46,843 bases of DNA. Source: Acidobacteriota bacterium. GTDB lineage: Bacteria; Acidobacteriota; Terriglobia; Bryobacterales; Bryobacteraceae. Numbering within the stretch: the stretch's first letter is position 1; each line of letters begins with the position of its first letter. Shown in pieces: positions 1 to 46,843 of this stretch. Position numbers and translations under genes: made by a program. Below the pieces are notes generated by a model. It saw only the letters and a list, made by a program, of their open reading frames with translations, was not told the origin of the DNA and searched no databases. The stretch lies in the NCBI GenBank assembly GCA_003223115.1, contig QHXW01000267.1, forward strand, positions 1-46,843. Reading direction: 5' to 3'.

Positions 1-90
1 AGGAAGACTACCTGTTTGATAGGACGGATGTGTAAGTTGGGTAACCAATTCAGCTAACCGTTACTAATTGCCCGTTCGGCTTGACCATAA
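1..90 (+). rRNA. rrl: 23S ribosomal RNA, 3' end (partial)
   Basis: The first ~90 bases match the conserved 3' terminus of bacterial 23S rRNA: a 'gataggacggatgtgtaag' block, 'gctaaccgttactaattgcc' and the final 'gcttgacca'. The rest of the gene lies left of the window. The end is placed where the conserved terminal stem should close, so it may be off by a few bases. A 5S gene follows in the same direction, as expected for a standard rrn operon. Confidence 0.9.
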
Positions 91-154
91 AATTTACTAT
101 GGAAACAAGCGAATTCTTGTAAAGTGGTAACCCGTCAAATATTCAATCGAGAAG

Positions 155-205
155 GCCGGAGACGAACCGGAGTCACAATCCATCGTGATTCCGGCTTCGG
201 ACTCC
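155..205 (+). other. 23S-5S spacer with a long processing-type stem
   Basis: The spacer between 23S and 5S holds a strong inverted repeat. CCGGAGTCAC at 167-176 pairs with GTGATTCCGG at 185-194 (one G-U) around an 8-base loop. The stem extends outward with GAA/TTC and CCGGAG/CTCC pairing, with small bulges, to about 155 and 205. Such stems in rrn spacers are normal RNase III processing sites; that role is inferred from position. I see no tRNA in this spacer. Confidence 0.6.
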
Positions 206-235
206 CGGTCGGTCTCACCAATTCTGTAACCAGGT

Positions 236-353
236 TCTGGGTGACTGTAGCGAGGGGGACCCACCCGTTCCCATCCCGAACACGGCAGTTAAGCCCCTCA
301 GCCCCGATTGTACTGCACGCGCAAGTGTGTGGGAGAGTAGGACGTTGCCCGGT
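236..353 (+). rRNA. rrf: 5S ribosomal RNA
   Basis: This is a clear 5S rRNA: 'cccacccgttcccatcccga' and 'acacggcagttaag' early in the molecule, then 'ggtactgcac'-like and 'gtgggagagtaggacg' blocks near the 3' end. The 5' CTGGGT and 3' GCCCGG segments form the terminal helix and set the ends to within a few bases. An apparent plus-strand reading frame across this region (124-396) is not a gene. Confidence 0.95.
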
Positions 354-359
354 TATGTC

Positions 360-389
360 AAAAGCCTCAGCCGAAAGGCCGGGGCTTTT
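360..389 (+). terminator. Rho-independent terminator of the rRNA operon
   Basis: AAAAGCC at 360-366 and GGCTTTT at 383-389 form a stem, with a nested GCC-GAAA-GGC hairpin inside, ending in a T-run. It sits seven bases after the 5S gene. Its mirrored A-run could also serve the convergent minus-strand gene whose stop is at 393-395. Confidence 0.85.
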
Positions 390-392
390 GTG

Positions 393-854
393 CTAATTGC
401 AGATCAATTTTGCGGTGGAAAATAAAGCGCTTACGATTCCGTTGGCATCTACCGTGATGTGGAAATGTAGTTGGGCAATCGCGTCCGGAACGCTTCCGTG
501 GCCGATGACAACCTGCGTGACCAGCGTTGTCACTTCGCCGGTGCCGGTGAAATTGTCGACGGTCTGAGTCGCGCTCCCCTTGCCGTTCAATAAGTAATTA
601 GCCCCGCTCGTCAGTCCCGTGCCAGTCAGGTGGATGTTCACTAGCGCGAAGGCGTGCGCCTGGCTATTGTTGATCGTGAGATTCGCCGAGACCTCCGCCA
701 CGCCGGTGAAGTGCACATCCTCGCCGCTGCACGGGTCAGGCACGATCGTATCGACAGCTACAGTGTCGTGGAAAAGTATCGCTGGAACCGTCGGTCTCGC
801 TCCGATCAGCAGCACGATTGCGAGCACGGCGGGCCTAAGAAGTCTTGTACTCAT
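393..854 (-). CDS. Small secreted protein of unknown function
   Basis: A 153-residue protein convergent to the rRNA operon. The frame is open further upstream, but this start is preferred: an ATG whose codons begin Met-Ser-Thr-Arg, with GGAGG nine bases upstream, directly followed by a typical signal peptide (basic RLLR, hydrophobic AVLAIVLLIGA, cleavage near residue 25). The mature part is rich in Thr, Val, Gly and Asn and looks like an all-beta extracellular domain. It has two cysteines, near residue 42 and at the penultimate position (152), which could form a disulfide. I do not recognise the family. The signal peptide and start are well supported; function is unknown. Confidence 0.65.
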   Translation of the reverse strand: MSTRLLRPAVLAIVLLIGARPTVPAILFHDTVAVDTIVPDPCSGEDVHFTGVAEVSANLTINNSQAHAFALVNIHLTGTGLTSGANYLLNGKGSATQTVDNFTGTGEVTTLVTQVVIGHGSVPDAIAQLHFHITVDANGIVSALFSTAKLICN

Positions 855-1020
855 CCGTTCCATCCTCCACCGGCATGCTTTGGTGTCCGCCAGCAGCCGC
901 CAGTATAGATCGATCCCGCTCGCCATTACGAGATTGTCTACCGAAAGCCGACTGCAGCGAGTGAAGATAACTCTCTGAAGCAAACGTTTCGCCGTCGTCC
1001 GGTCATGCGCACCTTGTTCT

Positions 1021-1076
1021 TGTAGCGCCGGGCTCGGTCGCTGTTGCCGAGACCTGCGGCTTGTCATACGGCGCCT
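1021..1076. repeat. Dispersed hairpin repeat, copy A
   Basis: Starts with TGTAGCGC and contains an inner stem CTCGG (1033-1037) / CCGAG (1047-1051), then ACCTGCGGCTT, and an outer pair GCGCCG (1025-1030) / CGGCGC (1069-1074). A related copy lies at 20052-20113. It overlaps only the unused 5' extension of the reading frame whose preferred start is at 854. Confidence 0.55.
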
Positions 1077-1087
1077 TGTCGATCCGT

Positions 1088-1308
1088 CTACGGAACGGCC
1101 ACAATTTGGCCAGGCGTAATCGTCTTCAGCGCATTTAAGATCGCATCAACGAAGGGTAGCAGGTCTTCGATCTGATTGGTTTGGGAACAGACAACAATGA
1201 TTGAGAGCTTCCGGCTGGCAGAATACTGCTGGTGAGGTGAGGTATGCCCTGATCGACTGTAAGCAGCCCTAGCCCTACCTTCGCATCAGAGTTAGGCGAA
1301 CGCGGGTT
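1088..1308 (-). pseudogene. DUF5615 (PIN-like) toxin remnant, truncated and frameshifted
   Basis: Read on the minus strand, one frame gives NSDAKVGLGLLTVDQGIPH. A second frame continues HQQYSASRKLSIIVVCSQ, then the typical C-terminus ending in ITPGQIVAVP and a stop at 1088-1090. Together these are the C-terminal half of a DUF5615 PIN-like protein, usually the toxin of a DUF433/DUF5615 toxin-antitoxin pair. The frame break coincides with a perfect tandem duplication of GGTGA (1231-1235 and 1236-1240, plus strand); removing one copy restores 'GIPHQQYS'. The N-terminal half with its first acidic residues is missing, and no DUF433 partner is visible. It cannot make an active toxin. Confidence 0.75.
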
Positions 1309-1556
1309 TTAGGGGCGTCAATTATGTATGCACAGACCGGCTTGTCATACATGAAAGAAGTGCAGGCATCCAACGGTCAAGTGCGAATATCCTCACCGCC
1401 CGGCGCTGTTGGACGTTCAGGTCCGGCGAATCGCCCATCATCGCGAGGGAGGAGTCGCCGGTTCCAAGCGCGATCTTCGCCAGACTCACCAGCATCAGTC
1501 CAAGCACAGTAGGGAGGCGTGGTGCCTGGGGACCGTCGCATCAGTGGGCGGATGGG

Positions 1557-2042
1557 TCACTCCGACTGCAGGTGAGGCGCCATCAAGCCGTCGACGATCA
1601 GCATGTCCGCCTCTTTGCACCCGGCCACTAGCTATATAGCTAGGGCCGATGCATGTCCTTCGAAAATCCACACCGAGTGGCCAATGTACGCCAGGCCGCT
1701 GAGTATCCCGAAGAGCGGAATGGCCTTCCCGAGATTTCCCTTGGGCGCTTTCAGCTCGGTATGCCCGATGACCGCGATTTTTCGTTTGACCTTGGGCGAA
1801 AGGAGTTTCTCGATCTGCCCCACCATGTTCGCCGGCATCGATCCTGGCGGCGGGCACGGCTGCAACATCAGCATACGCCCGGGCGTGACGACAACCACTT
1901 GACGCCATTTGACGTCCACATCGCTCTCGCCGGCCGCGGCTTTTCGCGCCTGGTTGAAGATTTTCTCGACGTCCGGCCGCATATCCACTTCCGGCATGCG
2001 CGCCGCAAAGATATCCCCTCCTTCTGATGGCTGCTCGCGCAC
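1557..2042 (-). pseudogene. Unknown protein gene interrupted by an in-frame stop
   Basis: A GTG-initiated frame runs 136 codons to a TAG at 1632-1634. The same frame then continues through the protein-like stretch LVAGCKEADMLIVDGLMAPH to a TGA at 1557-1559, so the stop splits what reads as one protein of ~161 residues. The intact part includes VVVVTPGRMLMLQPCPPPGS and IAVIGHTELKAPKGNLGKAI. There is no signal peptide or membrane segment. The amber codon lies inside a perfect 16-bp palindrome, CTAGCTATATAGCTAG (1628-1643), flanked by GGCC on both sides, as if a short palindromic insertion had broken the gene. I do not recognise the family. The first codons lie just downstream of the duplicated cytochrome c fragment, so the true N-terminus may be lost. 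An alternative ATG is at 1997. Confidence 0.5.
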
Positions 2043-2205
2043 GCAGTTCTCCCTCCAACTAGTATTGGTCCTGAATGCTCTGCAGATATGTCACGATCTG
2101 CCAGCCCTGCTCATCGGGACGGACATGCCGTTCTTGCCATGCGTACCTGCAACGGCGAGACACAAAATACATGCGACAGCCATTGCCGCCATGATGAAGA
2201 CCAGG
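2043..2205 (-). pseudogene. Internally deleted copy of the cytochrome c gene
   Basis: This stretch is a near-identical copy of both ends of the cytochrome c gene at 6397-6804. On the minus strand it reads a signal-peptide start (MAAMAVACILCLAVAGTHGK, compare MAAACILCLARGGTHGK). It then jumps, out of frame, to the C-terminus DEQGWQIVTYLQSIQD followed by a stop. About 255 bp of the middle are missing, including the CxxCH heme site. The duplication extends past the stop codon (GCAGTTCTCCCTCCAACTA is shared with the region below 6397). The deletion junction lies near 2119. Confidence 0.8.
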
Positions 2206-2374
2206 ATCTTCAATTCGGCATAATGCGAGTTAGGCCGAAAAGCAGCGTTTTCCCGCAGCCTGCTAACCTATTGACTTTGGTCAACTTGTAATTACGGCTA
2301 CCGCCCCAGGACAATGATATTCAGAATGCACAGTTTTCATTCATCGGGCGGCGCATTTCCTCGGAGGGGTTATT

Positions 2375-2983
2375 TTGGCTAGGTGCCCTGGCAGCTTGAG
2401 ACGACAGGTGGCAGTGGGCGCTGTGATGGCAGTGTGGGTTCCGGCTATGGGCTTTGGGATCCAAACTCTGCTGCGGTACGCTAATACGCCAGGACGCCCT
2501 GCAGTACCTCCGGACCGATGGCCGGCGGCCGTGCCGTTCCCAGCAGCAAAGCAACGATCCACTTTGGTGGTCTTTGCTCATCCGCAATGCCCGTGTTCCC
2601 GCGCGACCATTGAAGAGTTGGCCCGCATTGTGGCTTGTTGTTCACCGAAAATGGAAACCACGGTCCTCTTTTATGCACCGTCCACGATGCCCCGCGGCTG
2701 GACTAAGACCGATCTCTGGGACAGCGCCGTCGCGATCCCTGGCGTCCGCGTGCTCGACGACGCAGAGGGCAGTACGGCCAGACGGTTTGGCGTGCACACG
2801 TCCGGACAGACCCTACTGTATGACGCGAGCCGGCATCTTGTATTCAATGGTGGCATCACAGCATTTCGTGGTCATTCCGGTGACAACGACGGCCGGGATG
2901 AGATCGTCGCGCTGCTTCGCGGCGAGACTCCGCCGCGCCGTGGGACGCCGGTATTCGGTTGCGCTCTGTTTGAAGAGCAATAG
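2375..2983 (+). CDS. RedB-like membrane-anchored thiol/thioredoxin-fold protein
   Basis: A 202-residue protein starting at TTG, supported by a GGAGGGG ribosome binding site five bases upstream. One N-terminal hydrophobic segment (about residues 12-33) should anchor it in the membrane or act as an uncleaved signal. The following domain resembles thioredoxin-fold RedB proteins: beta strand [18 protein letters not shown] with a CxC motif (Cys72, Cys74) in place of CxxC, then a helix and a [12 protein letters not shown] strand. Expected location is the periplasmic face. It ends eight bases before the hybrid histidine kinase, so the two should be co-transcribed. This pairing is one I associate with acidobacterial and related genomes and suggests a redox input to the kinase. 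The exact chemistry is unknown. Confidence 0.75.
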
Positions 2984-2991
2984 AGTTACCG

Positions 2992-5067
2992 ATGTTTCAA
3001 TCGACTCATCCTCTCGAAGAAGATTCCACGCCTCGCGCACTCGAATTGATGCTCCAGCATCAGAATCAAATCTACGCGCAAACCAGCCGTTTGTTCGCCA
3101 TCCTGATGGTGGTGCAATGGATAGCCGGCCTTGTAGCGGCGGTGTGGATCTCTCCCCGCACCTGGGCCGGCACCACCAGCCAGGTTCATGTACACGTATG
3201 GCTGGCGGTTCTCTTAGGGGGTGCAATAACGGTCGTCCCTGTGTTCCTCGCCATCACGCAGCCAACCCAGGCGCTCACTCGTCATGTGGTCGCGGTTGCC
3301 CAGATGCTTATGTCGGCCTTACTGATTCACTTGACCGGTGGACGGATTGAAACGCATTTTCACGTGTTCGGCTCGCTGGCGTTCCTGGCCTACTATCGCG
3401 ATTGGCGCGTTCTCATTCCTGCCACCATCGTCGTCGCCGCCGATCATGCGGTGCGCGGGCTGTATTTTCCGCAATCGGTGTTTGGCATCCTCACGGCGAG
3501 TCCGTGGCGCTGGGTCGAGCATGCGGGTTGGGTAGTCTTTGAGGACATCATTCTAGTCAAGTTCTGCTTGCGGAGCATCGCGGAAATGCGGGAGATAGCT
3601 CTGCGACAGGCGTCCATTGAGGGCATCACGCAGGAACTGCGCAGCGCCAAGGAGGCGGCTGAGAGCGCCAACCGAGCCAAGAGTTCATTCCTGGCGCATA
3701 TGTCGCACGAAATCCGAACCCCTTTGAACGCCATCCTGGGCTACTCACAGTTGATGATGCGCGATACCGGCCTGGGAACACAGGCCACAGGAAACCTGGA
3801 AATCATCAATCGCAGCGGGAACCACTTGCTGGCTTTGATCAACGACATCCTGGACATGTCGAAGATTGAGGCGGGGCACACCAAACTCAACATGGCCGCG
3901 TTTGACTTATTGGAGTTAGTCAGGGGAGTGGAGGTTATGTTCCGCTTACGAGCTGAAGCCAAAGCGCTGGGCTTCGCTTTGCTCGTCGCGCCCGGCTGTC
4001 CCCGCTACCTCGAATCCGACGAGGGCAAGATCTGTCAGGTATTGATCAATCTGCTCGGCAATGCCGTAAAGTTCACTGAGCGCGGCTCCATCACGCTGCG
4101 GGTTGCTGTAGAGCAGCCAAGCAATGGCCCATGTTGGCTGTCGGCGCACGTCGATGATTCAGGGGTTGGCATTTCAGCTGAAGAACAGAGCGCTCTCTTC
4201 CGGCCGTTCGCGCAGAGCGAGAGCGGTAGGAACCTGCAAAACGGCACAGGCCTGGGTCTGGCGATCAGCCAGGAGTTCGCACGGTTGATGGGGGGAAGTA
4301 TTACGGTCAGCAGTGAAGTGGGCAAGGGTTCAACGTTTCGATTTGCGATCCCGGTTCAGTTACGTGATACCGCACCGGCCCTTAACCCATCGGAAGGCCG
4401 GCGCGTGACGGGGCTCCAACCCGGAGCGGACGCTCCGCGCGTGCTCATTGTCGATGACGACCAGCTCAATCGCGGTTGGCTCAAGGACATGCTGATCCTG
4501 ATAGGTTTCACGGTGAGGGAAGCAGAAAACGGACGTGAGGCCGTCCTGGTATGGGAACAATGGAGACCGCACGCGATCTTGATGGATGTGCGGATGCCCG
4601 TTATCGACGGACTGGAGGCGACGCGCATGATTCGGACCCATCCGGAAGGAAGCGATACGGTCATCATCGCCCTTACTGCAAGCGCGATGGATGGGCACCG
4701 GCGGCTCGCGATGGAAAGTGGTGTCAGCGATTTTCTGTCGAAGCCCGTTCGCGAGAATGAACTGCTTACATTGTTGCAGGTGCATCTCGGACTAGCCTAC
4801 CGGTACTCCAAAACGGAACCGGCATCCAGCGGTCCATCTCGCGGTACTCCGCTGCCTGCTCCAAATCCGATGACATTTCAGGAGGTGCCTGCCGGGTTGC
4901 TCGCCGAGTTGCTCCAGGCGGTTCGGAAAGGTGAGAAGGATTCGCTCGATGCGCTCATCCAGCTCGTCGAGGAGCAAAACGGGCGGTTGGGGTGCGCGTT
5001 GCGGGAACTCGCCGACAGATACGAATATGACGCACTAACGCAGCTTCTGGAAGAGGCGCAGCCGTGA
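2992..5067 (+). CDS. Membrane hybrid histidine kinase (6TM sensor-HisKA-HATPase-REC)
   Basis: A 691-residue kinase. Residues ~33-198 form about six membrane segments, including a [17 protein letters not shown] stretch typical of a particular membrane sensor module. A short coiled coil (~200-232) leads to HisKA with phospho-acceptor His239 in SHEIRTPLN. The HATPase domain has an N box (NLLGNAVKF, ~353), G1 (DDSGVGIS, ~386) and G2 (GTGLGLAI, ~418). A C-terminal receiver domain begins VLIVDDD at ~484, with predicted acceptor Asp532 in LMDVRMP and Lys in SKPV. The last ~70 residues are helical and may act as an Hpt-like or dimer segment. All catalytic motifs are intact. The gene follows redB by eight bases and overlaps the next signalling gene by four. 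Confidence 0.92.
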
Positions 5068-6317
5068 TTTCGAAATCGAAGGATCACCGGCAGCAGAGCC
5101 AGAGCACGCAAGCACACAACCAGTTCAAAGGCACCGGTGCTACGCGCGTAAAGAATCGGGATCGCGCGAGCCGCATCATGGTGGTGGACGATCAACCTGC
5201 CAACCTGAAACTAATGGAGGAAATACTGCGGCACGAAGGGTACAACGTGCGCTCTTTTCCGCGTGGCCGCTTGGCGCTTGCCGTCGCCAGCGAGGATCAG
5301 CCGGATCTCATCCTGCTGGACATCACCATGCCTGAGATGAACGGGTTTGAGGTGTGCGAACATCTGAAGTCCGATCCAAAGCTGGCGCCAATTCCTGTGA
5401 TCTTTCTGAGCGCGCTAAGCGATACCGATTACAAGGTGAAGGCGTTTCGTTGCGGTGGCGTGGATTACATTACCAAACCCATCCAAGTGGAGGAAGTCCA
5501 AGCCCGGGTCAAGACTCATCTGGAGTTGCACTGCCTCCATCGGGAACTGAGACGGCATACCGATCACCTGGAAGAGCTAGTCCACGCTCGCACCCAGGAG
5601 TTGATCGAGACGCATGCTCGTCTGCAATTCCTCGACCAGGCCAAGAGCGATTTTCTAAAACTGATTTCTCACGAACTTCGTACGCCACTGAATGGCATCT
5701 TGGGGCTCGGCCAGCTCCTATTGGAGGAATTGCCACCCAGTCCCGAGGAGAAAGAGTTCCGGGAGCTCTTTGAACAGTCGCGTCAGAGAATCCTGGGTAT
5801 CACCGAAAACGCTCTACTGTTGACGCAGATCCAAGTAGAGGCAGAGAGGTTCACGCCCAAGCCGCTTCCTCTCGATTCTATCCTGACGAGAGCGCTGGAC
5901 CGGGCTACACCGTTTGCCAATTCCCGGCAAGTAACGATTCAATCGATTCAATCGTCACCTGCCGGACGCACCTTAATCCTCGGTGAGGAAGAACTGCTGG
6001 TGAAGGCGCTGCAGTCCTTGCTGGAGACCAGCGTAAAGTTTTCGAAATCCGGCCAATCGGTGCAGGTGAGCTGTTCAGGCCATTCGGACGCTGTGCAGGT
6101 GACCATTCAAAGCGCCGCCGGCCGAATACCCGCCGTGGCGATCGCCAAGTTCTTTGAAATCTTCTCCATCGGAGAGGCGATGACGCCGGGCGGAGAGATG
6201 GGACTAGACCCTCCTATCGCGCACCGTATCCTCTCGCTGTTTGGAGGTTCGGTCACAGCGGAGAATCGCCATCCTGCTGGTATCCGACTAACCGCGGCAT
6301 TCAGGCCAGTCACTTAG
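5064..6317 (+). CDS. REC-HisKA protein with degenerate HATPase (likely pseudokinase)
   Basis: A 417-residue protein starting at GTG and overlapping the kinase stop by four bases (GTGA). An N-terminal receiver domain (~38-152) has VVDD, acceptor Asp86 in LLDITMP and Lys in TKPI. A coiled coil leads to HisKA with His203 in SHELRTPLN. The ATP-binding domain keeps its length but loses its motifs: the N box reads LLETSVKFS (no Asn), no DxGxG is present at the G1 position ([10 protein letters not shown]), and G2 is [10 protein letters not shown] rather than GxGLGL. By family rules it should not bind ATP well. It more likely acts as a phosphorylation-controlled partner or phosphatase of the upstream kinase. 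That role is inferred; the motif losses are visible. Confidence 0.85.
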
Positions 6318-6396
6318 GAAGCGGCAACTCGATAAACTCTTCAGGTCGTCTTCCGGCTCCGCTCTCAGCGGCGGGAGGCAGTTCTCCCTCCAACTA

Positions 6397-6804
6397 TTAT
6401 CGGTCCTGAATGCTCTGCAGATATGTCACGATCTGCCAGCGCTGCTCATCGGGAAGGCGAGACCACGACGGCATGCCGCGCCGGAGCAGGCCGTTTCGCA
6501 GCAGCCAGAACAGCGCGCCAGGCGATGCGTTTTTGACCGTGATGGAATGGACCGGTGGCACTCGACCCGTCCCGTTCGCATCTTTCCCATGGCAGGAGGA
6601 GCAATGCCTCTGGAAAAGCTTCGCTCCCGCTGCCACCGCGTCTTGATCTTGTGCGTAGGGATTGGTGCGTGTACCCGCATAGAGCGGGACATTTTTCAGC
6701 CACGACCCGGACATGCCGGTCTTGCCATGCGTGCCTCCACGGGCGAGACACAAAATGCATGCGGCAGCCATCACGGGAACGATGAAGCGCAGGCGGGTTC
6801 CCAT
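6397..6804 (-). CDS. Class I c-type cytochrome, periplasmic
   Basis: A 135-residue exported cytochrome. It has a signal peptide (residues ~1-27) and a single heme-binding motif CSSCH (Cys68, Cys71, His72). A distal Met111 in RRGMPSW is the likely sixth ligand, and the terminal helix DEQRWQIVTYLQ is typical of class I cytochromes. Role: single-electron carrier in the periplasm. It begins two bases after the stop of the outer-membrane protein gene (6807-7661), so the two form a minus-strand operon convergent to the signalling genes. A partial duplicate with its heme domain deleted lies at 2043-2205. Confidence 0.92.
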   Translation of the reverse strand: MGTRLRFIVPVMAAACILCLARGGTHGKTGMSGSWLKNVPLYAGTRTNPYAQDQDAVAAGAKLFQRHCSSCHGKDANGTGRVPPVHSITVKNASPGALFWLLRNGLLRRGMPSWSRLPDEQRWQIVTYLQSIQDR

Positions 6805-6806
6805 GG

Positions 6807-7661
6807 TCAGCGATACAACCGGCGCAGATAACGGCCGAGCCCAGGCAGTTCATACGCCACCGCGAAGCGAAGCAGAAAGCGATGGCTGGCGCTCGTAATC
6901 CCGAACCCGGGCGAGATCTGGAACGTGGTTCCGCCTGGAAGCTCGAGCGACACCGTGGGCGCGACGTAGTGCGCGGTGTTGCGCAGCCCGAACTGGTGCC
7001 GCGTGCCCAGTCCGCCGTAGAACTCTACGCCCGCGCGGAAATTTTCGATGCACACCCGGCAGGGCCGCGGACTGGCTTTCAATGCCAGAGGCCGCGCCAC
7101 TCCCACGGCATAGCCGAACTCCCAGGGCTCATTGGACAGATTCTTCTCCGCGATCACGTTTTCCGACAGATTCCACCCTTTGAAATTGCTCGAAAGGATC
7201 AGCTTGGTTTCGATTTCCCGTTTCTTCTCAACGCGCGCTTCGGCATTTGGCGTATTTTGCTTAGACTGCGAATCAAACCCAACCACTTCCTTCATCGTCT
7301 TGTCGGCTCCGCTCAGATTCGCGAATTCAACATACAAAACTGGATTGATCCAGTGCTCGCCCATCAACGGCCGGAATCGATTTTCCCAACGGTATCCGGT
7401 GAATAACGTGCTGTCATTGCGCGTGCCTTGCCCGGAAAAATAGAATTCCGTGCTCCACCACCCTTTTACGCCATACTCGACTTCGAGCAGGGATCCTAAG
7501 AACCGCTCACCAGCCTGCGGCCGGCCGACCAGATTTTCGAAAGCCAGCTCAAGCGAGCCGGGCTCTTCCATGTGGTGCGTGTACGTCACGAAATACGGCG
7601 GATCGGCCGCCGAAACCGGTGCTGCAAAAGCCAGCACGAGCATCCATCGCAGGTGTTTCAC
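6807..7661 (-). CDS. Putative outer-membrane beta-barrel protein
   Basis: About 284 residues from a GTG start (codons V-K-H-L-R-W-M-L-V-L), chosen because it gives a clean signal peptide ending near PVSAAD; the frame is open to 7700. The mature protein alternates polar and hydrophobic residues and is rich in aromatic and Gly residues (FYFSGQGTRNDSTLFTGYRW, VEFYGGLGTRHQFGLRNT, VSLELPGGTTFQISPGFGI), as in transmembrane beta-strands. The body also has a Cys pair CRVC. The C-terminus is not a classic terminal Phe. It directly precedes the cytochrome c gene, so a role in envelope electron transfer or metal handling is possible but unproven. I cannot name the family. Confidence 0.7.
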   Translation of the reverse strand: MKHLRWMLVLAFAAPVSAADPPYFVTYTHHMEEPGSLELAFENLVGRPQAGERFLGSLLEVEYGVKGWWSTEFYFSGQGTRNDSTLFTGYRWENRFRPLMGEHWINPVLYVEFANLSGADKTMKEVVGFDSQSKQNTPNAEARVEKKREIETKLILSSNFKGWNLSENVIAEKNLSNEPWEFGYAVGVARPLALKASPRPCRVCIENFRAGVEFYGGLGTRHQFGLRNTAHYVAPTVSLELPGGTTFQISPGFGITSASHRFLLRFAVAYELPGLGRYLRRLYR

Positions 7662-7842
7662 TCTTACGCGATTATAAAAGGCCGAGTATTCCAGTTGCAA
7701 CTGATTTGCGTCTTTTCTGTGTATATACTGTGGTTAACAGGCTTAAATAGGCCCTGATGGTGGTATATCTGCAACTGGGTTGCAATTAAGTCGCTTGTGG
7801 CCGCGGGGGTCTTCCACCTGCGGTTTGGTACCATCGATTCTA

Positions 7843-8433
7843 ATGAAAGCAAAATGGGTGACGTTGGCTTTTCTGTGTGTCGCCGGGAGCCAATACATTA
7901 CCCGCGCTGCCGACCTGAGTCGCGGCGACGATCGGCTGGGTCTGGTTGCTCCGCCGCTTCAGTTGCAGCATTGGGTCTACTCGCCTGCGCTCGAGATTTC
8001 GACGCTGCGCGGCAAAGTGGTGCTGATCCGCTGGTGGACTGAGGGATGCCCGTTCTGCGTCGCGACGGCGCCGGCGCTTCGCGAGTTTGACCGCAAATAC
8101 GCGAGCCGCGGCCTGCGCGTCATTGGAATTTTTCATCCCAAGCCACCCGGCGATTGGAGCGTCGATCGCATGCGTGCGGCCGGTGCGCGGCTGGGGCTCA
8201 GGTTCCCGCTAGCTCTTGATGCCGAATGGTCCGCGCTCAACCGCTGGTGGCCGGAGCTTGAAAAGCGCTGCTGGACGTCAGTCTCGTTCCTGGTCGATAA
8301 GCGCGGAATTATCCGCTACGTGCACCCGGGCGGCGAATACCACGAAGCGCTGCAGGACTCCGATCACGCACGCTGCGATCGAGATTACAAACAGATCGAT
8401 CACCTCGTCGAGCGCCTGCTCCACGAAAACTGA
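7843..8433 (+). CDS. TlpA/ResA-like periplasmic thioredoxin
   Basis: A 196-residue exported protein: signal peptide (MKAKWVTLAFLCVAGS to about residue 22), then a thioredoxin fold with active site WWTEGCPFCVATAP (Cys69, Cys72), a GKVVLIRWW strand before it and FLVDKRGIIRYVHPG after it, a standard AhpC/TlpA-type layout. The ATG at 7843 is preferred over upstream frames because it starts the signal peptide. The protein is likely a periplasmic thiol oxidoreductase, for instance in cytochrome c maturation or as partner of the nearby cytochrome. The upstream region carries the short palindromes AGTTGCAACT (7693-7702) and GCAACTGGGTTGC (7771-7783), possible regulator sites between two divergent genes. 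Confidence 0.85.
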   Translation: MKAKWVTLAFLCVAGSQYITRAADLSRGDDRLGLVAPPLQLQHWVYSPALEISTLRGKVVLIRWWTEGCPFCVATAPALREFDRKYASRGLRVIGIFHPKPPGDWSVDRMRAAGARLGLRFPLALDAEWSALNRWWPELEKRCWTSVSFLVDKRGIIRYVHPGGEYHEALQDSDHARCDRDYKQIDHLVERLLHEN

Positions 8434-8499
8434 AACCGCTGGGACACCGCCCCTTGACATCGGCATCGCAGTTTCAGATCGTAGATTTCCGGTCAACCT

Positions 8500-10438
8500 A
8501 TGCCAAACCCGTGGAGACCACGCCCGGCGATCGTTGCGCTGGCGAGCGCGCTGGTCATCACCTTTGTTTCAAGGGCCTCCGCGGCGGAACAGTGGCTTAA
8601 GCTCAAGTCGTCGCACTTTGAGCTCTACACCACCGCTGGCGAAAAAAAAAGGGCGCGAAGCCATTCTCTACTTCGAGCAGGTGCGCGTTTTTTTCAGCAA
8701 AGGCAATGCGCACTCCAAGGCATCAGCGGGTTCGGCCGCACGCATCATCGCGTTCCGCTCGGAAAAGGAATACAAACCTTTCCGGCCCAATGAATTCGCC
8801 TCTGCTTTTTATCTGGGCGGCTATGATCGCGACTACATCGTCATGCAGAACATCGCGTCCGAGAATTATCCCGTGGCGGTGCACGAGTTCACGCATTTGC
8901 TGGTGAAGCACTCCGGTGTTGAGGTCCCCGTCTGGTTCAACGAAGGCTTGGCCGTCAACGCTCAAGCCGGTCGGCAAGAAGATGGAGATCGGCGCCCTCA
9001 TTCCCGGCCGTTTTCAAGTTCTGCAGCAGAACCAGTGGCTGCCGCTCGAGACGCTGCTCGCCGTGGATCAGAACTCCCCGTATTACAACGAGCGTGACCG
9101 CGCCGGCGTCTTTTATGCGGAGAGTTGGGCGCTCATACACATGCTTAATCTCTCGAAGCCGTATCGCCCTGAGTACGGGAAATTTGTCACTGCCATTGTC
9201 TCCGGCCTGCCCGCCGCGAATGCCTTTTGGCAGGTTTATGCCAAGACCACCGCGATGGTGCAGAAGGATATCGAGCAATACTTGAGCGGCTCTTCTTTCT
9301 ATGCGATGTTCTTCAATATTAAAGTGCAAAAATCTGACGAGGAGCCCGACATCGAGCCCGCGCCGCCCCTCGAGTCCGGCATGGTGCAGGCCGATCTGTT
9401 TGCCCTGACCGATAAAAAGGAAGAGGCCGCGGAGAAATATGAGAGTCTTGCAAAACAATTCCCGAAAAAGTGGGAGCCCGAAGCCGGACTCGCCGAGCTG
9501 GCTCTGCGCGCCAAGAGCATTGAGGGTGCGCGCCGGCATTTAGCCCGAGCGGCTGAGCTGGGCGCGACCACCCCGCGGCTTTATTACGAGTACGCGACGA
9601 TTCTTCACGAGGCCGGAGAAAAAGATGCCGCCCTGGTTCCGGTTTTGAAAAAAGCGGTGGAACTGGATCCCGATTATGAGGAGGCACACCGTTACCTGGC
9701 GTTCTGTCTGCTCGCAACCGAAGACTACCAAGACGCCGTCGAAGGTGAAAAAATTAAAGCGCGAAGAGGCCTTCGCATATTACTATGCGCTGGCATACGC
9801 AAACTATCGGCTGGACCAACGCGATGTCGTGAAGAAATCTGCCGAAGCCGCGCGAAAGTTTGCCCGCACCCCCGAGCAGATCGCGACGGCCGAAGAGATG
9901 CTCCGCGCCGTGAGCCAGGAGCAGACCGCAACGGTTGTCCAGCGCATTGGCCTCGCGGGCGACCTTACACCGCCCACCGAACAGACGGCCCTCGTGCCAC
10001 GAACCGTGAGCAAAGAGCCGGCCGCCTGTGTACAAGCGGACGACGAGCAAGGGAGACGCCTGGCGCGAAGACCAGAAGTTCCTGAGGATGCTCGTGATAA
10101 GCGGGAAGACCAGCAACCCAAGCGGCTGGTGCCGAACAGATCCGCCGGAATCCCCCGTAACGTCGCCTGCCCAGCGGCCGCGTACATCTGTTCAGGGCAC
10201 GCTCCAACAAGTGGATTGCCTTGTCAAAATCGCGCGTCTGCGTGTGGCCACAGGCCAGAAGCAGGTGTTGTTGGCCCTTGCTGATCCGCAGACGGTAACC
10301 GTCAAAGGCTCGCCCACCGGCACAATCGACCTTACCTGCGGACCGCAAAAAGGAAAGTTAGTGGTCCTCGAATACGAGGCCCGGCCGGATGCGCGTCTCG
10401 GCACCACCGGCATTGTCCGCTCCATCGAATTCAAGTAG
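8500..10438 (+). pseudogene. Exported TPR / HExxH peptidase-like gene, multiply frameshifted
   Basis: Four successive frames join into one ~640-residue protein. Frame one gives a signal peptide and EQWLKLKSSHFELYTTAG. After a 9-A run (8642-8650) the frame shifts into REAILYFEQVRVFF and VAVHEFTHLLVKHSGVEVPVWFNEGLA, with a zinc HEFTH motif and downstream Glu of DUF1570-like gluzincins. Near 8955-8965 a short deletion shifts the frame again into LKPVGKKMEIGALIPGRF and several TPR units (YESLAKQFPKKWEPEAGLAE, VLKKAVELDPDYEEAHRYLA). Further shifts occur near 9750 (A-run) and between ~10020 and 10180, before the C-terminus VKIARLRVATGQKQVLLALA. TTGACA at 8454-8459 may be a -35 element. The gene is broken unless several of these are sequence errors. 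Confidence 0.8.
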
Positions 10439-10504
10439 CCTGCCTTCTTCTGGGCATGGCTCAGTCGGGTCTCCCACGTCCTTGGGATAAGCCTTAAGGT
10501 ATCA

Positions 10505-10533
10505 TTGACAACCCCACGAGCTTAACCTAGTAT
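10505..10533 (+). promoter_or_regulatory. Sigma-70 promoter with inverted repeat over the -10
   Basis: TTGACA (10505-10510), 17-base spacer, TAGTAT (10528-10533): a near-consensus housekeeping promoter. The sequence CTTAAC (10521-10526) / GTTAAG (10535-10540) forms a perfect inverted repeat across the -10 box, which suggests a repressor operator. It points toward the cpaE-cpaF genes about 310 bases downstream. Confidence 0.6.
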
Positions 10534-10565
10534 TGTTAAGCGACTGAGCACTTCTGCCCAATCTG

Positions 10566-10596
10566 CAGATCATCTGAACTAAGTCAGATCATCTGA
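10566..10596 (+). promoter_or_regulatory. Paired palindromic sites downstream of promoter
   Basis: CAGATCATCTGA occurs twice, at 10566-10577 and 10585-10596, starts 19 bases apart. The second is a perfect 13-bp palindrome, TCAGATCATCTGA (10584-10596). Two helically near-phased palindromes just after a strong promoter look like binding sites for a dimeric regulator. The regulator is unknown. Confidence 0.5.
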
Positions 10597-10850
10597 GATT
10601 TCCCCCTTAGCCTAACCTGACATGTTTCCTCGAGTGTCTTCATCCACCTGAAGACCCATGGTGGTATGGAGTTCATAATGGCATCCAGGAGCTGTTTCAA
10701 CTCCGCTCTCACATCAAATACACTACCGTGCTTTTGATGCTGGCCCCAGCTATTGCAGCCCATCGCCAACGACCAGCCCGTGCGGAAGTCGGGCAATTGG
10801 GTAGGAACGGAAGCGACCATTAAGGGAAGTTCCGCTGTTGAGGTTTTGAA

Positions 10851-12035
10851 TTGTATCCGCTGACCATCGGTTTAGTTATCGAGACCAAGGAACTGTGGGA
10901 CGAAGTTCACTCCACATTGCAGGAGCTATCCGTCCGCATTGTTATCGAACAGCATGAACTGGGCGATCTGGCGGAGTTTCTGGGCCGAGTAGAACGGCTT
11001 CGTCCCGAAGTAATGATCCTCGAAGTCCTGAAGCTCCGGGAGCCGATGGAGCACGTCGTAGCTCGGATCAAGGCCGGCTCCATGGATCCAATGGTCATCG
11101 CGCTCCACAACACTGGAGAACCGGAGTTAATTCTGCGTGCTTTGCGCGCGGGTGCGCATGAATTTCTGCATCCGCCGCTGAAGGCAAATCTCCAACAAGC
11201 ACTCGAGCGTAAGTCACTCGAACAAAAAAAGACCAGAGAACATCTGCGGCAGAAGGGCAAAGTCCTCGGCTTTCTTTCAGCCAAAGGCGGTTGCGGCGCG
11301 ACAACTATCGCTTGTCATACTGCCGCCGAACTCGGTCGCCAGGGTATGCGCGTATTGCTCGCAGACATGGACTTCGAGGCCGGCATGATCCGCTTCCTCA
11401 TGAAGACGAAGTCGCCCTACTCGGTGTTGGACGCGCTGAACCATTTGCACCGGTTGGACCAGAGTTACTGGAATGCCCTGATTTCGAACGGTTTGCCGGG
11501 CCTCGAGATCATTGCCTCCCCGGAAGCGCTGCCGTCTAAGCAGCAGCCCAACCAGGAGCAGATGCAGCATATCCTCACGTTCTGCCGGGGCCAGTACGAC
11601 CTTTCCATAGTCGATCTGGGCCGGGGCCTGAGCCTGACTACCATGAATGCGCTCGACGAGATAGACGAGACGTATCTGATCACCACGTTGGATGTGCCGG
11701 CCCTGCACCGGTCGAAACAGATCATTCAGGCTTTGTCCAGTTTAGGCTACGGGCGAGAACGCTTGCGGCTGGTCTTGAACCGCATGCCGCAACGGCTCGA
11801 TATTACGCCGGATGAGCTGGAAAACATGATGTCGCTGCCTGTATTCGCCACGCTGCCCAACGATTATCCGTCCCTGTACGAAGCGTACTCGAAGGGTTCG
11901 CTTCTGGCAGCCAATAGCAGACTCAGTAAAGAGTTGAACAGTATGGCCATCAAAGTAGCGGGAATCCAGAAAGAGAAGAGCGAAAAGAAAAGGTTTTTCA
12001 CTCTTCGGTTAAGAGATCAAACGAATGCTCACTGA
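10851..12035 (+). CDS. cpaE: CpaE-like pilus-assembly ATPase (REC-like + MinD/ParA fold)
   Basis: A 394-residue protein from a TTG start; no other start fits because an in-frame stop lies just upstream. Residues ~1-120 form a receiver-like domain without a clear phospho-Asp triad (VMILEVLKL at the usual position). Residues ~135-350 are a MinD/ParA-type ATPase with deviant Walker A KGGCGATT (Lys145-Thr152), switch region ADMDFEAGMIRFL and DLGRGLSLTTMNALDEID. This is the layout of CpaE/TadZ, which localises Tad/Flp pilus machinery at the pole or membrane. It overlaps cpaF by 11 bases. No pilin, secretin or prepilin peptidase genes are in the window. Confidence 0.85.
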   Translation: MYPLTIGLVIETKELWDEVHSTLQELSVRIVIEQHELGDLAEFLGRVERLRPEVMILEVLKLREPMEHVVARIKAGSMDPMVIALHNTGEPELILRALRAGAHEFLHPPLKANLQQALERKSLEQKKTREHLRQKGKVLGFLSAKGGCGATTIACHTAAELGRQGMRVLLADMDFEAGMIRFLMKTKSPYSVLDALNHLHRLDQSYWNALISNGLPGLEIIASPEALPSKQQPNQEQMQHILTFCRGQYDLSIVDLGRGLSLTTMNALDEIDETYLITTLDVPALHRSKQIIQALSSLGYGRERLRLVLNRMPQRLDITPDELENMMSLPVFATLPNDYPSLYEAYSKGSLLAANSRLSKELNSMAIKVAGIQKEKSEKKRFFTLRLRDQTNAH

Positions 12036-13377
12036 AGCCGTACAACGCACCGGAGGTCGTGAAGCTGGCTGGGTCAACCGGCTGTTCAGCAACGAGGTCT
12101 ACACGGCTGAACACCAGGAACTGAAATTCACCCTGCATCGCAAGCTACTGGACCGCATCAATTTGGAAGCCTTGTCTTCCATGGCAGGCGAGCGAGCGCG
12201 CACAGAAATCCGCTCGGCCGTCGCCCGGCTGGTGGAGGAAGAGAAAACTCCCCTCAGCTTGATGGAAAAGGACCGCGTCATCGAGGAAGTTCTCGACGAA
12301 GTCTTCGGCCTGGGCCCGCTCGAGCCGCTGCTGCGCGATCCCACCATCTCCGACATCCTGGTCACTACTCCGCGCCTGGTTTATGTGGAGCGCGCCGGCA
12401 AGCTGCATCGCACTCCCGTTGAATTCAAAGACGACGCGCACCTGTTGCGCATCATTGAAAAAATCGTTTCCCGCATAGGCAGGCGCGTGGACGAGTCATC
12501 GCCGCTTGTGGACGCCCGGCTGCCTGACGGATCGCGCGTCAATGCCGCCATCCCGCCGGTAGCGGTAGACGGCCCGCTTCTCTCCATTCGCCGTTTCGGC
12601 CGCGACGCGCTGCAGGGCGAGGACTTGGTCAAGAAATTGACGATGACCGAAGGCATGCTGCAGTTGCTGCAGTGCTGCGTCAAGGCGCGTCTCAACATCG
12701 TCATCTCGGGCGGAACCGGTTCCGGCAAAACGACATTGCTTAACGTGCTGTCTTCCTACATTCCGGAAGATGAGCGCATTGTCACCATCGAAGATGCCGC
12801 CGAGTTGAGGCTGCGCCAGACACACGTAGCGCGCATGGAAACCCGCCCAGCCAACGTCGAAGGTCACGGCGCCATCCGCATTCGCGACCTCGTCGTCAAT
12901 TCCCTCCGTATGCGGCCCGACCGAATCATCGTCGGTGAGGTCCGCAGCGAGGAGGCGCTCGATATGCTCCAGGCCATGAATACGGGTCACGATGGATCGC
13001 TGACTACCATCCACGCCAACAATCCGCGCGATGCCATTGGGCGTCTGGAGGTCATGATCGGCATGGCTAATGCCAATATGGGCACGCGTTCCATGCGCCA
13101 GCAGATCAGCTCGGCCGTCGACATGTTCGTGCAGGTGTCGCGCTTCAGCGACGGCAGCCGCCGCATCACGCATATTACCGAGTGTGTGGGCATGGAAGGC
13201 GACCTGATCACCATGCAGGACATTTTCGTGTTCGAGAAAACTGGCTTAAGCCAATCCGGAAGAGTTACCGGACGCTTCCGTGCGACTGGCATCCGTCCCA
13301 AATTCTACGAACGCCTACGAGCATCCGGATTGCAGTTGTCGGCGTCGATCTTCCAAACCGTGGTGGAAATCTCGTAA
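12025..13377 (+). CDS. cpaF: CpaF/TadA-type pilus secretion ATPase
   Basis: A 450-residue type II/IV secretion ATPase. An N-terminal helical domain precedes the nucleotide-binding core with Walker [11 protein letters not shown] (Lys235), Asp box (IEDAAELRL), Walker B-like [16 protein letters not shown] and His box ([14 protein letters not shown]). These are the CpaF/TadA signatures. It forms a hexameric motor on the cytoplasmic face, powering Flp/Tad pilus assembly or retraction. The start overlaps the end of cpaE by 11 bases, indicating translational coupling. Further tad genes (inner-membrane TadB/C) would be expected next but are absent; a YfhO-like gene follows after 113 bases. Confidence 0.93.
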
Positions 13378-13490
13378 AGACCGTGTAACGCGCTTTACCG
13401 CCAGTGGCCAGGGACGGAATCGCTGGTGCAGTTTCGGTTCATTCCGTCTCCTGACTCCCCCTTGCGTCCGCGTTGCTATCCTCTTGAAGA

Positions 13491-15668
13491 ATGCTCCAGC
13501 CCTCGTGGCCCTACGCGCTTCTGCTCGGCGAACTCCTGGTCTTCTATTGGCGAGTGCTGTTTCTTTATCCCGCGTATGTTATTCCCTGGGACCTGCGTTA
13601 CTATCATTTTCCGATCGCAACCCTGGCGGCGCGCTCTCTGGCGCAGTTCTCGCTGCCTTTGTGGGACCCCTCCATTTATTGCGGCTACCCGATCTATGCA
13701 AATCCGCAGGCGCAGGTTTTCTATCCGCCAGCTCTCCTATCCATTCTGCTGAGTAACTGGCTGGCCCCGGAACGGCTGCTCTATTTCCTGGAATTGCAGC
13801 TCATTGCGCATATCCTGCTCGCCGGAATATTCTGCTACTGGCTCTTGCGGAGCCTGGACGTTTCTCGCGTCCCGGCGGCCCTTGGCGCAACGGTTTTCCA
13901 ACTCGGCGCATTTTTCGCTTCGCAGACGCAGCACCTGGCCGCCGTCGACGCTGCCGCGTGGCTGCCGTTGGTCTGGCTCGCGCTCCTCCAGTGGAATAGG
14001 CATTCTTGCCTGTTGCCGGACCGGCCTTCTACACCTCAGGCAAGCAAATCTTTCAACCTTCCCTGGCTGTCCGTGCTCGCTTTTGCGTTCGCCATGTGCA
14101 CGCTCGCTGGTTTTCCCGCTGTCACTGCAGTCGTGTTCGGCAGTTCACTGCTGCTAGCGCTGCTTCTGGTTATTTTTCGTGAAGCCCCTGTAAAGCTGTT
14201 TCTGGGCTGGGCCATTGCGGCTGTCCTGGCAGCGGCCCTGAGTGCCATACAACTTCTGCCCACCCTTGAACTCACGCGCTGGAGCGTGGCCCAATATCGC
14301 AGCGACTTTCTCGGCACAGGCGGCGGGATGCCGCTTCAGTCTCTTGCCTCTCTCGTAATTCCGAATCATTATTCGATCTTCGATCTCAACCATTACTCCC
14401 AACCCTGGAATGTAACGTTTCTCTACACATACTGTGGGTTAGTCGGATTAGCGCTGGCCTTTGCGGGTGCGATTGGCCGCTCCAAAATTTCACGAATCTT
14501 CGGCATTATGGCGCTGATCGCTGCCGTGGCTATGCTGGGCGACGCGACGCCAGTTGGTAAATCCGCTTTCCTGGCGCTGCCTCGTGTCCTTAGAACCTCC
14601 ATCTATCCGCACTACGCACTTGCGCCATTCACCCTGTCGATGGCCGTGCTGGCGAGCTTGGGCGCGCAAAAATTCGTCGGCGGACCCACGTCGTGGATCA
14701 AACGGCTTGCCGGCCCCGTCCTCCTCGCGGTCACCGCGATCGATCTCATCGGCGTCGGCTCCGGCCGCCCCATGAACACGGCCTCCACGAAGTTTGAGCC
14801 TGCGGTCACACAGGAACAGTTCGAAGGGAGCAGGGAATTGCTGGAGCGGCTGCGCGCAATGGTGAACCAGACGACGCCGCCCGCGCGCATCGACACCATC
14901 GATGATTCGCTCGAATGGCCTTCCACCGCCGCGCTGACCGGGATTCCCACCGCCAGCGGCAACGACCCCTTCGCGCTCATCCGTTATATGCAAGTCCGCC
15001 TGGCTCTCGCGAAACACGCTACGCGCTGGGGCCGCTTTTACCAGGTGGCGCATCCCGAATCGCCCGTGCTCGACCTACTGAACGTTCGCTGCTTACTGAC
15101 GCGCACGCTGCTGCCGCATCCGCCTTCCAAGCTCGCGAGACTCCCGGATCTGCCTGGCCGAGCCATCTACGAGAACACCGCAGTGCTGCCGCGATTTTTT
15201 CTCGTAGACCGCACGCTCCCTGCCGCCAGCATGGAACAGGCGCTCGACATTGTCCGCTCGCCCGAGTTTCAGCCTCGCGATCTGGCCGTGATCGAGAACG
15301 CGCTGGCACTCGATCGAGCACCCTCTGCAGACACTGGCCCCGCTCCAAACACTGGTTTGGTTCGAGTGCTGCACTATGAACCTCGCACCGTGATGCTCGA
15401 AACCGACGCGCCTCATGCCGCGTTTCTCGTGACCAGCGAAGCCTATTATCCCGGCTGGCGCGCGCGCATTGACGATCGCGAGCAGCCGCTCGTCTTGACC
15501 AACGCAGCGTTTCGCGGTTTCGAAATTCCCGCGGGCCGCCACCACATCGAAATGCGCTTCAGCCCTCGCATCATCTGGTATGGCAGCGCGATCACGTTCG
15601 CCGGTCTCATCATTCTGGCTTACGTCCTGCTATCGGCGATAATAGGCAGACGGCGATGGATTTCGTAG
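13491..15668 (+). CDS. YfhO-family polytopic membrane protein
   Basis: A 725-residue protein with about a dozen hydrophobic segments over residues ~1-440 and again near the C-terminus (~695-718), and an extracytoplasmic soluble part between (~440-690). The motif YPAYVIPWDLRYYHFP...WDPSIYCGYPIYANPQ near the start, where an Asp follows the first membrane segment, is typical of YfhO / GT-C-like proteins, which are thought to transfer sugars from lipid carriers to cell-wall polymers or lipids. The C-terminal YYPGWRARIDDREQPL segment is also characteristic. Substrate unknown. It overlaps dnaG by 13 bases, so the two are co-translated. Confidence 0.8.
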   Translation: MLQPSWPYALLLGELLVFYWRVLFLYPAYVIPWDLRYYHFPIATLAARSLAQFSLPLWDPSIYCGYPIYANPQAQVFYPPALLSILLSNWLAPERLLYFLELQLIAHILLAGIFCYWLLRSLDVSRVPAALGATVFQLGAFFASQTQHLAAVDAAAWLPLVWLALLQWNRHSCLLPDRPSTPQASKSFNLPWLSVLAFAFAMCTLAGFPAVTAVVFGSSLLLALLLVIFREAPVKLFLGWAIAAVLAAALSAIQLLPTLELTRWSVAQYRSDFLGTGGGMPLQSLASLVIPNHYSIFDLNHYSQPWNVTFLYTYCGLVGLALAFAGAIGRSKISRIFGIMALIAAVAMLGDATPVGKSAFLALPRVLRTSIYPHYALAPFTLSMAVLASLGAQKFVGGPTSWIKRLAGPVLLAVTAIDLIGVGSGRPMNTASTKFEPAVTQEQFEGSRELLERLRAMVNQTTPPARIDTIDDSLEWPSTAALTGIPTASGNDPFALIRYMQVRLALAKHATRWGRFYQVAHPESPVLDLLNVRCLLTRTLLPHPPSKLARLPDLPGRAIYENTAVLPRFFLVDRTLPAASMEQALDIVRSPEFQPRDLAVIENALALDRAPSADTGPAPNTGLVRVLHYEPRTVMLETDAPHAAFLVTSEAYYPGWRARIDDREQPLVLTNAAFRGFEIPAGRHHIEMRFSPRIIWYGSAITFAGLIILAYVLLSAIIGRRRWIS

Positions 15669-17389
15669 AGCAGCTTAAGTCCTCAGTCGACATCGTCCAG
15701 GTCATCGAGGAGTACGTCCGTCTGCGCAAATCCGGACCCACTCGCTACGTGGGGCTGTGTCCTTTCCATACCGAGAAGACGCCCTCGTTTTCCGTGAACG
15801 CCACGCACCAGTTTTACAAATGCTTTGGATGCGGCGCGTGCGGCGACGTGCTGAAGTTCGTAACCGAACTCGAGCGCATCAGCTTTTATGAAGCCTTGAA
15901 GCTGCTTTCCGAGCGTTTTGGGATCCCCATGCCCAGGCGCTCCGAGTACTCGGATCCGGAAACCAAGCTTCGCGCCGCGCTCTACCAGGCGCATGAGCTG
16001 GTCGAGCAAATGTTTCGCTCAAATCTGGAAAGCTCAATAGGTCCCGAGGCCCGATCGTACCTGGGCAAGCGGGGTGTCGATCCGGCCGTCGCTCGCGAGT
16101 TCGGCATTGGATATGCGGACCGCTCCGGCCGTTCAGTCGTCCGGCTGCTCGAATCCCGCAACTTCACACCCGAGCAGATGGAGGCTTCAGGCTTAGTTCT
16201 GAAGCGCGATGACGGCACCTTCTACGATCGTTTCCGCCATCGCCTCATGTTTCCCATTCACAACGAATCGGGAAAGGTGATTGCCTTCGGCGGCCGCGCG
16301 CTCGATCCCGGCGAGCAGGCAAAATATCTGAACTCTTCGGAAACACTCCTCTACCGCAAAAGTTACGTGCTCTATAACCTGCACCGCGCCAAGTCCGGCA
16401 TCCGGCAGTCCGGCCGCGTGGTCCTGGTCGAGGGCTATATGGATGTCGTGGGCGTCTATGCTTCCGGCGTGCACGAAGTCGTCGCGAGCTGCGGCACTTC
16501 GCTCACCTCACAGCAAGTGCAATCCATGCGCCGCCATTCCGACCAGATCGTGGTGAATTTCGATCCCGATGCCGCGGGCGCAAGCGCTGCCGAGCGTTCC
16601 ATCAACCTGCTGCTCGATGAAGGCATGCACGTGCGTGTGGTGGAGCTGGACGGGGGTCTCGATCCCGACGAGTACTGCAAACAGCGCGGTGCTTCAGCCT
16701 ATGTAGAGAAGGTGAATGGCGCCAAGAACTATTTTTATTGGCTGGCCGATCGCGCGCGCGGTAAATTCGACATGCGCACTGCCGAAGGCCGCATGGCGGG
16801 CTTTCAATTTTTGTTGCCGGCGGTTCAACGCCTCTCCAACAGGCTCGAACGGCTCGCGGTGGTGAACGACGTGGCTGGATACCTGGGCGTGGCCGCCGGG
16901 CCGATCCTGGAAAATTTTCGCAAGGCCGCCGGGGATCGTCGCGAGAAAGCCGTGCGCCCCGAGCCGGAATCCGTTCGCCCCGTGGAGCGTCTGCTGCTCA
17001 ATCTTCTGTTGGTGAACGTCGAGGCCCGCGAGCGTCTGGTTCCCGAGCTCAAACGCATGCACGCCGTGGAGCGGTTCACGACACGCAAAATTTTCGAGGC
17101 CTTATTCGCGCTCGATGAGGCGGGCGAAAGTGTGGCCTTCAGCCAGTTGGATACGCGCCTGGATGAGAACGACCGCGCCCTATTGGTTTCCGCGGTCCTG
17201 GCCGATGGAACGAGTGACAGTTCTCCGTCGTTGGAGCAAGGGGAGGCCTGCTTGCGGGCGCTCGAGAACTCAGAGCATGAGAGCCGCCGCTCGCAATTGA
17301 AAGCACGTGTCAAGGCCGCCGAACGCGATGGCAATTTCGCCGAAGCCCTGCGTCTTGCTGAGGAATTGGCGCGCATTGAGCGGGAGTAA
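15656..17389 (+). CDS. dnaG: DNA primase DnaG
   Basis: A 577-residue primase that makes RNA primers for replication. The N-terminal CHC2 zinc finger is intact (Cys35, His38, Cys56, Cys59 in GLCPFHTEKTPSF and YKCFGCGACGDV). The catalytic core and TOPRIM domain follow, with VLVEGYMDVVGVYASG (~256) and FDPDAAGASAAERS (~302). The C-terminal ~150 residues are helical and should bind the DnaB helicase. The order dnaG-rpoD is the classical macromolecular-synthesis arrangement, here with an 87-base gap. The gene starts inside the YfhO-like gene. Confidence 0.97.
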   Translation: MDFVEQLKSSVDIVQVIEEYVRLRKSGPTRYVGLCPFHTEKTPSFSVNATHQFYKCFGCGACGDVLKFVTELERISFYEALKLLSERFGIPMPRRSEYSDPETKLRAALYQAHELVEQMFRSNLESSIGPEARSYLGKRGVDPAVAREFGIGYADRSGRSVVRLLESRNFTPEQMEASGLVLKRDDGTFYDRFRHRLMFPIHNESGKVIAFGGRALDPGEQAKYLNSSETLLYRKSYVLYNLHRAKSGIRQSGRVVLVEGYMDVVGVYASGVHEVVASCGTSLTSQQVQSMRRHSDQIVVNFDPDAAGASAAERSINLLLDEGMHVRVVELDGGLDPDEYCKQRGASAYVEKVNGAKNYFYWLADRARGKFDMRTAEGRMAGFQFLLPAVQRLSNRLERLAVVNDVAGYLGVAAGPILENFRKAAGDRREKAVRPEPESVRPVERLLLNLLLVNVEARERLVPELKRMHAVERFTTRKIFEALFALDEAGESVAFSQLDTRLDENDRALLVSAVLADGTSDSSPSLEQGEACLRALENSEHESRRSQLKARVKAAERDGNFAEALRLAEELARIERE

Positions 17390-17476
17390 TCTTTAGTTAA
17401 CCATGTTGAGCGATAACCACTGTTGTACAATGTGGGAGATTAGCTTCAGGAACCTGAGGAGCACGGGGACTCCCTA

Positions 17477-19174
<1,698 letters not shown>

Positions 19175-19176
19175 AC

Positions 19177-19311
19177 CTTTCAACGCCGAGGCGCAGCGCC
19201 GAGAAGTACCTCAAGACTGAGAATAACTTCACAAGTAGGGGCAGCAGGAGCCTCGTCCGTCCTGCAAAATCTTTCTAACCTTGTTTGTTTTCTCGGCGCC
19301 TCGGCGTTGAA
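19177..19311. repeat. Inverted repeat pair after rpoD
   Basis: TTCAACGCCGAGGCG...CGCCGAGAA (19177-19203) is repeated in inverted orientation at ~19290-19311 with a four-base indel. The arms flank ~85 bases between the convergent rpoD and esterase genes. They belong to the class of 'gcgccgaggcg' intergenic repeats common in this phylum; a divergent cousin, CTCGGCGGACTCTGCGTTT, lies at 20141-20159. The pair could form a bidirectional terminator. Confidence 0.5.
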
Positions 19312-19313
19312 TG

Positions 19314-19994
19314 CTACTCACGGAATACCCGGCCGATCCATTTCTCCACAATCGGCCCGGCTTTGGACGGGAACCGGTGTCCACCATCCAGCATGTGAAA
19401 TTCCACGTCATGGGCTCGCAGCCGCAACCGCTCCTGATAACGCGTGGTGACTTCGGATTTATAGAACTCGTCTTCGGTCCGTGCGATGTGCAAGAGCGAG
19501 GCTGAGACCTTCTTGTACGCGCCCTCCTCCCAGTTTTTCGGCACGCCGCCGCAAATGCCAATAACGCCGCGCACCGCTTCGGGATGCGTGGCTGCGAACC
19601 TGTAATTCATGCCTACCGGTTGCGAGAACCCTACCAGCAAACGCCGTTCAGCCCGAATCCCAGATGAGCGTCCGGTTTCGTCCATCACCGAGCGCAGCAT
19701 GTCATGATGGAGCCGCACCGAAGAATCCGAATGTTTCTGCGTAGCCCAGCAGTAACCGACTTCATTGGAATTTTGTGCCAGAAAAAACTGGCTGGGCGCC
19801 TGAATCGATGCGATCACGTGCCGCGGGCCCAATAGCGTCTGCGTGAGCCGCAGCATCACCTCTGGATTCGAGCCGAACCCGTGCAGTGTGGTTACCAGCA
19901 GCGACGAATCTTCGATGGTCGACGGCCGGTAAAGCAGGTAATGACAATCCAGGCGCGCACTAAACGTACGGTGCTCGACGCCTTCAGTACTCAT
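19314..19994 (-). CDS. Phospholipase/carboxylesterase-family alpha/beta hydrolase
   Basis: A 226-residue alpha/beta hydrolase of the phospholipase/carboxylesterase type. The oxyanion strand is VTTLHGFGSNPEVML. The nucleophile elbow reads VGFSQPVGMNYRFA (Ser124), where the usual GxSxG has Pro in place of the last Gly. The acid is probably Asp175 in ARTEDEFYKS and the base His206 in DGGHRFP. There is no signal peptide, so it is cytosolic. Substrates are likely short acyl esters or thioesters. It is convergent with rpoD. Confidence 0.8.
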   Translation of the reverse strand: MSTEGVEHRTFSARLDCHYLLYRPSTIEDSSLLVTTLHGFGSNPEVMLRLTQTLLGPRHVIASIQAPSQFFLAQNSNEVGYCWATQKHSDSSVRLHHDMLRSVMDETGRSSGIRAERRLLVGFSQPVGMNYRFAATHPEAVRGVIGICGGVPKNWEEGAYKKVSASLLHIARTEDEFYKSEVTTRYQERLRLRAHDVEFHMLDGGHRFPSKAGPIVEKWIGRVFRE

Positions 19995-20051
19995 TCACCG
20001 TGTTGTACCACGCGCCACGGATTTCCGTTGCTTTTCCGCTGGCTTTTGTTT

Positions 20052-20113
20052 TGTAGCGCACGGGCTGGCTGGTTTTGGCCAGACCTGCGGCTTTTTACTA
20101 GGACCCGTGGGCT
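20052..20113. repeat. Dispersed hairpin repeat, copy B
   Basis: Shares with 1021-1076 the blocks TGTAGCGC, CGGGCT and AGACCTGCGGCTT. Its inner stem is CTGGC (20065-20069) / GCCAG (20078-20082) where copy A has CTCGG/CCGAG: two base pairs differ in a compensating way. An outer pair CACGGG (20059-20064) / CCCGTG (20104-20109) is also present. It lies between the esterase and DUF2461 genes. Confidence 0.5.
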
Positions 20114-20158
20114 CTCACGATGCGGGAATATCCTAGCTTTTCTCGGCGGACTCTGCGT

Positions 20159-20890
20159 TTAAATTCTCGCCACCGGCTTCCTGGCTGCCCTCACCAGCGG
20201 TGCATTCAGAAATTCGATGAGCGGCATCAGCACCTCGAAACGCTTGCGGACCTCAGGCAACAGCTTCGGCGTCGTAGCCAAGCCCGGCTCGAGCATCACC
20301 CAGTAGAGCCACTGTTTGTAACGCAACAGGTCTGCCGCGGGATGGTCGCACGCGAATCCCTTGGGTACCCGTGAGAGCTGTTCGCCTTGCAGTTCGCCCA
20401 TCAGCGATTTCAGACTGCGCGACCCGGTGATCTTGCGGAATTCCGCCTCGTGCCCGGCAATATGGCTGCGGACAGCCAGCAGTTGCTCCGGTCCCGGCAT
20501 GTACACGCCTCCAGCCACCTCGATCTCTTTTGCTGAGACGCTGAAGTAGAGGCCGCCGCCGCCGTGTTTCGCCAACCCGCGGCGCGGAAAAACGGCCGCA
20601 ACGTGGGTCTTATATGGAGTCTTGTCCTCGCTGAAGCGCGTGTCGCGATAGATACGATAAATGGCTTTCTCGGGTTCGGTTACATAATCCGGCGCAAATC
20701 GCATCATCTCCGCCGTCAAGGCGCGGATCAGATCCGCCATGGGCGCTTTCACCAGCTCGTCATAAATCTGTTTACGCGGTTGAAACCACTCCCGGCGGTT
20801 GTTGCGCTCCAGGCCCTTGAAGAATTCCATCGCCGCTCGTGGAAATCCCGCAAACCCCGTTTTCGCCATCCGCACCGCTTGTCCAGCCAT
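20159..20890 (-). CDS. DUF2461 family protein
   Basis: A 243-residue protein of the DUF2461 (TIGR02453-type) family, recognised by the N-terminal FPRAAMEFFKGLERNNRREW and the central YRIYRDTRFSEDKTPYKTH and GGGGLYFSVS motifs. No signal peptide or membrane segment, so cytosolic. The biochemical role of the family is not established. A second Met at residue 8 is a possible start. The gene is divergent from murB with only 32 bases between the starts, so their promoters overlap. Confidence 0.88.
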   Translation of the reverse strand: MAGQAVRMAKTGFAGFPRAAMEFFKGLERNNRREWFQPRKQIYDELVKAPMADLIRALTAEMMRFAPDYVTEPEKAIYRIYRDTRFSEDKTPYKTHVAAVFPRRGLAKHGGGGLYFSVSAKEIEVAGGVYMPGPEQLLAVRSHIAGHEAEFRKITGSRSLKSLMGELQGEQLSRVPKGFACDHPAADLLRYKQWLYWVMLEPGLATTPKLLPEVRKRFEVLMPLIEFLNAPLVRAARKPVARI

Positions 20891-20909
20891 AGATTTTGAG
20901 GCCCTCCTC

Positions 20910-20915
20910 TATAAT
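20910..20915 (+). promoter_or_regulatory. -10 box directly before murB (leaderless start)
   Basis: A perfect TATAAT ends eight bases before the first base of the murB ATG at 20923, so transcription would begin at or within a base or two of the start codon. No Shine-Dalgarno motif precedes the ATG. No good -35 is visible. This fits a leaderless mRNA. Confidence 0.45.
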
Positions 20916-20922
20916 CGAAGTA

Positions 20923-21921
20923 ATGATCCACACGGAAGAGACGCTCGAGCGCCTCACCGCGATTCCGAATCTGACAGTCTCGACAGGCGCGCCGCTATCC
21001 CGCTACACGCGATTCGCCATCGGAGGTCCCGCCGACATCTACGCCGAGACTTCAGGCGTCGAAGCCTTCATCCAGGCATTGCACGTTGCTCGCGAGAGCG
21101 GCCACGATTTCGTCGTGATCGGCGGCGGAACGAACCTCATTGTATCTGACCAAGGCTTTCGCGGCATCGTTCTGCGCTTTACCGCCGAGCGTATTCTGGT
21201 CGCGGGCAATCGCGTGGTGGCCGATGCCGGAGCGGTTCTGCAGGATCTGGTGGACTTTACTAACGACCACGCTCTCAAGGGCCTCGAGACGCTCGCGGGT
21301 ATTCCCGGCTCGGTGGGCGCGGCCATTTACGGCAATGCCGGCGCGTATGGCCATTCCATCTCGGAGTGCGTTCGCAGCGTGCGCTTTTACGACGGCGTCG
21401 AGGTTCGCGTATTCGACCGCCAGGCTTGCGAATTCCTCTATCGCGAGAGCATTTTCAAAAAACACAAAGAGTGGATCATCTTCTCGACTGACCTCGTGAT
21501 GGAGACGGCCGACGCCGCACAGTTGCGCAAAATTGCCGGGGACATCGTGAAGATTCGCAACGAGAAGTTTCCCGTGACCATGAAATGCGCCGGCAGTATT
21601 TTCAAAAATCTAATGATGGCGGAGTTGCCGGAGAGCGTGGCCGGCCATGTTCCAGAGCGTGTGGTGCGAGAGGGCAAAGTGCCCGCGGCCTATTTTCTGG
21701 AGGAGGTGGATGCCAAAGGAATGCAGCGCGGCGATATCCACGTGGCCACCTATCATGCCAACTTGATTTACAACGGAGGCGAAGGCACTGCGGCCGACCT
21801 CTGCTGGTTGATCGCTGAGCTGAAGAGCCGTGTGGCGCGGAAATTCGGAATCCAGCTTGAAGAAGAAGTGCAGTACGTGGGTTTCCCCAACGGCGCCAAA
21901 AGGCCCGCCGCGCTTCCCTGA
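20923..21921 (+). CDS. murB: UDP-N-acetylenolpyruvoylglucosamine reductase MurB
   Basis: A 332-residue enzyme that reduces UDP-GlcNAc-enolpyruvate to UDP-MurNAc in peptidoglycan synthesis, using FAD and NADPH in the cytosol. FAD-binding motifs: RYTRFAIGGPADIYAE, VIGGGTNLIVSDQGFRGIVL and GLETLAGIPGSVGAAIYGNAG. The catalytic serine lies in KCAGSIFKN and the C-terminal Glu region is near GIQLEEEVQYVG. The compact end fits the type II subclass. The frame is open to 20896; the ATG at 20923 is preferred because a TATAAT lies just upstream and it gives the usual length. An ankyrin gene follows after nine bases. Confidence 0.95.
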   Translation: MIHTEETLERLTAIPNLTVSTGAPLSRYTRFAIGGPADIYAETSGVEAFIQALHVARESGHDFVVIGGGTNLIVSDQGFRGIVLRFTAERILVAGNRVVADAGAVLQDLVDFTNDHALKGLETLAGIPGSVGAAIYGNAGAYGHSISECVRSVRFYDGVEVRVFDRQACEFLYRESIFKKHKEWIIFSTDLVMETADAAQLRKIAGDIVKIRNEKFPVTMKCAGSIFKNLMMAELPESVAGHVPERVVREGKVPAAYFLEEVDAKGMQRGDIHVATYHANLIYNGGEGTAADLCWLIAELKSRVARKFGIQLEEEVQYVGFPNGAKRPAALP

Positions 21922-21930
21922 GTAAATCGT

Positions 21931-23145
21931 ATGCTGGGCTTGCTTCTTCTCGCGCTGATGGCCACCGGCCCGCGCGATGCGGACCTGCAAGTAGCTGTCA
22001 AAGCGCATGACCTGGCCCGCGTACGCGAGCTGCTGGACGCCGGAGCCAATGTCAATGCCCGCGACGCGCTGGGCGCCACGCCTTTGCACGATGCCGCCTG
22101 GAACGGATACCAGGATCTTGCCCGCCTGCTCATCGAACGTCACGCCGATGTGAACGCCCGCCATCTGGAAGCCGGCTCGACGCCCTTGCACTATGCCGTC
22201 ATCAAGGATGAAAAGGAAATGGCGGAGCTGCTTCTGGATCATGGCGCGGACCTTGCGGCCACTTACCGCTCAGGCGCTACGGCGCTTCACCTCGCGGCAG
22301 ATCGCGGCTATACCGATGTCGCCCAACTCCTGCTCGACCGAGGCGCCGACATCAGCGCTCGCGACCGTTTGGGCGCCACCGCGCTCGATAACGCCGCTAA
22401 AAAAGGCTACTGGGTCACGGTGGGATTGCTCCTGGCAAGGGGCGCCAAACTGAACGACCCGAATCCGGAATCCGGCGTCACGCCGCTCCACCAAGCCGCC
22501 ATGTACGGCCATGCCGCGGTGGTTGAACTGCTCCTCGAGAAAGGGGCCGACCTGTTTGCGCGCGATCATTCCGGCGACACACCGCTGGAAGCTGCCGCGC
22601 GCAGCCATCGCGTCGCTGTTGTGAAACTGCTGCTGGCCCGCGGCGCAGGCGCGCTCCAAGACCGTGCGGCGAACCTTTTGGATGAAGCGGTCTTGAAAGG
22701 TGAAACGGAAATGGTCGATGCGTTACTGCGCGGTGGCGTCGATCCTAACGGCAAGGCCGCGTCCGGCTCGACTCCGCTCGACGATGCCGCGCTGAAGGGC
22801 CACCTTGCGATCGCTCAAATGCTCCTCGCCCGCGGGGCTGATGTCTGTGGCCGCAATTCTTATGGTGGGACTGCGCTGCACGACGCCGCCATGAGCGGGC
22901 ACGCGGACCTGGTGCGCCTGTTGCTCGACCACCGTGCGGCGCTCGATGCCCGCGATGACGAATCCGGGGCCACGCCGCTTTATGTAGCGGCTGCCATGGG
23001 CCGTAGCGACGTGGTCAAGCTTCTGGTCGAAAAGGGCGCCGATGTCAATCTCGCCACCAAAGCCGGCGCCACACCGCTGCATGCCGCTCTGTCGAATGGG
23101 TTCGATGAAGTTGCGGCCGTGCTCCGCACCCATGGCGCCCGCTGA
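21931..23145 (+). CDS. Ankyrin-repeat protein
   Basis: A 404-residue protein made almost wholly of ankyrin repeats of ~33 residues (about eleven or twelve), each with a variant of G-x-TPLHxAA...G...VV.LLL..GAD. The first ~14 residues (MLGLLLLALMATGP) are hydrophobic and could be a short signal peptide. Function is protein binding; the partner is unknown. It starts nine bases after murB, so it is probably co-transcribed, though a role in wall synthesis is only guilt by association. Confidence 0.9.
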   Translation: MLGLLLLALMATGPRDADLQVAVKAHDLARVRELLDAGANVNARDALGATPLHDAAWNGYQDLARLLIERHADVNARHLEAGSTPLHYAVIKDEKEMAELLLDHGADLAATYRSGATALHLAADRGYTDVAQLLLDRGADISARDRLGATALDNAAKKGYWVTVGLLLARGAKLNDPNPESGVTPLHQAAMYGHAAVVELLLEKGADLFARDHSGDTPLEAAARSHRVAVVKLLLARGAGALQDRAANLLDEAVLKGETEMVDALLRGGVDPNGKAASGSTPLDDAALKGHLAIAQMLLARGADVCGRNSYGGTALHDAAMSGHADLVRLLLDHRAALDARDDESGATPLYVAAAMGRSDVVKLLVEKGADVNLATKAGATPLHAALSNGFDEVAAVLRTHGAR

Positions 23146-23207
23146 ATACCGGCCGCCCCGGGCTGCAACCAGTCCTTCACTGTCTATTCCTTCAAATTCC
23201 GCGAGAC

Positions 23208-23700
23208 ATGTCCGGCGCCAACGCACCATATCTCTTTACTGGTGCGTTCTCAAAAATCGAGACCGGTGCTGGCGAAGGCGGCCGATGTCCTCAGCGATCA
23301 ATTGCGAGCGCACCTGGCGCGCTTCTCCCGGCCGATCAAGCCGCACGCCGCTGAATTGGGCCGGCGTTTTCTCGCACGCATGCGCACGCGCGGCCTCAGC
23401 GTCCCCCAGCTCAATCAAATCAAGGCGCTCTGCGACATCAGCCCTGGCTCAGTAACCCGATTTTTCGCGACGCGCAGCGGCGGCCGCTGTATTCCACCAG
23501 CTCGAAAAACTCGGCCGGAGGGGCTGGCCAAGCTGAATGTGGCGCCCTCACAAGTCCTGGGTGCGTTGCGCGAGTACGATCGCGTGCTCGAGCCCGTTCT
23601 CCGATCCAACACCGCCGATGACCGCGATTTCCGCTGGGTGCGCGAGCAGCTTCAGTTCTGTGTGGTACTCACCCTGAACGATGTGTATTACGCCTGCTGA
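23208..23700 (+). pseudogene. Frameshifted N-terminal sensory domain, C-terminus lost
   Basis: The sequence reads through at least three frames: MSGANAPYLFTGAFS, then SRPVLAKAADVLSDQLRAHL...GLSVPQLNQIKAL, then (other frame, ~23470-23520) AAAAAVFHQLEKLGRR, then back to LAKLNVAPSQVLGALREYDRVLEPVL and a stop after LNDVYYAC. The helical pattern resembles the N-terminal regulatory region of some acidobacterial histidine kinases. I recall this only loosely and cannot name the family. A perfect nine-base inverted repeat, AACGCACCA / TGGTGCGTT (23220-23248), lies near its start. No kinase domain follows; the gene ends where intron-like sequence begins. Not functional. Confidence 0.55.
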
Positions 23701-23819
23701 TTTTTGAAGCCTCCGCAACGCGGCCCGCTGCGCCGATTTTAAAGCGCCTGGCCCGGCCAAGACTCATCGCACGGCGCCATCGATGTGAGGATCTGATTCT
23801 CGTCGCGTTCGGAGAAGCT

Positions 23820-24510
23820 TGGAAGAGGAGGAACTGATGATGAATTAGCGAAACCTCTTAATGTCATCCAGCGGGTGTAAATCCCGCCTGATCAAAGTCG
23901 AGCAGACAGGTCAGTAGCGAGTCTTGCCATTCGCCGGGCGACCGGTGGGTGCGAAGCGTAGACAGCGAGGCAGTAGGCCCTGAGGATCAGCCCCGAAATT
24001 GTCCATCGTTGCGAGGCCGACGTGTCGAGGCTAGCGGAAGGCAGTATCCGGCAGCGACCGCTATTTGCGAGGTCGGGCCGACTCGCCGGGGTCTCCAGCC
24101 CAGGGCATGCTCCACAGGGATGAGGGATGGCCCAGGAACCGAAGAGAGCTCCCGATTTCCTCCTCATGAGGGGAGATACGTCACCCCAAGGGTCGACCGG
24201 AGGGGTGACGGATGGATCGGGAGCGGTCGTAGAAACCCATAGTACCGATGAAGGTGGGGAACCGCAGGGCTCCCGTAAGGGGCGGCCACGGGACCCACTG
24301 GAGGGAAGGGGTTGCCCGAGCGGATGTATCGGGCGAAGGAAACATAGTCGAGACTTAGAACTCGGTTGCTATGTACCCAAAACTCGACCGACTATCTGCC
24401 CCGAACCAGGAGAAGACACCTGAGGAGAGGTGGTGAATCCGCTTGACGAACCCGCTGCGGGAAATCTGCACGGTGGGGTCTGTGAGGGGGGAGTCCCCGA
24501 TGCGCCATGA
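23820..24510 (+). ncRNA. Group II intron-like RNA lacking its reverse transcriptase
   Basis: This ~690-base stretch has the look of a bacterial group II intron's non-coding domains: GC-rich, full of short stems, with blocks I know from intron regions near the maturase gene (GTAGAAACCCATAGTACCGA and 'gatgaaggtggggaaccgc'; 'gaagcgtagacagcgaggca'). A hairpin at 24448-24480 resembles domain V: lower stem GAACCC/GGGGTC and TGCGG/TCTGCA closed by a GAAA loop. However it lacks the catalytic AGC triad. No maturase is present. Boundaries are uncertain; I could not fix a GUGYG 5' end. Small open frames across it (for example 24127-24423) are not genes. Confidence 0.55.
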
Positions 24511-24593
24511 TGGACCTAAACGGGCACGAAGCTGGAAACGGCGGACACAGCCAAGGAAAGTCTAAAGTACATCGGGTCTCCTCTACTCGGCAG

Positions 24594-24749
24594 GCGAAGT
24601 ACGCGCTCGCCTTTGGTATAAATCTTCAGCGTCAACTTGCCGCAATGCAGCTTGAAGATCGTCAGATCATACGTGGGTTTCTCAACCGCCACTTCCCATT
24701 CAGTGGACTTCCCTTTCCGCTTGCGATATCTCGGACGGCGCTCGGCTTT
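24594..24749 (-). pseudogene. Fragment of an unknown protein (TYDLTIFK...TKGERVLR)
   Basis: On the minus strand a fragment reads YRKRKGKSTEWEVAVEKP, then TYDLTIFKLHCGKLTLKIYT and KGERVLR. I know this string from longer uncharacterised proteins that recur in environmental genomes, but cannot assign a function. Both ends are cut: the C-terminal side runs into the intron-like RNA and the N-terminal side into the GxxExxY fragment on the other strand. Confidence 0.45.
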
Positions 24750-24942
24750 CACGCTGACTTGGTCGTGGAGGACAAAGTAATCGTGGAGATCAAGTCCGTG
24801 GAGACAGTCGCGCTCCGTACACAAAAAGCAGCTCCTCAGTTATCTGCAACTGGCCGACAGACCTTTGGGGCTGCTCATCCACTTCAATGTTGTCTTGATC
24901 AAAAACGGCATCACGCACATCGTAAACCGACTCCAAGAATGA
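24742..24942 (+). pseudogene. GxxExxY protein, C-terminal remnant with frameshift
   Basis: The frame LGFHADLVVEDKVIVEIKSVETVA, broken by about one extra base near 24808, continues as VHKKQLLSYLQLADRPLGLL and VVLIKNGITHIVNRLQE followed by TGA at 24940-24942. This is the C-terminal part of GxxExxY proteins (PD-(D/E)XK nuclease-like fold; the DLVVEDKVIVEIKS strand carries the active-site pattern). The N-terminus with the GxxExxY motif is absent. Just downstream, CTCTCGCAAAGACGCTAAGG is a common dispersed intergenic repeat in these genomes. Confidence 0.75.
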
Positions 24943-25027
24943 CTCTCGCAAAGACGCTAAGGACGAAAAGACAACGTCACAGCTTCGCAACCACTGAAAC
25001 ACCCGCCAGTAGAACCTTAATCGGCTC

Positions 25028-25615
25028 GGAACGGACAGGGAAGTCGTGGGCAAAGCCTCCCATGCCGTCGACGCGTCTCTCAAGGCGCCGAAGCCAAGCC
25101 GGACGTGGAGCTGATGGACATCGGCATGACCGGCCTCAGCAGCTTCGAAGCTAACCCGGCAGATCCGTAAAAACCGGCCCGAGACCAAACTGTTGCTTCT
25201 CACCATGTATGACGACAAAGACTATGAATGCATGGAGTCGGGTGCAGCTGGCTACGTTCTGAAGGACAGTCCTGCTGCCCAACTGTTAAACGCCTTCCGC
25301 GAAGTCCACCGTGGCGGCAGCTATCTCAGCCCGCGCATGCTGGCGCAACTGGTTGACGATTTCCGCTCGCGCGTTAAATCCACCGAGCGGTTACCGCGTT
25401 TCGCTACGCTGACCCCCCGCGAAAAAGAAGTTCTAAAACTACTGGCCGAGGGCAACTCGGTCAAGGAAATCGCCTGTACGTTGAACCTGAGTGTCAAGAC
25501 CGTTGAAGCGCACAAATTCAATCTGATGCGTAAGCTGGATCTCCATAACAAAGCTCAGCTTGTGCAGTACGCCGTCCAGAAGAAGATCATCAAAATCCCC
25601 ATCCCGGGGGAGTAG
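25028..25615 (+). pseudogene. NarL/LuxR-family response regulator, N-terminus decayed
   Basis: The C-terminal part is intact from 25193: LTMYDDKDYECMESGAAGYV, LKDSP, then a LuxR-type helix-turn-helix (LTPREKEVLKLLAEGNSVKE...LNLSVKTVEAHKFNLMRKL). Upstream, receiver-domain pieces occur in other frames: REVVGKASHAVDA, the acceptor-site strand ELMDIGMTGLSSFEA, then IRKNRPETKLLLL after a one-base shift near 25150. The first ~30 residues with the acidic DD pair are missing. It could at best express a receiver-less DNA-binding fragment from the ATG at 25205. A terminator follows at 25665. Confidence 0.75.
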
Positions 25616-25664
25616 CCGGCATGCCGTCTCGCCGTCTTGTAGCGCAGGCCTTCAGTCTTGGCCC

Positions 25665-25684
25665 AGTGGCGCAGCCACTTTTAT
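25665..25684 (+). terminator. Rho-independent terminator
   Basis: AGTGGC-GCA-GCCACT stem-loop followed by TTTTAT, 49 bases after the response-regulator stop. It sits inside a region starting TGTAGCGCAGGCC (25638-25650), similar to the start of the dispersed hairpin repeats. Confidence 0.55.
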
Positions 25685-25788
25685 CTCTGGATCTTCCACC
25701 AACCGTGGCGCACGCACTTTGCGTGCCGTCTCGACACCCTGTCGCGACTCCGCCTTCCACCAACGGATTCCGTTGATAAAATCTCTAC

Positions 25789-26736
25789 ATGTTTCCACTC
25801 ACCCGACGCAACTTCCTGGCAGCGGCCGCGGCAGCAGGCGTACTGACGGTCTCGCCCCGGTCTTCGCGCGCCACGCCCGTCTCCCAACGTTCTCCGATCC
25901 GGCTCGGCGGTCCCATTTTTCTGAAGGCGGACGATCCGCGTGAGCTCGCCCGCGAACATCGCCGTCTGGGTTACAGCGCCGCCTACTGTCCGAATGCCAA
26001 AGCCGAGGATACCGGGCGCGTCGGCGAAATTGAAAAAGCTTTCTCCGCCGAAAATGTAGTGATCGCGGAGGTTGGCGCCTGGGTCAACATGCTCGACCCG
26101 GAACCGGAGAAGCGTCGCAAGAATCTCGACTACGTGGTTCAACGCCTGGCGCTCGCGGAAGGAGTCGGTGCTCGCTGCTGTCCGGATATCGCGGGCTCCT
26201 ACAATCCCACTGTCTGGTACGGACCTGATGCCAAGAACCTGTCGGAGGAGTTTTTCGACGCGACAGTCGAAAACTGCCGGCATGTCATCGACGAAATCAA
26301 GCCCAAACGGACGAAATTCACCATCGAGATGATGGGCTGGAGCCTTCCTGACGGCCCGGATTCCTATCTCAAGCTCATTCACGCTGTGGATCGCGCCGCA
26401 TTCGCGGTTCACATGGACGTCTGCAATGGCATCAACAGCCCCACGCGCTATTACCACAACGCCGAATTCATCTCCGAATGCTTCCGCAAACTCGGCCCCT
26501 GGATCGCCTCCTGTCACGCCAAAGACCTGGCCTGGATTCCTGAGATGAACGTTCATTTTTTGGAAGTGATCCCTGGCCGGGGAAAAATGGATTACCGCGC
26601 GTACCTTTCCGAGCTGGCTCAGCTTCCCGTGGACGCGCCGCTCATGCTGGAGCATCTCAAGATCCCGGAAGAGTATGATGAGGGCAAACGTTACATTCTC
26701 AAGGTGGGTCAGGAACTGGGCCTGAAATTCGCCTAA
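25789..26736 (+). CDS. Exported sugar phosphate isomerase/epimerase-like protein (TIM barrel)
   Basis: A 315-residue xylose-isomerase-like TIM-barrel protein. The N-terminus (MFPLTRRNFLAAAAAAGVLT) is a Tat signal with the RRxFLA motif. Barrel residues expected to bind a divalent metal appear in order: IEMMGW (Glu), HMDVCNG (Asp), SCHAKDL (His) and a late LEH (Glu). It probably isomerises or epimerises a free sugar or polyol outside the cytosol, as proposed for many acidobacterial and planctomycetal homologues. The substrate is unknown. A TAAAAT box ends six bases before the ATG, so the mRNA may be leaderless. The next gene, of the same superfamily, follows after eight bases. Confidence 0.85.
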   Translation: MFPLTRRNFLAAAAAAGVLTVSPRSSRATPVSQRSPIRLGGPIFLKADDPRELAREHRRLGYSAAYCPNAKAEDTGRVGEIEKAFSAENVVIAEVGAWVNMLDPEPEKRRKNLDYVVQRLALAEGVGARCCPDIAGSYNPTVWYGPDAKNLSEEFFDATVENCRHVIDEIKPKRTKFTIEMMGWSLPDGPDSYLKLIHAVDRAAFAVHMDVCNGINSPTRYYHNAEFISECFRKLGPWIASCHAKDLAWIPEMNVHFLEVIPGRGKMDYRAYLSELAQLPVDAPLMLEHLKIPEEYDEGKRYILKVGQELGLKFA

Positions 26737-26744
26737 GAGGACGT

Positions 26745-27614
26745 ATGGACAGACGAACATTTTTGACGACGAGCGCGGGCTTTGCGGCCGGCGCGGGCAT
26801 GCTCTCCACCGCGGGTGCGAAGCTGCCGATCAAGAAAGCCGTGCTCCTGGAAATGCTGCCCGCGAAGCTCAGTTACACGGACCGCTTCCAGCTCGCGCGC
26901 GACTCGGGCTTTGAAGAGACCGAGTGCCCTACCACACCCGATGAGCATACTGCCGAGGAGATCAAGAAAGCCGCCGAGAAGACCGGCCTGCGCATTCACT
27001 CCGTCATGAACATGGACCACTGGGAGTTTCCGCTCTCGTCCGCTGATCCGGCCGTGGTGGCGAAATGTGTGAAAGGCATGGAGACCAGCCTGCGGAATGC
27101 ACAGTTCTGGGGCGCCGATACGGTCCTGCTGGTTCCGGCGGTGGTCAACCCGCAAACCTCTTACCGTGACGCATGGACCCGCTCCCAGCAGCAGATCCGC
27201 AAGATGATTCCCTTGGCTCAGGAGTTGCAGGTGATCATCGCCGTGGAGGAAGTGTGGAACAAATTCCTACTGAGCCCGCTCGAATTTGCGCGTTACGTGG
27301 ACGATTTCAAAAGCCCCTGGGTGCGCGCCTACTTCGACGTCGGTAATGTCGTGATTTCCGGGTACCCTCAGGACTGGATTCGCACGCTCAGTAAGCGCAT
27401 CGTCAAGCTGCACATCAAAGATTTCAAGTTCGACAAACGGGAGTGCGCTCGCTGGACTCCTCTCCGCGAAGGTGAAATCAACTGGCCCGAGGTTTACAAG
27501 GCCCTGGCGGCGATTGGCTACTCTGGCTCAGCCACCGTGGAGCTCGACGGCGGCGATGCAGCTTATTTGCGAGAGGTGAGCCACCGGTTCGATCTGATTT
27601 TATCAGGAGCTTAG
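26745..27614 (+). CDS. Exported sugar phosphate isomerase/epimerase-like protein (second)
   Basis: A 289-residue member of the same TIM-barrel superfamily but not a close copy of its neighbour; it is nearer to hydroxypyruvate-isomerase / L-ribulose-5-phosphate 3-epimerase-type proteins. The N-terminus MDRRTFLTTSAGFAAGAG is a Tat-type signal (RRTFL). Likely metal or catalytic residues: AVEEVWN (Glu), AYFDVGN (Asp), KLHIKDFK (His) and VELDGG (Glu). It is translated from an ATG eight bases after the previous stop, with GAGG just upstream, so the two form an operon for extracytoplasmic sugar conversion. Confidence 0.87.
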   Translation: MDRRTFLTTSAGFAAGAGMLSTAGAKLPIKKAVLLEMLPAKLSYTDRFQLARDSGFEETECPTTPDEHTAEEIKKAAEKTGLRIHSVMNMDHWEFPLSSADPAVVAKCVKGMETSLRNAQFWGADTVLLVPAVVNPQTSYRDAWTRSQQQIRKMIPLAQELQVIIAVEEVWNKFLLSPLEFARYVDDFKSPWVRAYFDVGNVVISGYPQDWIRTLSKRIVKLHIKDFKFDKRECARWTPLREGEINWPEVYKALAAIGYSGSATVELDGGDAAYLREVSHRFDLILSGA

Positions 27615-27647
27615 CGCGGGCATTGTTGCCCGCTGCGATTGGCCTTT

Positions 27648-28019
27648 TCAGAAACGCGCTGTAAAGGCCTTGGCGAACTGGAGGCCGATGCGAAACTTCC
27701 ATCCGTCGCGCTGGCAGTGGCGGACGTGCCCGTTCCCGGCAATCAGCAGTAGTTTCTTCGAGCGTAGTTGAACAAACTCGCCGGTGCGCAATGGGATCGC
27801 CGATTCCAGCATCACACCGGTGCCGCTCACATCCACGGTGCGCGCCAGCACTTTCCGTTTGCGTCCCTGGTTATCGTGCCAACAGAGCACCACCCAGCAC
27901 CGCAGCCGCAGACGCGCACAAGCTCGTCCGTTGACGACATGTGCCGGAGGCGGGAGCCCGGGTAACCTCGCGGCGTGTTCAGCACATTGCAGTTGAGTCG
28001 AGTATGCGTTCGATGCCAT
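27648..28019 (-). CDS. PilZ-domain protein (c-di-GMP binding)
   Basis: About 123 residues from the ATG that begins MASNAYSTQ; an extension to 28127 is possible but low-complexity and basic. The domain has an Arg-rich entry (RACARLRLR, RxxxR-like) and DVSGTGVMLES (DxSxxG), the two c-di-GMP-binding motifs. A small beta-barrel follows (IPLRTGEFVQLR, GNGHVRHCQRDGWKFRIGLQF). A single-domain PilZ protein usually acts as a c-di-GMP adaptor. It faces the isomerase genes convergently and is divergent from sppA, with ~180 bases between the starts. Confidence 0.85.
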   Translation of the reverse strand: MASNAYSTQLQCAEHAARLPGLPPPAHVVNGRACARLRLRCWVVLCWHDNQGRKRKVLARTVDVSGTGVMLESAIPLRTGEFVQLRSKKLLLIAGNGHVRHCQRDGWKFRIGLQFAKAFTARF

Positions 28020-28200
28020 ATTTTTTGACACGTCCTCGCGGTGTTCCGCTAGTGATTTCAGTCTAGGGTTCCGGTGACCGGCTGAACAATCAGGCAAAAA
28101 CCGGAACAGTTCAGGCTCGCGGTACAAGGTTAATAAACGGATTACATGGTTATGCTGCCTGGGACGGCGGCTACATCGCTATACTAATTGCGGAGCCTCT

Positions 28201-29913
28201 ATGGCCAAATTCTTGATCGGTGTGGTAACTGGGATCATTCTCGTAGGCCTCTTCTTGTTGATCGGCGTGTTCGCGCTGGCGCGCCTGCGGGAAAAACCGC
28301 CCACGGTGGCGGACAATTCCACGCTTATCCTGGAACTGGATGGTGAACTGCCGGAACGTGCACCGGTCGAGTTTCCAATTCCGTTCTTGCAACGCAAAAC
28401 TCCGCCCACGATTGCCGACATCTGGTCCACCTTACGCAAGGCCGCGGCCGACCGGCACATTCGCGCTATTGTGCTCGAGCCCCACGATATGCAAATTTCC
28501 TGGGGTAAGCTGCAGGAAATCCGCGCTGATCTCGAAACCTTCAAGAAATCCGGGAAACCGCTCTATGCCTACCTGAAGACGCCCGGCACTCGTGAGTACT
28601 ACCTGGCTACCGCCGCGGATCACGTATCCATGGATCCGGAAGACGAACTGAACCTGAAGGGCATGCGCTTCGAGCTGCTCTTTTTCAAGAAAACGCTGGA
28701 TAAGATCGGCGTGCACGTGGAGATCGAACACGCTGGCAAGTACAAGGACTTCGGGGACATGTTCACGCGCACCTCCATGAGCGCGGAGACCAAGGAAGTG
28801 CTGAATAGCATCATCGATGAGCTGTACGGCCATCTCGTGGCGACCATCGCCTCCGCTCGCAAGAAGACCCCCGACCAGGTGCGGGCCATCATCGATCAGG
28901 GCCCCTTTTTGTCCCCCCAGGCGCGCAATAACGGCCTGGTCGACGCGCTGCTTTACGAAGACCAGATGTACGACAAGCTGAAACAACGGCTGAATAGCGG
29001 CGACTTAAGGAAAATTTCGCTGCGCGATTACATGCGCGTGCCGGCCGAGTCTGTCGGCAAACATCGGATTGCTCTGGTTACTGGGGAGGGCGGCATCACG
29101 CGTGGAGAAAGCGACGATTTTTCAGGTGATAACGGCATCCAGTCCGAAGACTTTGACAAGCTGCTGCGCCGCGTCGGCAATGATTCCGGCATTAAAGGCG
29201 TCATCGTCCGCATCGATTCGCCGGGCGGCGAGGTTTTCGCCTCCGACGCCATCTGGCGCGAGATGAACCTGCTCAGTAAGAAAAAGCCCATGGTGATTTC
29301 CATGTCGGACACCGCGGCTTCCGGCGGCTACTACATCTCCATGACCGGCGACTCGGTGCTGGCTTACCCGGGCACCTTTACCGGTTCCATCGGCGTGGTG
29401 TTTGGCAAAGCCAATTTCCACGGTCTCTACGACAAGCTGGGCGTCACCAAAGACCTCCTGCTCCGTGGACGCTTCGCCGCCATTGACTCCGACTATCAGC
29501 CGCTGACGCCCCCAGAGCAGCAGAAGCTGCACGACGATATCGACCAGAATTACCGCAGTTTCGTAACTAAGGTCGCCCAGGCGCGGCGGCGCAGGTTTGA
29601 GCAGATTGAACCCGTCGCTCAGGGACGCGTGTGGCTCGGTTCCCAGGCCAAGGAGAACGGCCTGGTGGACGAGCTTGGCGGGCTGGACAGGGCCGTTGCG
29701 CTGGTCAAGGAAAAGGCCAAGATCGCGAAAAGCGACACAGTAACTTTGGTGAGCTATCCGCCCAAACGCAGTTTCGTCGACATCCTGTTCGGCCACGCCG
29801 GCGAGGAAGCCATGGACGTACGCTTCGCCGGACTGCTGAAGCGCTGGCAGGCCCGTCTGTGGAGCCGTGGCGGCCTGATGCGTCTCATGCCCTATACCAT
29901 CGAAGTCCGCTAG
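28201..29913 (+). CDS. sppA: Signal peptide peptidase SppA (67K type, S49 family)
   Basis: A 570-residue membrane-anchored serine protease that degrades cleaved signal peptides. One N-terminal transmembrane helix (residues ~4-27) is followed by two tandem S49 domains, as in the long SppA form. The catalytic Lys is in EHAGKYKDFGDMF (~180) and the Ser in SMSDTAASGGYYISM (~374), so the dyad is split between the domains as expected. GGAG lies just before the ATG, and a TATACT box at 28180-28185 is a likely -10 giving a very short leader. After the stop comes a hairpin region. Confidence 0.93.
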   Translation: MAKFLIGVVTGIILVGLFLLIGVFALARLREKPPTVADNSTLILELDGELPERAPVEFPIPFLQRKTPPTIADIWSTLRKAAADRHIRAIVLEPHDMQISWGKLQEIRADLETFKKSGKPLYAYLKTPGTREYYLATAADHVSMDPEDELNLKGMRFELLFFKKTLDKIGVHVEIEHAGKYKDFGDMFTRTSMSAETKEVLNSIIDELYGHLVATIASARKKTPDQVRAIIDQGPFLSPQARNNGLVDALLYEDQMYDKLKQRLNSGDLRKISLRDYMRVPAESVGKHRIALVTGEGGITRGESDDFSGDNGIQSEDFDKLLRRVGNDSGIKGVIVRIDSPGGEVFASDAIWREMNLLSKKKPMVISMSDTAASGGYYISMTGDSVLAYPGTFTGSIGVVFGKANFHGLYDKLGVTKDLLLRGRFAAIDSDYQPLTPPEQQKLHDDIDQNYRSFVTKVAQARRRRFEQIEPVAQGRVWLGSQAKENGLVDELGGLDRAVALVKEKAKIAKSDTVTLVSYPPKRSFVDILFGHAGEEAMDVRFAGLLKRWQARLWSRGGLMRLMPYTIEVR

Positions 29914-29970
29914 CTAGTAGCTAGCCGGTGGGACCCGGCTTCGGGCGGTCGTGCTCCTGAGCCGGTGGGG

Positions 29971-29990
29971 GACAGGCGCTTCCGCCTGTC
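29971..29990. terminator. Strong hairpin after sppA (possible terminator or repeat)
   Basis: GACAGGCG-CTTC-CGCCTGTC forms an eight-pair stem with a tetraloop 58 bases after the sppA stop. No T-run follows, so it may be a repeat element or an mRNA 3' stabiliser instead. A second small palindrome, GCTAGCT-AGT-AGCTAGC (29909-29925), spans the sppA stop codon. The rest of the gap to 30200 (about 210 bases) holds nothing I recognise. Confidence 0.45.
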
Positions 29991-30200
29991 GTCATTCCTC
30001 CGCTTCGCGCCCGCTCAATGTAACATCCCGCGTAACAGGGCAGTTTTTTCACTCTGCGCGAAAAAAATCTTGCCACTTTCCTCCAGCCTGCGTCATATTG
30101 AAAACAGGCGCACCAGAACCGATGTAGAGCGCATCCCAACCGGCCGGTAATCGAGACGTCCGTGTAGCGCTGCGGTTTATGGATGCACCCGGGCGTCGCG

Positions 30201-31490
30201 ATGGCGGAGATTCTGTACTTCACCGAACTCCAAGGGCTGCCGGTACTCGATGTGCGAGGCCGCCGGATCGGTCGTGTGCGCGACGCTGCCCTGGTTCCGG
30301 TAGTGCACCCCGCCCGGATTGACCGATTCCTGGTCGGCGGCGGTTACGCCTGGCTTACCGTCCGCCACGATCAAATCGCTTCCATTTCACTCCAGGGCAT
30401 CCGTTTGGCAGACGAGCAACTCACTCCGTACCACTCTGACGAGTACATGCTGCGCATCGGCCGCGATCTGCTGGACCAGCAGATTATCGATGTGAACGGG
30501 CGCAAAGTAGTCCGGGTCAATGACGTTACTTTCGAGATCCGGAACGGCAACGGGCATGGGGGCAACGGTCACGCCGGGAACGGGCATGCCAACGGCGGTA
30601 ATGGGCGCACCATGCTCTACATCCTGGAGGTTGACGTGGGCATCCGTAGCATCTTCCGCCGACTTCTCCAGGGCGTCTTGCGCCCGCGCTGGATTCGGTC
30701 CCTGCAACGTGCGATTTCGCCCAATTCCATCCGCTGGGAGTTCTGCAATATCGTCGAAGCCGACCCCCAGCGCCGCCTGCGGCTCAACATTTCTCACGAG
30801 AAGCTGGAGAAAATGCACCCGGCTGACCTGGCCGATATCGTTGAAGAACTGGGCCCGGCCGAGCGCGAGGCCATTTTCGAAACGATTAACGAAGGGGTGG
30901 CCGCTGACGCGCTGTCCGAGGTCCATCCCAAAATGCAAGCCAGCATTCTGGAAGCGCTCGAGCCGGAAAGGGCCGCCAACATCGTCGAGGAGATGGCGCC
31001 AGACCAGGCCGCCAATGCCCTCGGTGAACTGGAAGAATCTACTTCCGAAGAGATTCTGGATGAGATGGAAGTGGCTCCCGAGAGCGAGGTCCGCGAGCTG
31101 TTGGAATTTCCAGAGGACACGGCGGGCGGCATGATGAATACCGAGTACATCGCTCTGCACGAGGGTGCTACCGTGGAGGATGCCATGGCCGCTCTCAAAG
31201 GCAACGAGGAACAACTCGAGAGCCTGAACGCCCTTTTTTTGGTGGATTCCGAGGGCCGGCTCACTGGCGCGGTGCCCCTTGCGCGTCTGTTTATCGCTTC
31301 CGGTGTAACTCCGCTCAAGCAGCTTACGAGCGAGACGCTCATCTCCGCCATGGTGGACGAAAAACAGGAAGAGATCACCGAGCTCTTCGACAAGTACAAC
31401 CTTCTCGCCCTGCCCGTCGTTGATGAGGAGAGACATCTGGCGGGCGTAATCACCGCGGACGATATCATCTCCGTGCTGAGGCATAAGTGA
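30201..31490 (+). CDS. PRC-barrel / MgtE_N / CBS soluble regulatory protein
   Basis: About 429 residues from the ATG starting MAEILYF (an ATG at 30183 is an alternative). Order: PRC-barrel-like domain (GLPVLDVRGRRIGRVRDA), a second PRC-like strand set (DVNGRKVVRVNDVTFE) interrupted at ~115-135 by a Gly/Asn/His-rich linker with three GNGH units, then MgtE N-terminal domain (~200-312; HPADLADIVEELGP, EDTAGGMMNTEY) and a CBS pair (~314-429). The MgtE membrane channel is absent. MgtE_N and CBS together are the cytosolic Mg2+ sensor of MgtE channels. The Nramp-type transporter starts 12 bases later, so this protein is likely a Mg2+-sensing or metal-sensing regulator acting in trans on it. The His-rich linker may bind metal. 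Confidence 0.88.
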   Translation: MAEILYFTELQGLPVLDVRGRRIGRVRDAALVPVVHPARIDRFLVGGGYAWLTVRHDQIASISLQGIRLADEQLTPYHSDEYMLRIGRDLLDQQIIDVNGRKVVRVNDVTFEIRNGNGHGGNGHAGNGHANGGNGRTMLYILEVDVGIRSIFRRLLQGVLRPRWIRSLQRAISPNSIRWEFCNIVEADPQRRLRLNISHEKLEKMHPADLADIVEELGPAEREAIFETINEGVAADALSEVHPKMQASILEALEPERAANIVEEMAPDQAANALGELEESTSEEILDEMEVAPESEVRELLEFPEDTAGGMMNTEYIALHEGATVEDAMAALKGNEEQLESLNALFLVDSEGRLTGAVPLARLFIASGVTPLKQLTSETLISAMVDEKQEEITELFDKYNLLALPVVDEERHLAGVITADDIISVLRHK

Positions 31491-31502
31491 TCGAACCGGC
31501 TC

Positions 31503-32738
31503 ATGCTGAAATCGTTGCGTTCGCGGATCGCAATCTTTCTCGCCGTCCTCGGCCCGGGCTTTATTACCGCAAACGTCGATAACGACGCCGGCGGCATTTA
31601 CACCTATTCCCAGGCGGGTGCGCGCTGGGGCTACCTTCCGCTCTGGACTCTCATACCCATCACCCTGGCCCTGATTGTGGCCCAGGAGATGTCCTCTCGG
31701 ATGGGGGCGGTCACCGGCAAAGGACTTTCCGACCTGATCCGCGAAGAATTCGGCCTCCGCATCACCTTCGTCCTGATGGCGCTGCTGGTTCTAGTGAATC
31801 TCACCAACGTCATGGCCAACTTTGCGGGCATTGCGTCAGCGTTGGAAGTGATGCATGTGACGCGTTATATCTCGGTTCCTCTCGGCGCGCTTGCCATCTG
31901 GCTTCTCATCGTCAAAGGCAACTATAAACGCGCCGAAAAAATCTTTCTCTTCGCCTGCGTGGTTTATATTGCCTACATTATTTCGGGCATTCTGGTGAAA
32001 CCCAACTGGACCGAAGCGGCCATCAACAGCTTCAGGCCGGTTGTGATGTTGGACCGCGACTACATCGGCATGCTCATCGGGATGGTCGGCACCACAATTG
32101 CCCCCTGGATGCAGTTCTACTTGCAGGCGGCGGTGGTGGAGAAGGGAATTACAGCCAAGGAATACGCCCAGTCCCGCGTGGAAGTGATCTTTGGCTGCGT
32201 GATGACGGACGTGGTAGCCTTCTTTATCATCGTGGCCTGCGCCGGGGCAATCTGGACGGTGGCGCCTCGCGATATCCAAAGCGCCGCTGAAGCGGCCCAA
32301 GGATTGAAGCCGTTCGGCCCTTACGCCTATCTGTTGTTTAGCGTGGGATTGCTCAATGCGTCGGTATTTGCCGCCTGTATTTTGCCGCTTTCCACCGCTT
32401 ATTCGGTTTGCGAAGGGCTGGGTTTTGAATCGGGCGTCGACAAGCGCTTCAACGAAGCACCTATTTTCTACTGGCTTTACACGCTGCTGATTGTCATTGG
32501 CGCAGCGGTAGTGTTGCTGCCCGGTTTTCCGTTGGTGAAAATGATTCTGGTTTCACAGGTGATCAATGGCGTATTATTACCTATCGTCCTGATTTTTATG
32601 GTTCTGCTTATTAATAAGAAAAACCTGATGCGGGAGTGGACTAATTCGCGCATCTACAACCTGGCGGTGTGGGTCACCGTCGTCATTATGATCGGGCTGG
32701 CGCTGTCGCTTGCGGCCATCAGCATACGCAGTATTTAA
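31503..32738 (+). CDS. Nramp-superfamily divalent metal transporter, NRMT-like metal site
   Basis: A 411-residue, ~11-helix transporter of the Nramp fold. Helix 1 reads VDNDAGGIYTYSQAGARWGY: aligned to the Nramp DPGN motif this is DAGG, keeping Asp28 but replacing the metal-binding Asn with Gly. Helix 6 reads GTTIAPWMQFYLQAA (Ala200-Pro-Trp) where Mn/Fe transporters have MPH; the metal-selective Met is Ala and the His is Trp. Loss of both soft or small-ion ligands is what is known for Nramp-related Mg2+ transporters, so Mg2+ is the best guess, with Mn2+ possible. It sits between a MgtE_N-CBS protein and a frataxin gene. Confidence 0.85.
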   Translation: MLKSLRSRIAIFLAVLGPGFITANVDNDAGGIYTYSQAGARWGYLPLWTLIPITLALIVAQEMSSRMGAVTGKGLSDLIREEFGLRITFVLMALLVLVNLTNVMANFAGIASALEVMHVTRYISVPLGALAIWLLIVKGNYKRAEKIFLFACVVYIAYIISGILVKPNWTEAAINSFRPVVMLDRDYIGMLIGMVGTTIAPWMQFYLQAAVVEKGITAKEYAQSRVEVIFGCVMTDVVAFFIIVACAGAIWTVAPRDIQSAAEAAQGLKPFGPYAYLLFSVGLLNASVFAACILPLSTAYSVCEGLGFESGVDKRFNEAPIFYWLYTLLIVIGAAVVLLPGFPLVKMILVSQVINGVLLPIVLIFMVLLINKKNLMREWTNSRIYNLAVWVTVVIMIGLALSLAAISIRSI

Positions 32739-32744
32739 CCGCCC

Positions 32745-33074
32745 ATGTTGGACGAACAGGATTTTAAGAAACGGGCTGATGAGGCGCTGGGAACTCTGCG
32801 CCGGTTGCTGATGTCTGCCGCGGACGATTACGGTTTCGACGTGGATTTCAATTCCGGCGCGCTGGGCATCGAATTCGAGGAGCCACCGGCGAAATTTGTG
32901 ATCAGTCCCAACACCCCTGTCCGCCAGATCTGGGTATCGGCTCACGCCAGGAGCTATAAACTTGATTGGGACGTGGTCGAGAACTCTTTTGTTCATACCG
33001 AGTCCGGAAAAACGCTCAAGGACTTGATCGAAGACGCTATCGGCAAGCAAGTGAAAGAAGATGTGAACCTGTAG
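32745..33074 (+). CDS. cyaY: CyaY/frataxin-like iron-binding protein
   Basis: A 109-residue protein of the frataxin/CyaY family: acidic first helix (LDEQDFKKRADEALGTLRRL), beta-sheet with VDFNSGALGIEFE, KFVISPNTPVRQIWVS and YKLDWDVVENSFVHTESGKT, and a C-terminal helix (LKDLIEDAIGKQV). Length and layout match. CyaY binds iron and modulates Fe-S cluster assembly in the cytosol. It starts six bases after the transporter stop and should be co-transcribed, which is unusual and suggests metal cross-talk. The permease gene follows after 27 bases. Confidence 0.85.
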   Translation: MLDEQDFKKRADEALGTLRRLLMSAADDYGFDVDFNSGALGIEFEEPPAKFVISPNTPVRQIWVSAHARSYKLDWDVVENSFVHTESGKTLKDLIEDAIGKQVKEDVNL

Positions 33075-33101
33075 CACCGCCCGGCCGCGTCATCTCGCTT
33101 C

Positions 33102-34565
33102 ATGACCCCGCGCCCCAATCAGGATTCAAGCGATCTCAACCGCTTTGGCTACGCCCAGGAGCTGTTCCGCAGCATGGGCGGATTTTCCAACTTCGCGATT
33201 TCGTTCTCCATCATCTCGATTCTCACCGGCGCGGTGACGCTCTTCGGCTATGGCCTCGAAATGGGCGGCCCGCTCGAAATGACGCTCGGTTGGCCCCTGG
33301 CAACTGTCTTCACGCTTACCGTGGCCGCCAGCATGGCGGAACTTTGCTCAGCTTATCCAACCGCGGGCGCCATGTACCACTGGGCGGCCGATCTGGGCGG
33401 TCCAGGTGCGGGCTGGTATGTCGCCTGGCTGAACATTTGCGGTCTCATCGCCGCCCAGGCCGGGATTAACTACAGTTGCGCCCAGTTCATTCTGCCGTTT
33501 CTGGGTGTGGCCTCCACGACGCACAATCTGTTCGCCATGTTTGCATTCATTCTCGTCACACAAGGCGTGCTGAACCACTATGGCGTACGCCTGGTGGCCA
33601 TACTCAACGACCTGAGCGTCACGGTGCATATCGTCGGCGTCATGCTGCTGGTGCTGGCATTGTTCCTGCTGGCTCCGAAGCAGCCGGTCAGCTTTCTGTT
33701 CCAGGCGGTAAACAGCAACGGCCGCCCGGTATATTGGTGGGCCTTCGTATTAGGATTGCTCCAGGCCCAGTGGACTTACACCGGGTTTGACGCTTCAGCT
33801 CATCTGGCTGAAGAGACCGGAGATCCGCGGCGCCGCGCTCCGTGGGGCATTATCATGTCGGTGTCTGTATCAGGGCTGTTTGGATATTTCATGCTCATCG
33901 CTTTGACGCTGGCCATCCGCAGCATTCCCGCTGTGCTCCAGGCCAAAGATGCCGGAAGCAACTCGATTCCCGCCGTCATCGCCATTCTCGATACAGCGCT
34001 CGGTGCGCGGGCGGGCAACGCTATGGCGGCGATGGCATCCATGGCCATGTGGTTCTGCGGTCTTTCCTGCATCACATCGGCATCACGAGCGCTGTACTCG
34101 CTGGCGCGCGATGAAGGGACACCCTGGTCGCGCCTGCTGCGATCTGTCAACCCGAAACACGGCACCCCCGCGCCCGCCATCTGGGCCATCGTTTTCGCCA
34201 GCATCGCAGCCATGGTCTGGAGCGAAGCAGTTCCGGTGGTCACCTCGCTCAGCACGGTGGCTCTCTACCTGGCCTACATCATTCCCGTGGCGCTGGGTTG
34301 GCGCGCCCGCCGCGCCGGCTCCCAATGGCCGCAGCAGGCCGTTTGGAATTTGGGACGTTTCGGTCCGGCGATAAATCTCGTGGCCATTGGTTTCGCCGGG
34401 TTCATCTGTGTGGTGCTGGTGATGCCGCCTAATGAACGTGCTGGAGAAACCTTGGGCGGCTTGCTGGTCGGGCTCACCGCGTTATATGCTCTCGTCGCGC
34501 GCCGGAAGTATAAAGGTCCCAAGTGGAGCCATCACCAGCCCATCGTGGGAGAATCTAAGCTATGA
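33102..34565 (+). CDS. APC-family amino acid/amine permease
   Basis: A 487-residue permease with ~12 transmembrane helices. The N-terminal FGYAQELFRSMGGFSNFAISFSIIS and the GYGLEMGGPLEM stretch match the GABA/choline-type (UGA4/BAT1-like) branch of the APC superfamily. YTGFDASAHLAEETGDP is the conserved loop after helix 6. It imports an amino acid, GABA or polyamine. Its stop overlaps the ATG of the aldehyde dehydrogenase gene (ATGA), so transport and catabolism are translationally coupled. Confidence 0.88.
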   Translation: MTPRPNQDSSDLNRFGYAQELFRSMGGFSNFAISFSIISILTGAVTLFGYGLEMGGPLEMTLGWPLATVFTLTVAASMAELCSAYPTAGAMYHWAADLGGPGAGWYVAWLNICGLIAAQAGINYSCAQFILPFLGVASTTHNLFAMFAFILVTQGVLNHYGVRLVAILNDLSVTVHIVGVMLLVLALFLLAPKQPVSFLFQAVNSNGRPVYWWAFVLGLLQAQWTYTGFDASAHLAEETGDPRRRAPWGIIMSVSVSGLFGYFMLIALTLAIRSIPAVLQAKDAGSNSIPAVIAILDTALGARAGNAMAAMASMAMWFCGLSCITSASRALYSLARDEGTPWSRLLRSVNPKHGTPAPAIWAIVFASIAAMVWSEAVPVVTSLSTVALYLAYIIPVALGWRARRAGSQWPQQAVWNLGRFGPAINLVAIGFAGFICVVLVMPPNERAGETLGGLLVGLTALYALVARRKYKGPKWSHHQPIVGESKL

Positions 34566-36058
34566 GTGTTGCTGAACCTGTGGTCCTCGCCGAAAGTCTC
34601 AAGAAGCATCTGAAGCCCGGCAAATTATTCATAAACGGTCGTGAAGAAGACGCCCAGAGTGGCAAAACCATCGATGTCATGAATCCCGCCACCGGTGAAT
34701 TGCTCACCGCGGTGCCCGACGGGGATGCGCCCGATGTGGATCGCGCCGTCGCCGCCGCTCGCCGTAGCTTCGAGAAAAAAAGCTGGCGCGGCATGGATCC
34801 ATCACGCAAGGAAAAAATTCTCTGGGACCTCTCCGAAATCCTGCTAAAGAACAAAGAAGAGCTTTCCGTACTCGAATCCATGGAGAACGGCAAGACCGTG
34901 CGTGAGGCCGGCAATGCGGACGTCAACCCGGCCATTGACGCTTTTCGATACTACGCCGGCTGGGTGCGCAAGATCTACGGCGAAACCATTCCCGTCGATG
35001 GTCCGTTTTTGAACTACACAGTGCGCGAGCCCGTGGGCGTAGTGGGCGCTGTGGTGCCCTGGAATTATCCGCTGCAGCTTGCCGTGTGGAAGGTCGCGCC
35101 GGCTCTGGCCTGCGGCTGCTCGGTGGTGCTGAAGCCTTCGGAAATGACGCCGCTCACCGCGCTCAAGCTGGCGGAATATTGTATGCAGGCCGGCGTGCCT
35201 GAGGGCGTGGTCAACGTGGTGACTGGTTACGGCCATTCGGCCGGCGAAGCTCTCGGCCGGCACATGGATGTCGACAAGATTAGCTTCACGGGCAGCATCC
35301 GCACCGCCCGCGCGCTGCTGAAAGCTTCCGCCGAATCCAATCTCAAACGATTGAGCCTGGAGCTGGGCGGCAAATCGCCGAACATCATTTTTCCCGATTG
35401 CGATTTTGAAGCTGCGCTCAAGGCCGCATTTTGGGGCATCTTCGCCAATAAGGGCGAGATCTGCAGTGCTGCCTCGCGCTTGCTGCTGCACGCCGACATT
35501 CATGACAAATTCCTGGATGAGCTGGTTTCCCGCGCCAAACGTTTGAAAGTCGGCGATCCCCTGGACAAGGGCACGCTCATGGGCTCGCAGATTTCTGCCA
35601 CGCAGCTCAATCGCATCTTGAGTTATATCGAATCCGGCAAACAAGAAGGCGCCAAGCTGCTGTGCGGCGGGGAGCGCGATACCGACGGCGCGAAAGCCAA
35701 GGGCTTTTTCGTGAAGCCCACGATTTTCTCTGAAGTAAAGCCGCAGATGAAAATCGCCCAGGAGGAAATCTTCGGTCCTGTGCTGGCCGCTCTGCGCTTC
35801 CGCGATGCCGAAGAGGCTGTCGAGATCGCCAACGGCACTATTTACGGATTGGTCTCGGCTGTGTGGACCCACGATATTCAGCGCGCCCACCGCGTGGCGT
35901 CGGAAATCAAGGCTGGCGTGGTCTGGATCAATACTTATAACGGTTTCGACACTGCGGCGCCCTTCGGCGGTTATAAGCAGAGCGGGTACGGCCGCGATCT
36001 GGGCGCGCACGCGCTCGATCAGTACACCAGCGTAAAATCGGTCTGGGTAGCGCTCTGA
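34562..36058 (+). CDS. NAD(P)-dependent aldehyde dehydrogenase (betaine/aminobutyraldehyde type)
   Basis: A 498-residue class I-like ALDH. Motifs: VVPWNYPLQLAVWKVAPALA (cofactor and substrate site), FTGSIRTARALL (Rossmann turn), general base Glu267 in LSLELGGKSPN, catalytic Cys301 in NKGEICSAASR, and EEIFGPVLAALRF. It oxidises an aldehyde to an acid in the cytosol. With an amine permease before it and a glutamine-synthetase-like ligase after, the likely substrate is gamma-aminobutyraldehyde or its gamma-glutamyl form, or a related amino-aldehyde. It overlaps both neighbours by 1-4 bases. Confidence 0.92.
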   Translation: MSVAEPVVLAESLKKHLKPGKLFINGREEDAQSGKTIDVMNPATGELLTAVPDGDAPDVDRAVAAARRSFEKKSWRGMDPSRKEKILWDLSEILLKNKEELSVLESMENGKTVREAGNADVNPAIDAFRYYAGWVRKIYGETIPVDGPFLNYTVREPVGVVGAVVPWNYPLQLAVWKVAPALACGCSVVLKPSEMTPLTALKLAEYCMQAGVPEGVVNVVTGYGHSAGEALGRHMDVDKISFTGSIRTARALLKASAESNLKRLSLELGGKSPNIIFPDCDFEAALKAAFWGIFANKGEICSAASRLLLHADIHDKFLDELVSRAKRLKVGDPLDKGTLMGSQISATQLNRILSYIESGKQEGAKLLCGGERDTDGAKAKGFFVKPTIFSEVKPQMKIAQEEIFGPVLAALRFRDAEEAVEIANGTIYGLVSAVWTHDIQRAHRVASEIKAGVVWINTYNGFDTAAPFGGYKQSGYGRDLGAHALDQYTSVKSVWVAL

Positions 36059-37404
36059 TGGACGCGGCCGACCTCCGCGAACTCCTGGAAAAGAACAACA
36101 TCCGGCGCGTCAAGCTGGGCGCCTTCGATATCGATTGCACACTGCGCGGCAAGTACGTCAGCAGCGAGAAATTCATCTCCGGCGCGCAATCGGGTCTTGG
36201 TTTCTGCGACGTGATTTTTGGCTGGGACATCGGCGATGTGCTCTACGACAACGCGAAGTTCACCGGCTGGCACACCGGTTACCCGGATGCCACCTGCCGC
36301 ATCGACCTCGATACCTTCCGCCCCATTCCCTGGGAACCCGGCACCGCATTTTTTCTGATGGACTTTTACACCCGCGACGGAAAACCCCTGGAGATCGCTC
36401 CGCGGCAGGTGCTGCATCGGGTAATCGCGCGCGCTGAAGAGCTCGGCTACCAACCATACTTTTCGGCCGAATACGAGTTTTTCATTTTCCGTGAAACTCC
36501 GGAAAGTTTGCGCGCTAAGCATTTTCGCGGCCTCGTGCCGCTCGACCCAGGCATGTTCGGTTACAGCGTCCTGCGCGCCTCCGAGAGTTCCGAGCTGGTG
36601 CTGCAATTGATCGACCAGCTGGCCGCATTCAAATGTCCTCTGGAAGGGTTCCACACTGAAACCGGTCCCGGAGTTTACGAGGCCGCTATCGCTGTCGACC
36701 AGGCCGCTGGCGCTGCTGACAAAGCCGCGCTATTCAAGACCGCGGTCAAAGAAATCGCGGCGCGCCACCATCTGATCCCCACTTTCATGGCGAAGTGGAA
36801 TGCCGACCTGCCGGGCTCGAGCGGTCACCTGCACCAGAGTCTGTGGGACCGCGAGACGCGCCAGAATATTTTTTACGTGGAAAATGGCGCCATGTCGCCT
36901 CTCATGCAGCACTACATCGCCGGGCTGGTTGCCAACATGCCGGAACTGATGGCGATTATCTGCCCGACTGTTAATTCTTACAAGCGTACAGTGCCCGGAG
37001 CCTGGGCGCCCGTGAACGCCACTTGGGGCATTGATAACCGCACCACGGCCATCCGCGCCATTCCCGGCAGCGCGAAATCCACGCGCATCGAGATGCGTCT
37101 GTCAGGTGCCGACATCAATCCCTACCTCGCCATGGCCGCCTCGCTTGCCGCGGGTCTCGACGGTATCCAGCATAAACGCGAACTGCCGCCCGCTGCCGTG
37201 AATGCCTACGCCGGTACGGACTCGGTGCCGCTTCCGCGCAATCTGGCCGCGGCAACAAAGTTGTTCCGTGAAAGTTCCTTGGCGCGCTCCTGGCTGGGCG
37301 ACGAGTTCATCGACCACTACGCCGCCACCCGCGATTGGGAAGTACGCCAGTTCGAAAAAGCAGTCACGGACTGGGAGCTGGCGCGCTACTTCGAGTCCAT
37401 CTAA
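36058..37404 (+). CDS. Glutamine synthetase-family gamma-glutamyl-amine ligase
   Basis: A 448-residue GS-fold enzyme. Metal and catalytic residues are visible: AEYEFFIF (Glu138, Glu140), ETGPGVYEAAI, HQSLW in SSGHLHQSLWD, the ammonia/phosphate Arg loop NRTTAIRAI and IEMRLSGADINPYLAMAA. The lack of the GlnA adenylylation-type C-terminus and its place in an amine operon point to the PuuA/gamma-glutamylpolyamine or gamma-glutamylethanolamide synthetase group rather than nitrogen assimilation. The ATG overlaps the ALDH stop (TGATG). Confidence 0.88.
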   Translation: MDAADLRELLEKNNIRRVKLGAFDIDCTLRGKYVSSEKFISGAQSGLGFCDVIFGWDIGDVLYDNAKFTGWHTGYPDATCRIDLDTFRPIPWEPGTAFFLMDFYTRDGKPLEIAPRQVLHRVIARAEELGYQPYFSAEYEFFIFRETPESLRAKHFRGLVPLDPGMFGYSVLRASESSELVLQLIDQLAAFKCPLEGFHTETGPGVYEAAIAVDQAAGAADKAALFKTAVKEIAARHHLIPTFMAKWNADLPGSSGHLHQSLWDRETRQNIFYVENGAMSPLMQHYIAGLVANMPELMAIICPTVNSYKRTVPGAWAPVNATWGIDNRTTAIRAIPGSAKSTRIEMRLSGADINPYLAMAASLAAGLDGIQHKRELPPAAVNAYAGTDSVPLPRNLAAATKLFRESSLARSWLGDEFIDHYAATRDWEVRQFEKAVTDWELARYFESI

Positions 37405-37455
37405 GCAGAACCCAAAACCCAGAACCTGACACTTAAAACCTAGCACCTGACACCC
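37405..37455. repeat. Short degenerate direct repeat (acctgacac)
   Basis: Between the GS-like and alcohol dehydrogenase genes, ACCTGACAC occurs twice (about 37424 and 37443) within an AACCCAAAACCCAGAACC-type run. It resembles the 'ctaggtgctaggttc' intergenic repeats seen in this group. No promoter or coding role is visible. Confidence 0.4.
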
Positions 37456-37474
37456 GTGTTATTTTGGCCTTCTG

Positions 37475-38590
37475 ATGAGCCTTTCGACTTTTTCATTTCC
37501 CACCACCATTGTCTTCGGCGCCGGCGCAGTCAACCGGCTTTCCGATGAGTTGAAGAAGCGCAATATTCGGAAAGCACTCCTCGTCACCGATGCCGGTCTC
37601 ACGCGCACGCCCGTATTCGAACGCGTCCGCAAGCTGGCCCCAACGGCGGAAGTTTTTTCGAAGGTCGATGCCAATCCCACGGAGCAAAATGTTCTGGACG
37701 GCGCCGAAGCATATCGCGCCGCGGGTTGCGATGCCGTAATCGCGCTGGGTGGTGGATCGCCCCTCGATGTCGCCAAAGCCATTCGTCTTCTGGCCACCCA
37801 TCAGGGTTCGCTAGCCGAATACGACGATCTCATCGATGGTTCCAATCGCATTTCATCAAACCTGCCGCCCAATATCGCCATTGCTACTACCTCCGGCACC
37901 GGCAGCGAAGTCGGACGCTCGGCCGTCATTACCATTAAAGCCACGAATCGAAAAACGGTCATCTTCAGCCCGTATCTGATCCCGTCCATCACGTTGGCCG
38001 ATCCGGAACTCACGCTCGATCTGCCTCCGCACATCACCGCCGGAACCGGCATGGACGCCTTTACGCACAATGTCGAAGCTTATCTGGCCAAGGGCTACCA
38101 TCCCATGTGCGAGGCCATCGCGCTGGCCGGTGCAAAACTCGTCTGGGATAATCTGCCGCGCGCCATGCAGACTCCACACGATCTCGAAGCACGCTCGAAC
38201 ATGCTGATGGCAGCCATGATGGGCGCTGTGGCGTTTCAGAAAGGTCTGGGCGCTGTGCACTCGCTCGCCCACCCGCTCTCCACTGATTGCGGCATGCACC
38301 ACGGCACTACGAACGCCATTCTGCTGCCCGTTGTCCTCGAATATAACAGGCCCGCTGTTCCCGAACGGATGGCGCAGCTCTCGGCCTTATTCGGCGGAGG
38401 CGATCCTGCAGAGCGCGTGCGCGAACTGAACCGTCGAGTGAATATCAAGGCGCGTTTGCGCGATTGGGGCGTGGCTGAATCCATTCTTCCCGCGCTCGCC
38501 GATAAAGCCGTTCAGGACGGATGCCACCTTCTCAATCCGCGTGCCTGCACACGCGACGATTTGCTGAATCTCTACCGCCAGGCATTCTGA
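37475..38590 (+). CDS. Iron-containing alcohol dehydrogenase (group III)
   Basis: A 371-residue Fe-ADH. NAD site: VIALGGGSPLDVAKAIRLLA. Metal-site region: TAGTGMDAFTHNVEAYLAKG (Asp, His) with GLGAVHSLAHPLSTDCGMHHG (two further His). Substrate region: GTGSEVGRSAVIT. It interconverts an aldehyde and an alcohol, for example succinate semialdehyde to 4-hydroxybutyrate or a propanediol-type reaction. It is the last gene of the amine operon, after a 70-base gap. Substrate inferred only from context. Confidence 0.92.
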   Translation: MSLSTFSFPTTIVFGAGAVNRLSDELKKRNIRKALLVTDAGLTRTPVFERVRKLAPTAEVFSKVDANPTEQNVLDGAEAYRAAGCDAVIALGGGSPLDVAKAIRLLATHQGSLAEYDDLIDGSNRISSNLPPNIAIATTSGTGSEVGRSAVITIKATNRKTVIFSPYLIPSITLADPELTLDLPPHITAGTGMDAFTHNVEAYLAKGYHPMCEAIALAGAKLVWDNLPRAMQTPHDLEARSNMLMAAMMGAVAFQKGLGAVHSLAHPLSTDCGMHHGTTNAILLPVVLEYNRPAVPERMAQLSALFGGGDPAERVRELNRRVNIKARLRDWGVAESILPALADKAVQDGCHLLNPRACTRDDLLNLYRQAF

Positions 38591-38638
38591 TTTTCCGCGG
38601 GTGTGGAGCGGCATCGCGCCGCCTGGCGCAAGAGAGGC

Positions 38639-38666
38639 TTGCCCGCCAGCCTCATAGTGCTACACT
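38639..38666 (+). promoter_or_regulatory. Putative promoter before the 38676 gene
   Basis: TTGCCC (38639-38644), 16-base spacer, TACACT (38661-38666). The ATG is ten bases after the end of the -10, so the transcript would have almost no leader; no Shine-Dalgarno is visible. Confidence 0.4.
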
Positions 38667-38675
38667 ATCGTTTCG

Positions 38676-39164
38676 ATGCAGGTACTTCAGGCGGGCCAGC
38701 ACAAGATCATTTTCTTGGAGCTGGACACCGAAACCATCACGAACGTCGCGAAGCAGGCTGGTTTCGCCGCCAGGTTGACCGAGTCGCAGCGCAATGTCGC
38801 CTTGGATCTTTCCGCCATCGGGCGCCAGTCGCCGCTATTGTTGTTCGACGCTGCCGACCCTGCAAATGTAGGCTGGTTCTCGCGCTGCCAGTTTTATATT
38901 GATGGCCGGACAGGAGCCGTGATGCAGACGCCCATCTCGCTGGCTAATCAGTCCGACCGTGGCGGCCGCCCGATTCCTAATGCGGTGCGCCTCACCATCT
39001 CGAAGGAATTGCCCGTGAGTTTTCGACTGCCCGGAAAGCAGGCGCTCACCGAGCAGGTTTTTTACGCGTTGTTTTACAATTTCCTCAATGCGCTCACCAG
39101 AAATGGCGTCGCAATTTGCGGCGGGACCATCGTCAAACCGCTGGTAGGCCGCACTGAAGCTTGA
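38676..39164 (+). CDS. Uncharacterised cytosolic protein, 162 aa
   Basis: I do not recognise this protein. It is 162 residues, without signal peptide or membrane segment, and looks like a compact alpha/beta fold. Strands include HKIIFLELDTETITNV and SPLLLFDAADPANV; the C-terminal helix is QVFYALFYNFLNALTRN and the end is VAICGGTIVKPLVG. Codon use and GC are like the neighbours, so it is probably native. It stands alone between the amine operon and the convergent isomerase pair and seems to have its own promoter. Confidence 0.7.
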   Translation: MQVLQAGQHKIIFLELDTETITNVAKQAGFAARLTESQRNVALDLSAIGRQSPLLLFDAADPANVGWFSRCQFYIDGRTGAVMQTPISLANQSDRGGRPIPNAVRLTISKELPVSFRLPGKQALTEQVFYALFYNFLNALTRNGVAICGGTIVKPLVGRTEA

Positions 39165-39191
39165 TCCCGTCTCTGCCTTCTGCCTCCTGAT

Positions 39192-39288
39192 CTGTGACTT
39201 CGAGTCAAGCCGTTTATTTCCAACATCGGCTGTCTCCCCAAAAACTGCGGCGCGGGAAGCCGGTAGTCGGCTGCGGTCGAAGTCACAG
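39192..39288. repeat. 97-bp element bounded by perfect 12-bp inverted repeats
   Basis: CTGTGACTTCGA (39192-39203) and TCGAAGTCACAG (39277-39288) are exact inverted repeats around a 73-base interior that has further pairing potential (GAAGCCGG, GCCG/CGGC). It lies in the gap between convergent genes. It could be a miniature inverted-repeat element or a long two-way terminator; there is no T-run. Confidence 0.55.
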
Positions 39289-39335
39289 GCTGTTCAATCC
39301 GGCACCGCCGGAGGCATGGCTGACTTCTTTCTTCT

Positions 39336-40373
39336 TCAGCTCTTCCAGCGCAAGCCCACTCTCAGCACTTTCTTTGCGTATTCCAAGCTGCGCTCCAAGT
39401 CCGCGCGCTGTTGCTCTTTGAGCGCTGCTTCAATCACCGGCGGTTGCTTACCACCGCCGCCAATCACCATTGATCCCATGTATGGGTGGCCGCTCTTGGC
39501 GAGTTCCACGAATCGCGAAAACTCTGACGCCTGCGCGTGCGGAAAATCTTTCCAGAACTCGGGCTCCAGATATGGCAGCGGCGTGGGCGGCCGTCCGGTA
39601 ATAATCTCGAGCTGCATGGCCGCTGTCGGGCAGAGCTTCTGATACAGCTCCAGGAACCGGCGGAAATCCACGGAGCCATCGCCCAGCGCCACCCATTGAG
39701 CCGCCGCGCCCTGCGGAGTTTCGAATACAGCAGAATCGCGGATGTGTGTGGTCACCACGTACGGTCCCAGCGTCTCGATCGTCACCAGCGGGTTCTCCAC
39801 CACCCACATCGGATTTCCACTATCCAGGCAGGAGCCCACAAAGTCCGTGCCCGATTCCTCGATCAGTAATTTCACTTCACGCGCCTGCATGTCGCCCGCG
39901 TGGTTCTCCACTCCAATCCGCACACCCAGGTTCAGCGCTTCCGAACGCACCGATCGCAGCGCTTTGATCGTGGCGTCCATGCACGCGTCCAAATGCGGAC
40001 GATCGCCGCGCGCGCCCATGTAGCATCGCATGGAGTGAGCACCGACAGCTTCGGCCGTGCGCAATCCCTTCAGCAGAAACTCCGCGGGACTGCTTTCCCG
40101 TGGATTCCAGCCGTGCGACAACGGGCAGATGCAGCCGATGCCCGCGTCAATCGCGATGCCCACGCGCTCTGCGTGTTCTTTCACTTTTGCCAGATGCTCC
40201 GCATCGAGGCTCTCATAATCCGACAGGCCCGAGAGCTGAATCGTGTCCAGCTTCAGGCTCGCGGCATAATCCAGAAGTTGAATGTCCTTCCAGTGGAAAT
40301 CGCGGATCGAATAACTATCGAAACCCAGCCGGATGCCTTCACCCGGCGCAGTTGCGTTGCTCAACTTTTCCAC
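39336..40373 (-). CDS. Sugar phosphate isomerase/epimerase-like protein without signal peptide
   Basis: A 345-residue TIM-barrel protein highly similar along its whole length to the upstream gene (40361-41434); shared stretches include GEGIRLGFDS/T-YSIRDFHWKDIQ, VENHAGDMQAREVK, SCLDSGNP and THIRDSAVFE. The metal residues (Glu in VENH, Asp in CLDSGN, His in TTHIRD, Glu in QLEII) are all kept. It differs at the N-terminus: it starts MEKLSNATAPGEG with no Tat signal. Its start overlaps the upstream gene's stop by 13 bases. So it appears to be a tandem duplicate that now works in the cytosol. Confidence 0.88.
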   Translation of the reverse strand: MEKLSNATAPGEGIRLGFDSYSIRDFHWKDIQLLDYAASLKLDTIQLSGLSDYESLDAEHLAKVKEHAERVGIAIDAGIGCICPLSHGWNPRESSPAEFLLKGLRTAEAVGAHSMRCYMGARGDRPHLDACMDATIKALRSVRSEALNLGVRIGVENHAGDMQAREVKLLIEESGTDFVGSCLDSGNPMWVVENPLVTIETLGPYVVTTHIRDSAVFETPQGAAAQWVALGDGSVDFRRFLELYQKLCPTAAMQLEIITGRPPTPLPYLEPEFWKDFPHAQASEFSRFVELAKSGHPYMGSMVIGGGGKQPPVIEAALKEQQRADLERSLEYAKKVLRVGLRWKS

Positions 40374-41434
40374 CTCACGCCCACGCCCAGCACTTTCTTG
40401 GCGTAGTCCAGACTTCGCTTCAGGTCCACGCGCTGCTGCTCCTTCATCGCGGCGGCAATCGCCGGTGGCTGCTTACCCCATCCCCCGATCACCATGGGAC
40501 CGATGTACGGGTGCCCGTTCTTAGCGAGGTTCAGAAAGCGCGCGAACTCTGAGGCCGGCGTTGCCGGAAACGCTTTCCAAAACTCTGGCTCGAGGTAAGG
40601 CAAAATATCCGGCGGGATGCCCGTGATGATTTCGAGTTGCATAGAGGCTTTCGGGCAGAGCCTCTGATACAGTTCCACGAACCGGCGCAGATCCACCGAA
40701 CCGTCTCCCAGCGAAACCCACTGCACTGCCGCGCCGCGCGGGTGCTCGAATACCGCTGAATCGCGAATGTGCGTAGTCACCACGTAAGGTCCCAGCGTTT
40801 CGAGCGTGAGCAGCGGGTCCTCCACCGCCCACAACGGATTTCCGCTATCCAGACACGAGGCCACAAAATCTTTGCCGGCTTCCTCGATCAACATTTTTAC
40901 TTCGCGCGCCTGCATGTCTCCCGCATGATTCTCGACTGCGATGTGGATGCCGAGATCCAAGGCTTCCGAGCGCACTGATTCGAGCGCCTTCACCGTGGCT
41001 TCCATGCAGCGCTCGAGATTGGCCCGATCTTCGCGCGACCCCATATTGCAGCGCATGGCTCGCGCGCCCACGGCTTGCGCCACACTTAGTCCCTTGCGTA
41101 GATAGGCCGTGGGATTTCCCTCTCTCGGGTCCCAGCTCTTGGACACATCACAGATGCAGCCGATGCCCGCGTCAATCGCAATACCCAAGCGCCGCGCGTG
41201 GTCCGTCACCCGCCCGAGGTGCGTCGGCTCGAGACTCTCGTAATCGCCGAGACTCGAAAGCTGTACCGTGTCCAATTTCAAACTCGCGGCGTAATCCAGA
41301 AATTGAATGTCTTTCCAGTGAAAATCGCGGATCGAAAAAGTATCGAATCCCAGCCGGATCCCTTCACCCGGCGCGCTCGCGGCAGTGGCCAGCGCTGCGC
41401 CCGAAGTCGCTTGCAGAAATGTTCGGCGAAGCAT
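40361..41434 (-). CDS. Exported sugar phosphate isomerase/epimerase-like protein
   Basis: A 357-residue TIM-barrel protein beginning MLRRTFLQATSGAALATAAS, a Tat-type signal (RRTFL) ending near residue 20. Metal site residues: Glu168 (VENHAGD), Asp196 (CLDSGNP), His222 (THIRD) and the late Glu in MQLEIITG. Probable role: isomerisation or epimerisation of a sugar in the periplasm. It is first in a two-gene minus-strand operon with its own duplicate, and divergent from the membrane protein at 41497. Confidence 0.88.
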   Translation of the reverse strand: MLRRTFLQATSGAALATAASAPGEGIRLGFDTFSIRDFHWKDIQFLDYAASLKLDTVQLSSLGDYESLEPTHLGRVTDHARRLGIAIDAGIGCICDVSKSWDPREGNPTAYLRKGLSVAQAVGARAMRCNMGSREDRANLERCMEATVKALESVRSEALDLGIHIAVENHAGDMQAREVKMLIEEAGKDFVASCLDSGNPLWAVEDPLLTLETLGPYVVTTHIRDSAVFEHPRGAAVQWVSLGDGSVDLRRFVELYQRLCPKASMQLEIITGIPPDILPYLEPEFWKAFPATPASEFARFLNLAKNGHPYIGPMVIGGWGKQPPAIAAAMKEQQRVDLKRSLDYAKKVLGVGVRWKS

Positions 41435-41496
41435 CTGACCATTTGTATCATGCTTTGTGTTAAGACGTAGAGTCGGATCTTCTCAGACGCAGAATC

Positions 41497-43101
41497 GTGA
41501 AACCCTCCTCTCCAACTTCTCTGGTCCAGCTTTGTTTCAGACTATTACTTGGCGTATCGGCGACCGCGCTCGCCGTTCGAAGTGTCGAAGGTTCTTTCTC
41601 CCCGCTCAACGCGGAGAGCTTCCTCGCGATATCGTTTGTCATTCTGATCTGGCTTCGATCGCATTCGGAGGCGCTACAAAAGCAGTCCGGTGCATGCCTT
41701 CTTTCGGGCCGCGATGCCGCGGTGGTGGCGCTGATTGCCGCATGTATCGTGATTTCATTCGCCGGCACGTTGCACTCGCCGCTGATCTTCGATGACTACA
41801 CGCACATCGACGATATGACGCATGCCACCTGGCGTGGTCTGATCGCTTCATTCACCATTCCCAACCGCCGAATCTTTTTTCGGCCCGTTGGCTTCGTCTC
41901 GTACTGGCTGGATTACAAATGGGCCGGTAACGCTCCATTCCGGTGGCATCTCTCGAGCCTCGCAGTCCATGCCTTGAATAGCGGCTTGATGTATGTGCTG
42001 CTGCGCCAATTCCGGATGGCGCGGCTGGCGGCCGGCGTTGGCGCGCTGGTGTTTGCGCTTCAGGCGTCGCGAGCCGAGGCCGTCTGCTGGACCGATGCGC
42101 GCTTCGACTTGCTCAGCACATTTTTCGTGATCCTCTGCCTGATTCTGCTGAATCGTTATCTGGACACCAACCGCGTGTGGCTTTTCCTGTTGTCGATTCT
42201 TTGGTGCACGCTGGCCATCTTCACCAAGGAAGCAACTTTTTGTTTGCCGCTTCTGGTGCTGTGCCTGATTCCGTTCAGAGACAGACAGTTCCGTTCTCGC
42301 TTGATTCAGGCCGCCATCATGTTGTCCGCGGTCTGTGTCGCTGGTTTCGCATACAGATGGTGGGTGCTCGAAGGGTTTGGTGGATATGCGGTCGTCAATC
42401 AGAGACCGGTTTTGGCCGATTTCAATTTCTTGCGAATCTCAAAGGCTCTCTTTTTCCGGCTCTGGGCGCTTCTGTATTTTCCAATCAACTGGTCGGTCGA
42501 GCCCGGCTGGCTTCTCAGAATTGGAATCGTGGCGATCGTGGCCACCATGGCCGCCTTTTGCCTGATCTCATCCGCGAACCGGTCACGGCTGGTAGCGGCC
42601 GTCGCCTTCGTGATCGCGTCCGCGCTGCCGGTAGCGCATTTACTTCTCATCGGCGCCGATATGAACGGTTCGCGGCTGCTGTACTTGCCGGTTGCCGGAG
42701 TGGCATTGATCTGGGGAGTGCTGTTCGATGGTCCCCAGAGTCTTCGCGCAAAACTCCTGCTGGGCGCAGGACTGCTGCTGTTTCAAGCGGCCGCGCTTCA
42801 GCACAATCTGCAAATGTGGCGTACGGTGCCTGTGCTCGCTCGCAACGCGTGCACCTCAATCGGAACCGAACTCGCCCGAGATCCGCGCCCTGTCGAGGTG
42901 CGCAATTTGCCCATCAAGCACCAGGGCGTTTACTTTTTAGCCAACGGCTTTCCGCAATGTGTGGCGTTGAATTCCGGCCAGGACGCAGGCCGCATTCGTA
43001 TCGATCGCGAGCCATATCCTCCGGTCGATCGAGCTGTTCGCAGATTATTTAAGTGGGACGACGAAAGCCAGAGCTTCAAGGAAATCATGGGCTCGAACTG
43101 A
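41497..43101 (+). CDS. GT-C-like polytopic membrane protein
   Basis: A 534-residue protein with ~10-12 hydrophobic helices, starting at GTG. After the second helix comes FDDYTHIDDMTHATWRGLI, an acidic periplasmic loop typical of GT-C glycosyltransferases. It is followed by RRIFFRPVGFVSYWLDYKW and PFRWHLSSLAVHALNSGLMY, as in the Tmem260/PMT-like proteins of bacteria. A C-terminal ~90-residue soluble tail ends the protein. It probably transfers a sugar from a lipid donor at the outer face of the inner membrane; the acceptor is unknown. Confidence 0.75.
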   Translation: MKPSSPTSLVQLCFRLLLGVSATALAVRSVEGSFSPLNAESFLAISFVILIWLRSHSEALQKQSGACLLSGRDAAVVALIAACIVISFAGTLHSPLIFDDYTHIDDMTHATWRGLIASFTIPNRRIFFRPVGFVSYWLDYKWAGNAPFRWHLSSLAVHALNSGLMYVLLRQFRMARLAAGVGALVFALQASRAEAVCWTDARFDLLSTFFVILCLILLNRYLDTNRVWLFLLSILWCTLAIFTKEATFCLPLLVLCLIPFRDRQFRSRLIQAAIMLSAVCVAGFAYRWWVLEGFGGYAVVNQRPVLADFNFLRISKALFFRLWALLYFPINWSVEPGWLLRIGIVAIVATMAAFCLISSANRSRLVAAVAFVIASALPVAHLLLIGADMNGSRLLYLPVAGVALIWGVLFDGPQSLRAKLLLGAGLLLFQAAALQHNLQMWRTVPVLARNACTSIGTELARDPRPVEVRNLPIKHQGVYFLANGFPQCVALNSGQDAGRIRIDREPYPPVDRAVRRLFKWDDESQSFKEIMGSN

Positions 43102-43120
43102 GGAATCGTGGCTTCTCGAG

Positions 43121-43140
43121 TGTTAGAGTGAACACTAACA
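43121..43140 (+). promoter_or_regulatory. Operator-like palindrome before the kinase pseudogene
   Basis: TGTTAG-AGTGAACA-CTAACA, with an overlapping AGTGTT/AACACT pair, lies 10 bases before the ATG at 43150. The form resembles a TetR- or LacI-type operator. The downstream gene is broken, so this may be a relic. Confidence 0.35.
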
Positions 43141-43149
43141 GTCAAGCTT

Positions 43150-45634
43150 ATGATATGCAGGTCATGCAGTCAGGAGGCCCCTGAGAGCAGCTGGTTTTGT
43201 GCGACTTGCGGAGCATCGTTGACGCCCGATGTGATTGTGACCCGCACCATCGCCGTAGCAGATCCCGGGCCCAAGCCAACCAGCGCATCAATTCTCACTG
43301 AAATCCGCATCGCGCGGCAGGTTTCGCATCCCAACGTTTGCCGCGTCTACGATCTCGGTGATGTCGAAGGCCAGCCGTACCTCTCGATGGAGTACGTGGA
43401 CGGTGAGGACCTCGGCTCGCTGATGCGGCGCATCGGCCGCCTGCCTCAAGATAAAGCTCTCGAGATTGCGCGCAAACTCTGTGCCGGTATCGCGGCGGCG
43501 CATGATCGAGGCGTTCTGCACCGCGATCTGAAACCTTCGAACATCATGATCGATGGGCGCGGTAACGTGCTGATCACTGATTTCGGACTGGCGGGCCTGG
43601 CCGACAGCTTCAAGACGCGGAGGTGCGCAACGGCACCCCGGCATACATGGCGCCTGAGCAGCTCGCCGGAAAAGAAGTCAGCACGCGCAGCGATATTTAT
43701 TCGCTCGGTCTGGTGCTCTATGACATCTTCACCTGAAGGCGCGCGTTCGAGGCGTCGAATGATGAACTGGTTCGGCTTCACACGGAAAGGTCGCCGACCA
43801 GCCCGTCCACGCTGGTGACGGATCTCGATCTGGCGGTGGAGCGCGTGATTCTGCGCTGCCTCGATCCGGACCCACGGAATCGACCGGCGTCGGCGCTTGC
43901 CGCTGCAGCCGCTTTGCCTGGCGTCGAACCTCTCGCAGCAGCCCTGGCAGCGGGTGAAACTCCTTCGGCCCCAGATCGTCGCAGCGTCGGGCGAAAATGG
44001 AGGCGTAGCGCTGCGCGTCGCAGGTCCATGCGTCGCAGCAGTGCTCATTGGATTGGTTGTCATCTTTTTTGCAGCGGCACGGACCAGCGCGCTGGAACAG
44101 CTGAACCTCGAGAAACCGCCCGATGTTCTGTTCGAAAAAGCTCGCGAGATCATCGCTCGCTTCGGCTACACGGCGACGCCCGTCGACACCGCTCGCGGAT
44201 TTATCTACGACGACGACTTCCTGCGTTACCTTGATGAGAAAGAAAAACCCAGGCACAGGTGGGGAACAGCACTTTCAGGCAGGCTTCATTGCTCACGTAC
44301 TGGTATCGCCAGAGTCCGCAATACATGGGTGCGAGCGAGCTCCAGGGCGAACTCATGGTGCCGGGAGTCGTGACGCGCCAGGACCCGGTTCCGATTGCAT
44401 CGGGAATGATCAACGTCGAGCTGGATTCCGAAGGGCGGCTCACGCGCTTCCAGGCGATTCCGCCGGAAGTGGAGAAGACTGCTCCTCGAGCCGGGGCATT
44501 CGATTGGAACGTGCTGTTCTCCGCAGCTGGGCTCGATCCCGCCGAGCCGGAGTGGAATTCTCTCGCTGTATTTGACGCGCGGGCCGCCTGGACCGGAACC
44601 TGGCCGGGCACGGAACGCCCGCTGCTGCATTGAGGCCGCAAGTTGTCGGGGAAAACCGGCCTTTCTTGCGTTGATTGGTCCGTGGACGCGGCCGGCCCGC
44701 ATGCAGCCGCGGGAGCTGACGCTAGGAGAGAAAGCCGGTCAACTAATCGCAGTGGTGTTATTGTTGATCCTGCTTTGCGGCGCGGTCTTTATGGCGCGGT
44801 GGAATTACAAACGCGGGCGCGGCGATCGTCGCGGCGCTTTCCGCCTGGCATTCTTCAGTTTTTGCGGACAACTGGCGTTGTGGCTGTGCCGCGTTCACTT
44901 TACTCCAACGGGCGGTACGCTCGGCCGGTTCATGTTGGCCATCAGCACGGCCCTGTTTACTTCCGGCACCATCTGGCTGCTCTATCTTGCGGTCGAGCCT
45001 TACATCCGGCGGCACTGGCATCAATCGATCGTTTCCTGGACTCGGCTCGCTGGCGGGCAGTGGCGCGATCCGCTGGAGGCCGCGATGTGTTGTTCGGAAC
45101 CGTGCTGGGGGTTCTCTGGAGGGTGATCTTCGAAATTCGTCACCTCACCGTGGCTCACCTGGGTTCCACTCCGGTGCTCATGACGGCCGACTACTTGATC
45201 GGAGGCCGGTTCGCGCTAAGCGCGTGCGTAGCGCAAATCCCGAATTCGATTCAGGCGACTTTGATTTTCTTTTTTCTCTTTTTCATCCTACGCGTGATTT
45301 TGCGAAAGCAGTGGCTTGCCGCGGCGGCGTTTTCGCTGATCTTCGCACTGCGGAAGGTGGCGGGCAGCAACCATCCGGCAGTCGATTTTTCCGCCATGAT
45401 CCTGATCTACGGGATCGCGGCGGTGGTTGTCGTGCGCTTCGGCCTGGTTGCGCTGGCTGCCGGGATCTTCACACAGCCAACATCTTGCTGAACGTGCCGT
45501 TCACGACGAATTTCTCAGCGTGGTATCTGACCGAGGCATTGCTCGCGGCACGCGCCATTGCGGCGCTGGCCGTTTGGGGATTTCGCACTTCGCTCGCAGG
45601 GCGTCCGCTTCTTCGGGAAGGATTGTTCGAGTGA
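43150..45634 (+). pseudogene. Membrane Ser/Thr protein kinase, N-lobe deleted and frameshifted
   Basis: Pieces in changing frames form one large kinase. First comes a zinc-ribbon start (MICRSCSQEAPESSWFCATC). Then it jumps to LTEIRIARQVSHPNVCRVYD: the Gly-rich loop and the catalytic Lys are missing (~65 residues deleted). The catalytic loop is kept ([19 protein letters not shown]). A shift near 43618 leads to [17 protein letters not shown] and [15 protein letters not shown], then an in-frame TGA at 43734. Further shifts follow near 43930, 44255, 44630, 45085 and 45480. The C-terminal part is a polytopic membrane domain (LIAVVLLLILLCGAVFMARW, TLIFFFLFFILRVILRK). At least six frame changes, one stop and one deletion make it non-functional. 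Confidence 0.88.
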
Positions 45635-45675
45635 CGTTCTGGCTACTACGGGTAGAAGCTCCGCGGCGTTCCGAG

Positions 45676-46843
45676 CTACTGGCGGCTGAACGACATTCCA
45701 GCGAAACTCACCACGCTCTGCTCGTCGATATTCCACTGCTCGTAACGCAACAGGTTGCCTCGGGCCTCCGGCAGTGCTTTCACGAACGTGTACAGGGGTG
45801 ACGACCCGCACCACTTCAAGACATCACGCCGTTCCTGCACCTGTTCCCAGAAACCGCCGGCGTCGCCGCGAGAAAACGCATCGATTCGCGACCGGTCCCG
45901 CGCAGTCACTTCCGTCATGACGCCTTGGTCAGCGCGCGCCTGAAACGGATCGCCGTAGCGCCGGCCCATGTGAGCCATATCGATCCCTAACACCCAGAAC
46001 AATCGGTTGCCTTCTCGCGCCGCCATTTCGCCCAAAGCTCCAAGAAACCGCGCAACGTTTTCATCAGCTTCAGGTTTGCCGCCCAGATAGACGCTGTGTG
46101 CATACGGCCCGCACAGGATCGGAAGAATGTGGATGTCCGGACCGTAAATGTGCTGCAGAAACAGCACTTGAAACTCGATGGAGTGCTCGATCGAGTGACA
46201 ATAGTCCTCCATCAAAATCGCATCGGGAGCCTGCGCGGTGAGTGAGTCCACAAGCGGGAGATCCACCGCTGTCTCACCTAGGGGCGTGACGAAAGGTTTT
46301 CGCGTCAGCCCAAAGCGCTCCGGCTCGCCATAGTGCGACGTGCCCAGCACCACGAAAGTACGGTCTTTGTATGCGGGCGTCAGCACCTTGTAGGCCGCCT
46401 GATAGGATTGCCAGCCGCCTTCGGGGCTTACGTGCGGTGCGGCAATCCCGATGAGACCGTCGCCCGATGCCGTTTCAGAAGGCACGCCCATATAGCGCGC
46501 GAGTGTGGCGCGCAATGGCTCCACTTCATTCGGATAGCCACCGCCTGCATGTAGCGGAAAGCGCTTGGCAGTTTCCGCAAATTCGCGATGGCGCTGGTCG
46601 CGCATGCTCTCGAAAACTTCATTTTCGAGAAACCCTGCATTGCTGAGTGTGTCGGCGAGATGAGCAACTAGATCACCGATCTCCAGATCGGCGGTGATGC
46701 GGACCAGCAAAGCTTTCAGATCCAGGTCAGTCTGCCGGCCGTCAAAACATTCCAGGCAACTTACCAGAGCCGGCGGAATGATCAGCGTGGCCTCGGAATA
46801 GTGGTAAGGATCGCGAACTAGAAGGCCTGGCCGGTCCGGAACC
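45676..46843 (-). CDS. AmmeMemoRadiSam system protein B (Memo-like), 5' end off window
   Basis: The frame is open from the stop at 45676 to the right edge; a TTG at 46710 is not the start because the frame continues upstream with protein-like PDRPGLLVRDPYHYSEATLI and CLECFDGRQTDLDLKALL. So at least ~388 residues. The C-terminal ~270 residues are a Memo domain with the non-heme-iron-type ligands: APHVSPEGGW and GTSHYGEP (His), HSIEHSIEFQ, GIDMAHMG (His) and WCGSSPLYTF (Cys). In AmmeMemoRadiSam systems it works with an AMMECR1 protein and a radical SAM enzyme, which would lie outside the window. Function not firmly known. Confidence 0.9.
   Translation of the reverse strand, partial: VPDRPGLLVRDPYHYSEATLIIPPALVSCLECFDGRQTDLDLKALLVRITADLEIGDLVAHLADTLSNAGFLENEVFESMRDQRHREFAETAKRFPLHAGGGYPNEVEPLRATLARYMGVPSETASGDGLIGIAAPHVSPEGGWQSYQAAYKVLTPAYKDRTFVVLGTSHYGEPERFGLTRKPFVTPLGETAVDLPLVDSLTAQAPDAILMEDYCHSIEHSIEFQVLFLQHIYGPDIHILPILCGPYAHSVYLGGKPEADENVARFLGALGEMAAREGNRLFWVLGIDMAHMGRRYGDPFQARADQGVMTEVTARDRSRIDAFSRGDAGGFWEQVQERRDVLKWCGSSPLYTFVKALPEARGNLLRYEQWNIDEQSVVSFAGMSFSRQ

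Follow-up and report, generated by a model that had tools for sequence, protein, structure and literature searches.

The stretch of DNA analyzed here (the window; 46,843 nucleotides from an Acidobacteriota bacterium, contig QHXW01000267.1) carries an acidobacterial example of the already published pairing of a gene for an Nramp-related Mg2+ transporter (NRMT) with a MgtE-like gene. The reading we favor, as somewhat more probable than its opposite, is that the pair encodes an importer of Mg2+ (possibly of Mg2+ and Mn2+) and a cognate soluble regulator that would gate it in trans. Insofar as sequence can establish them, the transporter's family, the domains of its partner and the joint retention of the two genes are clear. 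The layout described in the earlier note, in which a PRC, MgtE_N and CBS protein devoid of the MgtE channel precedes an Nramp-fold transporter and cyaY, proved exact in domains and spacings, with ORF coordinates and Pfam matches in agreement (Table 1). In the ORF listing of the window, 12 bases separate partner from transporter and six bases separate the latter from cyaY. An in-frame ATG at 30183 is a possible alternative start for the partner, adding six residues, and most tblastn matches in relatives start within the first 12 residues of the 429-aa form.

Table 1. Features of the transporter locus, in window coordinates
Feature	Coordinates	Strand	Basis and remarks
Partner gene (P0001, 429 aa)	30201..31490	+	ORF and translation; Pfam; fold match
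PRC-barrel part, residues 3-72	30207..30416	+	Partial Pfam PRC match at residues 4-28; beta strands in model
Second strand-rich segment, residues 86-180, motif LLDQQIIDVNGRKVVRVNDV	30456..30740	+	Alignment; model
MgtE_N domain, residues 205-306	30813..31118	+	Pfam; alignment; holds D268, D236, N272
CBS pair, residues 307-428	31119..31484	+	Pfam; alignment; fold; holds D421, N400, S424
NRMT-type transporter gene (P0002, 411 aa)	31503..32738	+	ORF; Pfam; sequence match; tree
Helix 1 metal site D28-A-G-G31 (NRMT DxxG)	31584..31595	+	Alignment; signature as given in PMC8806188
Helix 6 metal site T197-T-I-A200-P-W202 (NRMT TxxA)	32091..32108	+	Met and His of MntH replaced
cyaY, frataxin-like (109 aa)	32745..33074	+	Pfam; adjacency counts; local neighbor outside the unit

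The transporter (Pfam Nramp, 1e-88) belongs by family to the NRMTs. Its closest solved relative is EleNRMT (7qia), which it matches at 364 bits, MntH reaching 85 bits. A tree from which 10 of 57 rows had been excluded as near duplicates groups it with EleNRMT and sets both apart from two MntH rows by a split of 100/100, some rows being flagged as long-branched. The refuting outcome named in the earlier note, a position firmly among Mn2+/Fe2+ transporters, did not arise. The loss of the Asn and Met ligands claimed in that note is borne out by the alignment, with the canonical MntH of the same genome (C556) as contrast: DAGG stands in helix 1 where C556 has DPGN, and A200-P-W202 in helix 6 where C556 has MPH, so that the transporter fails both canonical motifs and C556 presents both. 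According to PMC8806188, the NRMT signature pairs a DxxG in helix 1 with a TxxA/T in helix 6, and EleNRMT has both helix-6b His residues replaced; in the alignment with 7qia, both positions are likewise substituted in the window transporter (W202 and L207). Counting against the main reading, the helix-3 Glu position, which is Glu in 49 of 53 relatives, is Asn in the window transporter.

The pairing with the MgtE-like gene goes beyond chance, since it recurs across the Acidobacteriota. Among 61 close-relative genomes (the source genome included, and weak matches to full-length MgtE not taken as partner), 54 hold both genes, six hold neither, none holds the partner only and a single one, a 62% complete assembly (G314) in which the transporter is a fragment, holds the transporter only. 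The two genes adjoin within 400 nt in 52 of the 54 genomes with both, one of the others (G307) being scored as non-adjacent in spite of a partner piece located 8 bases before its transporter. The gene order invoked in the earlier note therefore holds for partner and transporter, which are conserved and co-retained, but not for cyaY, which is not a constant member. A sample of the phylum yielded 70 NRMT places (identity of at least 42%) in 69 of 297 genomes, with the partner upstream within 400 nt at 28 of the 70, at 0.4-8 kb at 21 and beyond 8 kb at one; it lies downstream at two (144 nt and 1.3 Mb) and, counting against the main reading, on another contig and hence not adjacent at 18. All 47 of the partner matches listed that reach the PRC region fall in NRMT genomes (Fisher p 1.3e-7 for the phylum sample, a value that ignores shared ancestry). 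Also on the negative side, 12 of 80 named loci, among which A. capsulatum is not included, present no partner, and eight of these have 1.9-5 kb of upstream DNA. As far as sequence goes, then, the two genes appear to have been gained and lost together, including in one acidobacterial family (f21) where most have moved apart.

Reading the ORFs at 60 loci and in the window, with tblastn matches below 120 bits dropped, gave 52 partner frames of 346-442 aa and 53 transporter frames of 407-443 aa, and no fusion of the two was among them; long open frames that had suggested fusions in some genomes are not fusions where both genes could be read. In 10 of the 12 acidobacterial intervals inspected, partner and transporter are separated by a further ORF, some 346-401 aa long. 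Its Terriglobus roseus copy, the sole copy searched, matches Glyco_trans_1_2, and from this one match we discard it as a third member of the unit and regard it as probably an inserted sugar gene.

Further evidence on the metal involved comes from riboswitches. In three acidobacterial pairs, whose transporters are about 60% identical to that of the window, an M-box Mg2+ riboswitch lies directly 5' of the partner gene. In the window, no M-box was detected at the gathering score, nor at E values up to 5 within 29800-30300, and none was found at 13 Bryobacterales-type pair loci; both absences weigh against the main reading. Absence of an M-box is also reported for the A. capsulatum pair (ACP2976/ACP2977) tested by Shin et al. 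(2014, PLoS Genet, PMC4072509), who found a MgtE-like gene beside most NrmT genes and proposed feedback regulation. In B. subtilis, rescue of a Mn2+ defect by the A. capsulatum transporter was complete and that of a Mg2+ defect was confined to low millimolar Mg2+, with no gain from co-expression of the MgtE-like partner, and the Clostridium transporters were functional without one (PMC4072509). The A. capsulatum results argue against a simple Mg2+ reading, and they and the Clostridium result alike count against the main reading. The same authors suggest that the A. capsulatum partner may respond to Mn2+. The physiological cargo of the transporter might accordingly be Mn2+, or a mixture of metals, with its partner sensing Mn2+ rather than Mg2+, a proposal with which the missing M-box of the window and the reported transport of Mn2+ besides Mg2+ by EleNRMT are congruent. 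We nonetheless consider it unlikely, because the source genome already holds a canonical DPGN/MPH MntH, the metal site of the transporter is missing the Met and Asn ligands, and M-boxes do precede the three related pairs.

The partner presents Pfam matches to MgtE_N (2e-24), CBS (2.4e-15) and, partially, PRC (1.4e-6), and no match to the MgtE channel family (PF01769), in agreement with the earlier description of a channel-less protein. The fold of its residues 200-429 matches that of the cytosolic part of MgtE (230 residues of 2zy9_A at Z 25.7), and the protein ends about two residues past the position of MgtE residue 253, with plug helix and transmembrane channel domain both absent; nor was any PF01769 match found in the source genome (97.5% complete, 594 contigs). 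The PRC part is present in 44 of 48 relatives scanned. The segment that follows it (residues 86-180) has no Pfam match of its own; by inference, we regard it as PRC-like. PRC structures are missing from the fold match list, but this is uninformative, since the query was not the N-terminal part alone. In an alignment of 48 rows, from which four of 52 partner ORFs with a shorter N-terminus were excluded, its D92, Q94, D97, V106, D108, R153 and W179 are invariant or almost so.

Comparison with the Mg2+ sites of MgtE yields a mixed picture. The window partner retains the Mg4 acids D268 and D421 (D91 and D247 in MgtE) and an acid at Mg7 (D236, for E59), and these are kept in most of its relatives. 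Against the main reading, the Mg6 position is N272 in the window partner (D95 in MgtE), being Asp in 48 of 52 relatives, and the acid is lost at Mg5 (S424, for D250); the plug-linked D250 is Asp in only three of 52 partners, as opposed to all 20 full-length MgtE controls, for which the start codons giving lengths closest to 455 aa had been picked. N400 corresponds to MgtE D226, a position that is not diagnostic, as it is Asn in 18 of the 20 controls. The adenine and ribose residues of the MgtE ATP site are not retained in the window partner or in other partners; since ATP-site residues are lost in the full-length controls too, their loss is uninformative. MgtE-like ATP control was likewise rejected as a discriminator, F227 being Leu in 45 of 52 partners but also in 19 of 20 full-length acidobacterial MgtEs.

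Under the main reading, the partner would lie against the transporter at its cytoplasmic side. High cytoplasmic Mg2+ would place Mg2+ between MgtE_N and the CBS pair, at sites of the Mg4 and Mg7 type, leading the partner to compact and uptake to be lowered. With the MgtE plug helix gone, the signal must take another surface, the best candidate for which may be the conserved PRC-type segment preceding MgtE_N. In its full form, with the protein as a dedicated trans Mg2+ gate of the NRMT, a LeuT-fold carrier unrelated to MgtE, where the module gates in cis, and with signaling through that segment, we put the proposal forward tentatively, at somewhat less than even likelihood. A tethered partner-transporter prediction gave a pTM of 0.65, with pLDDT below 50 at joint residues 430-450 and no interface scores, and speaks neither for docking nor against it. 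The partner could instead be a co-expressed and metal-responsive protein that does not gate, serving through its PRC part as scaffold, localization factor or metal chaperone. Shin et al. name chaperone activity as an alternative role, their co-expression was without effect (PMC4072509), and the ATP-site residues are not retained. Residues 86-109 are moreover the most conserved short block of the partner alignment (mean top-residue frequency 0.78, against 0.63 for MgtE_N and 0.52-0.53 for CBS), although this block was chosen after inspecting the alignment, and the mean falls to 0.57, less than in MgtE_N, once the segment is widened to 84-182. A pure scaffold would have no need of the Mg4 and Mg7 acids kept in most relatives, and we deem a non-gating partner quite unlikely. 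If the partner does gate in trans, a channel and a secondary carrier unrelated to it would be under the control of one Mg2+-sensing module; the counts of joint retention, the riboswitches and the comparison of Mg sites make trans gating testable and indicate which residues to change first.

The third gene encodes a genuine frataxin family member by Pfam (Frataxin_Cyay, PF01491, 2.2e-19, 70.0 bits, cut-off 21.3) and TIGR03421 (64.6, cut-off 53.25). The earlier note took it to tie the locus to iron or to Mg/Mn/Fe balance, and its position immediately downstream in the window would suit a single unit of pair and frataxin. Its adjacency recurs in five other relatives and four of the 80 named loci, which makes it a real inherited arrangement. 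Even so, cyaY adjoins the pair in only six of the 24 relatives having transporter and cyaY (the window included) and in none of 60 other fetched loci; 31 genomes (55 minus 24) hold the transporter without any cyaY match and five hold cyaY without the transporter. Frataxin as a third component thus fails as a general rule, a single iron or Mg/Mn/Fe unit is highly improbable, and cyaY is a neighbor within part of one family.

Among known systems, the MgtE cytosolic domain (2yvy, 2zy9) has MgtE_N and the two CBS domains in common with the partner, at an rmsd of 2.6-2.8 across 230-239 residues, and shares the Mg4 and Mg7 acids with that of the window. The partner differs in having neither plug helix nor channel, in its extra N-terminal PRC-type part and in the replacement of the Mg5 acid D250 in partners and of the Mg6 acid D95 in the window. 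EleNRMT (Ramanadane et al. 2022, PMC8806188; 7qia) has in common with the window transporter the DxxG/TxxA site, a Trp at the first His position and the replacement of the second His, whereas its helix-3 Glu133 corresponds to Asn106; the passages of its report covered here mention no partner protein. Closest of all is the pair of Shin et al., in which a homolog of the MgtE N-terminal cytoplasmic domain also lies immediately upstream of NrmT in an acidobacterium and without an M-box. Neither the arrangement nor the feedback role is new, both being found in that work, and searches of one literature library for follow-up since 2014 on what the MgtE-like protein does returned none. The window departs from that pair in that cyaY follows it and in the PRC-type part of the partner described here, and M-boxes are here found before other acidobacterial pairs. 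What is new here is the co-retention counts, the M-boxes at three acidobacterial pairs and the comparison of Mg sites.

The earlier note had described a soluble PRC-MgtE_N-CBS protein (hereafter, the partner) encoded ahead of an Nramp-fold transporter and a frataxin gene, and open reading frame and Pfam analyses bear out both the domain assignments and the three-gene layout, with intergenic gaps of 12 bases between partner and transporter and 6 bases between transporter and cyaY. The upstream neighbor of the row is an SppA-type peptidase gene, and the permease gene found 3' of cyaY has a relative in the same position at a second locus (L123). The genome assembly comprises 9.1 Mb in 594 contigs and is 97.5% complete; the nearest named loci suggest kinship with Bryobacteraceae.

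Features of the window and their annotation
Feature	Coordinates	Strand	Matches and remarks
Group II intron, D1-D4-6	23878-24102	+	RF02005, 118.6 bits
ORF	24507-25154		PD-(D/E)XK nuclease match only, sub-threshold
Partner gene, 429 aa	30201-31490	+	Pfam: PRC (partial), MgtE_N, CBS
Transporter gene, 411 aa	31503-32738	+	Pfam: Nramp
cyaY	32745-33074	+	Pfam: frataxin
Consecutive amino-acid permease, aldehyde dehydrogenase, glutamine synthetase-type and iron-containing alcohol dehydrogenase genes	33102-38590	+	Directly 3' of cyaY; resembles an operon for amine use
Tandem of two xylose-isomerase-like TIM-barrel genes that overlap and resemble each other	39336-40373; 40361-41434	-	Probably a duplication

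Among solved structures, the best match of the transporter is the Nramp-related Mg2+ transporter (NRMT) EleNRMT (PDB 7qia), with 364 bits versus 85 for the best canonical Nramp (MntH). The loss of the Asn and Met metal ligands, noted earlier from the sequence, is upheld: the protein carries D28-A-G-G31 and T197-T-I-A200, with Ala at the Met position, and thus presents the DxxG-TxxA/T signature of NRMTs, as given by Ramanadane et al. (PMC8806188). Both helix-6b His residues of MntH are replaced, by Trp and Leu. Across 53 NRMT-type ORFs (from 60 loci plus the window), the Asn position is invariably Gly, the Met position is Ala (32), Thr (17) or Ser (4), and the helix-3 Glu is kept in 49, with Asn in three, including the window. 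A 47-row tree separates NRMTs from MntH with 100/100 support and groups the window transporter and EleNRMT among the former; long branches were flagged for some rows.

The association of partner and transporter is conserved. In a set of 61 genomes, made up of that of the window and closely related ones, 54 encode both genes, six neither, none the partner alone and one, the 62% complete G314, only a piece of the transporter. Of the three-gene order whose conservation the earlier note had proposed to test, these two genes lie at most 400 nt apart in 52 of the 54 genomes. The cyaY gene is next to the transporter in 6 of the 24 relatives that have cyaY and the transporter (window included), in 4 of 80 named loci and in none of 60 further loci retrieved, of which 51 surround an NRMT gene and nine a separated partner. 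The position of cyaY is an inherited local arrangement, and the proposed frataxin tie of the pair to iron or Mg/Mn/Fe balance has no general support. Of 297 genomes sampled from the phylum, 69 carry NRMTs of at least 42% identity, at 70 places in all. At 28 of these places the partner gene is found on the same strand, no more than 400 nt upstream; it lies 0.4-8 kb upstream at 21, farther upstream at one, downstream at two and on another contig at 18. Conversely, among the matches listed (E to ~5e-34), all 47 partners reaching the PRC region come from genomes that also have an NRMT. Most members of one acidobacterial family (f21) have the two genes on different contigs; the five detached partners retrieved from it (L081, L083, L085, L091 and L093) are 410-415 aa long and therefore have no channel. 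The partner was seen at 68 of the 80 named loci, within 400 nt at 59 of them; the other 12 have less than 1 kb (four) or 1.9-5 kb (eight) of upstream DNA. A divergent NRMT branch (L086, L087, L094 and L095; 32-36% identical) has an MgtE_N partner gene downstream rather than upstream. Three loci filed under Bacteroidetes, Rhodanobacteraceae and Bifidobacterium breve (L136, L164 and L171) harbor the acidobacterial pair (transporter identity 62-71%) and are probably mislabelled or mixed assemblies.

Rfam scans identified M-box riboswitches 68 bases 5' of the partner gene in an acidobacterial pair (L050, genome G269; 117 bits, one of 12 loci scanned) and ~100 bases 5' of it at L188 (115 bits, one of 13), and none in the window or in 13 Bryobacterales-type pair loci. 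Whole-genome scans under strict filters, with which sites can be missed, yielded four M-box sites in total, in one genome of the 297 and in two of the 61 (sets with two genomes in common). Two precede the pair, in G269 and on G354:C24 (~150 bases 5' of the partner gene); the other two (G313:C104, L197; G354:C34, L198) are located ~0.5 kb ahead of another Nramp-like gene. The three M-box pairs have transporters that share 59-61% identity with that of the window. The L197/L198 genes, with DNDAGA on helix 1 and 31-34% identity to the window transporter, form a further Mg2+-linked Nramp branch in the Acidobacteriota.

The window's genome holds three Nramp-type genes, namely that of the window, a canonical MntH with DPGN and MPH (contig C556, L001) and a gene whose metal site reads DPSG and TTIS (C118, L003), together with one CorA gene; a search for an MgtE channel in this genome found none. 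The window importer is thus one of several candidate Mg2+ routes, and not the sole one. The L001 MntH has an extra C-terminal part of ~200 residues, presumably UspA-like, and similarly long open frames occur in many relatives.

The window pair is a real, conserved and already described arrangement: Shin et al. 2014 (PMC4072509) reported an MgtE-like gene adjoining most NrmT genes and speculated on cytoplasmic feedback or chaperone activity. They also tested a pair from A. capsulatum: its transporter fully rescued a Mn2+ defect, its rescue of a Mg2+ defect was confined to low millimolar Mg2+, and it did no better when the partner was added. This pattern argues that membership of the NRMT clade is in itself no proof of Mg2+ specificity, and, since a brake would hardly be visible in a rescue assay, it leaves room for gating. 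No later work on the partner turned up in the literature searched on NrmT, MgtE, CBS and Nramp. The pair is best read as an importer of Mg2+, or of Mg2+ and Mn2+, together with its cognate regulator; the partner would dock on the transporter and gate uptake in trans.

The structure model of the partner (mean pLDDT 89.5) has a pTM of only 0.58, so domain placement is unsure; residues 200-429 superpose on the MgtE cytosolic domain (2zy9_A, Z 25.7, rmsd 2.8 over 230 residues; 2yvy, Z 26.5, rmsd 2.6 over 239). Folding partner and transporter as one chain, by reading through the intervening stop, gave a pTM of 0.65, and the joint of this model is unreliable. The partner has a PRC-type N-terminal part, with a PRC match in 44 of 48 relatives scanned, and a second strand-rich segment (residues 86-180), with a motif of several invariant residues, may be PRC-like. 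Residues 86-109, picked post hoc from the alignment, are the most conserved short stretch of the protein; the wider segment around them is less conserved than MgtE_N.

Mg2+-site assignments taken from Maruyama et al. (PMC5882242) allow 52 partners to be compared with 20 full-length MgtEs, also from this phylum, as controls. Both Mg4 residues are often Asp in partners (D91, 36/52; D247, 41/52) and always in controls (20/20 each), and E59 (Mg7) is acidic in 44/52 and 19/20, respectively. D250 (Mg5) is Asp in 3/52 partners (Glu in 15) and 20/20 controls, and D95 (Mg6) in 48/52 partners, yet in 1/20 controls. The window partner keeps both Mg4 residues (D268 and D421) and an acid at Mg7 (D236), carries Asn272 and Ser424 at Mg6 and the D250 position, respectively, and ends ~2 residues past the position of MgtE residue 253, whereas the MgtE plug-helix ligands E258 and D259 (Mg2 and Mg3) lie beyond this end. 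The MgtE sensor half is thus partly retained, and the plug is absent.
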